Shown: positions 1-64,000 of the stretch, one piece after another
Layout: each line of letters starts with the position of its first letter
Numbering within the stretch: the first letter of the stretch is position 1
DNA from: Chryseobacterium sp. T16E-39
GTDB lineage: Bacteria > Bacteroidota > Bacteroidia > Flavobacteriales > Weeksellaceae
Reading direction: 5' to 3'
NCBI RefSeq assembly: GCF_002216065.1
Contig: NZ_CP022282.1
Span: 3,596,001-3,660,000, forward strand
DNA: 64,000 nt
Notes under the pieces: generated by a model
Seen by the model: only the letters and a program-made list of their open reading frames with translations
What the model was told of the DNA's origin: nothing
The model's database searches: none
Program-made: the position numbers and the translations under genes

Positions 1-3000
1 GTCCCGCATTATCTAATAAACTTGAATAATCTAAGGCTGAGCCACTCAATTGTATTTCCTTTTTTGCTGCTTTTCTTAGATCTTCTCCTCCATTATATAT
101 CCTTACATGTCCCAGTTCATGTTGCATTACATAGGCTAATTGCTCTCTACTAGCAAATGCCTTATGGGATAAATATATTTTATGGACATTTACCTTTCCC
201 TTAAGGAATCCTCTGTCAACAGTAGTGCTTTCAGTAACGCCTAGAGCTCTTTTTACAACTTTTTCTCCGCTTTCTTTAACTTCAGTATATTTGATTACAC
301 CCTCACTACAATCACACGTCATTTCTCCACCAGGTATTGCTCTATTATAAATATCATTTTTGTCAAGACCAGATTGTGTTCCAAATTGTTTTTCATACAA
401 ATCCCTTGCATAAGATCTGTCACCAACAGGAGTTTTTCCATCAACTGTATTTTCGGCCGTATCTTCTATGGCGCTGGTTTTTGTACCGGTAGAAGTTGTG
501 TAATATCTTACAGTATAGCTGACAGCAGCAATTGCTCCTCCCATTGCAGCTCCTTTTACAATTCCTTGAAGAACATTGGTGTTATTTACGGCAGCATCAA
601 TAGCCCCACCAGCAGCACCTAGTGCAGCACCCTGAGCTACTGTTCCCCAGAATCCGTTACCGAATACATTGAGAGCACCAACACCAGCAGATAAGCCTCC
701 CATTACAAAAGAAGTTAGGACACTTTTCAAAAAGCCTGCCTTGCTTGCGTTTCCTGTAAGAGCAGCCATTCCGGTATAGATTAATGCTCCAATCATAACA
801 GCTTTTAGTGCTCCGATAATTAAAATAGGTATACTGATAGCAATAAAAAACTCACCATTTGGATCATTAAACATCAAAGGATTATTCATTACGTAACCAT
901 ACTTATTATAATTTTGAGTATTGGTAGGATCTTGAATATTTTCATCTGCATTAAGGAATCTACGTAATAAAGGGTCGTAAAGCCTACCGTTCATGTGGAT
1001 GATTCCCACTTCTGCAAAATGTTCATGACTAGTGTAGCCCCTGTCCAGTAATAACGAAGCATTATCAATAATATTTTTATCGGTAACAACAGCACCATTT
1101 CCTATTTTAAGATGAGTGAAATTACCCCATGCGTCATAATGTCTTTGTTCTAGTTTATTTCCATCTTCGTCACTAATAGCTAGTATACTTCCGATATAAT
1201 CTTTGTGTAAAAATTTGTATGAACCACTGGCCTCATCGTAATTTTTGAGAAAAATAATATTGCTTTCATATGGAGTGCCTCCAATGTAGAGAATGTGTTT
1301 TTCTTTGCCGGTAGCATTCTCTCTTACTACTTCAAAGCTTCCGTCTTCACTGTAATATTTAGTGAATTTACCTTCTCCATTACTACCAAAGTTACCACCG
1401 TAAGTAACTTGTTGTCTCATGCTTGTTAATCCATATTGGAATGCAACGTCCCCTTTTTCACCGTCAATAAATACGGGGTCATTATTTTCATTATAAACAA
1501 TACTTTGAATGAGATCATTATTATAATTCTGTACGCCAGTATTATTAAGGGTCATTCCTGTCGGTTGATAAACCTTCGAAGTATTTTCATACTTCATGGT
1601 TCCTATCTGGTCATTTTCTAAGATTCTACCTTTTGCATCATAAATGTTTTGTGAAAGCTGTCCTGTTCTTGGATTAGTCCATTTAATTAGACGATTATTA
1701 TCATCATAAGTAAATGTCTCAGAGATGCTGAAATCACCTAATGTATTTCTAGTTTTTAGCTCATTTTTTACTCCGTCAAAAGTATAATTAACAAATAAAA
1801 TACTAGGAATTCCGGCTTGCTGAGTCCAATGTTGATGATCAATATTAGTTAGATAACCACTTTCATCGTAGGTATTAAAAATTTTTGATTTTCCTAAATT
1901 TGCCTTTAATGTTTGTCCTTTAAGATTGGTTTCTAATAATGTCCAAAGAATTTTCCCTGAGTTTTTATCTTTTATCTGATACAACTCACCATTCCATGTA
2001 TTGTAAACATTTTCGACATTTACTTTGGTAAGCAATCCTGAAGAATTTATGCTTTTTTCATATGAGATTACTCTTGCCTTGTCGTCGTAAGTAATTCCCT
2101 TCTGAGTAAAATATTTACCATTACTATTTTCTGATGTAGACAAAACTCTTCCTTGAGGATCATATACCACATTTGAGCTAAATCCTTTTCCTTTAGATGT
2201 TCCTGATCTTAAAGTTAATCTTCCTTTATCATCATATGTATATGTGATGGTCTTGTTAGTTGCTTGCCCATTATCTGCTGTAGAAATTTCCGTTTGAGAA
2301 ATAAGTTGACTCAAATTATTATAGCTGTATTCTTTAGTTCCCTTAGGGCTGATAAGTTTTACAGGTTGGCTAAATCCGTTATATTCATATTTATATAAGC
2401 CATTAGACGGATCATTAAGTTCTATTTTTCTACCCCATGCATCATATTTCGTTGTTACAATGTTGTCACCATATTTTGCTTGTATCTGCTGTCCATCTGC
2501 ATTATAAAGGAAATTAATAATTCCTCCCGGATCTGTACTTGAGATGATGTTTCCAAGAGCATCTGCTGTCTTTGAGGATGTTCTGTTGTAGCCATTTATC
2601 TCTCTAACTGTTGTAGTTAGACCGGATACTGAAGTTTCTACCTTTTTACCTATAAAAGTAGAAACCTGCCATTGGCTATCAAGCTTTGCCAAAGCCGTTG
2701 CCGTTATTTTAGAAGGAAAGACTGTGTCGTCATAATTAATTACATTCCATCGTAAAGTTACTGGGAATTGAGGTTCTTCAGTAGCCATGTCAACGAAAGG
2801 TTCAGATTCACGTATTTTCCTTCCTATAGCATCATAAAATGTGTAAGTTGCAATGAATGTACCGGCATTAAATCCTTTAGTATGAGTTTTATATTCCTGT
2901 CCCAGAGCATTGGTGAATTTTCTTGAAATATTTCCATCGGCATCATATTGAACAACTGTAATGTTTCCATTAGTATCTCTGATATGCTGATAAGAAGTGG

Positions 3001-6000
3001 AGCCACTTAGGTTTGATTTCACTTTCATCAATGTGCCCCACTCATTATAAGTACTTACAATACTGTTTCCTGATGGATCGGTTTTACTTATTACTTGCCC
3101 CCAATTATTATAAGTAATATCAGTAACAAGGCCTAAGTTATCAATTTGCTTGATAAGAAATTTACCTTTAGGATCATACACATTCTTTTGGATACGAGTC
3201 GTTGTATTATAACCGGTTCGTGTTAATTTTTCAGTAAGATTTCCGAATCCATCGTAAGTAAATTCATCTACAATAGCATTGTCAAAATCAGTTCCGGCAA
3301 TGGTCGTATTTGTTTTTAAAAGATTATTTTCATAAGTATAGTATTCCGCCATCAGGTGGGTGCTTGAATAAGCTTTTTTCTCTTCTATCTTGGCGGATAG
3401 GCGACCTATATAATAATCTTTTCCTTGCCCTGTAGGATTATTGAAATAGCCAAATTTTTTAGTTGATGTAGAGAAGTTGCCATTAACTGTAGTTGTTATA
3501 ACAGATGGTAAATAAAGATTTCCGTAAGTGACAGACGTATTTGTTGTAGTGTTGTTTAGAAAGTCCTTCGAAAGATTGGAAGAAGGTACAATTGCTGTTA
3601 CTGCTCTGGATCTATCAATATCTGGAACAGTGGATACAACCTGCCCGTCTAATAATTTATCTATTTTATAATCCGTTGACTTGAATGATAAAAGTTGGGT
3701 GTTATTGATTGATAAATCTGTAGGGAAAATCTTATTTTCATCGTTTGTTCTTATTGACCATTCTTTAACAGGAAGTGCTTCCTTCAAAGGATCTATTTCT
3801 GTTCCACTCCAGATCTTTGTATTTTCAAATCCATCAGCGTACCACGATGAACGGGCTACCTGACGAAAACCGACTACTCCTCTTCCTTGTAAGTGGGCAA
3901 TATGACCCCTATATCTGAAATCCTGCTTTCGATTGAATAATCTTATCTGTGTGACTGCAAAAGTTTGCGAGAGTCTATCCATTTCAACATAAGGATATTG
4001 CTCCTTTTTGATAGGGGCATACATATTAGGGTTGATAACTGGATCAAGCTCTTTGTAATCAATATTGTAAATGAGATTTGCCTGAGATATTGTAGAGATG
4101 TTCTTATCATTATTTAGATTGAAATGCTGATAGCTGATCAATTTTCTTTCACCGCTGTCAATTCCTTTTAACAAGAATAGAACTTTTGAAGTTGAATTAT
4201 TAATTTTGAAATCTCCAAATAAAGGTGACACAACATATTTAGGTCTTTCAGAATAATATAATCTTTGAGCATTAAATTTCCATCTAAATTCAGGGTCGCC
4301 AATATTATATTGAGCTTCCCCGTAACTATCTATTCTCCATGTAGATAATTGAAGAGCTGGAGCATGGGTAACAATCGAGTTGACGATATCACTTTTCCCA
4401 TCTCCATCTAGGTCAATTAGGCTCGTATTCGAATAATTTACAAGGCCTGTAGAAGCAGAAGTAGAAGATCTGTAATACATCAGGCCTTGAAGGCTTTCAT
4501 TTAAGCCTAGGCCATCATTTAAATAAATTGCCCATCCTGTTTGATAATCATCATTGGTTGCATTTTCATGTAATGGAATAAGAACTTCCATATTTCTATC
4601 TCCATTAAGATCTCCATATTGAATACCATCGAGAAGCCCTTTAACAGTATGGGTCTTTTTTAAACTGATATAATAAGAATTGCCTCCTTTTACCAGCTCA
4701 TATTGACGCAGATTGTTAAGAGGAGTAGAAATATTTCTAACAATAGGTGGGTAATAATCAAAGACATAATTTTTTGTAGAAAAAGAGACATTGGTATTTT
4801 GACTGGCTGATTCTGCAAAAATAATATCAGTTTTTCCATTATTGTCAAAATCCATAATCCCTGATTTACTCAATATACTTTTATTGACCTGAGTATTGGC
4901 ATTACTAATAATATGGATGTCACCCGATGCTATGTCAGCGTCATCAACAACAGCATATCGATAACCTAAATGATTACAAGACCAGGTTAAAGTTGTCTGG
5001 CTACGGAAACATCTAGAATCCTTAATGGCAAAAATAAGTTCAGACATTCCATCTAAATTAATATCCACCTCTTTAGGGTCTTCCAGTTGGGAAAAATCAG
5101 AAATGCCATAATTAGCAGGAATATTATTCAAGGGATAAAAATTCGTAGGATAGACATACGCTGTTGGATTTACCGTTTTAGAATATTCCGTAATTAAAGG
5201 ATTATTTAATGTATTTAAAACTGATCCATCAGTTTTAATTGAATAGTATTTTAAATCTATATTTCCTGTGGTATGGTCATCTACAGGAAGTGCTTTAATA
5301 AATAATAATCCTTGCTTGGTTTTTACAATATTATCGGATGGTTTAATATTAAAGTTTAATAGCTTACCAGCCTGATATGTTGCACTGCTTCCCAAATATA
5401 CATAGTTCGGACTTGTGTTATTGAAAACATCAAAATAAATATAGTATCCTTCAGGTCTGCCACTTTGAGCTGGCTGTTTTACTACAAAATCTACTAAACT
5501 ATCTCCATTATAATCGCCGGTAGTAATAACATCGCTATAATCTCCAAAACCATATTCATCCACTTTGGTTTTAAGTGGTTTTGCTGCGAAAAGGACGGGG
5601 TTTGCAGGATCATTGATGCTATTTCCTTCCGTAACACTTTTTACAAATTGATAGTTGACAAGTCTATTGCTGTCATCATTAATTTTTTCTGAAGTAGAAT
5701 AATTAATAGTATAGCTTTTAAAAATAGTTGACTCCGTATATACAGTAATAGTACTTAGTATAGAGTACTGTATAAATCCAATACCTTTTAAATATGATGA
5801 TTCAGGAATATTTCTGGAAGAATAATGAAAGTCAACTCTATTGAAATGAGGCTTTCCTACATCTTCATTTCCTCCCCATTGAATATTATTAATCAATGCA
5901 ATACTACTACTTTGAGTATAATTGTAAGAAATATAATTTCCTTTTTTATCTCTCCATTTAACAATGTTATATTCTATAGGTGTTCTTGCGGTACTATTGC

Positions 6001-6667
6001 CGGTAGTGGTAGCTCCGTACCATGCTTGAGATCCATCTTCAAAAGTAATTTCCCAGTATTCAGGACCTTGCCAGGGCTGGGCATATACAGACCCTAGAGA
6101 TTTTATTTTAACATTAGAATATTTTTCTGTTACGTACTCAGCTCCATCTTTGCCATACTGTCCTGATTTTAGAATTAGTCTTTGTCCATTAAAACTATAG
6201 TAATCTGAATAATCTAACTGCATAGCCTTTGATTCGCCGTCTTTTTCAATTGATTTTCCAGCTCTAGTTATAGTCGTTATCCCGGAAATACTCCATCCAT
6301 ATCCTGCGATCCCATTTCCTGATCCACTTAGATAAGATAAATTTAAACTTGGGGCAACGTCTTTTATTCCTGGTGGCAAGGCAATGGGTAGATTGAATTG
6401 TAGTTGTCCAGATGCGGTAACGTCAATATTTCCTTTTGTATTATAAAAGCTTTCATTTTGAGGCGCAAAAGTTCCAGATGGGTTATTGGCTCCAGCCCCA
6501 GAGTCGGAAGGTCCTCCGCCGGGATCTTCTGTTACTGAACCAGTCTTTGCTAGAACGGAACTTTGTTGGTGCTGAGCTGTTCTCGATATACTTTCTTTCT
6601 GTTCACGGGTCTGAGAATAGCCCCATACCGAACTCAGCGAAAGTATTATTGCTGAAAGAATTTTCAT
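1..6667 (-). CDS. Giant secreted SpvB/FG-GAP/RHS-repeat protein, 3' end beyond the window
   Basis: The frame is open from an ATG at 6667 to the window edge, giving 2,222 codons without a stop, so the C-terminus is missing. A signal peptide (MKILSAIILSLSSVWGYSQ) is followed by an SpvB-type N-terminal domain at about residues 75-140 (APSLNLSYLSGSGNGIAGYG). Several FG-GAP/VCBS calcium-loop segments (TGDYNGDSLVDF, DINLDGMSELIF, DLDGDGKSDIV) lie at about 390-830. A long YD/RHS array follows, then the RHS core near residue 1898 (GRLYDPLLRRFLNADE). After the core comes a Gly/Ala-rich hydrophobic stretch (about 1929-2062) and then a variable tip with HELGH at residues 2183-2187. This is the architecture of Tc/RHS polymorphic toxins, in which the shell encloses a C-terminal effector. 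The HExxH motif suggests a zinc-peptidase effector. A small T9SS-sorted gene lies 27 bp upstream and is probably cotranscribed. The family assignment is firm; the effector activity is inferred. Confidence 0.93.
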   Translation of the reverse strand, partial: MKILSAIILSLSSVWGYSQTREQKESISRTAQHQQSSVLAKTGSVTEDPGGGPSDSGAGANNPSGTFAPQNESFYNTKGNIDVTASGQLQFNLPIALPPGIKDVAPSLNLSYLSGSGNGIAGYGWSISGITTITRAGKSIEKDGESKAMQLDYSDYYSFNGQRLILKSGQYGKDGAEYVTEKYSNVKIKSLGSVYAQPWQGPEYWEITFEDGSQAWYGATTTGNSTARTPIEYNIVKWRDKKGNYISYNYTQSSSIALINNIQWGGNEDVGKPHFNRVDFHYSSRNIPESSYLKGIGFIQYSILSTITVYTESTIFKSYTINYSTSEKINDDSNRLVNYQFVKSVTEGNSINDPANPVLFAAKPLKTKVDEYGFGDYSDVITTGDYNGDSLVDFVVKQPAQSGRPEGYYIYFDVFNNTSPNYVYLGSSATYQAGKLLNFNIKPSDNIVKTKQGLLFIKALPVDDHTTGNIDLKYYSIKTDGSVLNTLNNPLITEYSKTVNPTAYVYPTNFYPLNNIPANYGISDFSQLEDPKEVDINLDGMSELIFAIKDSRCFRSQTTLTWSCNHLGYRYAVVDDADIASGDIHIISNANTQVNKSILSKSGIMDFDNNGKTDIIFAESASQNTNVSFSTKNYVFDYYPPIVRNISTPLNNLRQYELVKGGNSYYISLKKTHTVKGLLDGIQYGDLNGDRNMEVLIPLHENATNDDYQTGWAIYLNDGLGLNESLQGLMYYRSSTSASTGLVNYSNTSLIDLDGDGKSDIVNSIVTHAPALQLSTWRIDSYGEAQYNIGDPEFRWKFNAQRLYYSERPKYVVSPLFGDFKINNSTSKVLFLLKGIDSGERKLISYQHFNLNNDKNISTISQANLIYNIDYKELDPVINPNMYAPIKKEQYPYVEMDRLSQTFAVTQIRLFNRKQDFRYRGHIAHLQGRGVVGFRQVARSSWYADGFENTKIWSGTEIDPLKEALPVKEWSIRTNDENKIFPTDLSINNTQLLSFKSTDYKIDKLLDGQVVSTVPDIDRSRAVTAIVPSSNLSKDFLNNTTTNTSVTYGNLYLPSVITTTVNGNFSTSTKKFGYFNNPTGQGKDYYIGRLSAKIEEKKAYSSTHLMAEYYTYENNLLKTNTTIAGTDFDNAIVDEFTYDGFGNLTEKLTRTGYNTTTRIQKNVYDPKGKFLIKQIDNLGLVTDITYNNWGQVISKTDPSGNSIVSTYNEWGTLMKVKSNLSGSTSYQHIRDTNGNITVVQYDADGNISRKFTNALGQEYKTHTKGFNAGTFIATYTFYDAIGRKIRESEPFVDMATEEPQFPVTLRWNVINYDDTVFPSKITATALAKLDSQWQVSTFIGKKVETSVSGLTTTVREINGYNRTSSKTADALGNIISSTDPGGIINFLYNADGQQIQAKYGDNIVTTKYDAWGRKIELNDPSNGLYKYEYNGFSQPVKLISPKGTKEYSYNNLSQLISQTEISTADNGQATNKTITYTYDDKGRLTLRSGTSKGKGFSSNVVYDPQGRVLSTSENSNGKYFTQKGITYDDKARVISYEKSINSSGLLTKVNVENVYNTWNGELYQIKDKNSGKILWTLLETNLKGQTLKANLGKSKIFNTYDESGYLTNIDHQHWTQQAGIPSILFVNYTFDGVKNELKTRNTLGDFSISETFTYDDNNRLIKWTNPRTGQLSQNIYDAKGRILENDQIGTMKYENTSKVYQPTGMTLNNTGVQNYNNDLIQSIVYNENNDPVFIDGEKGDVAFQYGLTSMRQQVTYGGNFGSNGEGKFTKYYSEDGSFEVVRENATGKEKHILYIGGTPYESNIIFLKNYDEASGSYKFLHKDYIGSILAISDEDGNKLEQRHYDAWGNFTHLKIGNGAVVTDKNIIDNASLLLDRGYTSHEHFAEVGIIHMNGRLYDPLLRRFLNADENIQDPTNTQNYNKYGYVMNNPLMFNDPNGEFFIAISIPILIIGALKAVMIGALIYTGMAALTGNASKAGFLKSVLTSFVMGGLSAGVGALNVFGNGFWGTVAQGAALGAAGGAIDAAVNNTNVLQGIVKGAAMGGAIAAVSYTVRYYTTSTGTKTSAIEDTAENTVDGKTPVGDRSYARDLYEKQFGTQSGLDKNDIYNRAIPGGEMTCDCSEGVIKYTEVKESGEKVVKRALGVTESTTVDRGFLKGKVNVHKIYLSHKAFASREQLAYVMQHELGHVRIYNGGEDLRKAAKKEIQLSGSALDYSSLLDNAG

Positions 6668-6694
6668 ATTCTTTTTCTTATTATGGTTAATAGT

Positions 6695-7177
6695 TTATCG
6701 TTTGGTAATATTTCTGCTGAAGACTCGTCCATCTTTTAAGGTGAAGTTTAAAACATATACACCCCAATCATATTCGGACATATTGATTTTTAGACTTTTA
6801 TTAAGTGTTGGAAGGTTCTGTTGTTGAAATTTCCAGTGAATTGTACTGTGTTGGTACAATGAAACAGATTCGATTAATCCATCTACTTCATCTGTCCAAT
6901 CAATAGTGAGAACATCATTAACAGGAACTGGGTATAATCGAATCTGTTTCCAAAATGTTTTTTCATCGATAACCACATCTTGTTTTGTAGTGGCGGTTTT
7001 TATTTCCTGAATTTTTGGTAGCTCTTTTTTTGGCTCATCAGGACTTTTTTTGCCATTCACGTTTGTTCCTCTATACCTTTGGTTTCCAGCTTCGTCATAC
7101 TTGAAGTAGACTTCGGTTTGAGAAAAACCAAACACTCCTACCAGTAAAGATAGTAGAGAAAGTAATTTTCTTGTCAT
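6695..7177 (-). CDS. Small secreted protein with T9SS C-terminal sorting domain, partner of the RHS gene
   Basis: This 160-residue protein has a signal peptide (LLSLLSLLVGVFGFSQ) and then a single YD-like segment (VYFKYDEAGNQRYRG) resembling one RHS repeat. A charged linker follows, and a type A T9SS sorting domain occupies about residues 80-160 (IRLYPVPVNDVLTIDW ... WGVYVLNFTLKDGRVFSRNI). Such domains direct export across the outer membrane and cell-surface attachment in Bacteroidota. The gene lies directly upstream of the giant RHS gene on the same strand with 27 bp between them, so the two are probably one transcript. It may anchor or escort the RHS protein, which is an inference from position and from the shared YD motif. 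Confidence 0.85.
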   Translation of the reverse strand: MTRKLLSLLSLLVGVFGFSQTEVYFKYDEAGNQRYRGTNVNGKKSPDEPKKELPKIQEIKTATTKQDVVIDEKTFWKQIRLYPVPVNDVLTIDWTDEVDGLIESVSLYQHSTIHWKFQQQNLPTLNKSLKINMSEYDWGVYVLNFTLKDGRVFSRNITKR

Positions 7178-7787
7178 ATTGTTTTATTTAGGGTGAGTAG
7201 ATGAAATGCTGCTGAGTTTGTATTTAATAGCAATTTTATCTTCTCGGATTATTATTTCAAATTTTATATGTAAGGGATTTAATTTTTTAAGTTTTAACCT
7301 CTGTTTTTCGCGTTATTTTTTATCATCATTATAAGATTGTGGCAAAATTGTATTATATCCTTTATTTGAATTCGAAAAAAAAGAGTAGTAAAAAGTTAGT
7401 ACTTGTGCTCTCATGATAAATTAAGTTTTTAATTGAGCGAAAATAAATAAAAATCCCATTAAAATGAATTAAAAATATATGATTTTTATTATTAAATTTA
7501 TTTAATTGTTAAATTTCTATGCTTTTTAATGTTTTTATTATTGTTTATTTGATTTTTTTAAGGTGATATTTGCAAGTGTGTAAAAATTTAATTAGAAAAA
7601 TTAAAAATTATTTTTATTGGTTTATTTTTAAAATTTCTTTGTTTTAATATTCATTTTGCTTATAATTATACCTGTATGAAAAGCACTTCCTGCTAATCCG
7701 GATTTAATTGAATGCCTGTTTATTTAAAAAAAATTCTAATGTTTTCGATTTAATATTTTTTTAATAAAAAAATCTACCTTTGTCAAA
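7178..7787. other. Gene-free AT-rich spacer between divergent transcription units
   Basis: About 610 bp of very AT-rich sequence separates the RHS operon (leftward) from the metal island (rightward). I see no open frame with coding character, no tRNA and no strong hairpin. The only recognisable element is a TACCTTTG box at the right end, listed separately. Promoters of the leftward operon must lie here, but no clear TAnnTTTG box was found on the minus strand. Confidence 0.6.
7775..7782 (+). promoter_or_regulatory. -7 promoter box TACCTTTG of the DUF6660-like gene
   Basis: TACCTTTG matches the Bacteroidota -7 consensus TAnnTTTG. It ends only 5 bp before the GTG start at 7788, so transcription would begin almost at the start codon. 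No TTG at a normal -33 distance is visible. The box call is moderate. Confidence 0.5.
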
Positions 7788-8111
7788 GTGAACTTCTTAA
7801 GATTGATTTTAGCATTTTATTTTGTGGTGTTGTCTGTAATGCCATGTGAAGATGTGCATAAACAATCGGGTTCCTCTAAAACAGACTTTTCATTAAGTGT
7901 TGGAGAGTCTCATTCAAAGGATCAGGGTGATATCTGTTCTCCATTATGTGTTTGCAATTGTTGTCAGATGACAGTTGCTGCTTTTAAAATGGAACCTCAG
8001 ATCAATATTCCCAAACAAATACCATCTTACTTCTCAAAGAAGATCCTTTTTCATAAAAACGACTTTGCCTATCAGGTATATGAAAATATCTGGCAACCTC
8101 CTAAAATTTAA
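7788..8111 (+). CDS. Small exported Cys-rich protein, probably DUF6660 family, leading the metal-efflux island
   Basis: A 107-residue protein read from GTG. It has an N-terminal hydrophobic signal (about residues 1-19), a short His/Ser-rich stretch and a dense cysteine cluster near residues 46-55 (CSPLCVCNCC), followed by a basic/aromatic tail. Proteins of this size and pattern commonly sit just upstream of CzcA-type RND genes in Flavobacteriia and are catalogued as DUF6660; I assign it from memory of that family. The cysteines suggest metal binding in the periplasm, which is inference. The GTG is needed to keep the signal peptide complete. Transcription may be nearly leaderless because a -7 box ends 5 bp upstream. 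Confidence 0.7.
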   Translation: MNFLRLILAFYFVVLSVMPCEDVHKQSGSSKTDFSLSVGESHSKDQGDICSPLCVCNCCQMTVAAFKMEPQINIPKQIPSYFSKKILFHKNDFAYQVYENIWQPPKI

Positions 8112-8158
8112 TTTTATTGACTCTTAGAAAGTAATGCTTTCTAACCTTACGTGAAACT

Positions 8159-8195
8159 TTGCAATTACATTGCAAGGATCTTCATGATATTTTTG
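8159..8195 (+). promoter_or_regulatory. czcA promoter with 17-bp palindromic operator
   Basis: TTGCAATTACATTGCAA (8159-8175) is a perfect 7-3-7 palindrome. A -7 box TATTTTTG lies at 8188-8195, 12 bp beyond the palindrome. The right arm contains the TTG (8170-8172) at 15 bp from the -7 box, so a bound repressor would mask the -33 region. The same element, with the same spacing, precedes the ATPase gene at 16882. The Fur-family regulator encoded in the same island is the obvious candidate to bind it. Confidence 0.72.
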
Positions 8196-8252
8196 CACTT
8201 GACATATTACAATGCCAGCGTGCATATATTTTCAATAAAATAAATCTTATTC

Positions 8253-12610
<4,358 letters not shown>

Positions 12611-12611
12611 A

Positions 12612-13859
12612 ATGAGAAAAAAACACATCATCATATATTTTGCATTCCTTTCTTTATTGGTCATAAGTTGTGGGAAAAAGAAAGATGAAGCTGAGACTGC
12701 TGCGGGGAAAACAGAACAAAAAACTGAGAAGCCCGCAGAAGTCCCTCAAACTATTGCTTCATTAACAGAAGAACAAATGAAGGCAGTCGGAATCACTTTG
12801 GGAACAATTGAAATGAAGGAACTTACTTCAACAATTAAAGCAAATGGTCTGCTGCGCGTACCCAATAATAACAAAGCAACGGTAACGTCCTTGTACGGAG
12901 GAATTATTAAAACCCTGAATGTACAGGTTGGAAGCTTTGTCAGTAAAGGACAGGTTATTGCCACCATTGCCAATCCTGAATTTATCAGACTGCAAGAAGA
13001 TTATCTTACTACGAATAGCAGAATCACTTTTGCAGAGCAGGAATACAGAAGACAGCGGGAACTTTTTGATAATGATGCCGGAGCGAAGAAAAATCTTCAA
13101 AGCTCAGATTCAGAGTTAAGAACATTAAGAACCAGAAAAGCTTCCTTATTAAGACAGCTTCAAATGATGGGAATAAGCCCGGGTAATGTGAGTAATGCTA
13201 ATATGAGATCAGGGCTTGTTATTACGGCGCCTATCAGTGGGACGATCAGTAGTATTGCTGCACAGATTGGAAGTTATGTAGATGTTTCCTCTCCGGTGGC
13301 TGAAATTATTGATAATCAATCGATTCATTTGGATTTACAGGTTTTTGAAAAAGATCTTCCGAAAATGAGGGTGGGTCAGATTGTTCATTTTAAATTAACC
13401 AATAATCCTGAGACAGAATACGATGCAAAAGTCTATAGTATAGGTTCTTCTTTTGAGAATGACAGTAAAACGATCTCAGTGCATTGTAATGTTACCGGAA
13501 ATAAAACGGGATTGATTGATGGAATGAATATTACAGGAATTGTAAGTCTCGACTACAGTACAACTCCCGCCATTCCTAATGAAGCTATTGTAGAGGCAGA
13601 TGGTAAGTTTTATGTCTTTATTCAAACAGATAAAAAACCTGAAGAGGATCATAGCGAAGAAGAGCCCAAAGTAGAAAAGCCCAAGAAAGAGACGAAATCC
13701 ATCAACTTTGAAAAGATAGAAGTGGTGAAAGGCTCTTCTGATATGGGGTATACAGCGATAACTCCGGTTTCTGAAATCTCTCCTGAGACTAAGATTGTTG
13801 TTAAAAGTGCATTCTTTGTTAATGCTAAACTTACCAACGGCGGTGAGCATGAGGAATAA
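12612..13859 (+). CDS. czcB: RND efflux periplasmic adaptor (membrane-fusion) lipoprotein, CzcB-like
   Basis: A 415-residue adaptor. It starts with a lipoprotein signal (LSLLVISCGKKKDE) and has the usual biotinyl-lipoyl halves flanking a helical hairpin (GSFVSKGQVIATIANPEF ... LVITAPISGTISSIAAQIG) and a beta-barrel domain. A linker rich in Glu, Lys and Pro near residues 345-365 is an insertion before the last domain and could bind cations. The gene starts 1 bp after the stop of the permease gene, so the two are translationally linked. Its role is to join the inner-membrane pump to the outer-membrane channel, here the fused TolC-like domain. Metal specificity is inferred from the neighbouring zinc-type exporters. 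Confidence 0.9.
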   Translation: MRKKHIIIYFAFLSLLVISCGKKKDEAETAAGKTEQKTEKPAEVPQTIASLTEEQMKAVGITLGTIEMKELTSTIKANGLLRVPNNNKATVTSLYGGIIKTLNVQVGSFVSKGQVIATIANPEFIRLQEDYLTTNSRITFAEQEYRRQRELFDNDAGAKKNLQSSDSELRTLRTRKASLLRQLQMMGISPGNVSNANMRSGLVITAPISGTISSIAAQIGSYVDVSSPVAEIIDNQSIHLDLQVFEKDLPKMRVGQIVHFKLTNNPETEYDAKVYSIGSSFENDSKTISVHCNVTGNKTGLIDGMNITGIVSLDYSTTPAIPNEAIVEADGKFYVFIQTDKKPEEDHSEEEPKVEKPKKETKSINFEKIEVVKGSSDMGYTAITPVSEISPETKIVVKSAFFVNAKLTNGGEHEE

Positions 13860-13892
13860 GTCACCACAAAAAAACAAACAGGAAAATCTAAG

Positions 13893-14630
13893 ATGGCTCT
13901 AAAGGAAGAACTTGAAAAACAAGGAAACTGGTTGTTTAAATATAGAAGTACTTTACCGATAGGTATTTTGTTTATCGGTTTAGTAGTTTCTATTCAAAAC
14001 AATTTAAAGGAAGAAACGACCAGCTGTGTCATTCTCTACGAATTTGCTTGCTTATTAGTAAGTGTTATAGGCCTAGGGATCAGGGTATATACGGTGGGAT
14101 ATACTCCTAGGAATACATCAGGGAGAAATACTGCCGAAGGGCAGGTGGCTGATACACTCAACACAACGGGAATTTACAGTATGGTGAGGAATCCATTATA
14201 CTTGGGCAACTTCTTGATGTGGCTTGGACTTGCTATGTTCACCGAGAATTTATGGTTTATCATTTCATTTGTTCTTTTTTATTGGATCTACTATGAAAGG
14301 ATAATTTATGCAGAAGAACAGTTTTTGGAAAGAAAGTTCGGTGAAAAATATAGAAGATGGGCATCTAAAGTACCGGTTTTTATCCCTAACTTAGGATTGT
14401 TTACGAAGAATGAGATCTCCTTCAGTATGAAAAAGGTTTTGAAGAAGGAAAAGAATGGTCTTTTTGCAATGTTTCTGGTTTTCATGGTGTTTGATTTAAT
14501 CCAGGAGTCAGTAAAAAATCATTCTGATCATAATTTATTTTTTATTTCAGGTACTATTCTTACAATGATTATTTACATTGTTCTGAAAGTATTAAAAATG
14601 AAAACTAGATTTTTAGAGAATAACAGGTAA
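13893..14630 (+). CDS. ICMT/PEMT-family membrane methyltransferase
   Basis: A 245-residue polytopic protein. Its hallmark is the SAM-binding segment of the isoprenylcysteine carboxyl methyltransferase/phospholipid methyltransferase family (YSMVRNPLYLGNFL, about residues 94-107), followed by two helices and the second conserved block (YAEEQFLERKFGEKYRRW). The N-terminus is cytoplasmic with several helices, and an extra C-terminal helix pair follows the family domain. Bacterial relatives methylate lipids or lipid A phosphates; the substrate here is unknown. It lies 33 bp after the adaptor gene in the same direction and probably shares its transcript, suggesting an envelope change that accompanies metal stress. 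Confidence 0.8.
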   Translation: MALKEELEKQGNWLFKYRSTLPIGILFIGLVVSIQNNLKEETTSCVILYEFACLLVSVIGLGIRVYTVGYTPRNTSGRNTAEGQVADTLNTTGIYSMVRNPLYLGNFLMWLGLAMFTENLWFIISFVLFYWIYYERIIYAEEQFLERKFGEKYRRWASKVPVFIPNLGLFTKNEISFSMKKVLKKEKNGLFAMFLVFMVFDLIQESVKNHSDHNLFFISGTILTMIIYIVLKVLKMKTRFLENNR

Positions 14631-14664
14631 TAAAGGATTAGAACTTAATTAAAAAAAAATAATT

Positions 14665-15537
14665 ATGTTATTAAACAAAAGATTATCCATTTGGTATTTC
14701 ATCAATGAAATCAAATCCCAAATCCTTTTTATTTTCATATTTGCAGTGTGCATAGGGCTTTTAGATTTGCTCCCGGGATTTCGTAAAATATCACTTCCAC
14801 TGAATGTTCCTGCGCTTGTGGGAACTGCGGTGTCCCTGTTATTGGCTTTCCGGACATCACAATCTTATGAAAGATGGTGGGAGGCAAGGATTGTTTGGGG
14901 AGCTATTGTTAATGATTCCCGCACGCTAACCAGATTGGTGATGCAGTTTTTGCCAGAGAAGGAAACAAGAGAATTTGCTGAGCGGCAGATTATTTGGACG
15001 TATGCTTTGGGGGAATCTTTAAGAAAATTACCTTTTTCCAATCGGGTACAGGAATATATAGATACTCATCAAATTCGGGCCTTAAATATTCCTAATGCCC
15101 TTCTGGATGAACATTCCCGGCAGGTGAGGGAAGCGGCTTCTGTAAAATCTATTTCAGAATTTCAACAATTACAGCTTAATGATGCTATTACTAAGCTTTG
15201 TGACAGTATGGGAAAATGTGAAAGACTGAAAAATACCGTTTTCCCCAGATCATATAGTATTCTTGTTCATATTTTAATCTATGTATTTGCTGCCATACTA
15301 CCCTTTGGTCTTGATGATAACCAATTAATAGTTGAGATTGCAATTACGATCTTGGTTCCTACCATGTTCATTGCAATAGAAAGGACCTCGATTATTATGC
15401 AGGATCCATTTGAAAATACACCTGTAGATACACCAATGACTTCGTTGGCGCAGACGATTGAGATTAATATAAGACAAATGATTGGGGAGAAGAATGTTCC
15501 AATGAAGAAAGAAAATCCTTTATACTACGAAATGTAA
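14665..15537 (+). CDS. Bestrophin-family anion channel
   Basis: A 290-residue protein of the bacterial bestrophin/UPF0187 family. The diagnostic block RTSQSYERWWEARIVWGAIV follows the second hydrophobic segment, and a distal hydrophobic pair plus an ERTSIIMQDPFENTPVDTPM block close the domain. Full length is about 290-300 residues in bacteria, so it is complete. Bacterial members form pentameric ion channels in the inner membrane. It sits between the methyltransferase and the CDF exporter, 34 bp after the former. In this setting it may balance charge during cation efflux, which is inference from position. Confidence 0.88.
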   Translation: MLLNKRLSIWYFINEIKSQILFIFIFAVCIGLLDLLPGFRKISLPLNVPALVGTAVSLLLAFRTSQSYERWWEARIVWGAIVNDSRTLTRLVMQFLPEKETREFAERQIIWTYALGESLRKLPFSNRVQEYIDTHQIRALNIPNALLDEHSRQVREAASVKSISEFQQLQLNDAITKLCDSMGKCERLKNTVFPRSYSILVHILIYVFAAILPFGLDDNQLIVEIAITILVPTMFIAIERTSIIMQDPFENTPVDTPMTSLAQTIEINIRQMIGEKNVPMKKENPLYYEM

Positions 15538-15553
15538 TCAAACCTTTTCTGAA

Positions 15554-16453
15554 ATGATGGACGAAAAAAATACACAGACCGTTTCAGCGGCGAGTAAACA
15601 TAAGAAAAATCTTCTGATCGTATTATCTTTGAGTGGAACATATCTTATTGCTGAGGTAATCGGAGGAGTTATTACTAATAGCCTTGCCCTACTTGCCGAT
15701 GCAGCACATATGCTTACGGATGTTGTTGGGTTGCTTTTAGCATTTATCGCTATAAAAATAGGTGAGCGGAAGGCTGATTCTAAAAAGACCTTTGGGTATT
15801 ATCGGACGGAGATCTTAGCAGCGGTAATTAATGCTGTAGTATTACTTGGGATCTCTCTGTATGTTTTATATGAAGCATATCAAAGATTCCAGAATCCACC
15901 GGAAGTGCAGAGTAAATCAATGCTGATTGTGGCAGGGATCGGTCTCATTGTAAATATTGTAGGGATGATGATTCTTAGAAAAGATTCTGAAGCAAGTCTC
16001 AATATGAAAGGAGCCTATTTTGAAGTGCTTTCTGACATGCTGACCTCCATAGGAGTCATGATCGCAGGTGTTATTATGCTGACTACGAATTGGTACTATG
16101 CAGATCCGATAATCTCAGCAGCAATTGGACTGCTGATCTTTCCAAGAACATGGCGACTTCTCAAAGAGGCTGTAAATGTTTTATTGGAGAGTACTCCAAA
16201 AGATGTGGATATAGATCAGCTGCGGACATCATTAGAACAGATTCCGGGAGTCAAAAACCTGCATGATCTTCATGTGTGGTCACTTACCTCTGGGGTTAAT
16301 GCCATGAGCGCTCATGTTGTTAAAGATGATACAATGGCCCAAAATCAGCTGTTAGAAAAGCTTACAGAAGATACAATGACTAACTTTAAAATCAGTCACA
16401 CTACTTTTCAGATTGAAGAGGAGGGGTATAAAGAAGGGGTGACCCATTCTTAA
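15554..16453 (+). CDS. czcD: Cation diffusion facilitator (CDF), CzcD/ZitB-like zinc exporter
   Basis: A 299-residue, six-helix CDF transporter with a C-terminal cytoplasmic domain. TM2 carries the metal-site motif HMLTD (near residue 53) and TM5 carries EVLSD (near residue 157), where the usual His of HxxxD is Glu. A Met-rich position and the ferredoxin-like regulatory domain follow, containing the usual LHDLHVWSLTSG element. The family exchanges cytoplasmic Zn2+ or Cd2+ for protons. Two adjacent ATG codons (15554, 15557) could start it. It is 16 bp after the bestrophin gene and 11 bp before the Fur-family gene, in line with one operon. Confidence 0.9.
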   Translation: MMDEKNTQTVSAASKHKKNLLIVLSLSGTYLIAEVIGGVITNSLALLADAAHMLTDVVGLLLAFIAIKIGERKADSKKTFGYYRTEILAAVINAVVLLGISLYVLYEAYQRFQNPPEVQSKSMLIVAGIGLIVNIVGMMILRKDSEASLNMKGAYFEVLSDMLTSIGVMIAGVIMLTTNWYYADPIISAAIGLLIFPRTWRLLKEAVNVLLESTPKDVDIDQLRTSLEQIPGVKNLHDLHVWSLTSGVNAMSAHVVKDDTMAQNQLLEKLTEDTMTNFKISHTTFQIEEEGYKEGVTHS

Positions 16454-16464
16454 TTTTAAAAATA

Positions 16465-16890
16465 ATGAAAATGAAAAAACACATCGAAGATAAGCTCATA
16501 GATAAAAATACCAAGCCCACAAGTATGAGGATTCTGGTCTATGATTTTTTAAGCTCTCAGGAAGTGGCTTTGTCATTATCTGAGATCGAAGATTATTTTG
16601 AAAATGCGGACCGGACTACAATTTACAGGACCTTAAAAACCTTTGAAGAAAAAGGGATCGTTCACAGTATACAGGAAAATACGACCACCAAGTATAAACT
16701 TTGTGATGATGACTGTGATGAAAAAACACATAAAGACTGGCATCTGCATTTCTATTGTAAAATATGTAAACAGACGACATGCAGAGAGGATATATCTTTT
16801 CCTCAAGATGTTCAGGCTAATTTCAGGATCGATGAAATAAGACTTTTTGCAAAAGGCATTTGTGAAAGCTGTCTTGAAAGTTTGCAATAG
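16465..16890 (+). CDS. Fur-family transcriptional repressor, Zur-like, likely regulator of the metal island
   Basis: A 141-residue Fur-superfamily protein. The winged helix is at about residues 20-80 (ENADRTTIYRTLKTFEEKGI). The C-terminal part carries HLHFYCKIC (His93, His95, Cys98, Cys101) and CESC (Cys133, Cys136), the paired CxxC structural zinc site of the family. It is the last gene of the czc-type operon. Its stop codon lies inside a palindromic operator that precedes the P-type ATPase gene, and the same palindrome precedes czcA. I infer that it controls both units. A repressor that opens efflux genes would have to respond opposite to classical Zur, or respond to another metal, so its sensing mode is open. 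Confidence 0.88.
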   Translation: MKMKKHIEDKLIDKNTKPTSMRILVYDFLSSQEVALSLSEIEDYFENADRTTIYRTLKTFEEKGIVHSIQENTTTKYKLCDDDCDEKTHKDWHLHFYCKICKQTTCREDISFPQDVQANFRIDEIRLFAKGICESCLESLQ

Positions 16891-16918
16891 TATTGCACAT
16901 GTTTAAAAATTAATTTTG
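16882..16918 (+). promoter_or_regulatory. ATPase-gene promoter with palindromic operator identical in layout to that of czcA
   Basis: TTGCAATAGTATTGCAC (16882-16898) is a 7-3-7 palindrome with one mismatched end base. The -7 box TAATTTTG is at 16911-16918. Distances from palindrome to -7 box (12 bp) and from TTG (16893-16895) to -7 box (15 bp) equal those at the czcA promoter. The left arm overlaps the stop codon of the Fur-family gene. Confidence 0.72.
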
Positions 16919-16934
16919 TTGAAAATTATAAGTT

Positions 16935-18893
16935 ATGGAAGAATGCTGTAATACAAAACCTCAAAAAAAAGAACACAATCACTTTGAAGGAGATGGTCAC
17001 GATCACGGACACTCTCATGATACCTCAGACAAAACGACTTTTCAGCTGTTTTTGCCTGCCGTAATTTCTTTTGTTCTATTAATGATAGGAGTCGCTTTAG
17101 ATAATTATATAAAAACAGAATGGTTTACCGGCTGGGTTCGCATTGTTTGGTATTCAGCTGCGTATATTCCTGTGGGACTTCCCGTATTGAGGGAAGCTTA
17201 TGAAAGCATCATCAAAGGAGATGTGTTTTCGGAGTTTTTCCTGATGGGAATTGCTACGATTGGAGCATTTGTTATTGCTCAGTATCCGGAAGGGGTGGCA
17301 GTGATGTTGTTTTATGCCGTTGGAGAAGTATTTCAAACGTTAGCGGTTACAAGAGCAAAAAGTAACATCAAATCATTGCTGGACCAACGTCCCGATGAGG
17401 TAACTGTTTTAAAAAACGGTCAGCCACAAACTGTAAAGGCGGAAACGGTAGGTATCGGTGAAATTATACAATTGAAGTCTGGTGAAAAATTAGGTCTGGA
17501 TGGAGAGTTACTATCAGATTCTGCATCATTCAATACAGCTGCACTTACGGGTGAAAGTAAACCTGATACAAAATCAAAAGGCGATACCGTTCTTGCAGGA
17601 ATGATTAATCTGAATACGGTGAGCCAGGTTAAGGTGACTACAGCTTACCAAGATAGTAAGCTGAGCAAAATATTAGAACTTGTTCAAAACGCAACTGCAC
17701 AAAAAGCTCCAACTGAATTATTCATCAGGAAATTTGCAAAAGTATATACTCCGATTGTTGTACTTCTTGCTATATGTATCACATTATTGCCTTACTTTTT
17801 TGTAGCAGATTATCAATTTAAAGATTGGTTGTACAGGGCTTTGGTATTTCTTGTGATCTCTTGTCCGTGTGCTTTGGTAATTTCTATCCCATTAGGTTAT
17901 TTTGGAGGAATTGGCGCAGGGAGCAGAAATGGGATTTTATTTAAAGGAAGTAATTTCTTAGATGCTCTTGCCAATATTCAGAATGTAGTGATGGATAAAA
18001 CCGGAACTATGACGGAAGGGGTTTTCAAAGTACAAGAAGTAGATTTTAAATCTGAATTTGATAAAAATGAAATCCTGAAACTGGTCAACCTTTTAGAAAG
18101 TCAGAGTACTCACCCGGTAGCAACTGCCATCCACGAATATGTTGGAGAAATAGATCATTCCATTCCAATGGAAAATGTAGAAGAGATCGCGGGACATGGT
18201 TTGAAAGCAACAATTAATGGAAAGGACTTACTGGTTGGAAACTTTAAGTTAATGGATAAGTTCAGTATCCAATATGATATCAATCCGGATAACATTGTCT
18301 ATACATTAATCGCAGTTGCTTATGACAAAAGATTTGTAGGTTATCTTACTATTGCGGACAGCATTAAGGAAGATGCACAATTGACTATAAACAAACTGAA
18401 AGCATTAAATATAAAGACAACGATGCTAAGTGGTGATAAAAGCTCCGTCGTAAAATATGTGGCAGACGCTTTAGGAATCCAGAATGCTTATAGTGATTTG
18501 CTTCCTGAGGATAAAGTGAATAAGGTAAAAGAGATCAAAGCAAAAAATCAGACAGTTGCTTTTGTGGGCGACGGAGTAAATGATGCGCCGGTCGTTGCTT
18601 TAAGTGATGTAGGAATTGCTATGGGAGGACTGGGAAGTGATGCTACGATTGAAACTGCCGATGTTGTTATACAAGATGATATGCCGAGTAAAATTCCAAT
18701 GGCAATTAATATTGGAAGAAAGACAAAACAGATTGTTTGGCAAAATATCGTTTTAGCATTTGTTGTAAAAGGAATTGTTTTAATTCTGGGTGCAGGAGGG
18801 TTAGCCACCATGTGGGAAGCTGTATTTGCAGATGTGGGAGTTTCTTTGATTGCCATCCTGAATGCAGTAAGAATCCAACGGATGAAATTTTAA
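16935..18893 (+). CDS. cadA: P1B-type Zn/Cd/Pb-transporting ATPase (ZntA/CadA-like)
   Basis: A 652-residue heavy-metal ATPase. The N-terminus lacks a typical CxxC metal-binding domain and instead has a Cys pair (ECCNT) plus a His-rich stretch with repeated HDH/HGH at about residues 14-29. The transport motif is CPC (VISCPCALVIS, near residue 311). The phosphorylation motif is DKTGTMTEG (near 353), the HP locus is STHPVATAI, and the hinge is GDGVNDAP (near 545). The last helix has DVGVSLIAILN, the Asp/Gly signature of the Zn/Cd/Pb subgroup (P1B-2). It pumps these cations from cytoplasm to periplasm. It has its own promoter with the shared palindrome and ends at a strong terminator. Confidence 0.92.
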   Translation: MEECCNTKPQKKEHNHFEGDGHDHGHSHDTSDKTTFQLFLPAVISFVLLMIGVALDNYIKTEWFTGWVRIVWYSAAYIPVGLPVLREAYESIIKGDVFSEFFLMGIATIGAFVIAQYPEGVAVMLFYAVGEVFQTLAVTRAKSNIKSLLDQRPDEVTVLKNGQPQTVKAETVGIGEIIQLKSGEKLGLDGELLSDSASFNTAALTGESKPDTKSKGDTVLAGMINLNTVSQVKVTTAYQDSKLSKILELVQNATAQKAPTELFIRKFAKVYTPIVVLLAICITLLPYFFVADYQFKDWLYRALVFLVISCPCALVISIPLGYFGGIGAGSRNGILFKGSNFLDALANIQNVVMDKTGTMTEGVFKVQEVDFKSEFDKNEILKLVNLLESQSTHPVATAIHEYVGEIDHSIPMENVEEIAGHGLKATINGKDLLVGNFKLMDKFSIQYDINPDNIVYTLIAVAYDKRFVGYLTIADSIKEDAQLTINKLKALNIKTTMLSGDKSSVVKYVADALGIQNAYSDLLPEDKVNKVKEIKAKNQTVAFVGDGVNDAPVVALSDVGIAMGGLGSDATIETADVVIQDDMPSKIPMAINIGRKTKQIVWQNIVLAFVVKGIVLILGAGGLATMWEAVFADVGVSLIAILNAVRIQRMKF

Positions 18894-18916
18894 ACATCAA
18901 CATAATTAACTAAATA

Positions 18917-18947
18917 AAAAGCTCCACTGACATTCAGTGGAGCTTTT
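18917..18947 (+). terminator. Intrinsic terminator after the ATPase gene
   Basis: A perfect 14-bp stem (18917-18930 with 18934-18947) with a 3-base loop. The arms end in A4 and T4, so it could work on either strand. It closes the zinc-efflux island. Confidence 0.85.
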
Positions 18948-19032
18948 GCCTTAAAAAAAATATCAATGACTTTCATCATAAATTAGGCATAAGAAAATTT
19001 TGAGTAGTATATTTGCGGGATAGAATTGATCA

Positions 19033-19392
19033 TTGAAGTTTTTCATATCCATATTCATTATTTTTACCATAGCAATACGTCCTGTTTTGCCATTAGTGAA
19101 TTATGCGGTTAACTATGATTATATTGTTAAGAATCTTTGTGAAAACAGAAACAAGCCAGAGTCTACCTGTAAAGGTAAATGTTATGTAGCAAAAGAATTG
19201 GCTAAAACTGAAAAACAATCCAGCCCCCAAGTGATAAAGATTTCTGTGATAGATGTATTTCTTTCCAATGAAATCCTCTCTTTCTCACATAAAATAGGAG
19301 CTGATCATCTGCAAAAAGAAGCCAGTTCAGGCTCTATCAATTTTTGCACTTCAGAATATTTTTCCAGAATATTTCATCCTCCTTTAGGATAG
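19033..19392 (+). CDS. Small exported three-cysteine protein, paralogue of the gene at 21285
   Basis: A 119-residue protein started at TTG, because the hydrophobic leader begins directly there. After the N-terminal segment it has a conserved block (NYAVNYDYIVKNLCENR) and three cysteines at positions 36, 46 and 50 in the pattern C-x9-C-x3-C. The protein at 21285 has the same three positions without gaps. The remainder is variable and ends in a proline-containing tail (RIFHPPLG). A TATATTTG box at 19008-19015 may be its promoter. I do not recognise a named family. Its place next to YHS and SCO genes suggests a copper or thiol role in the periplasm, which is inference. Confidence 0.65.
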   Translation: MKFFISIFIIFTIAIRPVLPLVNYAVNYDYIVKNLCENRNKPESTCKGKCYVAKELAKTEKQSSPQVIKISVIDVFLSNEILSFSHKIGADHLQKEASSGSINFCTSEYFSRIFHPPLG

Positions 19393-19524
19393 TATAGTTA
19401 TCATTAAACTAATTTATTCGTTGAAATGTTAGGCGTATGGTCGTTTTAAAAACCATTCACGATGTAATTGGTATATAATTTATTTCTAAACTATTTTATT
19501 CATTATTAATTTCATTTCAATCTA

Positions 19525-19800
19525 ATGAAACATATATTCATTTTGACAGTATTGCTGTCGGTGTCCTTATTTTCCTGTGCCCAGGAAACTCCTAAGGTAA
19601 AACATAGTAAAAGTATGAGTACTCCTACAGAAAACCTTAAAAATGTAAAAGTGGTCAATGCTGAAGATCCGGTGTGCCATATGAAAACGGCAGACTATTT
19701 AAAGTTTACGTCAACTTATAAAAATAAGGTGTACGGTTTTTGCAGTGCTTCATGCAAGGACGAATTCAATAAAAACCCTGAAAAATATGTCCAAAAATAA
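19525..19800 (+). CDS. YHS-domain lipoprotein
   Basis: A 91-residue protein with a lipoprotein signal (LLSVSLFSCAQETP) and a C-terminal YHS domain at about residues 47-91. This has the characteristic DPVCHM start and the YGFCSASCKDEFNKNPEKYV end, with three cysteines. YHS domains bind metals and occur with copper transporters and heavy-metal ATPases. The gene overlaps the start of the SCO gene by 14 bp, so the two are translationally coupled. A periplasmic copper-binding or copper-transfer role beside SCO is a reasonable inference. Confidence 0.85.
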   Translation: MKHIFILTVLLSVSLFSCAQETPKVKHSKSMSTPTENLKNVKVVNAEDPVCHMKTADYLKFTSTYKNKVYGFCSASCKDEFNKNPEKYVQK

Positions 19801-20470
19801 AAAAACAACCCAAAGTTCAAAAAGTAAGATCATCATTCCTATTGCGGTTATTGCTATTATTTTTCTTGGAGTAGGTTTCGGAATGAGCTATTTTAAAAAA
19901 AGCTTTTATACAGTCATGAAAGTTCCCGATTTTGAACTTACTGATCAGAATAATAAAAAGATTACCAATAAGGATATGCTGGGGAAAGTATATCTCGTAG
20001 AGTTCTTTTTCAGTAAATGTCCCACCATTTGTCCGGTGATGAATAGCAATATGAAAGTGATCGAGGAAGAAATCAACGATCCTGAATTCGGGATTATTTC
20101 CATCAGTATCGACCCATTAAATGATACCCCCGAAACTCTGAAAAAGCACGCTGACAGAATTGGAGTAAAGTCTCCGAACTGGCATTTTTTAACGGGTGAC
20201 AGGACATATATTGGAAATCTTGCCGATCAGTTCAACATTTATGTAGGCGATAAAGAAGATGAAGGTGAAAGCCTCAATCACAGTGGGATGATTGCCCTGG
20301 TGGATCAGGAAGGAAATATCCGATGCAGATATAATAAAGACAACATGCCGATTTTATATTATTCCGGATTAAACTATAAAGATCCTGAAGGAAAGGAAAC
20401 GGAGCTTACCGGAAAATATCATCCGGATAGGGAAAGACTGATTGAGGATATTAAAAAGCTTTTAAAGTAG
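19787..20470 (+). CDS. SCO1/SenC-family copper chaperone or thiol reductase
   Basis: I start this 227-residue protein at the ATG at 19787, where a lysine-rich leader and one membrane anchor (IIIPIAVIAIIFLGVGFG) follow directly. The thioredoxin-like domain has the copper-site CxxxC (FFFSKCPTICPVM) and the distal conserved His in LNHSGMIAL. SCO proteins deliver copper to the CuA site of cytochrome oxidase or reduce its cysteines. The start overlaps the end of the YHS gene. Together with the MbnP/MbnH pair downstream this marks the region as copper-related. Confidence 0.9.
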   Translation: MSKNKKTTQSSKSKIIIPIAVIAIIFLGVGFGMSYFKKSFYTVMKVPDFELTDQNNKKITNKDMLGKVYLVEFFFSKCPTICPVMNSNMKVIEEEINDPEFGIISISIDPLNDTPETLKKHADRIGVKSPNWHFLTGDRTYIGNLADQFNIYVGDKEDEGESLNHSGMIALVDQEGNIRCRYNKDNMPILYYSGLNYKDPEGKETELTGKYHPDRERLIEDIKKLLK

Positions 20471-20606
20471 TTGAAAGTTGAAAGTTGGAAATTGAAATTG
20501 GAATGTTTCGGGAGTTATCTATTTGGCAGGCTTTATTAACTTCCTTCTTCCAGCATCGTGCTTCCTACTATAAAAAAATATTGTTAAACCATAAATACAA
20601 AACATT
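20471..20606. repeat. Low-complexity intergenic repeat
   Basis: The 136-bp spacer starts with short tandem units (TTGAAAG twice, then TTGGAAATTGAAATTGGAA). It then holds, on the minus strand, a purine-rich GCTGGAAGAAGGAAGTTA segment. A related GCTGGAAGCTGGAAGAGGGA segment occurs at about 57250. They look like members of a dispersed flavobacterial intergenic repeat. This is a visual judgement with no copy count. Confidence 0.35.
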
Positions 20607-21281
20607 ATGAAGATTATGAAAATCGCTGCCTTAAGTGCAGTTTTCGCGGCGCAATTTGCTTTTGCACAATTCAAGCAAACCCCTTTATCGTACGCATACA
20701 ATGCGTTGGAAGGTTCAATTGATGCGCAGACAATGGAAATTCATTATACAAAACATGCTGCCGGGTATGTAAGTAACCTGAATAAAGCTATTGCAGGAAC
20801 ACCTCAGGAGAAAGAAACTTTATTCCAGATCCTTTCTAAAGTTTCTACTTTAAGCCCTACCATCAGAAATAATGCAGGGGGGCACTTTAATCATGAGCTT
20901 TTCTGGACGATGCTTACTCCTGTGAAAAATACTCAGCCATCTGCTAAACTATTAAAAGCGATTACTGAAACTTTTGGAAGTTTAGATGCATTTAAAGAGA
21001 AAATGGGTAAAGCCGGAGCGGAGCGTTTTGGTTCCGGATGGGCTTGGCTGTCAGTTGATAAAAACGGAAAGTTATTTGTGTCTTCAACTCCTAACCAGGA
21101 CAATCCTTTAATGGATGTGGTAGAAGAGAAAGGAACTCCGATCTTGGGGATTGATGTTTGGGAGCATGCGTATTATTTAAAATATCAAAATAAGAGAGCT
21201 GATTATCTTACCGCTATCTGGAATGTATTAAACTGGAAAGAGGTAAGCAACAGATATGAAAATGCGATAAGCAAAAAATAA
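20607..21281 (+). CDS. sodA: Exported Fe/Mn superoxide dismutase, Mn-type signature
   Basis: A 224-residue SOD with an N-terminal signal peptide ([17 protein letters not shown]). The four metal ligands are in their usual contexts: His in [13 protein letters not shown], His in [11 protein letters not shown], and Asp and His in [10 protein letters not shown]. The residues NAGGHFNHE and TPNQDNPL match the Mn-type second-sphere pattern. It converts superoxide to peroxide and oxygen, here in the periplasm or outside. Either of two ATGs (20607, 20616) could start it. The three-cysteine gene at 21285 starts 3 bp after its stop, so they are cotranscribed. Confidence 0.9.
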
Positions 21282-21284
21282 AGT

Positions 21285-21653
21285 ATGAATTATATTTGCA
21301 GCATATTCCTAACCTTCTATATGGTGTTCAGACCTCTGATCCCCATCATGGAATATGCTGTAAATTATGATTATATCGTTGAAACTCTTTGTATCAATAA
21401 AGACAAGCCAGAACTTAATTGTAATGGTAAATGTTATTTGAGTAAAGAGCTTGCTAAAACCAACGATACAGAATCAACACCCCTATCCAAAGGGAAAAAT
21501 TCCGGACAGAAAATTCTTGATATTTACATTCTTCCGGATATCGCAGAGATAAAAAACACATGTCAACAATATAGCTCTAACTTTAATTTTATTTACCAAA
21601 AGAATTATTCTTTTCTTTTTCTAAAACCTATTTTCCGGCCTCCGGTTTTTTAA
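21285..21653 (+). CDS. Small exported three-cysteine protein, paralogue of the gene at 19033
   Basis: A 122-residue protein with a hydrophobic N-terminus and the same conserved block as the 19033 product (EYAVNYDYIVETLC). Cysteines 36, 46 and 50 are at identical positions and are followed by a shared SKELAKT motif. The C-terminal halves are unlike except for the final FRPPV/FHPPL tail. It follows the SOD gene by 3 bp. Two copies flank the YHS-SCO-SOD genes, so duplication within this cluster is likely. Function is unknown; a redox or copper role is inferred from context. Confidence 0.65.
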   Translation: MNYICSIFLTFYMVFRPLIPIMEYAVNYDYIVETLCINKDKPELNCNGKCYLSKELAKTNDTESTPLSKGKNSGQKILDIYILPDIAEIKNTCQQYSSNFNFIYQKNYSFLFLKPIFRPPVF

Positions 21654-21657
21654 GTTG

Positions 21658-21812
21658 TTTATCCATTTTAGCCACTCAGTTTTTAAAGTTCACATGAAGT
21701 GAAAATCTCAGATTTTCAAAAAACTTAAGTGTTCTTCATAATCGTTTCATTATTCACTTTAAAGATTCTAAAGTGTTTAAAACTTTTGTGTCTTTTGTGG
21801 TTAAAAAAATGA
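21658..21812. repeat. Intergenic segment resembling a dispersed flavobacterial repeat
   Basis: This spacer contains the phrase TTTTGTGTCTTTTGTGGTTA and an AACTTAAGTGTTCTTCAT-like run, which I recognise as common intergenic text in Chryseobacterium-like genomes. No gene is seen. The recognition rests on memory, not on counts in this window. Confidence 0.3.
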
Positions 21813-21869
21813 GTGTCTCCACATTCAAAGATATTTTTATTCAAACAAATACAACTTAAAAAATCAACA

Positions 21870-22706
21870 ATGAAAATTTATAAATTTTTATCATTATTCT
21901 TTATTGCCTTTACTTTATTAGCTGTTTCTTCTTGTCAAAACAATGACGATGATGATAATCCACAGGATACCACACCCGGAAATCTTCAGATCAAATTTGA
22001 AAACGGATTCAATAATCTGGGCGGAATTGTTCTTAATCAAACGACTCAAACCTCTTCCAGTGGGCAAAAGCACCAATTTTCCACTTTAAAATATGTGGTG
22101 AGTAACATCAGCCTGATCGATGAGAATGGAAAAGAGTTCAAATACAATGAAAACAATCCTGATAAAGGGGCTTTTATCATAGATCAGGCAGATGCGGTAG
22201 CTGGAATTGTTTATGTAAATCTTACCGGGATTCCTAAAAACAATTATAAAAAAGTAAAATTCGGATTGGGGATCAGCCAGAATGCTTATCTCCTGGGAAT
22301 GGATGGACAAGCAGAATTCTGGAATAAAGCAAAAGCAAAAGGGATGTCATGGTCATGGGCTGCCGGGTATGTTTTTGTGAAGCTGGAAGGGAAATACGGC
22401 ACAGCCGCTGCGGATAAAGAATTCATGAATCATACCGGGAATATGGGAAATGTTACTGCTAACAATACTCCAAATCTATACCGGGAAATTACTTTAGATC
22501 TTCCAACAACAGCCAGGGTGACTGGCAAAATAAGACCGTCGATTCATATTCTGGCAGATCTTAATCAGTATCTAAGCGGTGATACAGCACTTACATTAGA
22601 TACAAATAATGATATGATGATGGGATCAAGCCAACATTTAGTGAATGTAACGAATAACCTTACCAAAATGTTTTCTGTAAATCATGTTCATAATGATGAA
22701 GATTAG
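21870..22706 (+). CDS. mbnP: MbnP-like periplasmic copper-binding lipoprotein
   Basis: A 278-residue lipoprotein (signal ending LLAVSSCQNNDDDD), started at 21870 because the lipoprotein signal begins there. The body matches the MbnP family: an LQIKFEN start, a YVVSNISLIDENGKEF segment and the block MSWSWAAGYVFVKLEGKY with Trp161 and Trp163. In methanobactin-associated MbnP a tryptophan is oxidised to kynurenine by the diheme enzyme MbnH to form a copper site; which Trp corresponds here is not settled. The mbnH-like gene overlaps its 3' end, supporting a functional pair. No methanobactin precursor is visible nearby. Confidence 0.82.
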   Translation: MKIYKFLSLFFIAFTLLAVSSCQNNDDDDNPQDTTPGNLQIKFENGFNNLGGIVLNQTTQTSSSGQKHQFSTLKYVVSNISLIDENGKEFKYNENNPDKGAFIIDQADAVAGIVYVNLTGIPKNNYKKVKFGLGISQNAYLLGMDGQAEFWNKAKAKGMSWSWAAGYVFVKLEGKYGTAAADKEFMNHTGNMGNVTANNTPNLYREITLDLPTTARVTGKIRPSIHILADLNQYLSGDTALTLDTNNDMMMGSSQHLVNVTNNLTKMFSVNHVHNDED

Positions 22707-23745
22707 AAGTATACTGAAAATTGGGTTAATTATTGTCGGCCTTTTTAATACAATTTCATGCTCTGATGAGGTTATTGAACCCTTGGAAAAAGACGAAGCT
22801 TATAACCTGCAATTTCCATCTTATTTTCCTGAAATGACTTTTGATAAAGCGGGAAATCCGGTCACCAAAAATGGAGTAGAACTAGGTCGGAAATTGTTCT
22901 ATGAAGGAAGGCTTTCACGTAATAATACCATTTCATGTGGTTTCTGTCATATCCAGGAGAATGCTTTTACCCACCATGGGCATAATGTAAGTCATGGTGT
23001 GGATGACAGGATTGGAATACGGAATGCTCCGCCTATACAGAATATGGCATTCTTAAAAAGATATATGTGGGACGGGGTAATTCATAACCTGAATGAACAA
23101 CCTATTATTCCAATTACTGATGCTAATGAAATGGATAGCTCGATGCCGGAAGTAATTTCTAAACTGAATATGGATGATAAGTATAAAAAACTTTTCAAAT
23201 CAGCTTACGGTGACGAAAATATTACGGGAGAAAGAGTTTTAAAAGCGTTATCCCAATTTATGGTGACAATGATCTCAGCGGATTCAAAATATGATCAGTA
23301 CAAGCAGGGAAAAGCCACTCTTACATCAGTTGAAGCGCAGGGAATGGCATTGTTTCAGCAGAAATGCTCGACCTGTCATAGTGGAGAATTATTTACAGAT
23401 GAAAGCTTTCGAAATACCGGGATGTATTATAATACGCAATTTAAAGATGCAGGTCGTTACCGGGTAACCCTGGATCAAATGGATTGGATGAAATTCAGGG
23501 TTCCCAGTTTGAGAAATGTTGAATATACGGCTCCTTATATGCATGACGGAAGGTTCTACACATTAGATGCTGTTCTTAATTTCTATTCGGATAATGTGGA
23601 AGATAATGCTAATCTTGATCCGCAGCTTAAACAAAATGGACATGTCGGAATTGCAATGACTACTGTTGAAAAACAATCAATTATTGCTTTCCTGAAAACA
23701 TTATCTGATAAGAGTTTTATTACCAATCCTAAATTCTCTGAATAA
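22684..23745 (+). CDS. mbnH: MbnH-like diheme cytochrome c peroxidase-family lipoprotein
   Basis: A protein of about 350 residues with a lipoprotein signal (IGLIIVGLFNTISCSDE) and two CxxCH heme-attachment motifs (CGFCH near residue 82 and CSTCH near 230). It belongs to the CcpA/MauG/MbnH superfamily. The RVPSLRNVEYTAPYMHDGR block is typical. Starts at 22684, 22693 or 22696 are possible; all overlap the mbnP-like gene by 11-23 bp, so translation is coupled. In the characterised pair, MbnH uses a high-valent diheme state to modify a tryptophan of MbnP. The same is inferred here. Confidence 0.85.
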   Translation: MFIMMKIRSILKIGLIIVGLFNTISCSDEVIEPLEKDEAYNLQFPSYFPEMTFDKAGNPVTKNGVELGRKLFYEGRLSRNNTISCGFCHIQENAFTHHGHNVSHGVDDRIGIRNAPPIQNMAFLKRYMWDGVIHNLNEQPIIPITDANEMDSSMPEVISKLNMDDKYKKLFKSAYGDENITGERVLKALSQFMVTMISADSKYDQYKQGKATLTSVEAQGMALFQQKCSTCHSGELFTDESFRNTGMYYNTQFKDAGRYRVTLDQMDWMKFRVPSLRNVEYTAPYMHDGRFYTLDAVLNFYSDNVEDNANLDPQLKQNGHVGIAMTTVEKQSIIAFLKTLSDKSFITNPKFSE

Positions 23746-23758
23746 ATTTTAATCAAAC

Positions 23759-24712
23759 ATGAAAAATATATTTTTAATACTCTTGGGTCTGGTTATGTCA
23801 CCAATAGCTAAGGCGGAACCAGTAAAGGATAGTCTTTATATCCCTGAAAATAACTTTAATTCTATCAGATTGCTGGAGGATGATTGTGATGCGTGTGGCT
23901 GCGCTGCAGGAAATGGTTCATCAGGATTTGAATCTTTACTTAACCCTCAGTTTATAGGAATAAAATATTTTGCACAACACTATAAGGCGAAAGAGAATCT
24001 TTTCGTGAAAGACCTGACTCAGGATCAGTATTTTAATACAATTCAGTTGTGGGGAAAAGTTCCCATTACAAAAAAGTTGAGTGTTTATGGAAGCTTACCG
24101 TTTCAGTTTCATGAAAAAAGAACCTTGCAGGGGGATATCAGGATTAATGGAATTGGAGATCTCAATCTGATGGGAATCTATCAGCTGATCAATTCGAAAG
24201 ATACTTCCCATCAGTTAAATGGAGGATTGGGAGTGAAGGTTCCTTTAGGGAAATTTGATGAAAAAGGAATTACAGGAGTGAATCCCAGTTTTCAATTGGG
24301 GACAGGAAGCTGGGATTACCAGATGGTTTTGAATTATAAATATCAGAAGAACAAAGTAGCGGTCATTGTGAATACTGATTATACTGTTAAAGGTGAAAAT
24401 AAAAAATATTATCAATTCGGAAACCAGTGGAACTATGCAGCGACAGGATTTTATCAGATTCATGCCGATAAAAAAGTAATCTTTTCCGGGAAAGCCGGAT
24501 TGCAGGGTGAGGTATATGACCGGAATAAGCAGTTTAATGAGGATTTACCGGATACTGCAGGAAGCGCTTTATACGGGAAGGTCGGTTTTGAACTGTCGTA
24601 CAGTAAATGGAGCCTGGGAAGTGAGCTGATGCTTCCGGCTTATTCGAATCTTGCTGGCGGAAACATTGAAGCCAAATCCAGATTCAGTGTTTTTATCAAC
24701 TTTGGAATTTAG
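23759..24712 (+). CDS. Outer-membrane beta-barrel protein with CxxCxC motif, linked to MbnP/MbnH
   Basis: A 317-residue protein with a signal peptide (FLILLGLVMSPIAKAE). An acidic, cysteine-containing N-terminal plug-like motif DDCDACGCAAGN follows, with Cys43, Cys46 and Cys48. The rest is amphipathic beta-strands ending in an aromatic-rich C-terminus (SRFSVFINFGI), as in phenol/MetA-degradation-type outer-membrane 'transporter' proteins. It follows the MbnH gene by 13 bp and ends the operon at a terminator. The exposed cysteine motif suggests a copper site at the barrel entrance. That the barrel moves copper or a copper ligand is inference. Confidence 0.7.
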   Translation: MKNIFLILLGLVMSPIAKAEPVKDSLYIPENNFNSIRLLEDDCDACGCAAGNGSSGFESLLNPQFIGIKYFAQHYKAKENLFVKDLTQDQYFNTIQLWGKVPITKKLSVYGSLPFQFHEKRTLQGDIRINGIGDLNLMGIYQLINSKDTSHQLNGGLGVKVPLGKFDEKGITGVNPSFQLGTGSWDYQMVLNYKYQKNKVAVIVNTDYTVKGENKKYYQFGNQWNYAATGFYQIHADKKVIFSGKAGLQGEVYDRNKQFNEDLPDTAGSALYGKVGFELSYSKWSLGSELMLPAYSNLAGGNIEAKSRFSVFINFGI

Positions 24713-24722
24713 GAAATCAAAT

Positions 24723-24754
24723 AAACATTCCGTTGCAATTGTAACGGAATGTTT
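24723..24754 (+). terminator. Intrinsic terminator after the MbnP/MbnH operon
   Basis: A perfect 12-bp stem (24723-24734 with 24743-24754) around an 8-base loop, followed by G and a T5 run. It separates the copper cluster from the B12 locus. Confidence 0.85.
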
Positions 24755-24793
24755 GTTTTTATATGGTTGATTATCATTTTATTAAGGCCGGTA

Positions 24794-24822
24794 TTGTTTC
24801 TGGGCAGAATTTTCTATCTTTG
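24794..24822 (+). promoter_or_regulatory. Promoter of the B12 uptake operon
   Basis: TTG at 24794-24796, an 18-bp spacer and the -7 box TATCTTTG at 24815-24822 match the Bacteroidota consensus. Transcription would start near 24829, right at the 5' edge of the riboswitch. Confidence 0.75.
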
Positions 24823-24827
24823 CCGCA

Positions 24828-24985
24828 ATCTGGTGAGCCGTAAAAGGCTCTTAAAAGGGAATCCGGTGTAAATCCGGAACAGACCCGCTGCTGTAAGCTC
24901 TAAACCAAAATTTTTGAAGCATATATCCACTGTTTTTATGGGAAGGATTTCAAAAATGGAGTAAGTCAGAAGACCTGCCGGAAAG
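24828..24985 (+). promoter_or_regulatory. Cobalamin (adenosylcobalamin-type) riboswitch
   Basis: The conserved landmarks appear in order. A GAGCC...GGCTC helix comes first, then TTAAAAGGGAATCCGGTG, AATCCGGAACAGACCCGCTG with CTGTAA, a CCACTG...GGGAAGG arm and finally GTAAGTCAGAAGACCTGCC, the B12-box end. It lies between a strong promoter and a btuB-type receptor gene, as expected for B12-repressed uptake. I see no classical terminator in the 120 bp that follow, so control is probably at translation initiation. Confidence 0.95.
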
Positions 24986-25108
24986 ATTAAAGTTTGATGC
25001 TTTCGTGGAATAAAGCTTAGGACAACAATGATTCTGTGCAGTACTGCTGTATGTTGTCATTGCTGCTTTCTTATATCCATTAGCATCAAAATTATTCTCA
25101 AAGAGCTA

Positions 25109-27139
25109 ATGGAATTAAAATTTACTTTTCATAAAACTACTAAAACGATTATCACAGTTCTTGTGTTATTCGCTCAGCTTTACTTTTCCCAGTCAAAAGA
25201 TAGCATAAAAGAGAAAGGGATCTTACCCGTTACTATTTACAAAAAGGATTTTAAAGAGATCCTGCCGGCTCAGACACTTTCGGGTGAGCAGTTGGAAAGG
25301 CTTAACAGCCAGTCTGTAGCAGATGCATTACGATATTTTTCAGGAGTTCAGATCAAAGATTATGGAGGTATTGGTGGATTAAAAACAGTGAATATCCGAA
25401 GTATGGGCAGCCAGCATGTTGGTGTTTTTTATGATGGAATTCAATTGGGAAATGCACAAAATGGAGTTGTTGATCTGGGGAAGTTTTCGCTGGATGATAT
25501 TGAAGAGATATCATTGTATAATGGGCAGAAAAGCGAGATTTTTCAACCGGCAAAAGATTTTGGTTCTTCCGGGTCTATTTACTTACAGCCAAAGACACCC
25601 ATTTTTTACGGAAAGAAAAAAACAAATCTTATTCTTAGAACGAAGAACAGTTCCATAGATCTGTTCAACCCCTCTTTTCGTCTGGAGCAAAAGATTTCAA
25701 ATAGGATTTCAGCAAGTTTCAGTTCAGAATTTATACAAAGTGACGGGCGATATAAATATAAATATCAAAAAAAGAATCCGGATGGTTCTGTTGCCAATGA
25801 TACGGTTGCCACAAGATATGACTCCTATATTAACGCCAAACGATTTGAAACCAGCCTGAACGGAACTTTAAATAACGGAAGCTGGAACATTAGAGGGTAT
25901 GGATATGTATCGGATCGCGGGATCCCTTCAGCTATTGTTAATAATGGATTCGAACCCAAGGGGCAAAAACTATTAGATAAGAACTATTTTGTACAGGGTA
26001 ATTTTAGAAAGAAAATATTTCCAAAATTTGAGACCCAGCTTAAAGCCAAGTTTGCATACGATTATACCAGGTATATTGATACTGTAAATGTCGCTGAAAC
26101 AGCTTTAAAGACGGATAATAAATATATTCAGAGGGAAGTTTATTTGTCATCTTCAAATATATATTCAATTACTCCGAATTGGGATGTTAGTGCCAATGTA
26201 GATTTTCAATATAATAATCTGGATTCAAACCTGAGGTTGTTTTCTTTTCCTACCCGCTATACATCATTAGTCGCTTTTGCAACGACCTACCAATGGAACC
26301 GGTTTAAATTTTTAGGGAGTGTCTTAGGTACTTTTATTCGGGAAGATGTAGAACTTAATTCGAAGTCACCGGATAAAAGGGAATGGACACCCTCTGCATT
26401 TTTAAGCTATCAGCCTTTTGTAGCAAAGGATCTTACCATCAGAGCTTTTTATAAAAGAATTTTCAGGATGCCAACTTTCAATGATTTGTATTATACAATG
26501 ATAGGAAACGTTTTCCTGAAACCTGAATTTACCAATCAGTATGATCTTGGATTTACTTATCAAAAACAGTATGACAATAAGGTCTTGAAAAGAATTTATC
26601 TAAAAGCAGATGGGTACTATAACAAGGTTGAAAATAAAATTATAGCAGTTCCTACGACCAATCTTTTCAGGTGGATGATGACCAATCTTGGGGATGTGCA
26701 GATTATTGGCGCTGATGTTAATGTGCAGGCGGAATTGGCCTTAGGGAAGGTAACATTAAAGCCATTGCTGAGCTATACTTATCAGAGTGCCCGGGATTTT
26801 ACCGAGAAAGGAGAATCCTACTATGGAGACCAGATTCCTTATGTTCCATGGCATTCCGGAACTTTTACCATGATGGCTGATTATAAAGACTGGAGCTTTA
26901 ATTACAGTTTTATGTATACCGGAAAACGGTATGATGCACAACAGAACAATATTGAATATAACGCTATTACGCCCTGGTATACCCACGACTTATCCATTCA
27001 GAAAAAATTCAACTGGTATTCACAGCAATTTAAGGTAAGCTTTGAAGTAAATAATACTTTGAATCAGCACTATGATGTGGTAAGAAATTATCCAATGCCC
27101 GGCAGAAATTTTAAACTTATTGTAAGCTATACATTATGA
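25109..27139 (+). CDS. btuB: TonB-dependent cobalamin receptor, BtuB-like
   Basis: Started at 25109, this is a 676-residue protein with a signal peptide (TIITVLVLFAQLYFSQS), a plug domain (SVADALRYFSGVQIKDYGG ... GGLKTVNIRSMG) and a 22-strand-type barrel ending FKLIVSYTL. An in-frame ATG at 25028 would add 27 residues rich in cysteine before the signal peptide and is less likely. Control by a cobalamin riboswitch gives strong support for a B12 or corrinoid substrate. The following gene overlaps by 4 bp (ATGA) and encodes a BtuG-like propeller, as in Bacteroides B12 loci. Confidence 0.9.
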   Translation: MELKFTFHKTTKTIITVLVLFAQLYFSQSKDSIKEKGILPVTIYKKDFKEILPAQTLSGEQLERLNSQSVADALRYFSGVQIKDYGGIGGLKTVNIRSMGSQHVGVFYDGIQLGNAQNGVVDLGKFSLDDIEEISLYNGQKSEIFQPAKDFGSSGSIYLQPKTPIFYGKKKTNLILRTKNSSIDLFNPSFRLEQKISNRISASFSSEFIQSDGRYKYKYQKKNPDGSVANDTVATRYDSYINAKRFETSLNGTLNNGSWNIRGYGYVSDRGIPSAIVNNGFEPKGQKLLDKNYFVQGNFRKKIFPKFETQLKAKFAYDYTRYIDTVNVAETALKTDNKYIQREVYLSSSNIYSITPNWDVSANVDFQYNNLDSNLRLFSFPTRYTSLVAFATTYQWNRFKFLGSVLGTFIREDVELNSKSPDKREWTPSAFLSYQPFVAKDLTIRAFYKRIFRMPTFNDLYYTMIGNVFLKPEFTNQYDLGFTYQKQYDNKVLKRIYLKADGYYNKVENKIIAVPTTNLFRWMMTNLGDVQIIGADVNVQAELALGKVTLKPLLSYTYQSARDFTEKGESYYGDQIPYVPWHSGTFTMMADYKDWSFNYSFMYTGKRYDAQQNNIEYNAITPWYTHDLSIQKKFNWYSQQFKVSFEVNNTLNQHYDVVRNYPMPGRNFKLIVSYTL

Positions 27140-28272
27140 GAAAAATAAACTATTATCTACTTGTATTGAGTATGTTTTCATTGTTTTCATGCAGAACAGA
27201 CGAATACACTCCAAAAGAAGAGAAAGTGGAAGGTCTTGCGCCACCAGAAAATACAGCGATTAAAGGTTTTTATGTTTTGAATGAGGGGAACATGGGAAGT
27301 AATAAATGTACCCTGGACTTCTTTGATTATACAACGGGAAGCTATCGCAGAAATATCTATGCGGAAATAAATCCAAGTGTTGTCAAAGAATTGGGGGATG
27401 TAGGTAATGATATCCAGATCTATGGAAGTAAACTTTATGTAGTTGTAAATGTCTCTAATAAAATTGAAGTATTGGATGCCAAGACCGCAAAACGGATTAA
27501 AACAATTCAACTGCAAAACTGCCGGTATGTGAAATTTAAAGACGGGAAAGCTTATGCAAGCAGCTATGCGGGGCCTGTTGATATCAATCCCAATTCCCCT
27601 AAAGGAAAAGTTGTGGAAATTGACACCGTTTCGCTTTCTATTCAAAGACAAGTCACGGTTGGTTACCAGCCGGAAGAAATTGAAATCGTAGGGAATCAGC
27701 TTTTTGTTGCCAATTCCGGAGGATATATGGTTCCAAATTATGATAAAACAGTTTCTGTAGTAGATCTGAATACGTTTACAGAAACAAAAAAATTAAACGT
27801 TGCAATCAATCTTCATCGCCTTAAGAAAGACAATTATGGAGATTTATATGTAAGCTCAAGAGGGGATTATTACAATGTTCCATCGAGTTTATATCAGGTA
27901 GATGCTATTACAGGAGTTGTAAAAAAAGATTTTCATGTTGCTGTAAGCGAAATGACCATTGTGAATGATAAGCTTTATTATTATGGAAATGAGTTTAATT
28001 ATAATACCCATTCCTACACAAAGAATTTTGGAATTATTGATGTGAAAACAGAGCAGATCATTTCCAATAAAATTATCGATCAGGAATATGTGGATGCCAT
28101 TAAAGCTCCTTATGGAATTGCTGTAAACCCTATTACAGAAGATATTTACATTACTGATGCCCGAAACTATGTGTCTACCGGATTTGTCTATTGCTTTAAC
28201 AAAAGCGGGCATTTCAAATGGAAGACCGAAGGTGGGAATATTCCTGCCCATTTTGCTTTTCTATATAAATAA
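27136..28272 (+). CDS. btuG: BtuG-like surface lipoprotein, beta-propeller
   Basis: A 378-residue lipoprotein (signal ending SMFSLFSCRTDEY) built of repeated YncE/DUF5074-type blades (NDIQIYGSKLYVVVNVSNKI, EIVGNQLFVANSGG, PYGIAVNPITEDIYITDAR). BtuG of Bacteroides is a beta-propeller lipoprotein that binds B12 very tightly on the surface and hands it to BtuB. Here the start overlaps the btuB-like stop codon and the operon has a cobalamin riboswitch, so the same role is likely. Sequence identity with characterised BtuG was not measured. Confidence 0.83.
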   Translation: MRKINYYLLVLSMFSLFSCRTDEYTPKEEKVEGLAPPENTAIKGFYVLNEGNMGSNKCTLDFFDYTTGSYRRNIYAEINPSVVKELGDVGNDIQIYGSKLYVVVNVSNKIEVLDAKTAKRIKTIQLQNCRYVKFKDGKAYASSYAGPVDINPNSPKGKVVEIDTVSLSIQRQVTVGYQPEEIEIVGNQLFVANSGGYMVPNYDKTVSVVDLNTFTETKKLNVAINLHRLKKDNYGDLYVSSRGDYYNVPSSLYQVDAITGVVKKDFHVAVSEMTIVNDKLYYYGNEFNYNTHSYTKNFGIIDVKTEQIISNKIIDQEYVDAIKAPYGIAVNPITEDIYITDARNYVSTGFVYCFNKSGHFKWKTEGGNIPAHFAFLYK

Positions 28273-28286
28273 TCAGAACCCAAAAT

Positions 28287-29480
28287 ATGGATAATACTAT
28301 TTTTAAAATTATAAAGACAATGCTTGTCATATTTCTTTTAATAGAAGTGACTGCGTGTAAGAGTGACAGGGATGAAGAATCACCATTTAAAGGTTTAGAT
28401 GCATCTTATTCAGTTAATCGTTTTAAGGTTCTTAATATCGCGGCGAATGTATCAGGTAAAATGACGTGGAGCATTAAGGATTCTATTATTTCTGAAGGCT
28501 CTGAACTGGATTTCATCAGCCCTTATGCTAAAACCTATCCACTCACATTAAAAATTGAGAACAATGGGAGTGTAAAAACATATCAATCTACTATTATTGT
28601 TAATAAGGAAACCGGTTCTTACAGTAAATACATTGCTAATGTATTAGATTTCCGCCCGGCGGTAGGGCAATTTACAAATGAAATTCCGGAATATATTACC
28701 GGAAATAACGCAGCGAGCATGCTTCAGAAAGCCAGGGAATCTTTAGTAGGGTCTAATTCTACTATGGTAAGTCTCGGTGGTTTTGGAGGATATGTTGTTT
28801 TTGGTTTTGATCATACCATTCCGAATATGAATGGGAGGGATTTTAAAATCCTTGGAAATGCTTTTTGGGGAAACAATGCTAATGATCCCCGTTCCGGTTC
28901 TTGTGAACCAGGAATTATTATGGTGGCTTATGACAAGAATAAAAACGGAAAGCCTGATGACGGTGAGTGGTATGAGATTGCAGGAAGTGAGTATTTTAAA
29001 AATACAACAATAAAGAATTATAGCATTACTTATTTTAAACCTAATGAAACTAAGCCACCTGTCCCGGGAAGTGAGCCATGGCAAACCGATATAGAATATA
29101 TTAAATGGCAGGATAATCTTGGGAATAATGGATTTAAAACTAAAAATGCGTTTCACGATCACAGTTTTTTTCCATTATGGATTTCTGATGCTTCTTACAG
29201 TTTATCGGGAACAAAAATGCAGAATAATTTCTACGATCAAAGCGGAAACGGATCTTATTGGGTAGGTAAGTCCTTTGATTTTGGGTACGCAGATAATGCT
29301 CCGAATAATGATGAAGCCTCCAATATCGATATCTCCTGGGCTGTGGATAAGACTGGGAAATACGTAAAGCTTCCCGGGATTGATTTTGTAAAAGTATATA
29401 CCGGAATCAATCAGGAGGCTGGCTGGCTTGGAGAAGTTTCTACAGAAGTGGCCGGAGCTTATGATTTATACATAAAATAA
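28287..29480 (+). CDS. Surface lipoprotein of the B12 operon, PKD-like 'cell surface protein'
   Basis: A 397-residue lipoprotein with a signal ending LIEVTACKSDRDE. A PKD-like beta-sandwich (about residues 35-110, WSIKDSIISEGSELDFISP) is followed by a larger domain with DHTIPNMNGRDFKILGNAFW, a calcium-loop-like DKNKNGKPDDGEW and a Trp-rich end. Proteins of this kind accompany btuB/btuG genes in Bacteroidota and at least some surface lipoproteins there bind B12 (BtuH type). Whether this one corresponds to BtuH is not decided. It sits 14 bp after the btuG-like gene. Confidence 0.7.
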   Translation: MDNTIFKIIKTMLVIFLLIEVTACKSDRDEESPFKGLDASYSVNRFKVLNIAANVSGKMTWSIKDSIISEGSELDFISPYAKTYPLTLKIENNGSVKTYQSTIIVNKETGSYSKYIANVLDFRPAVGQFTNEIPEYITGNNAASMLQKARESLVGSNSTMVSLGGFGGYVVFGFDHTIPNMNGRDFKILGNAFWGNNANDPRSGSCEPGIIMVAYDKNKNGKPDDGEWYEIAGSEYFKNTTIKNYSITYFKPNETKPPVPGSEPWQTDIEYIKWQDNLGNNGFKTKNAFHDHSFFPLWISDASYSLSGTKMQNNFYDQSGNGSYWVGKSFDFGYADNAPNNDEASNIDISWAVDKTGKYVKLPGIDFVKVYTGINQEAGWLGEVSTEVAGAYDLYIK

Positions 29481-29506
29481 AAATTCAACAATAAATTTAT
29501 TTAAAA

Positions 29507-31780
29507 ATGAAAAAGATCTATCTTTTAACGTTACTGTTATTTTTTGCATTTTTCACGAATGCACAGGTAACGGTTCAGGGCGTGCCCCGTAATGATATTA
29601 AGCAACATTCGATACAAAGGAATGAGCTTAAAACGATAACGAATGTTACTGACTTTTCTGATATCCAGTATTGGGTAGGAACCGGTTCTAAAAAAGCTGC
29701 TTTTGTTGTACAATGGAATGATGGAAAAAATCCTGATGCTTTAGTTTGGGGATTTAAATGGGATGGAAATGCAACAGGAGAGGATATGCTAAAAGCTATT
29801 GCAAAAGCTGACCATCGTTTTTACTCTTTGCTTTATCAGGGAACAACTTTTGGAACTGCAATAGGGGGACTTGGTTTTGATCTGAACGGACAAGGAACCA
29901 ATGGGCTTTATAAGAGCGGTAACACAACATATCCGCTGTATCCACTCAATGGAATTGTCAATACGACAGCATATGATTTTGATGATTATGCTGCTATAGA
30001 TGCAGCCAACGACCACTGGAAATCAGGTTGGACCACTGGATATTGGTCTTACTGGGTGAAAAATCCTGCGGATGCTGCTTTTGGATATTCAAGTTTAGGT
30101 GCTAGCAGTCGTGTTTTAGAAAATAATTCATGGGATTTGTGGAATTTCTATCCTGGAATGATTGATCAACCTATTTCAACAACTTTGACACCAGTATCAG
30201 CGTATTCTTCACCAACTGCATTTACAGATGGTTATTTTATGGTCAATGAAGAGTGGTTCGGACATACTAACGGATCGGTAAATTTTATCGGAAACAATGG
30301 GCAAATTAATTATCGGGCTTACAGCAATGTAAACAATAATCAGGCATTTGGAGCTACAACCCAATATGGAACGATCTATGGAGATAAGTTTTATTTTGTT
30401 TCAAAACAGGCATCAGATGGTGGAGATACTCAGTATACTCCTGGAGGAAGGCTCGTTGTTGCAAATGCTTCGACCATGCAAAAGATAGCAGGATTTAATA
30501 CAATTGGAGGAGGAGATGGAAGATCTTTTCTTGGAGTTAATGAACATAAAGGGTATATAGGAACTACTACAGGAATTTTTTTATTTGATATTGATAACCT
30601 GCAGGTTGGAAGTTTAGTGACTGGAACGAGTGGAAAGGGGCAGATTGGGAATATGATCCGTACCTCACAGTATGTGTTTGCGGTAACACAAAATGGCGGA
30701 ATATTGGTTATTAATCCTAATACCAATGCTGTAGTACAAACCATTGCAGGAGCATTCTATTCAATCGTGCAAGCAAAAGATGGAAGTGTTTGGGCTGTTC
30801 AGCAGCAGAAACTAACCAATATTAATGCTACTACTTTTGCAACAACAGATTATAACATTCCTACTACTAAGTATATTGGTGACTGGGGTGCATGGTATGC
30901 GGGAAGACTTGCGTACAGTAATCAGCAAAATGCACTTTACTGGATCAACTCTATCAGCGCTTTTGCTTCTGGAACTCAGATTGTGAGATTTGATGTTACT
31001 AATAAAACTTTCAACGAAAATTTTGCGGCTATTCCAGGGCAGACGGGAACATATAAGCAGATTCCTTATGGGGCAGCATTACGTGTTAATCCTGTTACAG
31101 ATGAATTGATTTTGAATACCACAGAAAGTGGATATGGAGCACATTATCAGAAAAACTGGGTGCACACATTTAATAATTCAGGAGTTCTTACCAATACTAA
31201 AATATTAAATGATTATTACTGGTTTCCTGCAATTACTGTATTCCCGGATAATAATGCTCCAGTCATAAAAAGTACATTCCCATCTCAAACAACTGTAAAC
31301 AGCACAACTACAATTGACCTGAAAACAGTGGTTTCTGATACAGATAACTTATCATTGGCTATCGTAAAAACTGTAAAATCAAATACGAATTCAGCTGTTG
31401 TTACAGCGGTAATCAATACAAACGATGAGCTTGTTTTGACGCCGCAGAGTACGGGTACGGCTACTGTTGTATTAAGTTTCAATTCTAATGGAAAGGTGGT
31501 TGAAAAATCTCTTACCGTAAATGCAAGTGTTTCTACGTTGGGAACAGCTGAGGTTAAAAAACTTGAATTGGGTATCTATCCTAATCCTGCTACAGATATT
31601 CTTAATATCAAAACTCAGGATAAAGTAATGAGTACTGTGGTTTATGATGGATCAGGGAAGGTGGTTAATACCCGCTTTAGCAATGGACAGATTAATGTGA
31701 GTACACTTACTAATGGTGTATATATTCTAAAGGTGGTTACTGATAAAGCAGTTTACCAGCAGAAGTTTATTAAGAACTAA
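29507..31780 (+). CDS. T9SS-sorted DUF5074-type beta-propeller protein of the B12 operon
   Basis: A 757-residue secreted protein. After a signal peptide (LLTLLLFFAFFTNAQ) there is a domain like the preceding surface protein (WVGTGSKKAAFVVQWNDGK). Propeller blades follow (GNMIRTSQYVFAVTQNGGIL, YGAALRVNPVTDELILNT), then an Ig-like segment and a type A T9SS sorting domain (LGIYPNPATDILNI ... NGVYILKVVTDKAVYQQKFI). The propeller resembles the BtuG-like protein two genes upstream, so both may bind cobalamin. It would be exported to the cell surface by type IX secretion, which links B12 capture with that pathway. The operon ends at the terminator downstream. Confidence 0.8.
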   Translation: MKKIYLLTLLLFFAFFTNAQVTVQGVPRNDIKQHSIQRNELKTITNVTDFSDIQYWVGTGSKKAAFVVQWNDGKNPDALVWGFKWDGNATGEDMLKAIAKADHRFYSLLYQGTTFGTAIGGLGFDLNGQGTNGLYKSGNTTYPLYPLNGIVNTTAYDFDDYAAIDAANDHWKSGWTTGYWSYWVKNPADAAFGYSSLGASSRVLENNSWDLWNFYPGMIDQPISTTLTPVSAYSSPTAFTDGYFMVNEEWFGHTNGSVNFIGNNGQINYRAYSNVNNNQAFGATTQYGTIYGDKFYFVSKQASDGGDTQYTPGGRLVVANASTMQKIAGFNTIGGGDGRSFLGVNEHKGYIGTTTGIFLFDIDNLQVGSLVTGTSGKGQIGNMIRTSQYVFAVTQNGGILVINPNTNAVVQTIAGAFYSIVQAKDGSVWAVQQQKLTNINATTFATTDYNIPTTKYIGDWGAWYAGRLAYSNQQNALYWINSISAFASGTQIVRFDVTNKTFNENFAAIPGQTGTYKQIPYGAALRVNPVTDELILNTTESGYGAHYQKNWVHTFNNSGVLTNTKILNDYYWFPAITVFPDNNAPVIKSTFPSQTTVNSTTTIDLKTVVSDTDNLSLAIVKTVKSNTNSAVVTAVINTNDELVLTPQSTGTATVVLSFNSNGKVVEKSLTVNASVSTLGTAEVKKLELGIYPNPATDILNIKTQDKVMSTVVYDGSGKVVNTRFSNGQINVSTLTNGVYILKVVTDKAVYQQKFIKN

Positions 31781-31805
31781 TCTGTAAAGGATACTTTAAA
31801 TATAT

Positions 31806-31834
31806 AAGCTCCTACCACACACTGGTAGGGGCTT
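31806..31834 (+). terminator. Intrinsic terminator after the B12 operon
   Basis: A 12-bp stem (31806-31817 with 31823-31834, one G-T pair) and a 5-base loop, followed by a T-run. Confidence 0.8.
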
Positions 31835-32006
31835 TTTTAATCTGGATAGTCCTTCGATGTAAGAATATTGGAGAATAAGAAATAGATATCTACGCTATAA
31901 TATATTCTTATTGACTTCGATTAGGTATGAATGATGGATTGTGATAAAGAGAGTAGATGTATGAGATGATATGGTGTTGATCCATATGCAGGGAATTGTA
32001 AAATAA

Positions 32007-32035
32007 AATCCGGCAGGCTTTTAGCCTGCCGGATT
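32007..32035 (-). terminator. Intrinsic terminator of the leftward T9SS gene
   Basis: A perfect 13-bp GC-rich stem (32007-32019 with 32023-32035) with a 3-base loop, followed on the minus strand by TTTATTTTA. It lies 20 bp beyond the stop of the gene at 32056-32844. The 170 bp between it and the B12 terminator hold no gene. Confidence 0.82.
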
Positions 32036-32055
32036 CATTATATATGTATATCTTT

Positions 32056-32844
32056 TTACTTAATCATAATTTTACGAGAGTAGGCTTTTCCTTCCTTCGT
32101 CGTAAGGGTCATGATGTAAACTCCTTGAGGCAATGTAGACTCAAATGTTTTTGATTTTAGTTTGGTACGATAAACTTCTTTTCCTGATGTATTGATTAAA
32201 GCAACTTCAGATCCTTCTACAGGTACGTTTCCGTCAAGGGTAACTTGTCCGTCCTTGCTGTAAGCCATTAAGCTGATGTGTGGATCTTTATATTGGTATG
32301 CGTAATAAATACGGAAACCACCGTTAAGGTTAAGAAGACCTGAATTAAGACTTATTTTAACACGGTCAAAAGGCTTGTTCATTGTAAGTTCAAGCGCTCC
32401 TCTGCTTGCATCTGTGCCTCCAAGCTTAAGAACGTCATCGTTAATGTTCATGTAATCATTGTTTGAAACATCTCCAAGAAATGTCTCTACAGATACTCCA
32501 CCGATTAACTGAGCAGTTAGAATAGATTGATCTGTACCAATTCCAATAACAAGTTTGTTGGTGTCTGCAATTATGTTGGTTGTAGAGAAAATAAGGGTTT
32601 GCTCTGTTCTTCCTAGTAGTCCAATGGGAACGAGTAAGGTAGAATAATCAGTCTCATTACTTCCCACAGCATTTTCGGGGTTTTGTACAAAACAAGCTAC
32701 ACAAATACCGTAAGCTCTGTTTGTTTGGCTGCTGGCATACACTTTATTAAGTTGTGCAAAAGACATGGCGTTCATAAGGAACAGTAGAGAAGCCAGTACT
32801 ACTTTTTTGGTCATACTTTGGCCTGCGAATAGATTTGTTTTCAT
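32056..32844 (-). CDS. Secreted protein with T9SS C-terminal sorting domain, function unknown
   Basis: A 262-residue protein with a signal peptide (VVLASLLFLMNAMSFAQ), a beta-rich body with a CVAC motif near residues 47-50 (YGICVACFVQNPENAVGS), and a T9SS sorting domain at about 190-262 (GSEVALINTSGKEVYRTKLK ... QGVYIMTLTTKEGKAYSRKI). ATGs at 32844 and 32814 are both possible. The body is of the type often seen in Chryseobacterium surface proteins with jellyroll-like folds. No function can be named. It stands alone with its own terminator. Confidence 0.75.
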   Translation of the reverse strand: MKTNLFAGQSMTKKVVLASLLFLMNAMSFAQLNKVYASSQTNRAYGICVACFVQNPENAVGSNETDYSTLLVPIGLLGRTEQTLIFSTTNIIADTNKLVIGIGTDQSILTAQLIGGVSVETFLGDVSNNDYMNINDDVLKLGGTDASRGALELTMNKPFDRVKISLNSGLLNLNGGFRIYYAYQYKDPHISLMAYSKDGQVTLDGNVPVEGSEVALINTSGKEVYRTKLKSKTFESTLPQGVYIMTLTTKEGKAYSRKIMIK

Positions 32845-33081
32845 GGGTAAAAATTTAATTTTTAGTTTTTATAAAGTTACACATAAAATGATTATGTTGT
32901 TGAATTTATTTCATTTTTATGTGATTTAGAGTCGCTTTATTTTTTTTAAACACCGGGAAATCAGCTTTAAATTTGAAAATTGGTTATTTATAACCATAAA
33001 AAAGGGTTATTAATTTAATAATTAATTAATACTAAAGGCTAATTAATCCTAATTTGCGATATCTCCATTCTTTGAAAAAAT

Positions 33082-33112
33082 AAAACTCCTTACCACTTGA
33101 GTAAAGAGTTTT
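33082..33112 (-). terminator. Intrinsic terminator of the MFS gene
   Basis: A 12-bp stem with one mismatch (33082-33093 with 33101-33112), followed on the minus strand by a T-rich run. It lies 28 bp beyond the stop of the MFS gene. Confidence 0.65.
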
Positions 33113-33140
33113 GTAATAGATATGATGAAGGGTATTCCCC

Positions 33141-34349
33141 TTAGCTTTTCTTTGATCCTTTAATATTAGGTAAGAATGCCGTTATTATTCCCATGAGAGG
33201 TAAAAAGGCACAGATTTTAAAGACATATTCAATACTGGTGTCATCTGCTACAGCACCTAATACTGCAGAACCGATTCCCCCCATTCCAAACATGAAACCA
33301 AAAAATAAGCCTGCAACCAATCCAATTTTGTCTGGCATAAGATCGGTAGCATATACCAGAATAGCTGAAAATGCTGAAGCGATGATCAATCCAATTAAAA
33401 CAGCAAATACAATAGTCCATGCCAATGGAAGGTAGGGAAGGCACAGTGTGAATGGTGCAGCTCCTAAAATGGAGATCCAGATAATCTTTTTTCTACCATA
33501 TTTATCTCCTAATTTTCCGCCCAAAATAGTTCCTACAGCGACTGCGGCAAGAAACATAAATAAGTAAAGTTGGGAATCCTTTACTGAAATATGAAATTTA
33601 TCGATCAGGAAAAATGTGAAGTAATTCGTCATGGATGCCAGATAAATATATTTTGAAAATACCAGCGCCAAAAGAATGGTAATGGAAAAAATGACTTTTT
33701 TTCTTGACAAATCAATTCGTACCACCATGTCTGAATGTTTGGCCGCTTTTCTTATGGAAAGTCTTTCAGCATACCAGTTTCCTATTCTCCATAATACGAT
33801 AATACCAATAAATGCTGCAATTGCAAACAATCCTACATATCCCTGGCCTAGAGGAAGCACAATAAGAGCTACTAATAAAGGTCCAATAGCACTCCCGGAA
33901 TTGCCGCCCACCTGAAAAATAGATTGTGCCAATCCTTTTTGTCCTCCTGATGCCAGCTGGGCTACTCTTGAAGCTTCAGGATGGAAAACTGATGAACCCA
34001 TTCCTATTAATGCTACCGCGATCAGGATGACGTAATATTCGTGTGCTGCAGCTAAAAGTAATAATCCTGCCATTGATAAGGCCATTCCTATAGCCAGAGA
34101 TCTTGGATTCGGCTTTTTATCGGTATAGATCCCGACAAAGGGCTGCAAAATAGATGCAGTAAGCTGAAATACAAGGGTAATAATGCCAATTTGGGCAAAT
34201 GATAGTTTGAATTCACCTTTCAAAATGGGATATAGTGAAGGAATTGTAGATTGGATCAGGTCATTGAGAAAATGTGAAAAACTGATCATAAATAAAATAG
34301 GATAAACAATTTTACTGGTGTCAATTGCTTTTGTCTGTACATTGTCCAT
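33141..34349 (-). CDS. MFS exporter, Fsr (fosmidomycin resistance)-like
   Basis: A 402-residue, 12-helix major-facilitator protein. The block GSSVFHPEASRVAQLASGG followed by FQVGGNSGSAIGPLL is the signature of the Fsr subgroup, which exports fosmidomycin and related compounds. The A-motif equivalents (GIYTDKKPNPR, GDKYGRKK) are present. Upstream is a palindromic element also found before the adjacent FadR-type regulator gene, 65 bp away on the same strand, so the pump is probably under its control. The true substrate is unknown. Confidence 0.87.
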   Translation of the reverse strand: MDNVQTKAIDTSKIVYPILFMISFSHFLNDLIQSTIPSLYPILKGEFKLSFAQIGIITLVFQLTASILQPFVGIYTDKKPNPRSLAIGMALSMAGLLLLAAAHEYYVILIAVALIGMGSSVFHPEASRVAQLASGGQKGLAQSIFQVGGNSGSAIGPLLVALIVLPLGQGYVGLFAIAAFIGIIVLWRIGNWYAERLSIRKAAKHSDMVVRIDLSRKKVIFSITILLALVFSKYIYLASMTNYFTFFLIDKFHISVKDSQLYLFMFLAAVAVGTILGGKLGDKYGRKKIIWISILGAAPFTLCLPYLPLAWTIVFAVLIGLIIASAFSAILVYATDLMPDKIGLVAGLFFGFMFGMGGIGSAVLGAVADDTSIEYVFKICAFLPLMGIITAFLPNIKGSKKS

Positions 34350-34363
34350 AATTAATAATTTAT

Positions 34364-34386
34364 ATTCATCTTATCATCTGATGAAT
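34364..34386 (-). promoter_or_regulatory. Palindromic operator before the MFS gene
   Basis: TCATCTGATGA at 34374-34384 is a perfect 5-1-5 palindrome, nested in a wider inverted repeat ATTCATC (34364-34370) / GATGAAT (34380-34386). The same 15 bases TATCATCTGATGAAT recur before the regulator gene. It is probably the operator of that FadR-type protein. Confidence 0.65.
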
Positions 34387-34414
34387 TTTATGTTTGAATT
34401 ATCTTTTTATATTT

Positions 34415-35074
34415 TTAAAGTAATTTTAAAATGATTTTTTCTGCAGCCAGAGAAGCTTTTTCAGCATCTCTGTTTTTTATATGGGTATAGAGTTCATTAT
34501 GTAATTTTTGTGAAATCCTAAAAGCATCTGTATTATTATTGTGACTGCTTTCAAAAATTCGAAGAACCTGTCGGCTTGCAATTTTATATATTTCTTTTAA
34601 TAGTTTATTACCACAGGCCTCAGCAATAGCTAAATGGAAATTGACATCTGCCTGGTAACATTCCTGTGCAAGTTCTTCTTCTGCAAATTTTCCCCTTAAA
34701 TCTAAATATTCTTTGATGGTCTTAAGTTCATCTGCCGTATGATTAACCGCTGCTCTTGCCGCAACTTTAGATTCCAGTAAAGATCTTACTTCTTCAACTT
34801 CTTCTATTTCTGCTTTGCTCATTTGTAGTTCCAAAGATTCCTGAACATTTTTTGAAACAATAAATGTCCCTACACCTTGTTGTACACTTAAAACCCCTTT
34901 AATTGATAGTATTTTAATTGCTTCACGAATACTGGAACGTCCCACACCATATATTTTCATCAGTTCGGGTTCAGTAGGCAGCTGATTTCCAATGGCGTAA
35001 GTGTCATTGAGAATTCCTTCAATAAGTCTTTCTGCAACCTCCTGGGCTAAACTTCTTTTTTGTATCTGTGCCAT
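34415..35074 (-). CDS. FadR/GntR-family transcriptional regulator
   Basis: Started at the ATG at 35074, this is a 219-residue protein with an N-terminal winged helix (GNQLPTEPELMKIYGVGRSSIREAI) and an all-helical FCD ligand domain with the usual Asp/His metal ligands spread over residues 90-200. The family binds carbohydrate acids or other small carboxylates and usually represses neighbouring genes. Upstream ATGs would run through the operator and the -7 box (35085-35106), which argues for 35074. The gene precedes the Fsr-like exporter and both carry the same palindrome, so autoregulation and pump control are likely. Confidence 0.88.
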   Translation of the reverse strand: MAQIQKRSLAQEVAERLIEGILNDTYAIGNQLPTEPELMKIYGVGRSSIREAIKILSIKGVLSVQQGVGTFIVSKNVQESLELQMSKAEIEEVEEVRSLLESKVAARAAVNHTADELKTIKEYLDLRGKFAEEELAQECYQADVNFHLAIAEACGNKLLKEIYKIASRQVLRIFESSHNNNTDAFRISQKLHNELYTHIKNRDAEKASLAAEKIILKLL

Positions 35075-35084
35075 AAACATCATA

Positions 35085-35106
35085 TCATCTGATGAATGCA
35101 AAGGTA
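35085..35106 (-). promoter_or_regulatory. Promoter -7 box and palindromic operator of the GntR gene
   Basis: On the minus strand TACCTTTG (35106-35099) is followed 3 bp later by TCATCTGATGA (35095-35085). The operator would sit at the transcription start, 11 bp before the start codon. Confidence 0.7.
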
Positions 35107-35171
35107 CAATTTCTATAAGATATTCTACAACCAAATCCTTAAAAAATAAGAGAAAGTAGGATTGAGAAGTA

Positions 35172-35198
35172 AAAGAGCACTGAATAGTCGTGCTCTTT
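35172..35198 (-). terminator. Terminator of the hydrolase gene
   Basis: A 9-bp stem (35172-35180 with 35190-35198) with a 9-base loop; a T-rich run follows on the minus strand. Confidence 0.65.
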
Positions 35199-35287
35199 AT
35201 TAGTCATTTATTCACATAATAGATTTAGGAAATACCCTTATATGATCTGTTAGACAGTTGCTGTCTCTATCTGGAATTGCCGTATCC

Positions 35288-36133
35288 TTATTTGAAATTT
35301 TTTTCTAGAAATGCGAATATTGTATCAAAATGTTTGGTAGGCTCAGCATGAGAACCTTCATAAATCTGATGCTCATAGGTATACTTAAATTGATGCTTTT
35401 TAAGTCGCTCAATAATTTTATTGCCCATTGGTACCGCTGGTATTATTTCATCTTTTGTGCCGGAAAGAAGAAGGATAGGACCTTGTATTAATTCTACTTT
35501 GATGGCTGCCTTTTGTTCAGCAAGGGTATCTTTCAGCATGGCACTAAACGCACTTCTAAGATCATGCTTTATTAAAAATGGAACGGATTCCTCGTTTACA
35601 GGAACGAAGGGTAGTTCTTTGTTGTCGAATGTCCAGCAGGAAGTGGTAAATTCCTGAGTATGGCCGGGAAAAACAACATGACTTGTAGACATCCCGATAA
35701 CACAGGAGATATCTGGATAATAACTTCCTAACAATAAAGCCAGATCTGCTCCCCTGGAACCTCCAATAACTGCAATTTTCTTCTTGTTGATTTTTTTATT
35801 TTTAGAAGCCACTACGATTGCATTATGAACATCATTAATGGATATCCGGTCTAATAAAGCAGGTGTATTTTTACACCCGAAATACCCAATTGCAAGAAAG
35901 CTATATCCCTTATCAAGAAATTCCTGCCTGGTCTTTTTCCAATGATCTGTTGTCCATGGATTTCCACCCTCTGAACCTCCTAATCCCACGATCAGGGGTT
36001 GGTTCTCGTTATTTCCGACGTATAGGACTGCTTCTACATTAGCTGCTTTTAAAGTATCCTGTGAAAATATAGAAATGCTACAAAAATGTAATAGTAAAAT
36101 TAGAAATGTCCAGGTTGTTTTATTAAAGTCCAT
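35288..36133 (-). CDS. Exported alpha/beta hydrolase, BAAT/acyl-CoA thioester hydrolase C-terminal type
   Basis: A 281-residue protein with a signal peptide (FLILLLHFCSISIFSQD). The nucleophile elbow is VIGGSRGADLALLLG, the acidic residue lies in LLLSGTKDEIIP and the His in IYEGSHAEPT, a complete Ser-Asp-His triad. The GLGGSEGG oxyanion region is typical of the bile-acid-CoA:amino-acid N-acyltransferase C-terminal family. Bacterial substrates are unknown; a periplasmic esterase or peptidase-like hydrolase is likely. It stands alone between two regulators. Confidence 0.8.
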   Translation of the reverse strand: MDFNKTTWTFLILLLHFCSISIFSQDTLKAANVEAVLYVGNNENQPLIVGLGGSEGGNPWTTDHWKKTRQEFLDKGYSFLAIGYFGCKNTPALLDRISINDVHNAIVVASKNKKINKKKIAVIGGSRGADLALLLGSYYPDISCVIGMSTSHVVFPGHTQEFTTSCWTFDNKELPFVPVNEESVPFLIKHDLRSAFSAMLKDTLAEQKAAIKVELIQGPILLLSGTKDEIIPAVPMGNKIIERLKKHQFKYTYEHQIYEGSHAEPTKHFDTIFAFLEKNFK

Positions 36134-36194
36134 GTTATTTTTTTTTCAAAGATGGGATTTAATAATCCGTAAACTTTTGACCTATATCAAAAAG

Positions 36195-36797
36195 TTATTT
36201 TTGGGTTCTGATCCTGCTTAGTGTTTCCTGTGTAATTCCTAAATAAGATGCTATCATTCCCAGAGGGATACGGTGATAGATCCCCTTATAGGTTTGGGTA
36301 AAATGATCATATTTTTCCTTAGCGGACGAAAAGCGCATGGAGGTGATCCGTTCCATAAGATGACCGACAACGGTTCCCATTGAAAGTCTTGAATATCTTT
36401 CCATTTCAGGAAAGTGGTCAAATAAATAAACCAGGTCGTTTACATGGATGCAGAAAGCTTCAGTGGCTTCTATAGCATCGATATAGTAAATGTCTTTTTG
36501 TCTTGTAAATAAACTTTTTGGAGAGTTGCACCATTCCCCTTCAACTGGGAAATATTCACTGATCTCTTTTCCGTCTTTTAGAAAGTAAGTTCTTAATAAG
36601 CCTTTCTGGATAAAATAAGATTGGGTACATACTTTGTCTGCATCATGGACGATGTCTCCTTTTTTAAAGGTAACAAAATACATTCTTTTGTCTAAGGCGG
36701 ATCTTAGTTCATCACTGATCTTGATATAGCTCTCAAAGTGATCAAACAATAAATCCTTTTGTATAGAATTCTGATTTTCTGGATCAAGATGTTCCAT
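36195..36797 (-). CDS. Crp/Fnr-family regulator with cyclic-nucleotide-binding fold
   Basis: A 200-residue protein with an N-terminal cNMP-like beta-roll (FVTFKKGDIVHDADKVCTQSYFIQKGLLRTYF) and a short C-terminal helix-turn-helix (IPLGMIASYLGITQETLSRIR). This reduced Crp type is common in Bacteroidota and often senses no nucleotide. Target and ligand are unknown. The hydrolase gene lies 61 bp downstream on the same strand and could be cotranscribed. Confidence 0.85.
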   Translation of the reverse strand: MEHLDPENQNSIQKDLLFDHFESYIKISDELRSALDKRMYFVTFKKGDIVHDADKVCTQSYFIQKGLLRTYFLKDGKEISEYFPVEGEWCNSPKSLFTRQKDIYYIDAIEATEAFCIHVNDLVYLFDHFPEMERYSRLSMGTVVGHLMERITSMRFSSAKEKYDHFTQTYKGIYHRIPLGMIASYLGITQETLSRIRTQK

Positions 36798-37129
36798 AAT
36801 TTATTGGGTTTTTAGAAAATAATTGATGCAACATGTAAATGTAAACTTATTAAGTGAGCTTTGCTTTACCGCTGTCCGATTTTTTACATAGATGATGATA
36901 CGATGTTATGATTGCTCGTCGAATCCATAATTTTTGAGATAGTTAAAATAAATAAACAAGCAGACTTGTCTATCTGTTTTTTATATACCTTTGATCCCCG
37001 CACTAAAAGATTATAGAGCAATTACTAACTTGATAGGTCTAATCATCAACTAACAAAAATTTCATTACTGGAGCAGATAAATCAGTCTGGTTGATTTTAA
37101 GCAGGTAATTAACATTTAAATTTATAATT
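36798..37129. other. Gene-free spacer containing the tautomerase promoter
   Basis: The stretch is 332 bp. It contains TTG (36966-36968), a 17-bp spacer and TACCTTTG (36986-36993), a strong consensus promoter for the tautomerase gene with a leader of about 130 bases. I see no gene and no structured RNA. Confidence 0.65.
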
Positions 37130-37510
37130 ATGCCATTTATTACAATTACTTCCCTGAAAGGAAGATCAAAAGAAGAAAAACAAAAGATAGGTGAAGCTAT
37201 ACATGCAGCGATAGTAGAATCAGGGGTGCCCCCTGCAGATCGCTTTCAGAGATTTCTGGATCTAGAACCTGAAAACTTCCTTTATGACAAACATTATCCA
37301 AATCTTGAAAAAGGACGTTCAGAGAACTTTGTCGTTATTGAGATTCTGCTTTCTGTTGGTCGAAGCGTTAAAGTGAAGCGTAAAATTCTCGAAAGTTTAA
37401 TAGCTAAATTAAGAGACCTGTCTTTCGATCCCGAGGATGTATTTGTTTCTTTCCAGGAAACAGCTTGGGAAAACTGGTCCTTTGCAAATGGAGAAATATT
37501 ACATGCCTAA
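37130..37510 (+). CDS. Tautomerase-superfamily protein (4-oxalocrotonate tautomerase/MIF-like)
   Basis: A 126-residue protein starting MPFITI, with the catalytic Pro at position 2 (Pro1 after Met removal). The GRSKEEKQKIGEAIHAAIVE helix and the RFLDLEPENF strand are typical of the longer tautomerase-family proteins of about 125-130 residues. It probably catalyses keto-enol tautomerisation of an unknown substrate. Its last 42 codons, stop codon and terminator are duplicated about 2.9 kb downstream, bracketing a cassette. Confidence 0.85.
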   Translation: MPFITITSLKGRSKEEKQKIGEAIHAAIVESGVPPADRFQRFLDLEPENFLYDKHYPNLEKGRSENFVVIEILLSVGRSVKVKRKILESLIAKLRDLSFDPEDVFVSFQETAWENWSFANGEILHA

Positions 37511-37618
37511 GACAGAGGACTTTTTAAAAAAGAAAATCTGTTTTTCTTTGGAGCATGTATTAATAAAAAAAGCTGCAAACATTGTTTGCAGCTTTTTTAG
37601 ACTTTGATATTTAAGCTT
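37385..37618 (+). repeat. Left copy of a direct repeat: tautomerase 3' end plus terminator
   Basis: This 234-bp stretch aligns with 40308-40539. It covers the last 42 codons of the tautomerase gene, the terminator hairpin and about 20 bp beyond. Over the 126 coding bases there are five differences, all transitions and all synonymous. The noncoding part has more changes and three 1-bp gaps. Confidence 0.93.
37567..37597 (+). terminator. Terminator of the tautomerase gene
   Basis: A perfect 14-bp stem (37567-37580 with 37584-37597) with a 3-base loop, bounded by A and T runs. It is duplicated at 40489. Confidence 0.88.
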
Positions 37619-37676
37619 TAGTACAGATCCAACATATATAAATCAAAAAAATAGATCATTTTGAGAAAGAGTACAG

Positions 37677-37850
37677 GTGCTGGACAGTGTATATTTTGGT
37701 TTTGATCTTTTATTTACTGTTGATTTCTTTTCAGATGATTTCAAGTTTAATAAGGGCACGAAAGTATCAACAAAAAGCAATGTGTTTATCCATGATCAAT
37801 CAAAGAAGCTTGTTGTCTTGAAGTTTGAAAGGACAAGACAGATCGAATAA
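37677..37850 (+). pseudogene. Possible gene remnant, 57 codons
   Basis: A GTG-to-TAA frame of 57 residues (LDSVYFGFDLLFTVDFFSDD ... KLVVLKFERTRQIE) has amino-acid composition of a folded domain but no signal, no promoter and no recognisable family. It lies just inside the left repeat. It may be the tail of a gene lost when the cassette was inserted. Confidence is low. Confidence 0.3.
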
Positions 37851-37986
37851 AAATATTCCGCCAAGTTTTGTTGCTTTGTCAGGGTACATTTACTCATAAA
37901 AAAGTTGATTCAAAACAATACGGAAAACCCTAAAGGGTGAATTAAAAAATATTTTTATATTAGCTAAGTAAAAACACAAACAATCA

Positions 37987-39317
37987 ATGAAGAAAAATTT
38001 AATTATTCGACTGGTGCTTTCGATAGCACTGGTTACCTGTATGGGCTCCTGTAGCTCTGAGGAAGACCTCCTCATCAGGAAAGAAGAAAAGTATTCAAAA
38101 AATTTCAGGTATTTACTTCTAAAAAAGAGGAAGCTGTTAACTATGGGAATGGCTTTAAAACTTTATTAGAGCGTTATGATGAAATCAAGAATGTTCAACA
38201 CACTTTAAAATCAATTAAAAAAGCTTGGAAAAATTCATCAAAAATAGCTGATGAATTTGTAGAATTTAATATTCGGTCTCAGGATATAACAACGAAAAAT
38301 AAAGAAAAGTATACTCTTTTCCCTCTAATCAAAAATTATACTGTAGAAGGAGTAATTATCGCTGTTTTAAAAGAGAATGATACGCAGGTAGAATTTCTAA
38401 AAATGTCTTCTGATGCTGACAATTATAATGAAATATTAGGATTATTCCGGGCTCAATACTTAAAAAGCAATTTAAAAAATAAAAATTTAAATAAAGGAGC
38501 TGGAGGACCATGTGGTTTTGATGGTGCCCCTCCATGTGATATAGAAACTGTAGTTATTACCATCGGAGGAGGGGGTGGCGGAGGTTCTTTACCTCCAGGA
38601 GGCGGCTGGGTTCCGCCAGGAGGATGTGGACCTTATGAAGATTGCCTACATAATCCTGACGCGGGAGGAACTGCTGGAAGTGGGGATAATCCTAATAATA
38701 ACCCCAACATAAATCCTTGTGATAAAACAAAAAGTAACTTAGAAAACCCTAATATAAAGGCGAAAATTACTGAACTGAAAGCACAATCAACACAGGGAGG
38801 AGAAAAAGGTGTGATGTTTAAAGCAGATGGTACTCCTTCAGCAACAATACCAGGTGGTGACCATAATGTGGGTTTTGGTGATAAGACAGGATATCAGGGA
38901 GGTTATCATAATCATACCCCTTCAGGGATACCAATGCTTTCTCCTCCAGATATAGAACAGCTTTTACAATTTGCACTAGCACAGGGAAATGGAAACCCTA
39001 CAAATGCAAGTAATGCTTACCTAGGAATGGTAGCTCCAAATGGCATGCATTATGTAATATTATTCAATGGAACTTATAATGATGCATTAGTAACTTTTTC
39101 GCAACAAGATTTAGATGACCATGTAACTAGGTACCAAACTAGGTATGGTATGTTCAAACCATCAACTCCTGAAGGGTATGAAAAGTTATTTTTCAAATCT
39201 CTTAATGACATGGGGCTAAATGGAAAAGTAACCCTACAAAGAATAGAAAGTGATGGAACAATAAAAACAGTAACTAAAAATGATAATGGTACGACAACAG
39301 CTATACCATGTCTATAA
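37987..39317 (+). pseudogene. Lipoprotein with RadC/JAB-like peptidase motif, split by a -1 frameshift in an A6 run
   Basis: An ATG at 37987 opens a lipoprotein signal (VLSIALVTCMGSCSSEEDL). The frame fails after the A6 run at 38097-38102; adding one A restores a single 443-residue protein through to 39317 without internal stops. The middle part is Lys-rich and helical (about 40-150). A Gly/Pro-rich linker follows (GGGGGGSLPPGGGWVPPGG, about 195-215). The C-terminal domain carries Glu273 and HNHTPSGIPMLSPPD (His308, His310, Ser319, Asp322). That resembles the JAB/MPN zinc site of RadC-like proteins, with x8 instead of x7 between HxH and S. A lipid-anchored peptidase or effector is inferred. 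A DUF6705 gene follows 21 bp later, and the pair sits between long direct repeats. Confidence 0.75.
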
Positions 39318-39338
39318 TCTTTAAATTAAATCGAAAAA

Positions 39339-39905
39339 ATGAAAATTATATTATTCTTAACAGTATTCCTTTTCTCAAGTTCATGCTATTCACAACAAGT
39401 TTATCCATTGAATACAGATTTTGATGAAGTCCCTCAGAATTCCTATTTAAAGGATTCCAATAATGAATTAACTCCTTATATAGGAACCTATAAATCTTCT
39501 TTTCAAAATAGGGAAATCACAATCTATATTACAAAAGAAGTACAAAAGTTTTTTAAAGCCTTAAGGGTTTATCAAGACGCGTTGTCAATAAGATATGTTG
39601 TGAAAAATTCAGCAGGAGCTATTCTTCAAGACACACAAAGCATGACTTTTCAACCAAATCAATTTGAACATACTATTTACAGTCATGGGACTTATCCTAA
39701 TCAGAATATTGTATGGTTCAATTATGGGGGAACAAATTGCAGAGTTGGTTGGGGAGCTATTGAATTAAAAAAGATTAGTACTACTCAGCTATCATGGGAA
39801 TACAGACCTAATGACATCATACTTGACAGCAGTAAGTGCCCTCAAGGAACAGACATAAATATCTACTTGCCTGAAACAAAAGGTTTGATATTTACTAAAC
39901 AATAA
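39339..39905 (+). CDS. DUF6705-type exported protein
   Basis: A 188-residue protein with a signal peptide (ILFLTVFLFSSSCYSQQ). The start of the mature part (QVYPLNTDFDEVPQNSYLKD, then NNELTPYIGTYKSSF) is what I know as DUF6705 in Chryseobacterium-like genomes. The rest is beta-rich with two cysteines (TNCRVGW, DSSKCPQ), possibly a disulfide. Function is unknown. It follows the JAB-like lipoprotein in the same orientation and ends at a terminator, so an accessory or protective role for that protein is possible but unproven. Confidence 0.7.
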   Translation: MKIILFLTVFLFSSSCYSQQVYPLNTDFDEVPQNSYLKDSNNELTPYIGTYKSSFQNREITIYITKEVQKFFKALRVYQDALSIRYVVKNSAGAILQDTQSMTFQPNQFEHTIYSHGTYPNQNIVWFNYGGTNCRVGWGAIELKKISTTQLSWEYRPNDIILDSSKCPQGTDINIYLPETKGLIFTKQ

Positions 39906-39930
39906 AATCAACAAATTATAATTATAAATC

Positions 39931-39956
39931 AACCTTTATCAATTTTGGTAAAGGTT
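39931..39956 (+). terminator. Terminator after the DUF6705-type gene
   Basis: An 8-bp stem (39931-39938 with 39949-39956) with a 10-base loop, followed by a T-run. Confidence 0.75.
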
Positions 39957-40307
39957 TTTTTGTTGTAGCCTTATACAAAGAGTCTACCCATGAAAGAAAG
40001 ACTTAAAGAACGTAAGTGATGAAAAATTCTTTCTTCTTTTCAAATATATTCACAGATTAAGATGTTACAAGGGTTTCAAAAAAAGGAATATTTGAGTGCA
40101 ATTCTACTTCAAAATTTCAAGACAATTTTTAATCGAACAATTCCAAGACAAAACAGACAAATGCTTAGGTAATCCGAATTTATGATTACAGGAATTAATT
40201 CTATTATATTTGGTGGAATTCATTAAGAATTGGCTTAAGCAATGAAATGAATGATTTATCATTACTAACAATATAGATGTTCAGATGTTGCAATAAATAT
40301 AAATGAA
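39957..40307. other. Gene-free segment between the cassette and the right repeat
   Basis: About 350 bp with no convincing gene. One plus-strand frame near 40070-40172 reads as a short helical peptide ending in stops but lacks a start and a family. It may be degraded sequence left by recombination. Confidence 0.45.
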
Positions 40308-40433
40308 ATTCTTGAAAGTTTAATAGCTAAATTAAGAGACTTGTCTTTCGATCCTGAGGATGTATTTGTTTCTTTCCAGGAAACAGCCTGGGAAAACTGG
40401 TCCTTTGCAAATGGGGAAATATTACATGCCTAA
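40308..40433 (+). pseudogene. 3' fragment of a tautomerase gene
   Basis: These 42 codons encode the same C-terminus as the complete tautomerase upstream (residues from ILESLIAKLRDLSFDPEDV to the stop). All five base changes are synonymous. There is no start or promoter, so it is not expressed as a protein. The silent changes show that the copy evolved under protein-level selection before it became a fragment. Confidence 0.85.
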
Positions 40434-40488
40434 GACAGAGGACTTCTTAAGAAGAAAATCTGTTTTTCTTTGGAGCATATATTAATAA

Positions 40489-40517
40489 AAAAGCTGCAAA
40501 CATTGTTTGCAGCTTTT
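40489..40517. terminator. Duplicated terminator hairpin beside the tRNA-Glu genes
   Basis: A perfect 13-bp stem (40489-40501 with 40505-40517) and a 3-base loop with A-rich and T-rich flanks. It lies downstream of the leftward rpsT-tRNA unit and can serve it as well as the repeat on the plus strand. Confidence 0.8.
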
Positions 40518-40542
40518 GTAAGCTCTGATCTTTAAGCTTCCG

Positions 40543-40614
40543 TAGCCCGTAGGGGAATCGAACCCCTCTTACCAGAATGAAAATCTGAGGTCCTAACCGA
40601 TAGACGAACGGGCC
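40543..40614 (-). tRNA. tRNA-Glu (anticodon TTC)
   Basis: A 72-base cloverleaf on the minus strand. The acceptor arm is GGCCCGT with ACGGGCT, the T-loop is GGTTCGATTCC, and the anticodon stem CAGA/TCTG carries a TTTTCAT loop with TTC. CCA is not encoded. It is identical over 72 bases to the copy at 40684. Confidence 0.95.
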
Positions 40615-40683
40615 ATCTACGCATACACTAATTTGACTCAGTGCGTTAGGTTTTTGTTTTTATAAGTTTACAACTCTTATTAG

Positions 40684-40755
40684 TAGCCCGTAGGGGAATC
40701 GAACCCCTCTTACCAGAATGAAAATCTGAGGTCCTAACCGATAGACGAACGGGCC
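40684..40755 (-). tRNA. tRNA-Glu (anticodon TTC), second copy
   Basis: Identical to 40543-40614, 69 bp away. It lies 11 bp after the rpsT stop codon on the same strand, so it probably shares that transcript. CCA is not encoded. Confidence 0.95.
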
Positions 40756-40766
40756 AACTATCCGTG

Positions 40767-41021
40767 TTACGCTAATTTATTAACGTGCTTAGTTAATTTA
40801 CTTTTTAAGTTAGCAGCTTTGTTTTTGTGGATAATATTTTTCTTAGCTAATTTATCCAACAAAGAGATAACCTTTGGCAATTGCCCTGCAGCAGCAGCTT
40901 TATCTTCTTCATTTCTCAATATCTTCATAGCTGATCTAGCAGTCTTGTGGTAGTATCTGTTACGAACTTTTCTAACTTCGTTTTGTCTAATTCTCTTTAG
41001 TGCTGATTTATGATTTGCCAT
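40767..41021 (-). CDS. rpsT: 30S ribosomal protein S20
   Basis: An 84-residue basic protein starting [15 protein letters not shown], the standard S20 N-terminus, with the helical-bundle body and a [19 protein letters not shown] end. It binds 16S rRNA early in small-subunit assembly. I start it at 41021; an upstream ATG at 41042 would add seven atypical residues. It leads two tRNA-Glu genes on the same strand. Confidence 0.96.
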
Positions 41022-41039
41022 ATCGTTCAAATGTGAGTG

Positions 41040-41047
41040 CAAAAGTA
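41040..41047 (-). promoter_or_regulatory. -7 box of rpsT
   Basis: TACTTTTG on the minus strand, 19 bp before the rpsT start codon, fits TAnnTTTG and supports the start at 41021. Confidence 0.6.
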
Positions 41048-41088
41048 AAACCTTTTTTCTTATCTGCCAAATTTATTTTTAAATAATT

Positions 41089-41409
41089 TCAATTTTCTTC
41101 AGATAAGTATTTTCTCAGTTTGTCTATTGCTTGTTCTATTTTAAAATTTTCTTGTTCTTTATCTATTTTCTTGATAATATTTCCCAACATTATCATAGCA
41201 TTGTTCCATTCTCCAGTTGTATTGGTGAAGGTTAGTCCATCTATAGTTACTTCAAAGGCTACCCTTTCTCCATACCTGTAAAGCCTGAAACTTATCTTCT
41301 CATCTCTGCCTGTTATCCCATCTTCATTAACTTTCAAGTCGTAACTTTTTGGGTTAGAGTGGATTTTCTTAAAAAGCAATGTTGCTTCTTGAATTTTTAA
41401 ATCCGGCAT
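41089..41409 (-). CDS. Hypothetical small soluble protein
   Basis: A 106-residue acidic/lysine-rich protein with no signal peptide or membrane segment. It starts MPDLKIQEATLLFKKIHSNP, has a beta-rich middle (ISFRLYRYGERVAFEVTIDG) and ends in a helical KIEQAIDKLRKYLSEE tail. I do not recognise a family. It lies between a tRNA-Glu and rpsT on the same strand, 14 bp after the tRNA gene, so it may be read from the tRNA promoter. Confidence 0.6.
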   Translation of the reverse strand: MPDLKIQEATLLFKKIHSNPKSYDLKVNEDGITGRDEKISFRLYRYGERVAFEVTIDGLTFTNTTGEWNNAMIMLGNIIKKIDKEQENFKIEQAIDKLRKYLSEEN

Positions 41410-41423
41410 GATATCAAATTTGG

Positions 41424-41495
41424 TAGCCTATAGGGGAATCGAACCCCTGTTGCAAGGATGAAAACCTTGAGTCCTAACCACTAGACGAATAGGCC
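41424..41495 (-). tRNA. tRNA-Glu (anticodon TTC), divergent third copy
   Basis: A 72-base cloverleaf on the minus strand. The acceptor arm is GGCCTAT with ATAGGCT and the anticodon stem CAAGG/CCTTG has a TTTTCAT loop, giving TTC. Unlike the other two copies, CCA is encoded (41421-41423). It differs clearly in the acceptor and anticodon stems. Confidence 0.93.
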
Positions 41496-41509
41496 AAATT
41501 TTGAGGTTG

Positions 41510-41539
41510 CAAAAGTAATAATTAACTTCTTAACTTCAA
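41510..41539 (-). promoter_or_regulatory. Promoter of the third tRNA-Glu
   Basis: On the minus strand TTG (41539-41537), a 19-bp spacer and TACTTTTG (41517-41510) end 14 bp before the tRNA 5' end. Confidence 0.75.
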
Positions 41540-41553
41540 AATTATTTTTTATA

Positions 41554-42846
41554 CTATCTGTAAACTTTTTGGATGATGGTGTTCTTAATTCCCTTAGATT
41601 CAAGGTCTTTCTGTAGTTTTACCGCATCTTCTAAAGTGTATACTTTTCCATAAGTATAATAGAAAACTCCACTTTCTTTGTTCCTTTCTACGTCTTTCAG
41701 GGTTTGAAGAATAAATGAATTACCATTTAATTTGTCTCCCACATAAAGCTCAATAGTGTAATATCCTGTGCTGATTTTTTGGTTAGGCATAAACCCTACA
41801 GCAAATGCATTTTTAAATCCTGCATCTCTTGCTGTCTTCAGGTTGATATCTTTTACAGATGCCATATTCGTCACTCCATAGTAGTACTTATACTGTCCAT
41901 TATCTTTTATAGGAAGAATATAATTCAATCCTTTCAGAGCAGGATCACCATCGTTGTATTTAGTAGGAGAGCTCATCAGTAAGATTCTGAAATCATTTTT
42001 TAAGGCAACCTCCACCAGTTTTTCCGGTTCAGGTTTTTTGGCAGCGACAATGGAAGCTCCTCCTGATTTTCGGTCAATGGCTTTTTTATAATCAATAATA
42101 GCATTATAAATACTTTCTGCAATTTCATCTTGCCCTTTGTCGGAAGCCAGATAATGACTCTCTTCTGCATGGTTGATAAATCCTGTTTCAATAAGCACTG
42201 AAGGCATTGCATTCATACGAAGAACGTGTAAGTTCTTTTGAAAAACACCTCGAGAAAATCTTTTATCTTTATTTACGAAGTTGTCTTCTACAAGACCACC
42301 TAATAGTAAACTTGATTCCAGATATTTGCTTTGTTGAAGTTTTAAAGCAATTAAAGATTCGGGTGAACTTGCGTCATAAGATCCGAAGGTTTGTTTATCT
42401 TTCTCATCCAGAAAGATCACATCATTTTCTCGTTTTGCAACCTCTAAGTTGGTGTTGTTTTGATCAGGTCCCTGAACATAAGTTTCTGTTCCGTAGGCCG
42501 AAGATCTCTGTGCTGAGTTACAGTGTACCGAGACAAAAAGGTCAGCTTTACTTCTATTGGCCAGGTTGGTTCGGTCAGAAAGGGATGGGTATTCATCAAA
42601 CTTACGAGTGTATATAACTTTGAAATCTTTATTTTTTTCAAGCATTCTTCCCAATTTTAACACAACAGAGAGCGTTACGTCTTTTTCTGCAAGAAGCCCT
42701 ATGTCGCTATAAGTTCTCTTTGCGCCAGAGTCACTTCCCCCATGTCCAGCATCTAAAACGATTGTTAATTTTTTTTGTGAAAAAATAAAATTACTCAAAA
42801 TGATGAGGAGAAATGATAAAATTATTTTAAATTTTTGTTTGTACAT
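41554..42846 (-). CDS. N-acetylmuramoyl-L-alanine amidase (amidase_3) with C-terminal SPOR-like domain
   Basis: A 430-residue protein with a signal peptide (ILSFLLIILSNFIFSQK). The amidase_3 domain spans about residues 28-250, with zinc ligands in LDAGHGGSD, an AEKDV Glu, SVHCNSA and the catalytic Glu in IETGFINHAEES. It cleaves between MurNAc and L-Ala in peptidoglycan during division. The C-terminal 130 residues (SGVFYYTYGKVYTLEDAVKLQ) look like a SPOR-type fold. It is divergent from the LptD gene, 53 bp away. Confidence 0.9.
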   Translation of the reverse strand: MYKQKFKIILSFLLIILSNFIFSQKKLTIVLDAGHGGSDSGAKRTYSDIGLLAEKDVTLSVVLKLGRMLEKNKDFKVIYTRKFDEYPSLSDRTNLANRSKADLFVSVHCNSAQRSSAYGTETYVQGPDQNNTNLEVAKRENDVIFLDEKDKQTFGSYDASSPESLIALKLQQSKYLESSLLLGGLVEDNFVNKDKRFSRGVFQKNLHVLRMNAMPSVLIETGFINHAEESHYLASDKGQDEIAESIYNAIIDYKKAIDRKSGGASIVAAKKPEPEKLVEVALKNDFRILLMSSPTKYNDGDPALKGLNYILPIKDNGQYKYYYGVTNMASVKDINLKTARDAGFKNAFAVGFMPNQKISTGYYTIELYVGDKLNGNSFILQTLKDVERNKESGVFYYTYGKVYTLEDAVKLQKDLESKGIKNTIIQKVYR

Positions 42847-42899
42847 CTTACAGTTTTAAAAATTATATTAATTTTGAGCCTTAATTACATACAATAAAA

Positions 42900-45491
42900 T
42901 TGGCCAAAACCGTCCTCAAAAATATATTACAAATTTTAATTATCCTAATTTTTAACAATTTTTTAGCACAGAAAACGCCTGAAAAGTTGCCTAAAAATAC
43001 GGTAATTAATGATACTATTTCCAAAAAGGATACCATTGTTGCAAAGAAGGAATCACTGGATGATGTTCTTATGACAAAGGCAGATAATATCCGTAGAGAT
43101 TTTCCGAAAAAAATGATTTATCTGAACCAAAAGGCTCAGGTGAAATACCAGGATATGCAAATCGATGCAGATTATATTTCTATTGATGAGCAAAAGAATT
43201 TAATCTACGCACGTGGGAAACAGGATTCTTTAGGAAAGAAGTTTATTGAGCCTGTTATTACAACGCAGGCTGGGAAAAAGTACGAAACAGACCAGTTCAA
43301 TTACAATTATAAAACAAAACAGGCCATTGCTTATAATGCAAGGACTGAGGAGAGTGAGGGTGTAATTATCGCCAATAAAACAAAGAAGTATAACGATTCT
43401 GTTTTTGCCATGAGGCATGCTTTATATACAACCGACGAATATTTCCTGAAGAAAAAAGATACCGCTGCCGATTACCATTTATTGGCTTCCAATATCAAAT
43501 TGATCAAGACCAAAGAGAAATCACAGATCATCACCGGACCTATACAAATGTATATTGAGCAGGTGCCAACACCTCTCATTATGCCTTTTGCTATTTTACC
43601 TTTTTCAAGCAAAAGATCTGCTGGTATCCTGATCCCCAGTTTTGGGGAAAGACAGGATGTAGGATTTTTTCTTAATGGAATTGGATACTATCAACCTATT
43701 GGGGAACATTTTGATATGAAGGTTCTTGCCGATATTTATACCAAAGGAAGCTGGAACGTAAGGCCAGAGATGAACTACGTGAAAAAGTACAGGTATTCAG
43801 GTAATTTTACAGCGGATATAGGAACGACAATAAGAGGAATTAAAGGATTGGACGATTATTCCAGAAGCAGTACTTACAGAATTGCTTGGAGACATACACA
43901 GGATACAAAAGCAAATCCTTTTCTTACATTTTCTGCTTCTGTAGATATTGTAAGTAATAAATTCTATAATAATACCATAAATAACAACTATATATTCAAT
44001 CAAAATGTATTGAATACCCAGCAAAACTCAACGGTTACGCTTACAAAAAGATTCTTGAAACTTCCGGCTACTATTACTGGAACGGCATCATATTCACAGA
44101 ATTTTGCTACAGGTCTGGCAGATCTTCGTTTACCACAGATGAATGTTGCGATCAACCAGTTTTATTTATTTAAATCAAAAACCGGAGTAAGACAAGGCTT
44201 ATTAGAAAATATAACGGTAAATACAGGTTTAAATCTGACAAATTTTGTGACAACCAATGAAGGAGAGCTTTTTACTAAGGCAATGTGGGATAAACTGCAG
44301 ACTGGTCTAAAGAATAATATTACATTAGGAACCAATACGACAGTAGCTAAGTATTTTACATTCAGTTTAGGGGCTAATATAGATAATGCCCTGACGACTA
44401 AAACACTTACAAGATATTATGATCCGTTAAGTAATAAAGTAGTGGATCAGGTTAATAAAAAAATTGGAGGGTACTCTACATTTTCTACGACGGCAAGTTT
44501 ACAGACCACATTATATGGAATGCTTAATTTCAAGAAAGGAGCTGGAATAGAAGCGATCAGACACATGATGACTCCAAGTATTGGATTTACCTATTCTCCT
44601 GATTTTGGAGGAGCAGGGTTCGGATATTATAAGAATTATTATGATGCGAATGGAGCTTTAACTCCGTATTCTATTTTTGATAAGGGAATCGTAGGTTCTC
44701 CTACAAGTGGTATGCAAGGGTCTTTAGGTTTTAATATTGGAAATAATATTGAAATGAAAGTTAAATCTAAGAAAGATTCTACAGGAGTTAAGAAAGTAAA
44801 AATATTTGAATCCTTAAACCTTTCCGGAAGCTACAACTTTGCAGCGAAAGATCATCCATGGTCGATCTTTACCATTAATGGTCAGTCTTCATTCTTTTCA
44901 AACAAATTAAGTGTAAATACAAGTTTGTCATTGGATCCCTATAAAATTCTTTTCGTTCCGGGATCAGATACGGGGATCAGAACGGAGAAATTTGGTGCTT
45001 TTAGTGTACAAGGGTTTAATATCCAGGTGTCCTATCCTTTAAGCAGTGAGATTTTCGGAGAAAAAACGGACTATGCCAAAAAATATCAAACCAAAGGAGA
45101 AATAAGAAATGAAAACTATTATTTCGATGATGACAATTACGCTCATTTTAATCAGGCCTGGACTTTAAATATTAACGCCAACTATGCTTATTCCAGAAGC
45201 TTGTCCCGTTTTGGTAGTAAAATTGCATCTGTAGGATTGGATGGAAGTCTGAAGCTTACTCCATTTTGGAACATTAATGGGAGTACACATTACGATATGA
45301 TCACTAAGCAATTAGCATATACGAGAATAGGATTTTCAAGAGACCAGCGAAGCTTTACCATAAATTTTAACTGGGTACCTTTCGGACAGTATAAGGTATA
45401 TGATTTCTTTATAGGAATAAAAGCTAATATATTAAGCGATGCATTAAAGTATAAAGACAGAAGTTTTACACAGCCTAATGCACCTTTCTAA
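42900..45491 (+). CDS. lptD: LPS assembly outer-membrane protein LptD, Bacteroidota type
   Basis: An 863-residue protein started at TTG because the signal (ILQILIILIFNNFLAQK) follows directly and no ATG is near. An OstA/LptA-like N-terminal jellyroll (about residues 70-200) precedes a large beta-barrel (LIMPFAILPFSSKRSAGILIPSFGERQ is the start of the barrel linker). The end is a typical barrel strand. It inserts lipopolysaccharide into the outer leaflet. The cysteine pairs of enterobacterial LptD are absent, as usual in this phylum. Confidence 0.88.
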   Translation: MAKTVLKNILQILIILIFNNFLAQKTPEKLPKNTVINDTISKKDTIVAKKESLDDVLMTKADNIRRDFPKKMIYLNQKAQVKYQDMQIDADYISIDEQKNLIYARGKQDSLGKKFIEPVITTQAGKKYETDQFNYNYKTKQAIAYNARTEESEGVIIANKTKKYNDSVFAMRHALYTTDEYFLKKKDTAADYHLLASNIKLIKTKEKSQIITGPIQMYIEQVPTPLIMPFAILPFSSKRSAGILIPSFGERQDVGFFLNGIGYYQPIGEHFDMKVLADIYTKGSWNVRPEMNYVKKYRYSGNFTADIGTTIRGIKGLDDYSRSSTYRIAWRHTQDTKANPFLTFSASVDIVSNKFYNNTINNNYIFNQNVLNTQQNSTVTLTKRFLKLPATITGTASYSQNFATGLADLRLPQMNVAINQFYLFKSKTGVRQGLLENITVNTGLNLTNFVTTNEGELFTKAMWDKLQTGLKNNITLGTNTTVAKYFTFSLGANIDNALTTKTLTRYYDPLSNKVVDQVNKKIGGYSTFSTTASLQTTLYGMLNFKKGAGIEAIRHMMTPSIGFTYSPDFGGAGFGYYKNYYDANGALTPYSIFDKGIVGSPTSGMQGSLGFNIGNNIEMKVKSKKDSTGVKKVKIFESLNLSGSYNFAAKDHPWSIFTINGQSSFFSNKLSVNTSLSLDPYKILFVPGSDTGIRTEKFGAFSVQGFNIQVSYPLSSEIFGEKTDYAKKYQTKGEIRNENYYFDDDNYAHFNQAWTLNINANYAYSRSLSRFGSKIASVGLDGSLKLTPFWNINGSTHYDMITKQLAYTRIGFSRDQRSFTINFNWVPFGQYKVYDFFIGIKANILSDALKYKDRSFTQPNAPF

Positions 45492-45498
45492 TATCAGG

Positions 45499-45528
45499 TT
45501 GACAATTGAAAATATAAATTTATATTTG
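45499..45528 (+). promoter_or_regulatory. Promoter of the ridA unit
   Basis: TTG (45499-45501), a 19-bp spacer and TATATTTG (45521-45528) match the consensus. It leaves a leader of about 100 bases before ridA. Confidence 0.7.
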
Positions 45529-45636
45529 CACCCAAAAATAAATTATAATAGAGAAATCACTATTGACGAAATTTTCTAAATAGATCATATAATAGATGGT
45601 GATTGCACGTTATTCTAAAAAGATAAATATCCACAT

Positions 45637-46017
45637 ATGAAACAAATAATTAACACAGTTAACGCTCCTGCAGCTATCGGACCTTATTCACAAGCTAATC
45701 TTGCTAATGGTGTACTTTATATATCGGGTCAGATTCCTGTAGATCCTGCGTCAGGGAAATTAGTAGAAGGAATTGAAAAAGAAACGCATCAGGTAATGAA
45801 AAACCTGGAAGCAATCCTTACAGAAGCTGGAATGACATTTAAAAATGTTGTAAAGGCGACTATATTTCTTAAAAGTATGGATGATTTTGCTGTGATGAAT
45901 GATATTTATGCATCATATCTGGATGCTGAAAGCTACCCGGCTCGTGAAACTGTACAGGTTTCTTGCTTGCCTAAGAATGTTGATATTGAAATTTCGATGA
46001 TCGCACATCAGGATTAA
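45637..46017 (+). CDS. ridA: RidA-family enamine/imine deaminase
   Basis: A 126-residue protein with the family hallmarks IGPYSQANLANGVLYISGQIP, the active-site Arg in YPARETVQVSCLP, and a C-terminal IEISMIAH. RidA hydrolyses reactive 2-aminoacrylate and related imines, protecting PLP enzymes. Its stop codon overlaps the start of the next gene by 1 bp (TAATG), so translation is coupled. Confidence 0.95.
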   Translation: MKQIINTVNAPAAIGPYSQANLANGVLYISGQIPVDPASGKLVEGIEKETHQVMKNLEAILTEAGMTFKNVVKATIFLKSMDDFAVMNDIYASYLDAESYPARETVQVSCLPKNVDIEISMIAHQD

Positions 46018-46472
46018 TGAGCTTTATTAGAAACACATTTGCGGTGTTGATGGGTCTTAGTATTGCAGGACTCATTATTACTCTGGGAATTAGAGTTTTT
46101 CCGCAGTGGATTACTTTTGATGCTTTTGCCCCTTTTGAACATTGGCAAAGATTCCTCTACAGCATGAGGAATGATGAGGCTTTTTTTGGATTCTTATTAT
46201 TCATTTCCGGCTTAGGGACCACCATAGGAGGTGTAGCAACAGCAATTATTGTAAAATATGCTAAAGTGGCTTATGCTATCCTTATTGGTTTTATAATGTT
46301 ATTTATAGCTATGCTGGATGTTATTATATTTCCTTACCATCCTACATTCTATAAGATTTCAATATTTCTTACCTTTTTCCCTTTTTCATGGATTGGAGGT
46401 AAAATTGTAGAGATTATTTATGAGCGGAATAAAAAGAAAAGGATCGCTGATAAAATGAATAGAACAAAATAA
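46017..46472 (+). CDS. Hypothetical four-helix membrane protein
   Basis: A 151-residue protein with four predicted membrane helices (FAVLMGLSIAGLIITLGI; FFGFLLFISGLGTTIGGVA; YAILIGFIMLFIAMLDVII; ISIFLTFFPFSWIGGKI) and a basic C-terminal tail. I do not recognise a function. It is coupled to ridA and followed at once by a terminator. Confidence 0.7.
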   Translation: MSFIRNTFAVLMGLSIAGLIITLGIRVFPQWITFDAFAPFEHWQRFLYSMRNDEAFFGFLLFISGLGTTIGGVATAIIVKYAKVAYAILIGFIMLFIAMLDVIIFPYHPTFYKISIFLTFFPFSWIGGKIVEIIYERNKKKRIADKMNRTK

Positions 46473-46499
46473 AAAAACGCTGCAATTGCAGCGTTTTTT
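46472..46499. terminator. Bidirectional terminator between converging genes
   Basis: A perfect palindrome of two 14-base arms centred on AATT with A and T runs on both sides. It serves the ridA unit (plus) and the DegP gene (minus). Confidence 0.85.
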
Positions 46500-46523
46500 A
46501 TGTATAAATATTTGTTTGATCAA

Positions 46524-48059
46524 TTATGGCATTTTGAACCCTTTGGTATACATTCTTCCGTATTCATCTACAAACTTCACCTGAACATTCCCCTGGTATT
46601 TTTCCAGAGTTTTTTCAACATCTTTTTGTGAATTTACCGGCTTGCCATTTACTTCTATGATAATATAATTGTCTACAATGCCTATTTTAGCCATTTCACT
46701 TCCTTCAGATACATTTTTGGCGATAACACCACTGTTTAACCCATAGCTTGTTTTGAATGAATCGCTAAGAGGTTCAAATTCTGCTCCTATTTTTTCTGTA
46801 ACGCTTAAATCAGCCTTGGTTCTTGTAGAAGTTCCTCCTTTCTGATCCTTCAAAGTCACCGAGGTTACATTTTCCTTACCGTTTCTTGTATAGGTTACCT
46901 GAACTTTATCACCAGGACGTTTGCTTCCTACTGCCATTGAGAGGTCTGCAAAATCCGTAATTGAAGTTCCATCTATTTTTGTAATAATATCTCCGTTTTT
47001 AATTCCGGCATTCTCCGCACCGCTATTATCGGTAACTTCTGTAACGTATACCCCGGAACCTACTTTAAGATTAGCTTTCTTCTGTTTGTTGTACATGGCT
47101 ACCTGCTGATCATCTGAAAGATCTAAAGAAGCCACTCCTAAGAATCCTCTTTGTACAATTCCAAATTTCTTAATGTCTTCAACAATTTTTCTTGCCAGGT
47201 TAGCTGGGATGGCAAATCCATAGCCTTGGTAATAACCTGTTGTAGATTGTATAGCGGAGTTGATACCAATTAAATCTCCATTTGCATTAACCAGTGCTCC
47301 ACCAGAGTTTCCTGGGTTGATTGCTGCATCCGTCTGGATAAAGCTTTCAATTGGGTTGGTCGCTTTTCCTTGGGAACCTAAAATACCAATACCTCTTCCT
47401 TTTGCTGAAACAATACCGGCAGTAACCGTTGAATTCAATCCAAGAGGATTTCCAACCGCCAGAACCCATTGACCCACTTCTATATTATCTGAATTAGCAA
47501 AATTCAGGTAGGGTAATCCCTTTTCTTCAATCTTTAATAAGGAAATATCTGTATTGGGGTCTGTTCCGATCAATGTGGCGATATATGCCTTTTTATTGCT
47601 TAAAACAACTTCCAGCTTATTGGCCCCCGCCACTACGTGGTTGTTGGAGATAATATATCCGTCCGGAGAGATGATAACTCCAGATCCCATTCCTGATGGC
47701 ATATTTTCCGGAGCTTGTTGCTGCTGCTTCTGTCTTTGTTGGCCATTTCCTCTTCCTCCAAATGGATCGCCGAAGAAAAAGTCAAACAAATCCTGCTCGG
47801 ACGCTCTGCTCGATGTTCTTGTTTGATAATTTTTAATGGTAACTACTGCTGGAACCGTTGTTTTTGCAGCTTTCACAAAATCATCTCCTGTTGTTGCCGT
47901 ATTCATTCCTACGAATGAAGTATTGGCTGCAGAAGTAAAATAAGACTGGTCACCATTATTGGCAGTATGACCAAAGTATTGTATCGTGCCAACGGTAGTA
48001 GCTCCTGAGATAACTCCTACTACAGCAAATGGTAATAGTTTTTTTAAAGTACTCTTCAT
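46524..48059 (-). CDS. degP: Do/DegQ-family periplasmic serine protease (HtrA)
   Basis: A 511-residue protein with an N-terminal signal/anchor (FAVVGVISGATTVGTIQYFG). The trypsin-like domain has His in IISNNHVV, Asp in DPNTDISLLKIE and Ser in NPGNSGGALVNANG. Two PDZ domains follow (about residues 290-400 and 415-505). A Gln-rich insertion (GRGNGQQRQKQQQQAPENM) sits in the LA loop. It degrades or refolds damaged envelope proteins. TAAATTTG on the minus strand (48114-48107) is a likely -7 box. Confidence 0.94.
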   Translation of the reverse strand: MKSTLKKLLPFAVVGVISGATTVGTIQYFGHTANNGDQSYFTSAANTSFVGMNTATTGDDFVKAAKTTVPAVVTIKNYQTRTSSRASEQDLFDFFFGDPFGGRGNGQQRQKQQQQAPENMPSGMGSGVIISPDGYIISNNHVVAGANKLEVVLSNKKAYIATLIGTDPNTDISLLKIEEKGLPYLNFANSDNIEVGQWVLAVGNPLGLNSTVTAGIVSAKGRGIGILGSQGKATNPIESFIQTDAAINPGNSGGALVNANGDLIGINSAIQSTTGYYQGYGFAIPANLARKIVEDIKKFGIVQRGFLGVASLDLSDDQQVAMYNKQKKANLKVGSGVYVTEVTDNSGAENAGIKNGDIITKIDGTSITDFADLSMAVGSKRPGDKVQVTYTRNGKENVTSVTLKDQKGGTSTRTKADLSVTEKIGAEFEPLSDSFKTSYGLNSGVIAKNVSEGSEMAKIGIVDNYIIIEVNGKPVNSQKDVEKTLEKYQGNVQVKFVDEYGRMYTKGFKMP

Positions 48060-48446
48060 TGTATATCTTCTTTTATTTTATTAATTAATTTAGGTTTTAA
48101 GGTAAACAAATTTAATGCTAAATAGGTATGCAATTAGCATGAAGTGTTTCAACTTTAACTAAAATTTAACAGCAATTGCGATAATTTATGTATTATACTA
48201 TAATTCCTGAAATCACAGTTAACGAACCTTAAAATAATATTAAAGACAATATGACCTATGCCCGGTTGTATTGTCATAAAGTTAAAGAATAATACCCGAT
48301 TATCAGATGTAATTCATGCCGAATAACATGAAATGCCAGATTGTTTATCCATTAATGTACAAAGCTCTGAATTCTCCTGCCAATGTACCCAATTGAAAAA
48401 TGCTTATATTTGCAAAAATATTTTTCTCACTTAAAACGTTTATAGC
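48060..48446. other. Divergent promoter region of degP and trhO
   Basis: A 387-bp spacer. TAAATTTG (48114-48107, minus) with TTG 16 bp away fits a degP promoter. TATATTTG (48405-48412, plus) fits a -7 box for trhO, though the nearest TTG is too close. No gene is seen. Confidence 0.55.
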
Positions 48447-49817
48447 ATGCAACTGTATAACACCTTAAGCGCAGAAGAAAGAGCTCAACTTATTGATGAA
48501 GCTGGTAAGGAACGTCTTACATTGTCTTTCTATGCGTATGCCAAAATTGAAGATCCCAAAAAATTTCGCGATGAATTATTTATAGCCTGGAATGCATTAG
48601 ATGCCCTTGGCCGTATATATGTTGCACATGAAGGAATTAATGCTCAGATGAGTGTGCCTGCGGATCAATTTGAAAATTTTCGCGATACGCTAGAGGTTTA
48701 CGATTTTATGAAGGGAATCCGTTTAAATGTAGCTGTTGATCAGGATAATCACTCTTTTTTAAAATTAACCATAAAAGTAAGACATAAAATTGTTGCTGAT
48801 GGTTTGAATGATGATTCTTTTGATGTTACCAATAAAGGAATTCACCTAAAAGCGAAAGAGTTTAATAATTTACTTGAAGATCCAAATACGATTGTAGTGG
48901 ACTTTAGAAATCACTATGAAAGTGAAGTAGGACATTTTGAAGGGGCTATTACTCCTGATGTGGAAAATTTCAGAGAAAGTTTACCTATTATAAATGAACA
49001 GTTACAGGATTTTAAAGAAGATAAAAATCTTTTAATGTACTGTACGGGTGGAATTCGTTGTGAAAAGGCCAGCGCATATTTCAAGCATCAAGGCTTTAAA
49101 AATGTTTATCAACTGGAAGGAGGGATTATTGAATATACCCGTCAGATAAAAGAAGAAGGTATAGAAAGTAAGTTTATTGGTAAAAACTTTGTTTTTGATC
49201 ACCGTTTAGGTGAAAGGATTACTGAAGATATTATTTCACAGTGCCATCAATGCGGAAAACCTTGTGATAATCATACGAATTGTTCTAATGATGCTTGCCA
49301 CTTGTTGTTTATTCAATGCGATGAGTGTAAGGCTGCAATGGAAAACTGTTGTTCTACTGAATGTTTGGAAACAATACATTTACCTTTAGCTGAACAGTTG
49401 CAATTAAGAAAAGGATTACAGGTTGGAAATAAGGTTTTTAGAAAAGGAAAATCCGATGCTTTGAAATTTAAAAATTCTGGAGACCTATCCGATAAACCAT
49501 TAGCAAAAGCCGAAACAAAAGATATCCGTAAGAAAATAGCTGTCAAAAAAGTATTGATTGGAAAAGGTGAGCATTACTATTCGAAATCAAAGATTGGACA
49601 GTTTTTAATTGAGAATAAGGAGCTGTCAATAGGGGATAGGGTTTTAATCTCTGGTCCAACAACTGGAGAACAGGAATTTACAATTACTCAGATTTATGCA
49701 AATGGAAACGCTTGTGAAATTGCGAAGAAAGGGGATCAGGTTACTTTTGAAATTCCGTTTAGAATTCGTTTATCGGATAAATTATATCGGATTATAGAAG
49801 CTTCTGAAAAAGTATAA
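48447..49817 (+). CDS. trhO: tRNA uridine-34 hydroxylase TrhO (rhodanese type) with extra C-terminal domain
   Basis: A 456-residue protein. The N-terminal acylphosphatase-like part and the rhodanese domain (about residues 130-240, catalytic Cys in LMYCTGGIRCEKAS) match TrhO/YceA. A cysteine-rich segment follows (CHQCGKPCDNH...CSNDACH...CDECK), likely a zinc site. TrhO usually ends near residue 320-350. Here about 100 more residues are attached (KVLIGKGEHYYSKSKIGQFL, GDRVLISGPTTGEQEFTI), resembling the C-terminal beta-barrel of U32-type TrhP/YegQ. TrhO makes 5-hydroxyuridine at the tRNA wobble position with oxygen; TrhP does so by another route. Confidence 0.88.
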   Translation: MQLYNTLSAEERAQLIDEAGKERLTLSFYAYAKIEDPKKFRDELFIAWNALDALGRIYVAHEGINAQMSVPADQFENFRDTLEVYDFMKGIRLNVAVDQDNHSFLKLTIKVRHKIVADGLNDDSFDVTNKGIHLKAKEFNNLLEDPNTIVVDFRNHYESEVGHFEGAITPDVENFRESLPIINEQLQDFKEDKNLLMYCTGGIRCEKASAYFKHQGFKNVYQLEGGIIEYTRQIKEEGIESKFIGKNFVFDHRLGERITEDIISQCHQCGKPCDNHTNCSNDACHLLFIQCDECKAAMENCCSTECLETIHLPLAEQLQLRKGLQVGNKVFRKGKSDALKFKNSGDLSDKPLAKAETKDIRKKIAVKKVLIGKGEHYYSKSKIGQFLIENKELSIGDRVLISGPTTGEQEFTITQIYANGNACEIAKKGDQVTFEIPFRIRLSDKLYRIIEASEKV

Positions 49818-49897
49818 ACTAGCAATTGTTTTTATAACCGGATAACAAAGTTGTACTTTTGTCCGGTAAGCGTTATTTCTTTAAATATAATTGAATC

Positions 49898-50473
49898 ATG
49901 CTAAAAGCTGAGCTTAGAAAAAAATATATGCAAAAAAGGAAAACCTTGTCTCACGATGAGGTTTTCTTCTTGTCAGAAAGGATTTTTGAAAAATTCGTAG
50001 ATTTTTTTAATCCATTAAGGAATCAGAAAGTACACATCTTTCTTCCCATCGAAAAATTTATGGAGATTGATACCCAAATTTTTGTTAAGTACTTTTTAAG
50101 CCATCATATTCGTGTTTTTGTCCCGAAAGTTGTAGGGCAGCAGCTTATTTCGGTTGAAATATTTTCAGATACTGAATTTGAAATCAATTCCTGGGGGATC
50201 TTGGAGCCTCTTTCTAATAAGGATTCAGGAGAGCTGGGGTTTGATTTTGTTGTCACCCCGGTACTGTATTGTGATCATAACGGTAACAGATTAGGGTATG
50301 GTAAAGGATTTTACGATGGTTTTTTTCAGAACCTGCCTGAGGGATCAAAAAAAATCGGAGTGAATTATTTCAGCCCCGATGAGACGATCGATGATATCTG
50401 GGAAAATGATATCCCTTTAGATTATTTGGTTACACCTACAGAGGTGCTGTCTTTCTTTGCCGGAGAAGAATAA
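49898..50473 (+). CDS. 5-formyltetrahydrofolate cyclo-ligase
   Basis: A 191-residue enzyme with the ATP-binding N-terminal lysines and arginines (LRKKYMQKRKTLS) and the signature NRLGYGKGFYDGFF near residue 131. It converts 5-formyl-THF to 5,10-methenyl-THF with ATP. Its last 52 bp overlap the 3' end of the converging lipoprotein gene. Confidence 0.93.
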   Translation: MLKAELRKKYMQKRKTLSHDEVFFLSERIFEKFVDFFNPLRNQKVHIFLPIEKFMEIDTQIFVKYFLSHHIRVFVPKVVGQQLISVEIFSDTEFEINSWGILEPLSNKDSGELGFDFVVTPVLYCDHNGNRLGYGKGFYDGFFQNLPEGSKKIGVNYFSPDETIDDIWENDIPLDYLVTPTEVLSFFAGEE

Positions 50474-51018
50474 AAATTTAAGAAATAAAATTTAAACTCT
50501 TTTTTAAACTTTATAGGTTTTGAAATAAGAGTATATCGTGCATTTTTTTCAAAGACACCTAATGACCTGTTCTTATCATCGAAATATTCCACATTAAACT
50601 CAGCATAATCAAGAGTATCTTTTTTATAATAATCTTTGTGAACCTGCAGGTTATTTACTTTCACGGTCTTTACCTTCAAACTATCCAATTCTTTAAATAA
50701 TTTCCTAAACGTAAGGCTATCAGGCTTATGGAAGTAGCTTTCCATCTGTGAATAGATTACCGTGTCAATTTCTGTATTCCTTTTTCCTGACAGATATAAA
50801 GTAGATAGGTCCAGGAGCTCCTGTACTTTTTGTTTTGTGATAGAGTTTATAGCCTGCATGCTGTCCATTTGAACAGCAGGATAAGTTTTTGTATTGTTAC
50901 TGTTCCTAAGTTTATCCAGATCACTTACTTCATTTTTTTTGTTGTTGCAGGAAACAAAAGCGATCAGTAAAAGGAGGGCAATTAAAAAATTACTTATTCT
51001 TTTCATCAGTATTTGCAA
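50422..51018 (-). CDS. Hypothetical lipoprotein
   Basis: A protein of about 195 residues with a lipoprotein signal (FLIALLLLIAFVSCNNKKNE). The start may be at 51018 or at 51006. The mature part is charged and helical, ending in beta-like segments (FKKEFKFYFLNFYSSPAKKD). No family is recognised. The start overlaps the end of the upstream membrane-protein gene by 17-29 bp, so they are coupled, and its 3' end overlaps the cyclo-ligase gene tail to tail. Confidence 0.7.
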   Translation of the reverse strand: MQILMKRISNFLIALLLLIAFVSCNNKKNEVSDLDKLRNSNNTKTYPAVQMDSMQAINSITKQKVQELLDLSTLYLSGKRNTEIDTVIYSQMESYFHKPDSLTFRKLFKELDSLKVKTVKVNNLQVHKDYYKKDTLDYAEFNVEYFDDKNRSLGVFEKNARYTLISKPIKFKKEFKFYFLNFYSSPAKKDSTSVGVTK

Positions 51019-52171
51019 TTTTAAATTTAATGGATATTATTTTGCCTTTATCATCTTTCTTCATTTCAATTACCTTGAGGTTTTTTAGAGAGGTGGTAGG
51101 CGTGGTTACCAGCGTGATATATTTCTGTTTATCTAAGGTTTCTATACCATAAGTGTCATTATCGTATACCTGATAAATGACCGCATTATTGCTGATCAGA
51201 TTTTCTAATTGTTTTCTTTTTTGTTTAATGAGTGCAAACTGTTCTTCCGGGTTCCCCCCCTTTACATCTTTTATAGAGAAATAGTAAGCTGCCATTTTAT
51301 AATCATCCGGCTTCATCTCTATCATCTCCTCCTTTGGCGCATTTTCCAGGCTTCTGTTTACGGTAAGAGGCTCGTAGAATGGTGCCGTGATCTGCATTTT
51401 TAGAATTTTATCCTTAGTGGAATACCTGAAACATTCACCAGGATTTATTTTAAATAAAATAGGGGATTCATTTTCTTTAAAAACTTTTATTTCTAAAGTA
51501 TTAATTACAGCAACCCCTCTGTCTGCATCTGTAAAGCAATATTTGTATTCTTTAGAAAAAATTTCGTCTTTAAAACCTAAAACTCCGGTAATGATAATTA
51601 AAACCGATGTGATCATTGCCCAGGCATTCTTTTTTAAGAATTTTTTGTCTGGTTCTGATGTTATTTTTTCAAAGGAAGTTTCAGAATTCTTATTTTTTTC
51701 AATTGATTGATTATCAGTAGTTGATTTTTGTAAATTAGCATTTTCCGACTCTTTTGTAGCCGTTTTTTGTGGCTGAAGATCAGAAGTTGTTACTTGAGGC
51801 AACTGATTGATTGTTTCCTCTAATTCCTGTATCTCTTCATCACTGAGATCTTTCTCATCCAGCAATAATTCTCCCGCAAAAAGATGTTGTTTTTTGAAAT
51901 CATACCAAGAGTCGTAACCCGCATAGATACTCAATAAATTGAGCATGTCAATCCTTGGTAATTTAGTAACTGGGGCATTTTTAAAATAAGTGTAAAATGA
52001 CTTTTCACTGATGTTTCCTTTTGCTTTTTTGCGAAGGTCTTCCTGAAAATAGATAATATCAATCCCCTTCCATTTAGAAATATCATCATAGGAAGGAGTG
52101 TATTCTTCTAGATATTGAGCCTGTACGTCCTTTTTTAGCTGCTCAAAGTGTAATAGATCTAAATCTGTCAA
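50990..52171 (-). CDS. Hypothetical single-pass protein with helix-rich N-terminal domain
   Basis: A 393-residue protein. The N-terminal about 110 residues (KKDVQAQYLEEYTPSYDDIS ... LSIYAGYDSWYDFKKQHLFA) are soluble and helical, of a kind seen beside DNA-binding or signalling modules in Bacteroidota. An acidic/Ser/Thr linker leads to one membrane helix near residue 190 (AWAMITSVLIIITGVLGF), and the rest is periplasmic and beta-rich. The topology is like an anti-sigma or signalling membrane protein, but no family is certain. It is coupled to the lipoprotein gene that follows. Confidence 0.62.
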   Translation of the reverse strand: MTDLDLLHFEQLKKDVQAQYLEEYTPSYDDISKWKGIDIIYFQEDLRKKAKGNISEKSFYTYFKNAPVTKLPRIDMLNLLSIYAGYDSWYDFKKQHLFAGELLLDEKDLSDEEIQELEETINQLPQVTTSDLQPQKTATKESENANLQKSTTDNQSIEKNKNSETSFEKITSEPDKKFLKKNAWAMITSVLIIITGVLGFKDEIFSKEYKYCFTDADRGVAVINTLEIKVFKENESPILFKINPGECFRYSTKDKILKMQITAPFYEPLTVNRSLENAPKEEMIEMKPDDYKMAAYYFSIKDVKGGNPEEQFALIKQKRKQLENLISNNAVIYQVYDNDTYGIETLDKQKYITLVTTPTTSLKNLKVIEMKKDDKGKIISIKFKIANTDEKNK

Positions 52172-52277
52172 GTTTATATAAAGTGATTAAGTTATTGATT
52201 ATCAGTTGTATTTATTTGTAAAATTGTTTTACAAAGGTATTACAATTATTTTTCATAGACAAATTTTCTATCTGCTA

Positions 52278-52285
52278 TACCTTTG
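52278..52285 (+). promoter_or_regulatory. -7 box of the Ala-rich lipoprotein gene
   Basis: TACCTTTG, 69 bp before the start codon. No clear TTG is present at the usual distance. Confidence 0.5.
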
Positions 52286-52354
52286 TCTTGTTCAAATAAT
52301 AGAACGAAAGAAAATTTTATAAAACAATATTAACAAAATTAAATTTAATTTATT

Positions 52355-52696
52355 ATGAAAAAGTCATTATTCGTAGCTGCTATCGCTGCAATCTCTCTAG
52401 TTGCTTGTAAAAAAACTGAAGCTACTTCTACTGAAGGTACTGCTGATTCTGCTGCTGTTGCTGCTACTGATTCTGCTGCTGTTGTAGCTGATTCTGCTGC
52501 TCAAGTTGTTGATTCTGCTGCTACTGCTACTGTAGATGCTGCTAAAGGTGCTGCTGCTGCAACTACTACTGCTGCTGCTGACGCTGCTAAAGGTGCTGCT
52601 GCTGGAGCTGCTGATGCTGCTAAAGGAGCTGCTGATGCTGCTAAAGATGCAACTAAAGAAGCTGCTAAAGAAGTTAAAGACGCTGCTAAAAAATAA
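52355..52696 (+). CDS. Alanine-rich lipoprotein, LEA-like amphipathic repeats
   Basis: A 113-residue protein with a lipoprotein signal (FVAAIAAISLVACKKTEA). Ala, Asp, Lys and Thr/Ser repeats follow, such as AADAAKGAA, ADAAKDATKEAAKE. Almost all Ala codons are GCT, so the DNA is a near-tandem GCT repeat. The repeats predict long amphipathic helices like LEA or Lpp-type proteins; a structural envelope or desiccation role is inferred. It has its own promoter box and terminator. Confidence 0.8.
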   Translation: MKKSLFVAAIAAISLVACKKTEATSTEGTADSAAVAATDSAAVVADSAAQVVDSAATATVDAAKGAAAATTTAAADAAKGAAAGAADAAKGAADAAKDATKEAAKEVKDAAKK

Positions 52697-52719
52697 TTTT
52701 AGCCAGACTAAAATAAAAG

Positions 52720-52744
52720 AACCGTTTCGCTTAGCGAAACGGTT
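52720..52744. terminator. Terminator between the Ala-rich gene and the converging TrmH gene
   Basis: A perfect 11-bp stem (52720-52730 with 52734-52744) and a TTA loop, followed by a T7 run on the plus strand. Confidence 0.85.
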
Positions 52745-52770
52745 TTTTTATGCTTATACTTTTTTAGTGA

Positions 52771-53541
52771 TTATTGTTTCTTTTGTCTTAAAGATTCATA
52801 GCAGGTAATAGCAACCGCATTACTGAGATTAAGGGAGTCGATACTTCCAACCATAGGAATTAATGTGTTTTTCCCTTTTCCGTTCCAGAAATCACTTAAG
52901 CCTGAATGTTCTGTTCCAAACAATATAGCCGATTTCTGAGATAAATCTCTTTTATAAAGGTCTTCAGCGCTCTCATCCATAATGGTGGTGTAAATACCAA
53001 ATTGATTATTTTCAAGAAACTCAAGTGTTTCTTTATTCTCTGCTTGAAATACTTCCATTCCGAAAAGACATCCCACACTTGAACGTATAACATTTGGATT
53101 ATAGAAATCAGCTTTTGTATCAGTGACAATCAATGCATCAATACCAAAGGCTTCACAACTTCTTAAAATAGCTCCTAGATTTCCTGGTTTTTCAATACCT
53201 TCAACGATAATGATTGTAGCATTTTCTTTTGGTTTAAATGAGGATAGTTCAAATTCCCTTGCTTTATAGATTCCTATAATACCTTCCGAACTTCCGCGGT
53301 ACGCTATCTTTTCGTATACTTTATTGCTTACATAATGTATCTTCCCAGTAGAGGGAGCCTCTCCTTTAAAGATATTTTCACAAATAAAGAATTCTATCGG
53401 TTCAAAATCAAATTTTTGTGCCCGCTCATTTTCCTGTTGTCCTTCCACTACAAAAACCTTAGATTTTTTGCGAAATCTATTGTCGGTGAGAAGCTTGGTG
53501 ATATTCTTTATTTTGTCGTTCTGAAAACTTTCTATTAGCAT
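52771..53541 (-). CDS. TrmH/SpoU-family RNA 2'-O-methyltransferase
   Basis: A 256-residue protein with an N-terminal L30-like substrate-binding domain and the SPOUT domain at about residues 105-256. Motif 1 is EKPGNLGAILRSCEAFGID, motif 2 is FGTEHSGLS and motif 3 is IPMVGSIDSLNLSNAVAI. It methylates ribose in tRNA or rRNA; the exact target cannot be told. The CPBP protease gene lies 43 bp upstream on the same strand. Confidence 0.9.
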   Translation of the reverse strand: MLIESFQNDKIKNITKLLTDNRFRKKSKVFVVEGQQENERAQKFDFEPIEFFICENIFKGEAPSTGKIHYVSNKVYEKIAYRGSSEGIIGIYKAREFELSSFKPKENATIIIVEGIEKPGNLGAILRSCEAFGIDALIVTDTKADFYNPNVIRSSVGCLFGMEVFQAENKETLEFLENNQFGIYTTIMDESAEDLYKRDLSQKSAILFGTEHSGLSDFWNGKGKNTLIPMVGSIDSLNLSNAVAITCYESLRQKKQ

Positions 53542-53584
53542 CCTGCAAAATTATGCAAAATTAATGATTGAAGTTCCTTAGTTT

Positions 53585-54352
53585 TTATAAAAGGTTTTTT
53601 CTGGTGATGCTGAATGGTTGCTTTTTGGTTCTTTTATAATACACAATCATAATTACGATCAGGATGAGAGAGAAGAGTTTATATAGGTTCCCAAATGTAT
53701 TTCCCGAAACATTTTCCGAGACATTGAAAATTTCCCAATACAGATTCATAAAGAAATGTACAAACATGGCTATCCAGATATTGAACTCAAACTCGAAATA
53801 GATCCATGCGAAAAATACGGAACCAAGAAAAGTAATTGCAAATATTTCGATAAGTTCTGTTGGGTTTGGGCTTTGATATAAATGCACCTGAGCAAACAAT
53901 AAAGATCCCAGTATTATGGATCCCAGGAAACCCAGTTTTGTGAATCTGAATAATATTCCTATAAGAAAGGCCCTGAATATAATCTCTTCAAAAAAAGCAG
54001 ATGAAACCGTATTGATAAATAAAGATTCAAAGTTTAGCTTAGGGGTGATCTTGAAATGGATCAAATATCCTATAACCATAGGCAATGTTCCTATGAAAGC
54101 AAAAATAAAACCTTTTAGAATGGATTTGTCTAAAGAGAACAGATCTAACATATTGTTTTTAGGCAATAAAATTTTTAAAGTAATAATTAAGGGTATTAAA
54201 GTGATAGAGTAGGCAATGATGTGTGCCAAAGCCTTACTGTGGAAATGTTCTTTTGAGAAATTCTGGATGTTTTTAAAAAAGAACAAGTCAAAAAAATAGT
54301 AGATAAGAAATCCTAGAATAAAAATTGAAAAGAAACGGAAACTTTTGCTCAT
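53585..54352 (-). CDS. CPBP-family intramembrane glutamic endopeptidase
   Basis: About 255 residues with eight hydrophobic segments. The family motif EExxxR (SSAFFEEIIFRAFLIGILF) lies near residue 130, and the second and third motifs follow (LLFAQVHLY and WIAMFVHFFMNLYWE). Members process CAAX-like or other membrane proteins. I chose 54352 over an ATG at 54376 because it gives a clean N-terminus. The target is unknown. Confidence 0.85.
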   Translation of the reverse strand: MSKSFRFFSIFILGFLIYYFFDLFFFKNIQNFSKEHFHSKALAHIIAYSITLIPLIITLKILLPKNNMLDLFSLDKSILKGFIFAFIGTLPMVIGYLIHFKITPKLNFESLFINTVSSAFFEEIIFRAFLIGILFRFTKLGFLGSIILGSLLFAQVHLYQSPNPTELIEIFAITFLGSVFFAWIYFEFEFNIWIAMFVHFFMNLYWEIFNVSENVSGNTFGNLYKLFSLILIVIMIVYYKRTKKQPFSITRKNLL

Positions 54353-54438
54353 GATTTTTTTGTGCAAAAGTGTCATTTTAGATAAGTCTTGTCAAATTAG
54401 TGTGATGAATTACAAAGAAAAGTGACCAATAACAAGCT

Positions 54439-55278
54439 TTAGATTCCAGTTTGCTGTAATTTTGGGATAATTAACGAAATAAAAGTTCTGGAAACCGGAA
54501 TTTCAAAATCAATTTCGGACAGAATTAATTTGTAGCCCTGAGCATTTCCTTTAAGATGCTCAACTTTTTTCAGGTTGACGATATATGAACGGTGACATTT
54601 TTTTATGGAATCAGTTTCAATTTGTTGAAGTAACTGAGATAAACTGGTCCGTAATAATAGTTTTTTTACTCCTTTATCTTCCAAAATATACAATGTACAG
54701 TAGTTTTCCATGGACTGTGCGCATAAAAAGTCCTGTTCGGCAATGGACAGCTTTGTGTTGGCAGTGGAAATATTTAAAAGCCGTTTTTGGGAATCAATTG
54801 AATGGCTGACTAATTGCTGTGAAATTTTTTCTGCCGTATTCTCATGGATTCTTTTTAAGTAAATATATCTTGATAAAATATAAATTGTTGAAATAGGCAC
54901 TCCCAAAGCCAGTGAATAAAGAAGCATATAGAAATAGTTCCCAAAACTAAGCCTTACATGGCTTATAAATAATGAATTATAAAAATAGGAAAGTACAGAG
55001 CCTAGCACTAAAACAAGAATTACTTTCAACAGCTCCGAACTGATATACCACTCCTTAAAGTGAGTGGTTGAAAGATTTAAAACAAAAAAGGAAAATCCAA
55101 AAATAATAGAGTAGGGAAAGAGCAGAAGATACTTATAAGGATCCTGAAAATTTTCTGTTCCAAACGGTTGAAATATGACCAGAAACAGATATACTAAAAA
55201 TCCGGCCCCAAATGAGGAAACCAGAATTTCTTTCAGGGATTCAGATTTTGGATATGGGTGTGATGCAAAAGAAAACAT
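54439..55278 (-). CDS. LytTR-family DNA-binding protein with four-helix membrane domain
   Basis: A 279-residue protein. Its N-terminal half has about four membrane helices (ILVSSFGAGFLVYLFLVIFQPFG, YLLLFPYSIIFGFSFFVL, and two more) and its C-terminal 100 residues form a LytTR domain (CHRSYIVNLKKVEHLKGNAQGY, FEIPVSRTFISLIIPKLQQ). It would regulate genes from the membrane without a phosphoreceiver. No kinase partner lies next to it. A small membrane-protein gene lies 25 bp upstream on the same strand and may be a partner. Confidence 0.85.
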   Translation of the reverse strand: MFSFASHPYPKSESLKEILVSSFGAGFLVYLFLVIFQPFGTENFQDPYKYLLLFPYSIIFGFSFFVLNLSTTHFKEWYISSELLKVILVLVLGSVLSYFYNSLFISHVRLSFGNYFYMLLYSLALGVPISTIYILSRYIYLKRIHENTAEKISQQLVSHSIDSQKRLLNISTANTKLSIAEQDFLCAQSMENYCTLYILEDKGVKKLLLRTSLSQLLQQIETDSIKKCHRSYIVNLKKVEHLKGNAQGYKLILSEIDFEIPVSRTFISLIIPKLQQTGI

Positions 55279-55303
55279 TTGAAGTGCCTTTACATGTTAT
55301 TTT

Positions 55304-55726
55304 TTAGGAAATCCTTTCAGCCGGAGCTTTTTGCGAGGATCTTAAAATGATTACAGATCCAATAAGTAAAGACAAAAAGCTCGTGATCCAAAGATAATAA
55401 CCGGGACCATAGGAGACTATTGGAGATTTGGTGCCTGCCTCATTGACGGTTATCGTCTCCGCGGAAAGATAATAAAGCGACATGCAGATTGCAAAGAAAC
55501 TGAAAACAATTGAAATTTTCACCTGTTTAATCAACAGAAAAAATCCGGCAATAAAAAATAAAGGATTAGCCAACCATGCAGTTCCATCTCCCGTAAGGTC
55601 TGCCCAACCTAACATAAAACAAGCCAGGCCATACATTTCACTGTTTTGGGTATATACTGCCGGGAAGGCAAGAGCAACACTGAAAAGGATAATACTTATG
55701 ATAAGAATCGTATATCGCTTTTTCAT
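55304..55726 (-). CDS. Hypothetical four-helix membrane protein
   Basis: A 140-residue protein with four predicted helices (ILIISIILFSVALAFPAVYT; ANPLFFIAGFFLLI; ISIVFSFFAICMSLYYL; YYLWITSFLSLLIGSVIIL). No family is recognised. It lies 25 bp upstream of the LytTR gene and 5 bp after the stop of rmuC, all leftward, so the three are likely one transcript. Confidence 0.7.
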   Translation of the reverse strand: MKKRYTILIISIILFSVALAFPAVYTQNSEMYGLACFMLGWADLTGDGTAWLANPLFFIAGFFLLIKQVKISIVFSFFAICMSLYYLSAETITVNEAGTKSPIVSYGPGYYLWITSFLSLLIGSVIILRSSQKAPAERIS

Positions 55727-55731
55727 AATAT

Positions 55732-57234
55732 TTAATTTTCGGGTTCTATAATAGTACTGGTGTCTATAAGACTTTGCGGAAGTTCTTTTTTGTTTTTGAT
55801 CCCGAGAGATTTCAGCTTCTGAGTCTGGTTGATCAGGTTGTCATTTCCTGTTGATAGCTGCTTGTAAGCATCATTGAAGACATTTTTTGCCTGATCCAGA
55901 TTCTTACCTACTTTTTCGAGGTTATCTACAAAACCTACAAATTTATCATATAATCTGGCACCGCGATCCGCAATTTCCATAGAGTTTCTATTCTGGTATT
56001 CGCGTTTCCACAGATCAGCGATTAATTTCAGAGAAGTAATTAGATTACTTGGGTTTAAAAGAAGGATTCTCTTATCATATGCAAAATTCCAAAGATTCTG
56101 ATCTGCCTGCATCGCAGCAATATAAGCCGGTTCACTTGGGATAAACATCATGACGAAATCCAAAGATTTGCCATAGTCGTCATATGCTTTCTGACTGAGT
56201 TGGCTAATGTGGTTTTTTACCGAAGATAAATGCTGATTCAGTTTTATCGTATAAATTTCGGGATCAGTTTCGTCTACCAATTCAGTAAAGGCCGTTAAAG
56301 AAACTTTGGAGTCTACGATCACATTTCTTTCATCAGGATATTTGACAACAGCATCGGGACGCATCTTTTTTCCGGAAAATTCTGAAAATAGTGCTTTGTT
56401 ATCTTCATCACGAAGCTCATGTTCGAGAAAATATTCCCGTCCTTTTACCAATCCTGATTTTTCAAGAATACTTTCCAGGATCATCTCTCCCCAATTCCCC
56501 TGAGTTTTACTTTCCCCTTTTAAGGCGCGGGTCAGTTTTTTAGCATCTTCAGAGATTTGCTGATTTAATTCTGCAAGCTCTTTTACCTTTTCAGCTAAAG
56601 AGAAGCGTTCTTTGTTTTCTTTCTCATAAGCTTCGTTAACTCTATTTTTTAAATCTGTAATTTTTTCCTGGAAAGGTTCAAGGATGGTTTTAAGATTATT
56701 TTGATTGAGTGTTGTAAATTTTTCAGCTTTTTCCTCCAGAATTTTATTGGCTAAATTTTCAAATTGATTTTTTGAATCTTCCTGTATCTTAACGATTTCT
56801 TCTTTTTGGGTCTCGAGAGATTTTTGTAAGCTCTCATTCACTGCTGAAAGTTCAGAATTTCGGGCGAAGATATTTTGTTTTTCGTTTAAAAGACTTTCAA
56901 TTTGAGAAGTCTGTTTAATGCTGATTTGTTTCTGTTCATTGAACTGATTGGTTATTGCTGAATGTTCCGCAGAAATTTTAGCATATTCATTTTTTAGATC
57001 GTTCAGCAGATCAGACTGATGCTGATTGAACTCTTTTTCCTCATTGACAACTTTTTGTAGGTCTATGATTTTTTGATTGGCGTTCTCCACATCGGAGTTC
57101 TTTCTTATATATAAGCTGTTGATTTCATCATAAGAAGTTCTTGAAACCATTGATGATTTCAAGATAAAATATAAAATAATAGCACCCAGAATACCACCTG
57201 CTATAAAACCTATGATTAAATATGTCATCTCCAT
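55732..57234 (-). CDS. rmuC: DNA recombination protein RmuC
   Basis: A 500-residue protein with one N-terminal membrane helix (YLIIGFIAGGILGAIILYFIL), a long coiled coil (about residues 45-250) and the RmuC nuclease-like core (GNWGEMILESILEKSGLVKGREY ... PDAVVKYPDERNVIVDSKVSL). It limits inversions and helps process DNA during recombination or phage defence. Length is normal. Confidence 0.94.
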   Translation of the reverse strand: MEMTYLIIGFIAGGILGAIILYFILKSSMVSRTSYDEINSLYIRKNSDVENANQKIIDLQKVVNEEKEFNQHQSDLLNDLKNEYAKISAEHSAITNQFNEQKQISIKQTSQIESLLNEKQNIFARNSELSAVNESLQKSLETQKEEIVKIQEDSKNQFENLANKILEEKAEKFTTLNQNNLKTILEPFQEKITDLKNRVNEAYEKENKERFSLAEKVKELAELNQQISEDAKKLTRALKGESKTQGNWGEMILESILEKSGLVKGREYFLEHELRDEDNKALFSEFSGKKMRPDAVVKYPDERNVIVDSKVSLTAFTELVDETDPEIYTIKLNQHLSSVKNHISQLSQKAYDDYGKSLDFVMMFIPSEPAYIAAMQADQNLWNFAYDKRILLLNPSNLITSLKLIADLWKREYQNRNSMEIADRGARLYDKFVGFVDNLEKVGKNLDQAKNVFNDAYKQLSTGNDNLINQTQKLKSLGIKNKKELPQSLIDTSTIIEPEN

Positions 57235-57239
57235 TTTTC

Positions 57240-57300
57240 AAAATTATGAAAAAAGGCTGGAAGCTGGAAGAGGGATATCGGAAGTTCCCTCTCAAAGGGA
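57240..57300. repeat. Dispersed purine-rich intergenic repeat
   Basis: GGCTGGAAGCTGGAAGAGGG with following GGAAGTT resembles the minus strand of the segment at 20525-20570. It is probably a member of a flavobacterial intergenic repeat family. The judgement is visual. Confidence 0.35.
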
Positions 57301-57456
57301 TAAAAACCAGATGTACTCTCACCATTTGTTTCAATTTTTTTTAAAATGTAAAAAGTCGCATGTAAGTGTTTCACGGAGTTTAATTCCTTCTCTCCTTCTT
57401 CTTCCGGCTTTATCTCTTAATAAGAATACTTATATTTATAGGAAATTTCGGAGCAC

Positions 57457-58131
57457 ATGAACATTTTGTTAGTAGAAGATGATGAACGAATCAGTAAGTT
57501 TCTTATAAAAGGTCTTGGTGAAGCCGGGTATCAAATGGTTTTGGCAGAATCTGGTGAAAAGGCACGGGAACTTATTAATACGTATGATTTTGATATTATT
57601 TTAATGGATATTATGCTGCCCGGATTGGATGGAATGCAACTGACACAAATTATAAGATTCAAGAAAAACTATACTCCCATATTGGTTATTAGTGCTTTAA
57701 ATAGTCCGGATGACAAAATAAAAATGCTCGATCTCGGGGCTGATGATTATTTATCGAAACCGTTCCACTTTGAAGAGCTGATCTCAAGAATTAAAGCTTT
57801 AACAAGAAGAAATAAACTAAGTTATCAGGAAGAATCCCAAATACTCAGCTGTGGTAGTCTTACCATAGATACCAATCTCCATAAAGTGATCCAGAATAAT
57901 AAAGACATAGATCTTTCACCTACAGAATACAAACTTTTGGTCTTTCTGTTAGAGAATAAAAATAAAGTGTTGAGCAGGACACAGATCCTAAATAATGTCT
58001 GGGGGATTAATTTTGATAATACAACAAATGTTGTGGATGTATACATTTCTTATGTCCGAAATAAAATTGATGAAACAGAACAGAAAATTATTCATACCAT
58101 CAAGGGGACAGGGTATCTGATTAAAGATTAA
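57457..58131 (+). CDS. OmpR/PhoB-family response regulator of the cus-like operon
   Basis: A 224-residue regulator. The receiver domain has the acidic pair (VEDD, residues 7-9), phospho-acceptor Asp51 (ILMDIMLPG) and the conserved Lys in LSKPF. The winged-helix output domain spans about residues 125-224 (TPTEYKLLVFLLENKNKVLSR). The kinase gene starts 1 bp after its stop. The 11-bp-spaced heptamers downstream at 59496-59535 are its likely binding site. By analogy with CusR it would sense copper or silver through its kinase. Confidence 0.92.
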   Translation: MNILLVEDDERISKFLIKGLGEAGYQMVLAESGEKARELINTYDFDIILMDIMLPGLDGMQLTQIIRFKKNYTPILVISALNSPDDKIKMLDLGADDYLSKPFHFEELISRIKALTRRNKLSYQEESQILSCGSLTIDTNLHKVIQNNKDIDLSPTEYKLLVFLLENKNKVLSRTQILNNVWGINFDNTTNVVDVYISYVRNKIDETEQKIIHTIKGTGYLIKD

Positions 58132-58132
58132 T

Positions 58133-59491
58133 ATGACTTTAAGAAACAGGTTTACACTTATTTCAAGCCTTTCGTTTGGCATTGTCACCATCATAACTTT
58201 TGCTGTGGTGTTTTTTGCCTATTATGACAGTACAAAGATCTCTTATTTTGAAAGACTGAGGAATACAGCGCTTATTTCCGCAATTTATTATCTGGAAAAA
58301 GATGAATTGCCAAAAAGCAGACATGCTCAGATAAAGACAGAATACAATCATTTGATAGAAAATAAGAAGGTAGCGGTATACAATACATACAATGAAGTTA
58401 CTTTTGGCCAGAATCTTAATGATAAAAATATTAAGGCACTTCATCTGAAAATGGCCAGAAATAATAAGATGGTGCAGTTTATGTCCGGGAATAATTTCTA
58501 TTATGGAATTTTTTATCCCGACAATCAAGGAGATTTTGTGGTTTTCGTTAAATCTCCCAATGACTCCTTTAAAGCACAGATGCTAAGACTCTCTATTATC
58601 ATGCTTTCTGTGTTAGTACTCGGATTGCTGACGATCTATTTTCTCAGCAGGTATCTTTCAAAAATTGTTTATAAGCCTCTTTCCAATGTCGTAGATCGGA
58701 TTAATAATGTAGACTATACGACGATTTCAAATGCTATTACTTCAACAAATACCCATGACGAAATTGAGGAGTTAATCAAGTCTTATAATAAACTGTTTGG
58801 AAGAATCTCTGAAAGTATTTTGCTGCAACAGAATTTCATAAATTATGTTTCTCATGAATTTAAGACACCTCTGGCGGCGATTTCGGGGAATCTGGAAGTG
58901 TTTGCTCAAAAAGACCGGACTCCGGAAGAGTATCAGAAAGTGGTTAAAGAGTCCCTGGAAAATGTATATGAAATTGAAAATATTCTGAATAATCTCTTAC
59001 TGATGTCCGGACTTACGAAACTTGAAAGATCTCATCAGCAAGTAAGAGTCGATGAGCTGATCTGGAAGATCTATGAAAAATTGAATGTTAAAGCTCAGGA
59101 AAATAATATTTCAATTAAAATCAATCTTGAAGTTAATGCATCGGATCTGTTAGAATTTCCCGGTAATGAAACTTTATTATACCTGGCATTATATAATATT
59201 GTAGAAAATGCCATTAAATATTCTTACAATAGTCCCATTGAAATTACCCTTTTGGAGAAAGACTGTCAATTATTGATCGAGGTAAAAGATCATGGTAAAG
59301 GTATTTCCGGAGAAGACCTTGGAAAGATTACTGAAACTTTCTATCGCGGTAAAAATGTAGATCATGTAAAAGGAAGTGGGATCGGGCTTTCATTGTCTAA
59401 AAGTATTTTTGATCATCATCACATTCAAATGAAAATTACATCAGCTATTGATTCAGGAACCAGTGTCCTGCTTGTATTTCCAGCTAAATAA
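58133..59491 (+). CDS. Sensor histidine kinase, two membrane helices, HAMP
   Basis: A 452-residue kinase. An N-terminal helix, a periplasmic sensing part of about 125 residues without an obvious His/Met cluster, a second helix (MLSVLVLGLLTIYFLS) and a HAMP-like linker are followed by the phospho-acceptor motif NYVSHEFKTPLAAISGNLE and the ATPase boxes (NIVENAIKYS, DHGKGISGEDL, GSGIGLSLSKSI). It forms a two-component system with the preceding regulator and precedes the efflux operon. Metal sensing is inferred from context. Confidence 0.92.
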   Translation: MTLRNRFTLISSLSFGIVTIITFAVVFFAYYDSTKISYFERLRNTALISAIYYLEKDELPKSRHAQIKTEYNHLIENKKVAVYNTYNEVTFGQNLNDKNIKALHLKMARNNKMVQFMSGNNFYYGIFYPDNQGDFVVFVKSPNDSFKAQMLRLSIIMLSVLVLGLLTIYFLSRYLSKIVYKPLSNVVDRINNVDYTTISNAITSTNTHDEIEELIKSYNKLFGRISESILLQQNFINYVSHEFKTPLAAISGNLEVFAQKDRTPEEYQKVVKESLENVYEIENILNNLLLMSGLTKLERSHQQVRVDELIWKIYEKLNVKAQENNISIKINLEVNASDLLEFPGNETLLYLALYNIVENAIKYSYNSPIEITLLEKDCQLLIEVKDHGKGISGEDLGKITETFYRGKNVDHVKGSGIGLSLSKSIFDHHHIQMKITSAIDSGTSVLLVFPAK

Positions 59492-59495
59492 ACCG

Positions 59496-59575
59496 TTCTA
59501 ATCGAATTCTAATTTTAGGCTAATCTAATCTTAACGTTATTTGAAATTGGCTTTAATGTTTACAAAATAGCTTTG
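59496..59575 (+). promoter_or_regulatory. Cus-like operon promoter with four 11-bp-spaced regulator sites
   Basis: TTCTAAT (59496), TTCTAAT (59507), GGCTAAT (59518) and TCTTAAC (59529) start exactly 11 bp apart, one helical turn. This is the direct-repeat layout bound by OmpR-type dimers. The promoter follows: TTG at 59547-59549, an 18-bp spacer and TAGCTTTG at 59568-59575. The sites lie upstream of the promoter as expected for activation. Confidence 0.75.
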
Positions 59576-59594
59576 TGGTCTTAAACCAGAGACC

Positions 59595-60869
59595 TTGAAG
59601 AAGATTATTTTTACATTATTTTATATTCACTTTTTCGGATTCTTTTCTGCTCAGATTGTTGATACATTACAAATTGGAAGAAAAGAAGCAGAAGCATTAT
59701 TCCTTACCAACAATCTTGATATAATTGCCCAGAAATTAGAAATTTCCCAGGCAGAGGCCCGTGTGGTTCAGGCAAAGTTTTGGCCTAATCCCAAATTAAG
59801 CATCAGTGAAGTCAATTTATGGCGGACATATGATATTGAGCAGCAGCCTGCGTTAATTGGAAATTGGGGGAAGAATACTCAGTTTTCCGCTGAAATAGAA
59901 CAGGTAATTCAGACTGCAGGAAAAAGAAGGAAGAATATTGAACTTCAGAAAATTGAAGTAGAAGGTGAAAGGTACGAACTGCAGGAAGTATTGCGTGAAC
60001 TTAAAAAGTTATTGCGCAATACACTCACTGAGATGATATACAATCAGGAACAACAAAAACTGTATCAAAATCAGATATCTTCCATTGAGAAACTTACCAA
60101 ATCTTATCAGAACCAATTAAATCTTGGCAATATCAGCAAATCCGAATATGTTCGTTTGAAAGCCCAGGAAATAGAGTTTAAAAAGAAATTAATTTCATTG
60201 CAACAGGATATTCTTGAGCAGCAGGTTGAACTGAAAGCGTTGTTGATTCTTCCGGCTAAATCTTATCTTATTATTAAGGACCCGTTAGTAATGCCGGAAA
60301 GACAGCTTTCAGAACTGGAGTTGCCGAAATGGATGGATATGGCCAAGGAAAATCGCCCTGATATTTTAATCACTAAAAATAAAGAGAAATATGCGCAGAA
60401 AAATCTGGAGCTGCAGAATGCATTAAAAACTCCGGACCTGGCATTTTCTGTGGGATATGACCGTGGAGGTAATATAATGAAAGACTTTGTTGGAGTGGGG
60501 GTGTCATTTGACTTACCCATCTTCGATAGGAATAAAGGGAATATCCAGGAAGCTAAACTCGAAATTTCTAAATCCAACTTTGAAACCCGCAAAAATATTC
60601 TAAAATCAGAAAATGAGATTGTTTCCGTATTTCAGAATTACATAAGAACGCAACAGATTTCTCAGGAGCTTGATGGCTCCTATGAAACGACCCTGGATGG
60701 GCTATTGACCAGTCATGAAAAGAATTTCAGATTGAGAAATATCAGCATGTTAGAATATATGGACTTTCTGGATACTTATATAGGAAACAAAATGATCATC
60801 CTGGATACGAAAAAAGAACTTAATCAATATTATGAAAACCTGCAGTATGTTGTAGGACAAGATTTATAA
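59595..60869 (+). CDS. cusC: TolC/CusC-family outer-membrane efflux protein
   Basis: A 424-residue protein started at TTG because the signal peptide follows directly (KIIFTLFYIHFFGFFSAQ). Two outer-membrane-factor repeats follow, each with paired helices (ARVVQAKFWPNPKLSISEVN; DLAFSVGYDRGG) and coiled-coil segments. It forms the outer-membrane channel of the RND system encoded by the next two genes, with 2 bp to the adaptor gene. Confidence 0.9.
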   Translation: MKKIIFTLFYIHFFGFFSAQIVDTLQIGRKEAEALFLTNNLDIIAQKLEISQAEARVVQAKFWPNPKLSISEVNLWRTYDIEQQPALIGNWGKNTQFSAEIEQVIQTAGKRRKNIELQKIEVEGERYELQEVLRELKKLLRNTLTEMIYNQEQQKLYQNQISSIEKLTKSYQNQLNLGNISKSEYVRLKAQEIEFKKKLISLQQDILEQQVELKALLILPAKSYLIIKDPLVMPERQLSELELPKWMDMAKENRPDILITKNKEKYAQKNLELQNALKTPDLAFSVGYDRGGNIMKDFVGVGVSFDLPIFDRNKGNIQEAKLEISKSNFETRKNILKSENEIVSVFQNYIRTQQISQELDGSYETTLDGLLTSHEKNFRLRNISMLEYMDFLDTYIGNKMIILDTKKELNQYYENLQYVVGQDL

Positions 60870-60871
60870 AT

Positions 60872-61990
60872 ATGAAAATGAATACTACAAAATATATAGC
60901 AGCAATTTATCTCTCAGCACTTTTTGCATTCACTGGTTGCTCTGAAAAAAAGGACAATCAAGATACTGAGCCCCAAAAGTATTGTATTAGTAAAGAATTA
61001 AAAAAAGATTTAAAGCTTGCCAAGGTGGAAATGCGCTCTGTAGAAGAGAGTATTACGCTAACGGGGGAAGTGGAAAGTAATTCTGATAAAACCGTTCCTT
61101 TTGTAAGCTTAGTGGATGGGGTAGTTACAGATACTTATTTTTCTTTGGGTGATTATGTGAAAAAAGGGCAGGTGCTGGCAAGTATAAAAAGTGTTTCATT
61201 GAATGAAATGCAGGATGATACACAGACTTTGCAGGCGCAACTGGCCGTAGCAAAAAGAAAGCTGTCATCTGTTGAAGCAATGTATAAAGATGATATTGCA
61301 TCTCAGAAAGATTTGCAGGAAGCAAAATCTGAAGTACAGATCATACAGTCCAATATCGCCAAGACCAGGAAAAATATGCAGCTGTATTCTGCGGGCAGTA
61401 ATAATTTGCAGGTCAAGGCTCCGGCAGACGGTTATGTGATCGCTAAGAATATTTCGACAGGAATGCCTGTTACTGCTGGGGGAGAACAGCTTTTTACCAT
61501 TTCCAATCTCGATAAGGTTTGGGTAATGGCTAATGTGTATGCTACGAATATGCGACATGTATACGTTAATCAGCCGGTTGTTGTAAAAACTCTGGCATAC
61601 CCTGATGATAGCTTTTCAGGTAAAATTAATGTGATATCCCAGGTCTTCAATGAGAATGAGAGGGTTTTGAAAGCTAAGATTATCATGGACAATAATAATA
61701 TGAAACTCAGACCCGGCATGTCTGCAGATATTGTTCTTCCGATCAATTCGCAAAATAAAACAGCATTGGCAATTCCTGCTAAAGCTTTAATATTTGATAA
61801 CAACCAAAGCTATGTAGTAGTTTATAAAAAAGACTGCGCCCTTGAGGTAAGAGCGGTTACTGAAGTGGCATCAAACAGTCAGTATATTTATGTGGAAGGA
61901 GACCTGAAGCAAGGAGAAAATGTGGTTGCATCCAATGGATTGCTTATCTACGAAAACATGAAAAACCAATCCAATAATTCTACCAAGTAA
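60872..61990 (+). CDS. cusB: RND periplasmic adaptor lipoprotein, CusB/CzcB-like
   Basis: A 372-residue lipoprotein (signal ending SALFAFTGCSEKKDN). The lipoyl halves (GDYVKKGQVLASIKSVSLNE; VKAPADGYVIAKNISTG), hairpin and barrel domains are in the usual order. It links the channel to the permease. The stop overlaps the start of the permease gene by 1 bp (TAATG). It has no His/Met-rich tail, so metal specificity rests on the permease and the two-component system. Confidence 0.9.
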   Translation: MKMNTTKYIAAIYLSALFAFTGCSEKKDNQDTEPQKYCISKELKKDLKLAKVEMRSVEESITLTGEVESNSDKTVPFVSLVDGVVTDTYFSLGDYVKKGQVLASIKSVSLNEMQDDTQTLQAQLAVAKRKLSSVEAMYKDDIASQKDLQEAKSEVQIIQSNIAKTRKNMQLYSAGSNNLQVKAPADGYVIAKNISTGMPVTAGGEQLFTISNLDKVWVMANVYATNMRHVYVNQPVVVKTLAYPDDSFSGKINVISQVFNENERVLKAKIIMDNNNMKLRPGMSADIVLPINSQNKTALAIPAKALIFDNNQSYVVVYKKDCALEVRAVTEVASNSQYIYVEGDLKQGENVVASNGLLIYENMKNQSNNSTK

Positions 61991-64000
61991 TGCGAAAATT
62001 TGTACAGAGTATCGTTTCTTTCTCATTGAAAAACTCACTGATCGTTCTTTTAGGAACGGTTCTTTTGCTGGCGGGCGGGATTTATTCTTATATGCATACC
62101 CCAATTGAGGCTTTTCCGGATGTTACCAATACAAGGGTGAGGGTAATTACCCAATGGCCGGGAAGAAGTGCAGAAGAAATAGAAAAATTTGTCACCTTAC
62201 CCATTTCCAAGGAGATGAATACCATCCCGAATAAAACTTCGGTCAGGTCTATTTCCCTGTTTGGGTTATCTGTAGTGACTATTATTTTTGATGATCATGT
62301 AGACGATTTTTATGCCCAGCAATACGCGTCGAACAGATTGGGAAACGTTAAACTTCCGGATGGAGCAGATTACAGTATAGAACCTCCGTCGGGAGCAACG
62401 GGCGAGATTTACCGGTATATCATTAAAAGTAAGCTGCCAATTAAAGAAATTACTTCAATCCAGGATTGGGTAATTGAACGAGAACTTTTAGCTGTTCCCG
62501 GAGTTGCAGATGTGGTGAGCTTTGGTGGAGAAGAAAAGACCTATGAAATAAAGATTAATCCTACCGAACTGCACAATTATGATCTTTCTCCACTGGATGT
62601 CTATGAAGCGGTATCCAAAAGTAATATTAATGTGGGTGGAGATGTGGTTTCGAAAGGTGATCAGGCTTATGTAGTCCGGGGTATTGGCCTTTTAGAAAGC
62701 AAAGATGATATTGAAAATATTCAGATTGAAGTGAAAGGTTCCACGCCGATCTTGGTAAAACACGTTGCTGAGGTAAAAGTTTCTGCCAAACCGAGACTGG
62801 GACAAGTGGGTTATAATAAAGAGGATGATGTTGTAGAAGGAATTGTCATTATGCTCCGTGGGCAAAATCCAAGCGAAGTTATAGGGAAATTAAAAGATAG
62901 AATTGCAGAACTGAACGGAGGTGAATTGCCCGGTGATGTGAAGATCGTTCCCATCATCGACCGTACTGAATTGGTAAATACAACGGTTCATACAGTATCT
63001 AAAAATTTAGTTGAAGGGGTCATACTCGTTTCCATCATTGTATTCATCTTTTTATACAACTGGCGTACGACCTTTATTGTGGCCTCTGTTATTCCTTTAG
63101 CTTTTCTCTTTGCTATAATCATGCTGAGGATTCAGGGGTTGCCCGCGAATCTTATTTCAATGGGGGCGCTTGACTTTGGATTGCTTTTGGAAGGAACCCT
63201 GGTCATTGTAGAACATGTTTTTGTGGCCCTGGAGCAAAAAGCTAATAAAGTGGGATTAAGACGTTTCAATAAAATGTCTAAACTGGGAATTATCAAAAAA
63301 AGTGCAGGAAGTGTAGCGAGTTATATATTCTTTGCCCTTTTAATTCTGATTGTTGCTTTAATGCCTATTTTCTCTTTCCAGAAAGTAGAGGGAAAAATGT
63401 TTTCACCACTGGCGTTTACTTTAGGATATGCTTTATTAGGTTCTTTGATTTTAAGCTTAACCTATGTTCCTGCCATGTGTAAACTTTTACTCACCAAGAA
63501 TATAGAAGAAAAAGAGAATTTTATTTCCAGATTTTTTAGAGTAAACATTTATAAGCTTTATGAAGTAAGTGCGACTTACAGAAAGGGCTTTATTATTGGG
63601 TTCGGTATTCTTTTAGCTATTTGCGGATGGAAGTTTTCCAATTATGGATCAGAGTTTTTACCTAAACTTAATGAAGGTGCAATTTACGTTCGGGCAACAC
63701 TTCCCAACAGTGTCAACCTTGATGAATCTGTAAGGCTTACTAAGGAGATGAAACAGATTTTAATCCAATACGATGAGGTGGAATTTGTGATGACGCAAAC
63801 CGGTCGTCCCAATGACGGAACAGATCCAACCGGATTTTTTAATATTGAATTTAATATTCAGCTGAAACCGGAAGATCAATGGAAGAAAAAAATATCCAAA
63901 GAAGAGCTTCTTGAAGAAATGAGGATTTCACTGGAAAAATATCCCGGAATCAACTTTGGTTTCAGTCAGCCTATTCAGGATAATGTGGAAGAATATGTGG
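61990..64000 (+). CDS. cusA: HME-type RND permease (CusA/CzcA family), 3' part beyond the window
   Basis: The first 670 codons of an expected gene of about 1,030 are present. TM1 is followed by PIEAFPDVTNTRVRVITQWPG and the periplasmic porter domains. TM4 carries DFGLLLEGTLVIVEH. The acidic triad aligned with D402/D408/E415 of CzcA is Asp395, Glu401, Glu408, so the middle Asp is Glu. The gene is translationally coupled to the adaptor. It would export monovalent or divalent metal ions by proton antiport; which ion cannot be told from the visible part. Confidence 0.92.
   Translation, partial: MRKFVQSIVSFSLKNSLIVLLGTVLLLAGGIYSYMHTPIEAFPDVTNTRVRVITQWPGRSAEEIEKFVTLPISKEMNTIPNKTSVRSISLFGLSVVTIIFDDHVDDFYAQQYASNRLGNVKLPDGADYSIEPPSGATGEIYRYIIKSKLPIKEITSIQDWVIERELLAVPGVADVVSFGGEEKTYEIKINPTELHNYDLSPLDVYEAVSKSNINVGGDVVSKGDQAYVVRGIGLLESKDDIENIQIEVKGSTPILVKHVAEVKVSAKPRLGQVGYNKEDDVVEGIVIMLRGQNPSEVIGKLKDRIAELNGGELPGDVKIVPIIDRTELVNTTVHTVSKNLVEGVILVSIIVFIFLYNWRTTFIVASVIPLAFLFAIIMLRIQGLPANLISMGALDFGLLLEGTLVIVEHVFVALEQKANKVGLRRFNKMSKLGIIKKSAGSVASYIFFALLILIVALMPIFSFQKVEGKMFSPLAFTLGYALLGSLILSLTYVPAMCKLLLTKNIEEKENFISRFFRVNIYKLYEVSATYRKGFIIGFGILLAICGWKFSNYGSEFLPKLNEGAIYVRATLPNSVNLDESVRLTKEMKQILIQYDEVEFVMTQTGRPNDGTDPTGFFNIEFNIQLKPEDQWKKKISKEELLEEMRISLEKYPGINFGFSQPIQDNVEEYV

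Follow-up and report, generated by a model that had tools for sequence, protein, structure and literature searches.

In the 64,000-nt stretch of Chryseobacterium sp. T16E-39 DNA analyzed here (the window), a small gene cassette lies beside a tRNA-Glu gene, bracketed by two copies of the 3′ end and terminator of a tautomerase gene. Comparison across the genus revealed that this cassette looks like the decayed remnant of a small tRNA-Glu integrative element carrying a surface-protein gene pair, given that its p114 relic, frameshifted lipoprotein gene and DUF6705 gene stand in the order of an att-bounded element form found in genome G103. The 236-bp repeats are not the att sites of that element. 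The scar is, on balance, best explained by recombination of an element-bearing with an element-free chromosome, with a homologous exchange within or ahead of the tautomerase gene and a non-homologous one at codon 85; we regard this account as probable, though well short of secure. The features are listed in Table 1.

Table 1. Features of the tautomerase to tRNA-Glu interval, in window positions.
Feature	Position	Strand	Remark
Tautomerase gene, intact, 126 aa	37130..37510	+	Pfam Tautomerase_2, E 1.9e-24
Repeat copy 1: tautomerase 3′ end, terminator, trailer with five derived-looking changes	37383..37618	+	
p114 relic (small lipoprotein-like element gene), from about codon 38, inner stop, 5′ part missing	37622..37847	+	
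Lipoprotein gene, JAMM-like C-terminal domain, frameshifted near start	37987..39317	+	
DUF6705 secreted-looking protein gene, open	39339..39905	+	Pfam PF20448, E 1e-9
Unassigned 277 bp up to the non-homologous joint, perhaps what erosion left of the insert's right end	40029..40305	.	
Repeat copy 2: tautomerase 3′ fragment from codon 85, terminator, native tRNA trailer	40306..40541	+	
tRNA-Glu (TTC)	40542..40614	-	Its 3′ end serves the elements of G075, G110 and G103 as att site

The direct repeat and the tautomerase gene

The repeat noted in the preliminary description was recovered as the top-scoring same-strand repeat of the whole 64-kb window, pairing 37383-37618 with 40306-40539 at 93.6% identity over 236 columns (E 8e-97). 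Homology of copy 2 to the tautomerase begins abruptly inside the gene, at 40304-40306, while the left-hand gene is complete, and two more tRNA-Glu genes follow at 40683 and 41421. The copies differ at five coding sites, in codons 87, 97, 101, 112 and 121; all five differences are transitions and, as had been described, all are synonymous. With one third of the possible transitions in the coding stretch of the repeat being synonymous, the chance of this outcome is about 0.004, a pattern that supports the earlier proposal that both 3′ ends served working genes until one was reduced to a fragment. Weaker direct repeats were also observed elsewhere in the window, at 52421-52650 and 19102-21460 (72% over 134 nt and 75% over 107 nt, respectively).

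Matches to the tautomerase were identified in 19 of the 173 genus genomes (own included), with close relatives (88–89%) in C. paridis (G080) and C. polytrichastri (G087) and distant ones (25–31%) in 16 others. None of the 173 genomes carries two full copies of the window-type tautomerase; G074 has two distant ones (29–30%). Copy 2 DNA was matched somewhere in 23 of the 173 genomes, again with the own genome included, and among the matches listed those longer than 100 nt fell in the own genome (two places), G080 and G087 only, the rest being terminator-sized. Both repeat copies together were seen in none of the 172 other genus genomes searched.

The empty site and the variable tRNA-Glu interval

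The expectation that related strains would include one with a single repeat copy and no cassette, and others with different inserts, was borne out when the tautomerase to tRNA-Glu interval was compared across the genus. C. paridis (L006) provides the empty site, in the order MFS, GntR, tautomerase, terminator, tRNA-Glu and rpsT, with 81 nt from the stop codon to the tRNA, and in C. polytrichastri (L005) the tautomerase lies in a different gene neighborhood. GntR is found about 90–100 bp from tRNA-Glu in G090 and G091. G078 and G077 have the window's hydrolase and Crp-like genes and then a 402-aa gene replacing the tautomerase, and G085 displays a two-gene insert between the terminator and tRNA-Glu 1 (L163, G085:C1, ~2803.5-2808.0 kb), which we take to resemble an IstA/IstB pair of the IS21 type. 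Our locus survey covered 55 loci with rpsT, namely the closest anchors, a few others and six picked for holding p114. GntR is present in 26 of these loci, and its distance to the tRNA is 52–212 bp in 11 of them and 619–9,637 bp in the other 15. Since inserts and interval lengths differ across the surveyed genomes, the place between GntR and tRNA-Glu is variable; seven of the 15 long intervals hold the same gene pair, which may reflect inheritance of one clade.

Three further observations concern this neighborhood. The hydrolase-like and Crp-like genes (window 35288-36797) lie between GntR and the tautomerase in the window, follow GntR in G077 and G078, and are absent in C. paridis. Locus L206 (G072) has a multi-gene insert at the tRNA-Glu locus, from -6504 to -928 relative to rpsT, that encodes 722-aa and 546-aa proteins. 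In G077 (L164, L165, G077:C22), some 110 kb separate two of the tRNA-Glu genes, and a tyrosine recombinase of 405 aa is encoded close to one end, in the manner of an ICE-like insertion.

A family of small elements at tRNA-Glu

Comparison of the tRNA-Glu loci revealed a family of elements that shares a gene set (integrase, Xis, Rep, p414, p114 and cargo), a target (the tRNA-Glu cluster) and a 16-bp tRNA-end repeat; copies of this repeat, which corresponds to the tRNA-Glu 3′ end, flank the elements in L168, L171 and L221. The G075 element is 6,967 bp long, bounded by copies of this repeat, and encodes, in order, a tyrosine recombinase, an AlpA/HTH Xis, a G2P-like Rep, p414, p114 and a cargo pair (L168:2723-4446) matching the PADLOC models PDC-M19A and PDC-M19B. 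In its relative in G110 (8,167 bp) the integrase frame is interrupted and the cargo gene is Lit-like (L221:12126-13094, E 3e-21). The PDC-M19A/B and Lit matches make the cargo slot of these larger elements a candidate location of phage defence genes. The G103 form, of 3,028 bp, is bounded by exact att copies of the same repeat, is without integrase and contains only p114, lipoprotein and DUF6705, in that order; surface-protein pairs are just one of several cargo types. Related gene sets in G169, G122 and G117 lie across rpsT, on the side where the window has tRNA-Glu 3. The p414 gene was detected in 6 of the 320 family genomes. Matches to p114 lie in 9 of the 173 genus genomes, all nine times within 12 kb of rpsT and beside the tRNA-Glu cluster (eight positions from the locus survey, the ninth from window coordinates). 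A description of this int-xis-rep-p414-p114 family was not found in the literature searched.

The tRNA site itself is known. As two reports describe, tRNA-Glu-TTC is a published ICE site in Chryseobacterium and Elizabethkingia (ICECspPOL2 and type II ICECleSHZ29-like elements), with the core sequence found here (PMC8694125, PMC12561888). The preliminary description had proposed an uncharacterised hot spot for surface-protein cassettes; the hot spot is real, but it is already on record as this ICE site and accepts several cargoes. ICECspPOL2 is a 116-kb element with conjugation genes, whereas the elements described here span 3–8 kb and encode an integrase, Xis and G2P-like Rep with no conjugation gene among the scanned proteins, and the window copy has lost even integrase, Xis and Rep.

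The apparent element remnant in the window

The p114 relic directly abuts the trailer of copy 1. Its codons 47-113 align at 58% (E 1.7e-18), with the DNA aligned to L168 and L171. The p114 relic, the lipoprotein gene, the DUF6705 gene and the tRNA side follow each other in the order and orientation of G103, and the spacer between p114 and the lipoprotein gene matches that of G103; unlike in G103, the tautomerase fragment intervenes before the tRNA. Among the ORFs of the cassette and by Pfam, we found no tyrosine recombinase or Xis gene and no replication or mobility gene; conjugation genes were likewise absent among the ORFs and, for the proteins, by Pfam. Three distant integrase matches lie elsewhere in the own genome, the best at 36%. 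The 16-bp att core does not occur in 37501-40541, where the best match has 5 mismatches. The 277-bp right end gave short or weak matches only, in the 173 genomes and the compared loci, and the lack of a clear match to the right ends of G103 and G075 is the main gap in our account.

Within the right end, a 60-bp stretch (window 40074-40129) resembles, in inverted orientation, the 3′ end of gene 16465-16890 (75%, at 16865-16924). We take this gene to be Fur-like. A 33-bp part of the right-end stretch has 88% matches in several genus genomes.

The lipoprotein and DUF6705 genes

The part of the lipoprotein previously described as JAB-like is not recognized by Pfam, but across 20 aligned sequences its E, H, HxH and D residues never vary and its S hardly does. 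The gene is broken: the start (37987) is out of frame with the main part, a defect that paralogues at other places in the genome do not share, their frames being open from end to end. The DUF6705 assignment of the neighboring protein was upheld by Pfam. The lipoprotein gene is a mosaic. On its 5′ side, 100-bp windows from 37976 to 38675 are 93–100% identical to the own paralogue (L159, G000:C1, ~3045 kb) and 56–83% to the G078 gene, whereas windows from 38951 on are 94–99% identical to the G078 homologue, and from 39026 through DUF6705 the identity is 94–100% to the G078 pair and 55–89% to the own paralogue. The DUF6705 gene is 98.9% identical in nucleotides to the G078 copy, which lies at another locus, compared with 78.9% for the hydrolase-Crp stretch. 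Because the L159 and G078 loci agree in one downstream gene and in the gene upstream (98.6% over the 73 residues compared), exchange between homologous loci and lineages would be the simple reading of this mosaic.

Both families are widespread, with relatives of DUF6705 in 133 and of the lipoprotein in 107 of the 173 genus genomes. In 39 neighboring lipoprotein/DUF6705 pairs, a biased sample in that it was drawn from best-hit loci, the identity of the partner tracks that of the JAMM-like core (rho 0.57) and of the tail (rho 0.46; Mantel p 0.001 each) but not that of the lipoprotein head (rho -0.08, Mantel p 0.88); removal of near-duplicates leaves 31 pairs, with rho at 0.57, 0.45 and -0.11 for core, tail and head. 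Moreover, for 29 of the 34 adjacent DUF6705 pairs, both members are nearer to a copy at another locus than to each other, among the loci compared and with the own genome included. The co-variation of the tail and the acquired-looking tandem DUF6705 copies support, but do not show, a putative effector/immunity role. One tentative possibility is that the pairs form an undescribed interbacterial competition system of Chryseobacterium, in which a swappable JAMM-like metalloprotease tail on a surface lipoprotein would be matched by a secreted DUF6705 immunity protein, and which would have spread partly as cargo of the small tRNA-Glu elements, in a slot otherwise filled with candidate phage-defence genes. 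Under this reading, the window's broken effector gene and open partner would be as expected of an orphan immunity gene. A description of the lipoprotein/DUF6705 pair was not found in the literature searched.

Origin of the scar

Differences between the repeat copies were polarized with C. paridis, C. polytrichastri and G078 as outgroups, of which two or three were usable, at few sites. Among the coding differences, three are derived in copy 2, one in copy 1, and one is unpolarised; the three in copy 2 are all synonymous (about 0.04 by chance). Past the hairpin, in the trailer, five changes in copy 1 look derived (G078 has a third base at two of these) and none in copy 2, whose last 28 nt before the tRNA agree with C. 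paridis at all 28 positions. The stretch from stop codon to hairpin has five further differences, of which only an A-run indel could be polarized, derived-looking in copy 2. The split of derived changes between coding part and trailer yields a Fisher p of 0.048, for a partition chosen after seeing the data. Judged from these comparisons, the trailer of copy 2 is the native one and stayed on the tRNA. Copy 1 had apparently been separated from the tRNA well before the repeat formed, because derived changes in its trailer would be expected with an element in between, and the gene end of copy 2 was probably in use until lately, since its coding changes are all synonymous. Two chromosomes, one element-bearing and one element-free, would fit this pattern better than one chromosome duplicating a piece, and the substitutions, in the one strain of the species compared, are compatible with incoming DNA from another lineage.

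We therefore favor the following course for the two-chromosome exchange. In one lineage, the element would have been lodged between the terminator of the tautomerase gene and the tRNA. Comparison with G075, G110 and G103 suggests that it shed the integrase half, the beginning of p114 and the att sites, while its cargo pair appears to have swapped segments with homologous pairs elsewhere. A stretch of this chromosome would then have entered a related element-free chromosome having tautomerase, terminator and tRNA-Glu, through one crossover in or before the tautomerase gene and one non-homologous joint at codon 85. The outcome would be an intact gene followed by the cassette and by a 3′ fragment that remained on the tRNA. 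This course is preferred because C. paridis has the empty site, because G075 and G110 have elements with the 16-bp att at the same tRNA and G103 has the window's order, because every p114 genome has that gene near the rpsT/tRNA-Glu cluster, and because the spacer matches G103 and the two copies diverged as just described. Counting against it are the missing att core, the p114 relic as the sole element gene left, and a lipoprotein 5′ half that came from, or went to, another locus. The model is built on one strain of the species, from which we infer the parent chromosomes.

An identical final anatomy could arise in a single lineage if an illegitimate sister-chromosome exchange first duplicated everything between codon 85 and the far end of the element. 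Precise excision of the second element copy, for which the family has its own integrase, would then leave the fragment, the terminator and the tRNA. Copy 2 would then have been dead from the outset, yet its three polarized coding changes are all synonymous, and we consider this route unlikely. Lower still we place circularization of the donor segment followed by a single (Campbell) crossover into the tautomerase 3′ end: it should predict the same gene order, but demands an extra circularization step of a cassette in which no replication or mobility gene was found. Duplication of the whole tautomerase in tandem, with both copies used until an insertion or deletion truncated one, would agree with the purely synonymous coding differences; it is very improbable, however, as no genome of the 173 holds two full window-type copies and it leaves the p114 relic and the changed copy 1 trailer unexplained.

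Many integrating elements target gene 3′ ends and restore them, and the 236-bp repeats might on that ground be taken for att sites of an element targeting the tautomerase 3′ end. This is barely credible, given that the cassette has no detected integrase, that the L168 integrase is unmatched in the C. paridis and C. polytrichastri loci around the tautomerase, that 236 bp far exceeds the 16-bp repeat of elements at the same place, and that the window-type tautomerase occurs in only 3 of 173 genomes. Of the earlier proposal that a foreign segment arrived with its own copy of the gene end, partly homologous recombination survives as the best reading, whereas the idea of the repeats as ends of a mobile unit is not supported. 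The mobile unit would be an older element that targeted tRNA-Glu and has lost its att sites at this locus.

Relation to known systems and implications

The kinds of event involved, a small integrative element and a one-sided homologous insertion, are already known. The scar shows the pattern of homology-facilitated illegitimate recombination, with homology at one end and abrupt loss at the other, and differs from that process (PMC3240628) in being inferred from a genome scar rather than observed. A similar arrangement, with one homologous anchor, one illegitimate joint and the 3′ end of the older gene left behind, has been proposed for effector displacement in Vibrio cholerae, where the tandem partner genes of immunity arrays also look acquired rather than duplicated, as for DUF6705 here; there, the anchor belongs to the effector module of a known secretion system, whereas here it is an unrelated tautomerase and the role of the cargo is putative (PMC5361080).

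Our analysis indicates that a site-specific element followed by plain recombination can produce a scar easily mistaken for att repeats, which makes direct repeats by themselves a treacherous basis for calling mobile elements. It also draws attention to a family of small integrative elements whose cargo slot lies at a tRNA site that resistance ICEs are known to use, and to a widespread protein pair of putative function, the lipoprotein and its DUF6705 partner.
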